From Nitrospinae bacterium RIFCSPLOWO2_12_FULL_45_22 (GTDB taxonomy: Bacteria > 2-12-FULL-45-22): a stretch of DNA of 9,100 nt. Of the stretch, positions 1 through 9,100 are shown piece after piece. The notes beneath the pieces were generated by a model, which saw nothing but the letters and a program-made list of their open reading frames with translations, ran no database searches and was not told the DNA's origin. The stretch is from assembly GCA_001803565.1 (NCBI GenBank), contig MHDQ01000047.1:1-9100 (forward strand), given 5' to 3'. Each line of letters begins with the position of its first letter. Positions within the stretch are counted from its first letter, which is position 1. The translations under genes and the position numbers were made by a program.

Positions 1-282
1 GCTATGGGTGTAGTTACTTACATTGCTGTCGATGGTTTTGGGGCATTCATGCAGTCAGGAGAAAAAAGGATGACCGAGGTGGTTGCAAAAACTGGGTTGG
101 CATCATTTCTCTATCTTGAGCTGCTCGATGCTTCATTCTCTTTTGATGGAGTAATAGGTGCATTTGCCCTGACCAATAATCTACTTATAATTGCGATCGG
201 TTTAGGAATAGGTGCTATGTTCGTTAGGTCTTCCCGCGATAACTCTAGGATAGACCTAGCTGGCATGGCAAAATATGGTTAG
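1..282 (+). CDS. DUF475 (TerC-like) integral membrane protein, 5'-partial and C-terminally truncated
   Basis: The reading frame is open from base 1, so the N-terminal part lies outside the window. The visible 93 residues contain the block FLYLELLDASFSFDGVIGAF and then GLGIGAMFVRS. I recognise these as the conserved core of DUF475 membrane proteins, relatives of the TerC/Alx family, with acidic residues inside membrane helices. Family members normally continue after GAMFVRS with further helices. Here the frame runs into 12 unrelated polar residues and a stop at 280-282, and neither other plus frame resumes the family sequence before the convergent gene begins at 341. A short inverted repeat (CTAGG at 245-249, CCTAG at 255-259) lies just after the break. 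I infer a 3'-truncated pseudogene or rearrangement junction. The function of DUF475 is not established (metal or tellurite handling is suggested for relatives). Family call good, intactness doubtful. Confidence 0.7.
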   Translation, partial: AMGVVTYIAVDGFGAFMQSGEKRMTEVVAKTGLASFLYLELLDASFSFDGVIGAFALTNNLLIIAIGLGIGAMFVRSSRDNSRIDLAGMAKYG

Positions 283-304
283 GCTGTATATTGGAGGTTG
301 GGTC

Positions 305-342
305 AAGAAGGCTGATCCTGTCTTAAATATTTAGGCCTTCTT
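305..342. terminator. candidate bidirectional terminator hairpin between convergent genes
   Basis: AAGAAGGC at 305-312 and GCCTTCTT at 335-342 form a perfect 8-base inverted repeat with a 22-base, A/T-rich loop. One arm overlaps the stop codon of the MMPL gene (341-343), and the other lies 23 bases past the stop of the plus-strand gene. Position between convergent genes suggests termination. There is no clean U tract on either strand, so this is only a candidate. Confidence 0.35.
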
Positions 343-2677
343 ATTGGCCGGTGAGAAATTTGGGCTTTAATTGAATCATCAAGGCCGGCAGCAACAGCAG
401 AGCCCCAAGCATATTGGCTGTTATTACTACAGCCAGCATACCACCCATTATAGCCTGGAAACGGATAGCTGATAACAAAAGGGTCAGAACCCCAAGCGTA
501 AGAGACATACCAGTAAAGAATACGGCCGTACCGGCATGGGTGAGGCTGATAAAATGGGCCTCTTCCGGGCTCTTACCCGCCTGCCGTTCTTCCTGCATTC
601 GACATACAGTATAAATGGCATAGTCTCCCAGCCCTAAACCTAATGTAGCTACTGAGACCGTATAAATAAATAGGCCGATCTCTGTAAACCCCATGGCACC
701 AAAGAGTATCAAGTTACTCAGTTCCAGAACGCCTATGACTAAAAATGCACCCCATACCGAACCGAAGGTTATCGAGATAAATACCAATACCGCTACCGAG
801 ATCAGGATGAGGGTGTCACGCTGCCCCTTCCGTATAGTATCCATAATAGCAGCGAAGACACCGATAAGGCCCGCCGCCTGCCGGAACTCGTATTTAGACT
901 GCTGGTTTTCTTTCAGATACTCATCAGTATCCCGGATAATATCCCGGATAGTACTGCCACGGTGGTCCTTTACGTATATCCCCAGCATAGCTTCACTATA
1001 ATCAATCTCAAAGAAGGCTTTGCTATCGTCTGGGCCACCACTGGTACGGAAGATATCCATAAATTGCCAGATGGTAGTATAATCATTGGGTAGGATGTAC
1101 CAGCGGGGGTCATTATCATGGAAGGCCATATTTACTCCCTTAAGGACTTCGGTATAGGCGCTGCTCCCCCGCACATCGGCCCGGTCTTCCAGATGGTTCT
1201 TCAGGTTATGCACATCCCGCACCAGTTGAGGATCAGCCAGGGCACTGGCTTTGCCACCCCTAATATGAATCACATAGGGATTGACGCCAAAGAAGTTATT
1301 ATTGATCAGCCTCTCGGCCTGATTATATTCTGAATCGTACCAGAACAGGGGCGAGCCTTCCTGCATATCTCCTATCTCCATCTTATTGGCCCCAATAATC
1401 GTGATTACCAGGACGGCAGCATAAGCTAAGAATACGACTACTCGGCCCCGGGGATTCCAGGTGAGCTGGGCCACCCGACCTAAAATCTTCATAAATAGTT
1501 GATTGCGCCGCCTTACCCGCTCCATCTCCTTAGCTGTGGGCGCTGGCAGCACGGCAAGAAAGGCATGGATGAATACAGTAGTGGTGAAGAATATCCGCAC
1601 TATCCCATAGGAGGCGGAGATAGCCATGTGCTGTATGAGGCTGAAAGGTATAAAGAACAGGACGACAAAACCGGCCCCATCGGTAATGATGGATGCCGCG
1701 CTGGGTATAGTAAGGCCTCTGAGTGTCTCTTCCGCTGCCCTCTTCTTATCCTCCCACTTCTCATACTCCTCATAGAAACGGTTCAGGATCTGTACACAGT
1801 GGCTCACCTCGATAGCCATGATCATGAAAGGGACAATGATGGTCATGATATCCATCTTCCAGCCCAGCAAGTGTTCCGAGCCAAAGCCCCAGGATACTGC
1901 TATAAAGGCGGCCCACATGGGCATGAAGATACCCCGCCAGGTGCCAAAGGCCAGGAACAGGAGCACCACAATGGCAGCCATAGCTACCCCGAAGAGATAG
2001 ACCATATAGCCCATAAACTGATGCAGATAGCCCATCTCTATCACCCGGCCGGCCAGATAAAATTTATGATTAGCATTTTCTTCTTCCTTAAGGATTTTCC
2101 GGAGAGTCTGAAAAATATATTTAAACTCTTTGTCATCCCAGAACCGGGCCATGATCACAGCCGACTTTTGGTCCCAGGAGACCAGCTTGCCATAAATAGC
2201 CGCATTATTGAGGATAGTCTGGCGGTATGCAGTCATGAAATCAGGCTCGGTGATGGCCCGCTTAGCCAGGTCCCGGAAGCTCTGGCTATCCAGTACCGAG
2301 AGGCCCATCTCATCAAGATAAGTCCTGATATTCTTTACCCCACTATGGCTAGCAATAGAGACTACCTGACCCCGGATAATACCTCGCATATCATAGAGTT
2401 TTTGCCCTATCCGGTGCATCTTACTTATAGTCTCTTTATTGAATACGGTCCCCTCTTTTACCTCCACCCCGATCTCTACCAGGGTACCTACACCAAATAC
2501 ATAATTCATAAAACCTTGCAACTCCACATTGGGATGACCCTTAGGGGCAATATTGGCCAGTTCCTCCGGCAAGGTTATCTTAGTAGTCTCGTAGGTAAGG
2601 AATAAGGTGATCAACAAGATGATAATGCATATAGGCCAACGGCCCTTGACAATAAACTTGGCAAAAAGCTCTACCAT
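341..2677 (-). CDS. MMPL/RND-superfamily exporter (COG1033 type)
   Basis: A 778-residue inner-membrane protein with the duplicated RND layout. TM1 is at about 13-29, a large extracytoplasmic domain at 31-220, then a helix cluster at about 222-380. TM7 is at about 411-430, a second extracytoplasmic domain at 432-615, and a final helix cluster at 620-772. The fourth helix of each half carries an acidic residue where proton-relay residues sit in RND pumps: E290 in IMAIEVSH and D685 in LGLGLGDYAIY. Related deltaproteobacterial proteins are proton-driven exporters thought to move lipids or other hydrophobic compounds, but the substrate cannot be read here. No periplasmic adaptor, LolA-like partner or outer-membrane channel gene is adjacent. 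The ATG at 2677 is preceded by a GGGAG ribosome site. A hairpin and a candidate promoter lie upstream, so it is probably transcribed separately from glnA. Family certain, substrate unknown. Confidence 0.9.
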   Translation of the reverse strand: MVELFAKFIVKGRWPICIIILLITLFLTYETTKITLPEELANIAPKGHPNVELQGFMNYVFGVGTLVEIGVEVKEGTVFNKETISKMHRIGQKLYDMRGIIRGQVVSIASHSGVKNIRTYLDEMGLSVLDSQSFRDLAKRAITEPDFMTAYRQTILNNAAIYGKLVSWDQKSAVIMARFWDDKEFKYIFQTLRKILKEEENANHKFYLAGRVIEMGYLHQFMGYMVYLFGVAMAAIVVLLFLAFGTWRGIFMPMWAAFIAVSWGFGSEHLLGWKMDIMTIIVPFMIMAIEVSHCVQILNRFYEEYEKWEDKKRAAEETLRGLTIPSAASIITDGAGFVVLFFIPFSLIQHMAISASYGIVRIFFTTTVFIHAFLAVLPAPTAKEMERVRRRNQLFMKILGRVAQLTWNPRGRVVVFLAYAAVLVITIIGANKMEIGDMQEGSPLFWYDSEYNQAERLINNNFFGVNPYVIHIRGGKASALADPQLVRDVHNLKNHLEDRADVRGSSAYTEVLKGVNMAFHDNDPRWYILPNDYTTIWQFMDIFRTSGGPDDSKAFFEIDYSEAMLGIYVKDHRGSTIRDIIRDTDEYLKENQQSKYEFRQAAGLIGVFAAIMDTIRKGQRDTLILISVAVLVFISITFGSVWGAFLVIGVLELSNLILFGAMGFTEIGLFIYTVSVATLGLGLGDYAIYTVCRMQEERQAGKSPEEAHFISLTHAGTAVFFTGMSLTLGVLTLLLSAIRFQAIMGGMLAVVITANMLGALLLLPALMIQLKPKFLTGQ

Positions 2678-2694
2678 AGATGATTCTCCCGTCA

Positions 2695-2716
2695 GCTAAC
2701 CTCTTTTTTGGTTAGC
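2695..2716 (-). promoter_or_regulatory. leader hairpin just upstream of the MMPL ribosome-binding site
   Basis: GCTAACC (2695-2701) and GGTTAGC (2710-2716) are a perfect 7-base inverted repeat with an 8-base T-rich loop (A-rich in the minus-strand RNA). It ends 17 bases before the start codon and next to the GGGAG ribosome site. It has no U tract after it, so it is not a terminator. Control of translation or RNA stability is possible but inferred from position only. Confidence 0.35.
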
Positions 2717-2786
2717 GGTGGCCTTCATGTCAACGGAAAATAATATTTCAAATTTTTAGGTTTTGCCCATTATTTGTAGGGGAGTT

Positions 2787-2816
2787 ATGATAGCACAGCG
2801 ATAAGGAAAAGTGCAA
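2787..2816 (-). promoter_or_regulatory. candidate sigma-70-type promoter for the MMPL gene
   Basis: On the minus strand TTGCAC (2816-2811) is followed after 18 bases by TATCAT (2792-2787), a 5-of-6 match to the -10 consensus with a weaker -35. It predicts a leader of about 100 bases that would include the hairpin at 2695-2716. It lies downstream of the intron remnant, so the MMPL gene would not depend on read-through from glnA. Confidence 0.35.
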
Positions 2817-2932
2817 ACCTTTTTTTCTTAACTTTGGCTTGAGATTGCTATTTAACCCGAAAAGGGCAATTTTTTTTCAAACTCAGGATAGGGGTAGGAA
2901 CGACCGGTTGAAATCAGGTCCCTCCCCCCTCC

Positions 2933-2965
2933 GAACCATGCATGCCGATCTCCGGTACACGGATC
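2933..2965 (-). ncRNA. group II intron domain V-like hairpin, catalytic triad altered
   Basis: The minus-strand 33-mer starts GATCCGTG and ends CATGGTTC. The ends pair as in domain V, and the hairpin is capped by a GAGA (GNRA) tetraloop. Domain V normally starts GAGCCG, with the catalytic AGC triad. Here the third base is T (AUC), which leaves a U-U mismatch opposite. This fits a dead ribozyme and agrees with the damaged protein gene beside it. Confidence 0.65.
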
Positions 2966-2978
2966 TTCGGTCGGTAGC

Positions 2979-3107
2979 TCACCTCCGAGAGGATTGACAG
3001 ACCGCGGCATGGGCTGCGGTCAAGGAGAACAACCCATGCTCAGCAAAGAAGGCATTGGGCCAGCGATGGCCTCGCTCGAAGTGATACCCCAAGAAATCAA
3101 AACCCCC
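2979..3107 (-). pseudogene. internally deleted group II intron reverse transcriptase/maturase fragment
   Basis: The translated minus strand reads GGFDFLGYHFERG, then HRWPNAFFAEHGL, and ends AAHAAVCQSSRR before the stop at 2979-2981. The first block is the conserved motif near the end of the intron RT domain, usually followed by RWP plus a basic stretch and maturase domain X. The second block is the usual C-terminal end of these proteins, also entered through RWP. Here they are fused directly, so roughly 100 or more residues between two RWP-coding sites seem to have been deleted, probably by recombination at this short homology. An ATG-started frame can be drawn from 3209, but its first 34 residues show no RT similarity and start inside a hairpin, so I do not treat it as a functional gene. 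Confidence 0.75.
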
Positions 3108-3194
3108 TTTCTGGGGTGAAATTGCTAGAAATAGCGATTGGTATAAAAGGAGATTCTGAGAAAAGGATGGCTTGGAAGATTTAGTAACCTTATC

Positions 3195-3243
3195 GGGGAG
3201 GACAAGCATGACCGAAGAGCTATGGTGTGTCCTCCCCCTTTTT
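3195..3243. terminator. 10-bp inverted repeat hairpin downstream of glnA
   Basis: GGGGAGGACA (3195-3204) and TGTCCTCCCC (3228-3237) pair perfectly around a 23-base loop, 27 bases past the glnA stop. Read on the plus strand it is followed by CTTTTT, like an intrinsic terminator. On the minus strand, where glnA is transcribed, there is no U tract after it. It may still end or stabilise the glnA transcript. Group IIC introns are known to insert next to such hairpins, and the intron remnant lies on its far side. Confidence 0.45.
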
Positions 3244-3263
3244 ATTCCTCAATTCACCAAAGT

Positions 3264-4676
3264 TTAGATATCGTAGTAGAGGGCAAACTCGTAGGGGTGG
3301 GGCCGGAGGCGCAATTCATTAACCTCTTTGGTCCTCTTATATCTTATCCAGACATCAATAGCATCCTGGGTAAAGACATCCCCTTTCATCAGAAAGTCAT
3401 GGTCTTTCTCCAGGGCATACAGGGCATCTTCCAAAGACCCCGGTACCGACGGTACATGGGCCAACTCCTCAGGGCCTAACTCATAGATATCCTTATCCAG
3501 GGGCTCGCCTGGATCAATCTTATTTTCTATGCCATCCAGGCCCGCCATAAGCATAGCCGCAAAGGCCAGGTAACCGTTACATGCAGGATCAGGGAAGCGC
3601 ACCTCAATCCTTTTGGCCTTAGGACTAGGGGAATACATGGGGATGCGGACACCAGCACTGCGGTTGCGGCTGGAGTAGGCCAGGTTCACCGGGGCTTCAA
3701 AACCCGGGACCAGCCTCTTGTAAGAATTGGTGGTAGGGGCCACAAAGGCACATAGGGCCGGGGCATGCTTCAAGATACCACCTATATAATAAAGGGCCAG
3801 CTCACTCATACCAGCATACCTACTGCCAGCAAAGAGGGGTTTGCCGGCTTTCCAGAGGCTCTGATGGGTATGCATACCTGACCCATTATCGTTCCAGATG
3901 GGCTTGGGCATAAAGGTTGCAGTCTTGCAATATTTTTGGGCTACATTTTTGACAATATATTTATACCACATAAGGTTATCAGCACACTTGACCAGCGGGG
4001 CAAACCGCATATCAATCTCCCCCTGGCCGGCTGTAGCTACCTCATGGTGGTGGCATTCAATCTCAATCCCCAATTCTGTCATAGTCAGAATCATCTCTGA
4101 GCGAATATCTTGCAGGCTATCGGTAGGGGGTACAGGGAAATAACCTTCTTTATAGCGGGGCTTGTAGCCCAGGTTAGGATTCTCTTCCCGGCCCGAGTTC
4201 CAGCGACCCTCAATAGAATCTATATGGTAGAAGCTATGCTGTTCGCGGGAGTCAAAGCGGATATCATCGAAGATAAAGAATTCTGCCTCCGGGCCAAAAT
4301 AGGCCGTATCGGCAATACCGGTAGATTTCATATAGGCCTCGGCCTTCTGGGCAATATTGCGGGGGTCCCGGCTATACTTTTCTTTGGTAATAGGGTCCAG
4401 GATATTACAGATCATAGTCAGGGTAGGTACGGCGGTGAACGGGTCTAATACGGCCGTTGTTGGGTCGGGAACTACCAGCATATCACTGACATGGATGGCC
4501 TGCCAGCCCCGAATGCTGGAGCCATCAAACCCGAACCCTTCTTCAAAGGAATCCTCTGATAGTTCTAATATCGGTACAGTGAAATGCTGCCATAACCCCG
4601 GATAATCCATGAATTTCAAATCCAACAGTTTTACACCTTTACTCTCAGCAAACTTCAATACCTCCTTCGGTGTCAT
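3264..4676 (-). CDS. glnA: type I glutamine synthetase (GS-I beta), GlnA
   Basis: The 470-residue cytoplasmic dodecamer subunit joins glutamate and ammonia to glutamine using ATP. Visible hallmarks are the [11 protein letters not shown] loop (48-58), metal/glutamate ligands in [11 protein letters not shown] (E130, E132), E212 and E220 in [23 protein letters not shown] (H269), the flap residue E327 in VPGFEAP, the [10 protein letters not shown] arginines, and [10 protein letters not shown]. The roughly 25-residue insert around 143-170 marks the beta subtype. Tyr398 in [11 protein letters not shown] matches the adenylylation tyrosine of enteric GlnA, so control by GlnE and PII is expected. The ATG at 4676 is chosen because AGGAGGG lies 5 bases upstream and the length and Tyr398 position then match the family; a longer frame would translate the spacer repeat. 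It is the last gene of the ammonium cluster, 109 bases after glnB. Confidence 0.97.
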
Positions 4677-4681
4677 CTTGT

Positions 4682-4688
4682 CCCTCCT
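4682..4688 (-). promoter_or_regulatory. ribosome-binding site that fixes the glnA start
   Basis: AGGAGGG on the minus strand, 5 bases before the ATG at 4676. It favours this start over an in-frame start 30 codons upstream at 4766, which lies inside repeat sequence. Confidence 0.8.
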
Positions 4689-4701
4689 ATAACAAACCGT
4701 T

Positions 4702-4763
4702 ATTAGGTTATTAGGTAACTGGGTAACTGGGTCATTGGGTACTGGGTAACTAAATAACCTAAT
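4702..4763. repeat. short tandem repeat enclosed by an inverted repeat in the glnB-glnA spacer
   Basis: Five consecutive units related to GGTAACTG fill 4714-4752 (units of 8, 8, 8, 7 and 8 bases; one reads GGTCATTG, one lacks a base). They are enclosed by ATTAGGTTATT (4702-4712) and its exact complement AATAACCTAAT (4753-4763). A further pair, ATTGGGT (4734-4740) and ACCCAAT (4765-4771), could extend alternative folding. In mRNA this would form a stem-loop between the two coding regions. It occupies most of the 109-base spacer. Its role is unknown: RNA processing, differential expression or a dispersed intergenic repeat. Confidence 0.8.
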
Positions 4764-4785
4764 CACCCAATCACCTATTTACCCT

Positions 4786-5136
<351 letters not shown>

Positions 5137-5153
5137 CTAAAAATAGATGTAGG

Positions 5154-5263
5154 CGTTCAGCCTTAAGCCTTCAGCTAAAAACAATCGTAATAAGAAAAAT
5201 TTCTCCTCATGCCTTGCCCCTCACGCCTTACGATAAGTCTTGCTGATGGATGACGGCTGAACG
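5154..5263. repeat. 110-base intergenic element with 22-base imperfect inverted ends
   Basis: The left arm 5154-5175 and the reverse complement of the right arm 5242-5263 agree at 18 of 22 positions, with a perfect outer 9 bases (CGTTCAGCC / GGCTGAACG). The arms and interior are themselves quasi-repetitive (TTCAGCC/CTTCAGC in the arms; CTCATGCCTTG and CTCACGCCTTA inside, 5208-5230). It would fold into a long hairpin in the leader of glnB. No coding potential is visible. It resembles a small dispersed repeat (MITE-like or degenerate intergenic repeat), but only one copy is in this window. Confidence 0.7.
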
Positions 5264-5303
5264 ATTACAAATAGGCCTTGCCTCTCGGTCATCTAGTGAG
5301 TGA

Positions 5304-5332
5304 ATATTAGACCATTTGGCCATTTTTGTAAA
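5304..5332 (-). promoter_or_regulatory. candidate sigma-70-type promoter for glnB-glnA
   Basis: On the minus strand TTTACA (5332-5327) is followed after 17 bases by TAATAT (5309-5304), a good -35 with ideal spacing and a moderate -10. The spacer contains GGCCAAATGGTC, nearly the palindrome found at 7966-7977. The promoter is bracketed by an exact 8-base inverted repeat, TGCCTCTC (5279-5286) and GAGAGGCA (5346-5353), a possible operator. It would give glnB and glnA their own transcript with a leader of about 170 bases. Confidence 0.45.
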
Positions 5333-5390
5333 GAGATTGTTAACTGAGAGGCAGTGTTCATACCCTGTGTCTACGGTGTTCTCCCTTACT

Positions 5391-6749
5391 TTATTTTGTG
5401 TGAAAACCCGAATAAGCCACTTCCCCGTGCGCGCTTATATCTACACCCTCGATTTCTTCTTCTGGAGATATCCTAAGTCCCATCATAACCTTAAGTACAG
5501 AGAGGATGATGAGGGTGCCTACAAAGGCAAAGATCCAGGTTGCCGCTACCGCGACGAACTGTACCCAAAGTTGCGCTGGATTGCCAAAGAAGAGGCCATT
5601 ATTCCCAGCCGCATTAATGGCTTTAGAGGCGAACAGTCCCGTCGCCAGAGCCCCCCAGGTCCCGCCAATCCCATGCACCCCCACTACATCGAGGGAGTCG
5701 TCATAACCCAACTTCATTTTAACATTGCAGGCAGTTGAGCAGAGGACACCCCCGCCTATTCCGATAAAGATGGAGGAGATTGGCCCAACAAAACCTGATG
5801 CCGGCGTAATAGCAACAAGCCCGGCAACGGCTCCGCTGGCAGCGCCTAGAACCGTGGGCTTGCCCTTCAAGACCCAGTCCATAACCATCCATGAGAGGGC
5901 TGCTGCTGCTGCTGCTGTGTTGGTAACGACAAAGGCATTAGTAGCCAGGCCATCAGCCGCTAATGCACTTCCGGCATTAAAACCAAACCATCCCACCCAG
6001 AGCAATGAAGCCCCAATAACGCTAAAGGGGAGATTATGCGGTGGCATTGCCTCGCGTCCGTAGCCGATCCGCTTCCCAAACATAAGAGCGGCGGCCAGGG
6101 CAGATACCCCAGAGCTGATATGCACTACTGTCCCCCCGGCAAAGTCTAAAGCCCCCAATTCCCTTAACCATCCTTTTACCCCCCACACCCAATGGGCCAG
6201 GGGGTCATAGATAAAGGTTGCCCAGAGTAAGACAAAGAGGACAAAGGTGCTGAATTTTGCCCGTTCTGCAAACGTACCGGTGATTAGCGCAGGGGTGATA
6301 ATGGCAAACATCAATTGGAAGACCATAAATGCCTGATGTGGGATAGTTGCAGCATAAGCTGGGTTGGGATCAGCTCCTACCCCGTTTAATCCAAACCAGC
6401 TCAGGCTACCAATGATTCCCCACTTGTCAGGGCCAAAGGAGAGGCTGTAACCCCACAGCACCCACTGAACGCTAATTAAGGCAGCAATAATGAAACTATG
6501 CATGATGGTGCCGAGGGCATTTTTTGTTCGGACCAGGCCACCATAAAAGAGGAACAGTCCAGGAATCGTCATCATCAGTACCAGGGCTGAGGATGTGAGC
6601 ATCCAGGCGGTGTCCCCTTTGTCAATCGTGTGGAGCGGTTGTGCCTCCGGGGTCTCAGCGCCCAGGGCCAAAGGGGTCAAAATGATTAGTAAAAGGATGG
6701 GTAAGATCGCCCATATAAATGACTTCTTCATTACTCCTTTGACTTTCAT
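5391..6749 (-). CDS. amt: ammonium transporter, Amt family
   Basis: The 452-residue inner-membrane channel conducts ammonium into the cell. After a cleavable-looking signal segment (about 7-31, ending PLALGAE, as in enteric AmtB) there are eleven hydrophobic helices. Family signatures are LFLFYGGLVRTKN (66-78), FMVFQLMFAIITPALITGTFAER (141-163, with the outer Phe gate), DFAGGTVVHISSG with pore His210, GWFGFNAGS (253-261) and DVVGVHGIGGTWGA with pore His359. The tail ISPEEEIEGVDISAHGE is the region that PII proteins engage. The start at 6749 is preferred: AAGGAG lies 8 bases upstream and translation begins just before the signal peptide. Longer in-frame starts (TTG at 6821) lack this, and the ATG at 6731 has its AGGAG too close. 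It follows the barrel gene by 79 bases and precedes glnB, so one nitrogen operon is likely. Confidence 0.96.
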   Translation of the reverse strand: MKVKGVMKKSFIWAILPILLLIILTPLALGAETPEAQPLHTIDKGDTAWMLTSSALVLMMTIPGLFLFYGGLVRTKNALGTIMHSFIIAALISVQWVLWGYSLSFGPDKWGIIGSLSWFGLNGVGADPNPAYAATIPHQAFMVFQLMFAIITPALITGTFAERAKFSTFVLFVLLWATFIYDPLAHWVWGVKGWLRELGALDFAGGTVVHISSGVSALAAALMFGKRIGYGREAMPPHNLPFSVIGASLLWVGWFGFNAGSALAADGLATNAFVVTNTAAAAAALSWMVMDWVLKGKPTVLGAASGAVAGLVAITPASGFVGPISSIFIGIGGGVLCSTACNVKMKLGYDDSLDVVGVHGIGGTWGALATGLFASKAINAAGNNGLFFGNPAQLWVQFVAVAATWIFAFVGTLIILSVLKVMMGLRISPEEEIEGVDISAHGEVAYSGFHTK

Positions 6750-6757
6750 AACTCTTT

Positions 6758-6763
6758 CTCCTT
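6758..6763 (-). promoter_or_regulatory. ribosome-binding site that fixes the amt start
   Basis: AAGGAG on the minus strand, 8 bases before the ATG at 6749. It selects this start over the upstream TTG (6821) and the later ATG (6731). Confidence 0.7.
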
Positions 6764-6828
6764 CCTCCATGCCTTGCATTTTTGTAAGTTTTGCTGCAAA
6801 AGGGGTTACAAGCCTCCCCAAAACTCTT

Positions 6829-7635
6829 TTAGCTAATCTTTCCTACCCAGTTCTTAAGGAAACTCTTTGCCGTACTTATGTCTGTGTTTATATCCAATTG
6901 AAAGGTAAATTTGGTCTCACCATTAAGATTTTCATCTTTATACCATACCGGCCCTACCAGTAAGCTTATATTCTTGGTGAAGTAAAAATAAAGGCCCACA
7001 CCGCCGCCACCAAGGACATTGTCACCGCTCATATAATCAGCTGCAATCATAAGCTTATCCGGGATAAGCCATCTATCCCAACCGATCATAAAACCATCAT
7101 TTTCTTCACCTCCATTAGCGTCTTTCAAGACACTGCTATTAGCGAAATAATAGCCTGCATGGAGCCTTCCGACAAATGGAAGACTCTTGCCCACGATAAC
7201 ATCTACTGCATTCTGAGCTGTTAAACCCTTACTTGTCCCTACATTGAATATACCGAGGTTTAATGCCGGAGAGCCTTTAAACCAGGCATTTTCCGGGGTG
7301 CCGAGCTTGGCATTGAAAAACACGGGATAGTCAGTGGGTTCAACTAGGTCAATACCCACCTCCAGTTGTAACTTTTCAAAGGGTAAGACACCCACTGTCA
7401 GCCCTAAATCCGTTGGGAAGTCACCGCCCCTATTGCTCAGCTTCCTGGCCATGGTGGTATAGCTATCATAAGTTAAATGCCATATCCCAAAAGGCTGGAT
7501 ATCCATGGTGCATGGAGACCAATAAGTGGTTGAAGGCGTAGCCAGCACCCGCTCTGGCACCGCGAGCGCACCGATAAGTAATGATATAACTGCAAAAACT
7601 ACTCCCCTCTTTACTAAAAAATTTCTGCGCCTCAT
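6829..7635 (-). CDS. predicted secreted outer-membrane beta-barrel protein, unknown family, heading the amt operon
   Basis: A 268-residue protein with a clear Sec signal peptide: basic MRRRNFLVKRG, a hydrophobic stretch at 11-26, and a probable cut after VLA (32), giving a mature start TPSTTYWSP. The mature part has no membrane helices. It alternates polar and hydrophobic residues with aromatic girdle-like runs (for example GLYFYFTKNISLLVGPVWY at 214-232, LHAGYYFANS, LMIAADYMSGDN) and glycine-rich turns, which fits a small beta-barrel of perhaps 10-12 strands. The C-terminus does not end in the classical aromatic residue. I do not recognise a named family. Its place between a sigma-54 promoter and amt suggests a nitrogen-regulated outer-membrane channel or sensor, which is inference. 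The ATG at 7635 has AGGAGG 4 bases upstream. Confidence 0.8.
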   Translation of the reverse strand: MRRRNFLVKRGVVFAVISLLIGALAVPERVLATPSTTYWSPCTMDIQPFGIWHLTYDSYTTMARKLSNRGGDFPTDLGLTVGVLPFEKLQLEVGIDLVEPTDYPVFFNAKLGTPENAWFKGSPALNLGIFNVGTSKGLTAQNAVDVIVGKSLPFVGRLHAGYYFANSSVLKDANGGEENDGFMIGWDRWLIPDKLMIAADYMSGDNVLGGGGVGLYFYFTKNISLLVGPVWYKDENLNGETKFTFQLDINTDISTAKSFLKNWVGKIS

Positions 7636-7672
7636 AACTCCTCCTTTCTTTTATATATGGTTACCCGAAGAT

Positions 7673-7741
7673 AAAAAATGTAGAGTGCGGTTCCTGAACG
7701 TAGCGCAGTTCGCCTGGCATGATCAGGAGCTACGCACTACA
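7673..7741 (-). promoter_or_regulatory. leader hairpin with U tract and alternative pairing: possible attenuator
   Basis: On the minus strand a long stem (TGTA+GTGCG pairing with CGCAC+TACA, plus TCCTGA with TCAGGA) ends directly in TTTTTT (7678-7673), as in an intrinsic terminator, yet lies 38 bases upstream of the barrel gene start. A competing stem uses CGTAGC (7734-7729) and GCTACG (7704-7699) and cannot form together with the full terminator-like stem, because it takes bases 7733-7734 and crosses the TCCTGA pairing. A separate hairpin, GGTATT/AATACC (7748-7775), precedes it at the expected transcript start. A two-state leader is suggested by sequence only. Confidence 0.4.
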
Positions 7742-7787
7742 AATATTGGTATTACTTCCCATGGGATTGAATACCTATAGCCGAGGG

Positions 7788-7803
7788 AGCAAATAATATG
7801 CCA
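7788..7803 (-). promoter_or_regulatory. sigma-54 (RpoN) promoter for the barrel-amt-(glnB-glnA) cluster
   Basis: The minus-strand 16-mer TGGCATATTATTTGCT matches the -24/-12 consensus TGGCAC-N5-TTGCW with the exact 10-base gap between the GG and GC dinucleotides. Only the C and G after TGGCA differ. The predicted start is near 7777, giving a leader of about 140 bases to the ATG at 7635. Location upstream of amt, glnB and glnA fits NtrC-type nitrogen control through RpoN. Confidence 0.75.
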
Positions 7804-7834
7804 GTTAGTAAAGGAAAGGGTCCCAGGGTTGCGG

Positions 7835-7847
7835 AAAAGGATTGATA
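7835..7847 (-). promoter_or_regulatory. possible IHF site upstream of the sigma-54 promoter
   Basis: TATCAATCCTTTT on the minus strand matches the IHF consensus WATCAANNNNTTR except for the last base. It lies about 32 bases upstream of the -24 element and next to an A/T-rich run (7846-7884), as expected if DNA is bent to bring an upstream activator to the polymerase. The motif is short, so support is weak. Confidence 0.25.
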
Positions 7848-7965
7848 TATAAGACGATTATGATTGTTTATTTAAAATTAAAGGGGAGGGGCAAGGCCAA
7901 TGCTATTATTGGGTGGTGCTGAAGGAGTAAGCAATAGCTAACCGTGGGGGTTGAGGAAATAAAGG

Positions 7966-7977
7966 GGCCAAATGGCC
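7966..7977. promoter_or_regulatory. palindrome GGCCAAATGGCC upstream of the sigma-54 promoter
   Basis: Two GGCC half-sites around AAAT, centred about 170 bases upstream of the -24 element, a usual distance for an activator site of a sigma-54 promoter. Eleven of twelve bases recur on the minus strand inside the glnB promoter (5321-5310). It may bind a shared nitrogen regulator, or be a weak hairpin after the cytochrome gene. It does not look like a classical NtrC site. Confidence 0.3.
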
Positions 7978-8005
7978 TGGGATAAGGGTTGGCTCAGGGT
8001 GCCTC

Positions 8006-9100
8006 CTATTTGGGCACCAGTGGGTTACCCTGCCTATTAATTGACCTTACCTTGAGTTCTTGGGCTAGCTTCTTCATCTTTACCAACCCTTTGGCTAGAT
8101 CATAGAAGCCATGCCATTGAACATAATCAGGCCCCATCATCGCGGCACCCATTCTGGCCCTCCTTCCTTCATGGTGCCAGAGCTCAAAGAATACCCATTC
8201 AATCTCTTCATCAAATTTATTATCGCTGGTAAGGAGCCCTTGGGCATATAGCTCATTCATCATCGCTTGCATAGGTATAAAGTATTTAGTGTTATATAGT
8301 TCGACTGCGGCATCAAATTGTTGATAAAAGCCCTTTACCCATCCAGCGGAATGGCAACTAAGGCATATCTTCTGCATCTTCGCCCTTTTCTCCTGCCAGT
8401 TCTCGGTCTTTACTGCCAGGGGCCTCTCTAATTCCCAGGAGAGCCTGGATGAAACATTGTGGGTAGACTCCAGGACACCTACGCCGGACATGTGACAAGT
8501 AGCGCAGGTAGGGGCACGGTAATGTCTCGTATCCCAATAGGGGGTGGCAACATCCCAATCCCATTCTCTTCCTTCATGCTGGTAAATGGCCCCGTGTTTG
8601 GATTCTAAATAAATCTCTAGCTGGGGATGATCGGGCCCTATATGGCATTGACCGCAGGCCTCGGGCTTGCGAGCTTCGGCTATAGAGAACCGGTGCCGGG
8701 TATGGCAGGCCGAACAACTTCCCCGGCTCCCATCGGGATTGATCCTCCCGATGCCGGTATTAGGCCAGGTAGTAGGATCGGATGCCCCCTGGTTGAAGGT
8801 CACGATCGAGCCGTGGCACTTCTCACATCCCATCACGGCCGCGGCTTTACCCTCTACTACATAAGCCAGGAAATCATCCTTTCCCCTTTCTTTATCCAGG
8901 GGCTGGACAAAGGTAGCGCCCTTGCTATGCAGACTATCATTAAATTCTTTGACTGCTTTGGGGTGGCACCGCTGGCAGTCGTTAGGAGTAACTAAGGCCG
9001 ATATGCTCGCCCCTTCATGCTCTCGGGAGTCAGGCTCCTGTGGGTCGGCCTTGTGACACTCGAGACAATCAACCTTGGCTTTACTATGGGAAGAGTTTTT
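8006..9100 (-). CDS. hydroxylamine oxidoreductase (HAO)-family octahaem cytochrome c, N-terminus outside window
   Basis: The frame is open to the right edge; 364 C-terminal residues are visible (numbered from base 9100). Seven CxxCH haem sites are seen: CLECH (12-16), CQRCH (42-46), CEKCH (92-96), CSACH (129-133), CGQCH (149-153), CATCH (199-203) and CLSCH (246-250). One more upstream would make the family's eight. Family blocks are IGRINPDGSRGSCSACHTRH, ARKPEACGQCHIGPDHPQ (with the Asp-His pair of the active site), APTCATCHMSG and ELWHHEGRRARMGAAMMGPDYVQWHG. If the eighth site lies upstream, CEKCH carries the catalytic haem 4. Such periplasmic enzymes oxidise hydroxylamine or, in many anaerobes, reduce nitrite/hydroxylamine. 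The direction depends on a tyrosine cross-link that I cannot assign by eye (candidates Tyr326 and Tyr333). No C-terminal membrane helix. A GTG/ATG pair at 8836-8831 is internal, not the start. Confidence 0.92.
   Translation of the reverse strand, partial: KNSSHSKAKVDCLECHKADPQEPDSREHEGASISALVTPNDCQRCHPKAVKEFNDSLHSKGATFVQPLDKERGKDDFLAYVVEGKAAAVMGCEKCHGSIVTFNQGASDPTTWPNTGIGRINPDGSRGSCSACHTRHRFSIAEARKPEACGQCHIGPDHPQLEIYLESKHGAIYQHEGREWDWDVATPYWDTRHYRAPTCATCHMSGVGVLESTHNVSSRLSWELERPLAVKTENWQEKRAKMQKICLSCHSAGWVKGFYQQFDAAVELYNTKYFIPMQAMMNELYAQGLLTSDNKFDEEIEWVFFELWHHEGRRARMGAAMMGPDYVQWHGFYDLAKGLVKMKKLAQELKVRSINRQGNPLVPK

Follow-up and report, generated by a model that had tools for sequence, protein, structure and literature searches.

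Does a nitrogen operon that is read from a sigma-54 promoter carry a second control layer in its leader RNA? The question arises from the window, by which we mean the whole 9,100-nucleotide stretch of DNA analysed here, located on contig C47 of a 3.67 Mb assembly (321 contigs, 85% complete). On its minus strand lie, in this order, a gene for a barrel protein (6829-7635), which is the first of the operon, the ammonium transporter gene amtB (5391-6752, start inferred; PF00909, E 1e-129), the PII gene glnB (4786-5124; PF00543) and the glutamine synthetase gene glnA (3264-4679, start inferred; PF00120). The barrel protein belongs to no Pfam family, and its structure model shows 12 strands at a confidence too low for a fold search (pLDDT 47). 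In many distant genomes its gene stands beside those for AmtB, PII or both, and the protein is likely an outer-membrane partner of ammonium uptake.

Along the minus strand, the end of a multihaem cytochrome gene (8006) is followed by the sigma-54 site, a leader of about 140 nt, the ribosome-binding site and the operon. The -24/-12 promoter TGGCATATTATTTGC (7789-7803) differs from TGGCACN5TTGC by a single mismatch and RpoN is encoded in the genome, which bears out the sigma-54 promoter that an earlier note on this DNA had placed before the barrel gene. Transcription is expected to start near 7777 on the minus strand. Sigma-54 sites also recur ahead of barrel genes in other genomes.

Between the sigma-54 site and the ribosome-binding site, the leader can form a 63-nt stem of -22 to -22.8 kcal/mol (hairpin 2, 7679-7741, minus strand), and a tract of six U residues (7673-7678), the expected 3' end of a short leader RNA, follows directly on its 3' side. 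Both elements were found where the earlier note had drawn them, and a stable stem with an adjacent U-tract is what defines an intrinsic (Rho-independent) terminator. The fold is non-random: its minimum free energy of -22.8 kcal/mol corresponds to a z of -2.9 and was equalled by two of 200 shuffles. With the closing pairs enforced, the hairpin obtained a terminator score of 4.0, which is only just positive on the scale after d'Aubenton Carafa, in which the U-tract is combined with the stem energy relative to length. None of 1000 free shuffles of the leader reached this score; when the U-tract was kept in place, six of 1000 did so, and none attained the energy. The tract ends 43 nt upstream of the barrel start codon, leaving little room for another promoter between hairpin 2 and the ribosome-binding site. 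A sole role as terminator of the upstream cytochrome gene is unlikely, as the stop codon of that gene lies about 265 nt upstream with the sigma-54 site in between.

Intrinsic terminators typically, though not necessarily, combine a short, compact stem and a small loop. The hairpin is non-canonical, being long and closed by A-U pairs, with an interior loop and a 2-nt bulge close to its base, and it is therefore absent from the list of a simple terminator scan (loops of 3-8 nt). Given these features and the barely positive score, termination may be weak. The imperfect stem with its bulge near the U-tract would also suit a structured 5' leader in which no termination takes place, serving for message protection or persisting as a neutral leftover, for example of an old insertion in which AAAT flanks GTAG...CTAC. 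Four-bp AAAT repeats are indeed present at 7676-7679 and 7741-7744, but so short and AT-rich a repeat is likely to occur by chance, the six U residues stand directly at the stem base, and the score is not that of random sequence. We consider such a leader quite improbable.

The inverted-repeat shape of the element and its terminal TGTAG/CTACA might further point to a dispersed palindromic repeat of the REP or MITE type, an alternative that the earlier note had raised itself. It finds no support: searches of the window genome by BLAST and with a covariance model returned a single copy, while in the same BLAST search the amtB-glnB spacer (5140-5290), serving as positive control, gave 25 matches. 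A repeat origin is thus extremely improbable, and the want of a second copy of any element speaks against the leftover of an insertion as well. The control spacer is itself a dispersed repeat family with 28-nt inverted arms (25 genome matches at E <=0.01). The glnB-glnA spacer (4690-4780) is also repetitive, containing GGTAACTGGGTAACTGGGT... plus an inverted copy. At 2888-2967 on the minus strand there is a sub-threshold match to a group II intron family (35.4 bits vs a cut-off of 40), probably an intron remnant.

Among 98 other genomes no homologous leader and nothing beyond chance matches was found, and the leaders of the close barrel relatives L029, L030 and L006 differ and are not homologous to that of the window. 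This bears on another explanation, in which a constitutive terminator would yield a nitrogen-induced small RNA, some 100 nt long, from the sigma-54 promoter; the operon would be fed by leakage past the terminator, and no switch would be regulated. Promoter, hairpin and U6 would suffice to define a transcript of approximately 105 nt, and no further element is needed. A leader that is not conserved elsewhere and belongs to no Rfam family fits a small RNA poorly, and we regard this explanation as rather unlikely.

The upstream part of the leader offers less. Hairpin 1 (7748-7775), composed of GGUAUU/AAUACC and a small inner UCC/GGA stem, forms as the earlier note had proposed, at -6.5 kcal/mol, but 19% of shuffles equal it (p about 0.19) and it is not significant. 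Taken in its entirety, the leader shows no unusual degree of structure (z -1.1). The competing fold that had been suggested, CGUAGC/GCUACG, likewise exists as an alternative pairing, but another register is better. The best early fold in the absence of the 3' arm pairs segment 1, GUAGUGCG (7740-7733), with segment 2, UGCGCUAC (7707-7700), at -16.9 kcal/mol, against -11.2 kcal/mol for the suggested register. Segment 1 is at the same time the 5' arm of the terminator and segment 2 lies in its loop; the 3' arm is segment 3, CGCACUCUAC (7680-7689). When the transcript was folded at increasing length, the early hairpin was present in transcripts of about 82-88 nt, and the terminator took over from about 94 nt. 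An early fold as good as this one arose in 5% of the loop shuffles (p about 0.04-0.05), so the competing fold is real in the model and only marginal as a sign of design.

Other modes of leader control were considered. The ribosome-binding site AAAGGAGGAG (7638-7647) is left unpaired in the leader fold and is thus not sequestered, which favours control of transcription rather than of translation. Two short reading frames, encoding MGSNTNICSA (7762-7730) and MPGELRYVQEPHSTFFIFG (7720-7661), were rejected as leader peptides, as neither has a clear ribosome-binding site by eye and MGSNTNICSA is devoid of glutamine codons. Riboswitches were also rejected, since the window leader has no Rfam match at E up to 5, and no Rfam riboswitches were present in the related leaders.

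In order to compare the window with leaders of orthologous genes, a profile of the barrel protein was searched against 386 genomes, with matches in 24 further genomes, and the 220 nt upstream of the start codon were scanned in 25 leaders from 24 genomes, the window included. Terminators of positive score were found in six of the 25 leaders on the sense strand, in none on the antisense strand, in none of 25 stretches of coding DNA from the same genes, and in two of 1000 shuffles (0.2%); 19 of the 25 leaders are without one. In five of the six, including the window (43 nt), the terminator ends 29-43 nt upstream of the start codon, and in the sixth, L046, it ends at 81 nt. This recurrence of position counts against a leader structure that does not terminate. 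The leader of genome G171 (L052) even shares the order of the window, with a sigma-54 site TGGCATTAGAGTTGC at -156, a first hairpin, the terminator and the barrel gene. Position, shuffles and five orthologous leaders in other families together strengthen the proposal that the leader terminator is a second control layer. In L041 (G087), two terminators stand in tandem before barrel-amtB, at -203 and -32.

Lineages appear to differ in the use they make of the leader slot, as in the Nitrospirae loci L029 (860-1129) and L030 (272-574) a small frame for a Fis-type HTH protein (PF02954) separates the sigma-54 site from the barrel gene. This frame could encode the operon's own regulator. The phylum of the window genome is represented by two genomes only in our set. 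In the nearest genome compared, G001, which belongs to the same order and is 68% complete, the barrel gene was not detected. Its amtB is 74% identical and has a consensus sigma-54 site TGGCACACAAATTGC upstream. A hairpin with an AnnGnn hexaloop, AAAGGC[AAAGGU]GC, stands there before U8, about 40 nt ahead of the ATG (L080 2639-2727); at -4.2 kcal/mol this hairpin is weak and suggestive only.

Such hexaloops raise the question of an ANTAR antiterminator of the NasR/EutV type, a protein that blocks the terminator by way of two hexaloop hairpins. An ANTAR target has a pair of hairpins, each with an AnnGnn hexaloop, of which the second overlaps the arm of the terminator; leaders of PII and ammonium-transporter genes are listed among such targets (PMC3369931). 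Four of the five other terminator leaders (L041, L046, L052, L053) contain an AnnGnn hexaloop hairpin that overlaps the terminator arm, each with a chance of 0.4 to 7%, and L052 additionally has a first hairpin with the loop AGCGCC. Of the genomes with these five leaders, G171, G087, G227 and G367 encode ANTAR proteins and G125 does not. Overall they occur in four of the six genomes with a leader terminator vs two of the 18 without (Fisher p 0.018, with G087 and G227 sharing a genus). In G171, whose barrel-PII-amtB operon has a textbook ANTAR leader, genes for an ANTAR response regulator and for a class-I glutamine amidotransferase are found just upstream of that operon (L075 3495-4910), with the regulator gene two genes ahead of that for the barrel protein.

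The window departs from this scheme. Its leader forms no AnnGnn hexaloop hairpin with at least 3 pairs, neither a P1 nor a P2 at the terminator arm, and no ANTAR protein was found above the cut-off in the window genome (G000), where 85% completeness leaves some doubt, or in G001. The earlier note was thus right to doubt ANTAR control here, which is unlikely. That the gene resides in the missing part of the assembly and the motif has drifted strikes us as a very improbable combination. The best reading is that the terminator is ANTAR-like in layout, lacks the hexaloop hairpins of ANTAR leaders and is not a member of this class.

We posit, with a probability of roughly 55%, that an intrinsic terminator is present in the leader and functions as an attenuator, with termination in the cell predicted from sequence. 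We favour this reading because the hairpin with U6 exceeds chance, is single-copy and is placed between the sigma-54 site and the ribosome-binding site, because orthologous leaders have terminators in the equivalent position and G171 shares the order, and because the terminator supplants the early hairpin when transcripts of growing length are folded. Against it stand the non-canonical hairpin, the majority of barrel leaders without a terminator and the marginal competing fold. Under nitrogen limitation, as the promoter type and the genes suggest, RNA polymerase would start near 7777. In the emerging leader, segment 1 would at first find its partner in segment 2, which later forms part of the loop, until the 3' arm is made and the stronger terminator stem displaces the early hairpin. 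U6 would then release a fraction of the polymerases near 7673-7678, yielding a leader transcript some 100 nt long, and the remaining ones would read through into barrel-amtB-glnB-glnA. We infer that the terminator is regulated and has a regulator, and a factor or condition that slows refolding may set the read-through.

More speculatively, and in our view with little likelihood, a non-ANTAR attenuator might have replaced ANTAR control of the operon in this lineage, in the form of a three-segment RNA with the antiterminator partner inside the terminator loop, whose co-transcriptional refolding sets read-through, possibly with an RNA-binding factor. The attenuator reading supports the view that sigma-54-driven operons for ammonium uptake in distant bacteria repeatedly carry a layer of post-initiation control. 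It also marks one lineage in which the terminator is kept and the ANTAR machinery is seemingly absent as a place to seek a different antitermination factor.

Among known systems, the glutamine riboswitches (glnA RNA, Downstream-peptide RNA) resemble the window in their nitrogen genes and leader position and differ from it in being Rfam families, of which the window leader matches none. The ANTAR leader terminators (NasR/nasF, EutV/eutP; PMC3369931) share with it a nitrogen operon leader, an upstream hairpin and a U-tract terminator before the first gene. The orthologous barrel operons fit the ANTAR scheme, whereas the window has neither paired AnnGnn hexaloops nor a detected ANTAR protein, and its competing partner is inside the terminator loop, not upstream. 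With the classical attenuators (trp/his type, BglG/SacY RAT) it has in common a strand that belongs to both the terminator and an alternative hairpin. It differs from the trp/his type in having no convincing leader peptide, and from the classical attenuators as a whole in the place of the alternative partner, which here is downstream, in the loop of the terminator.
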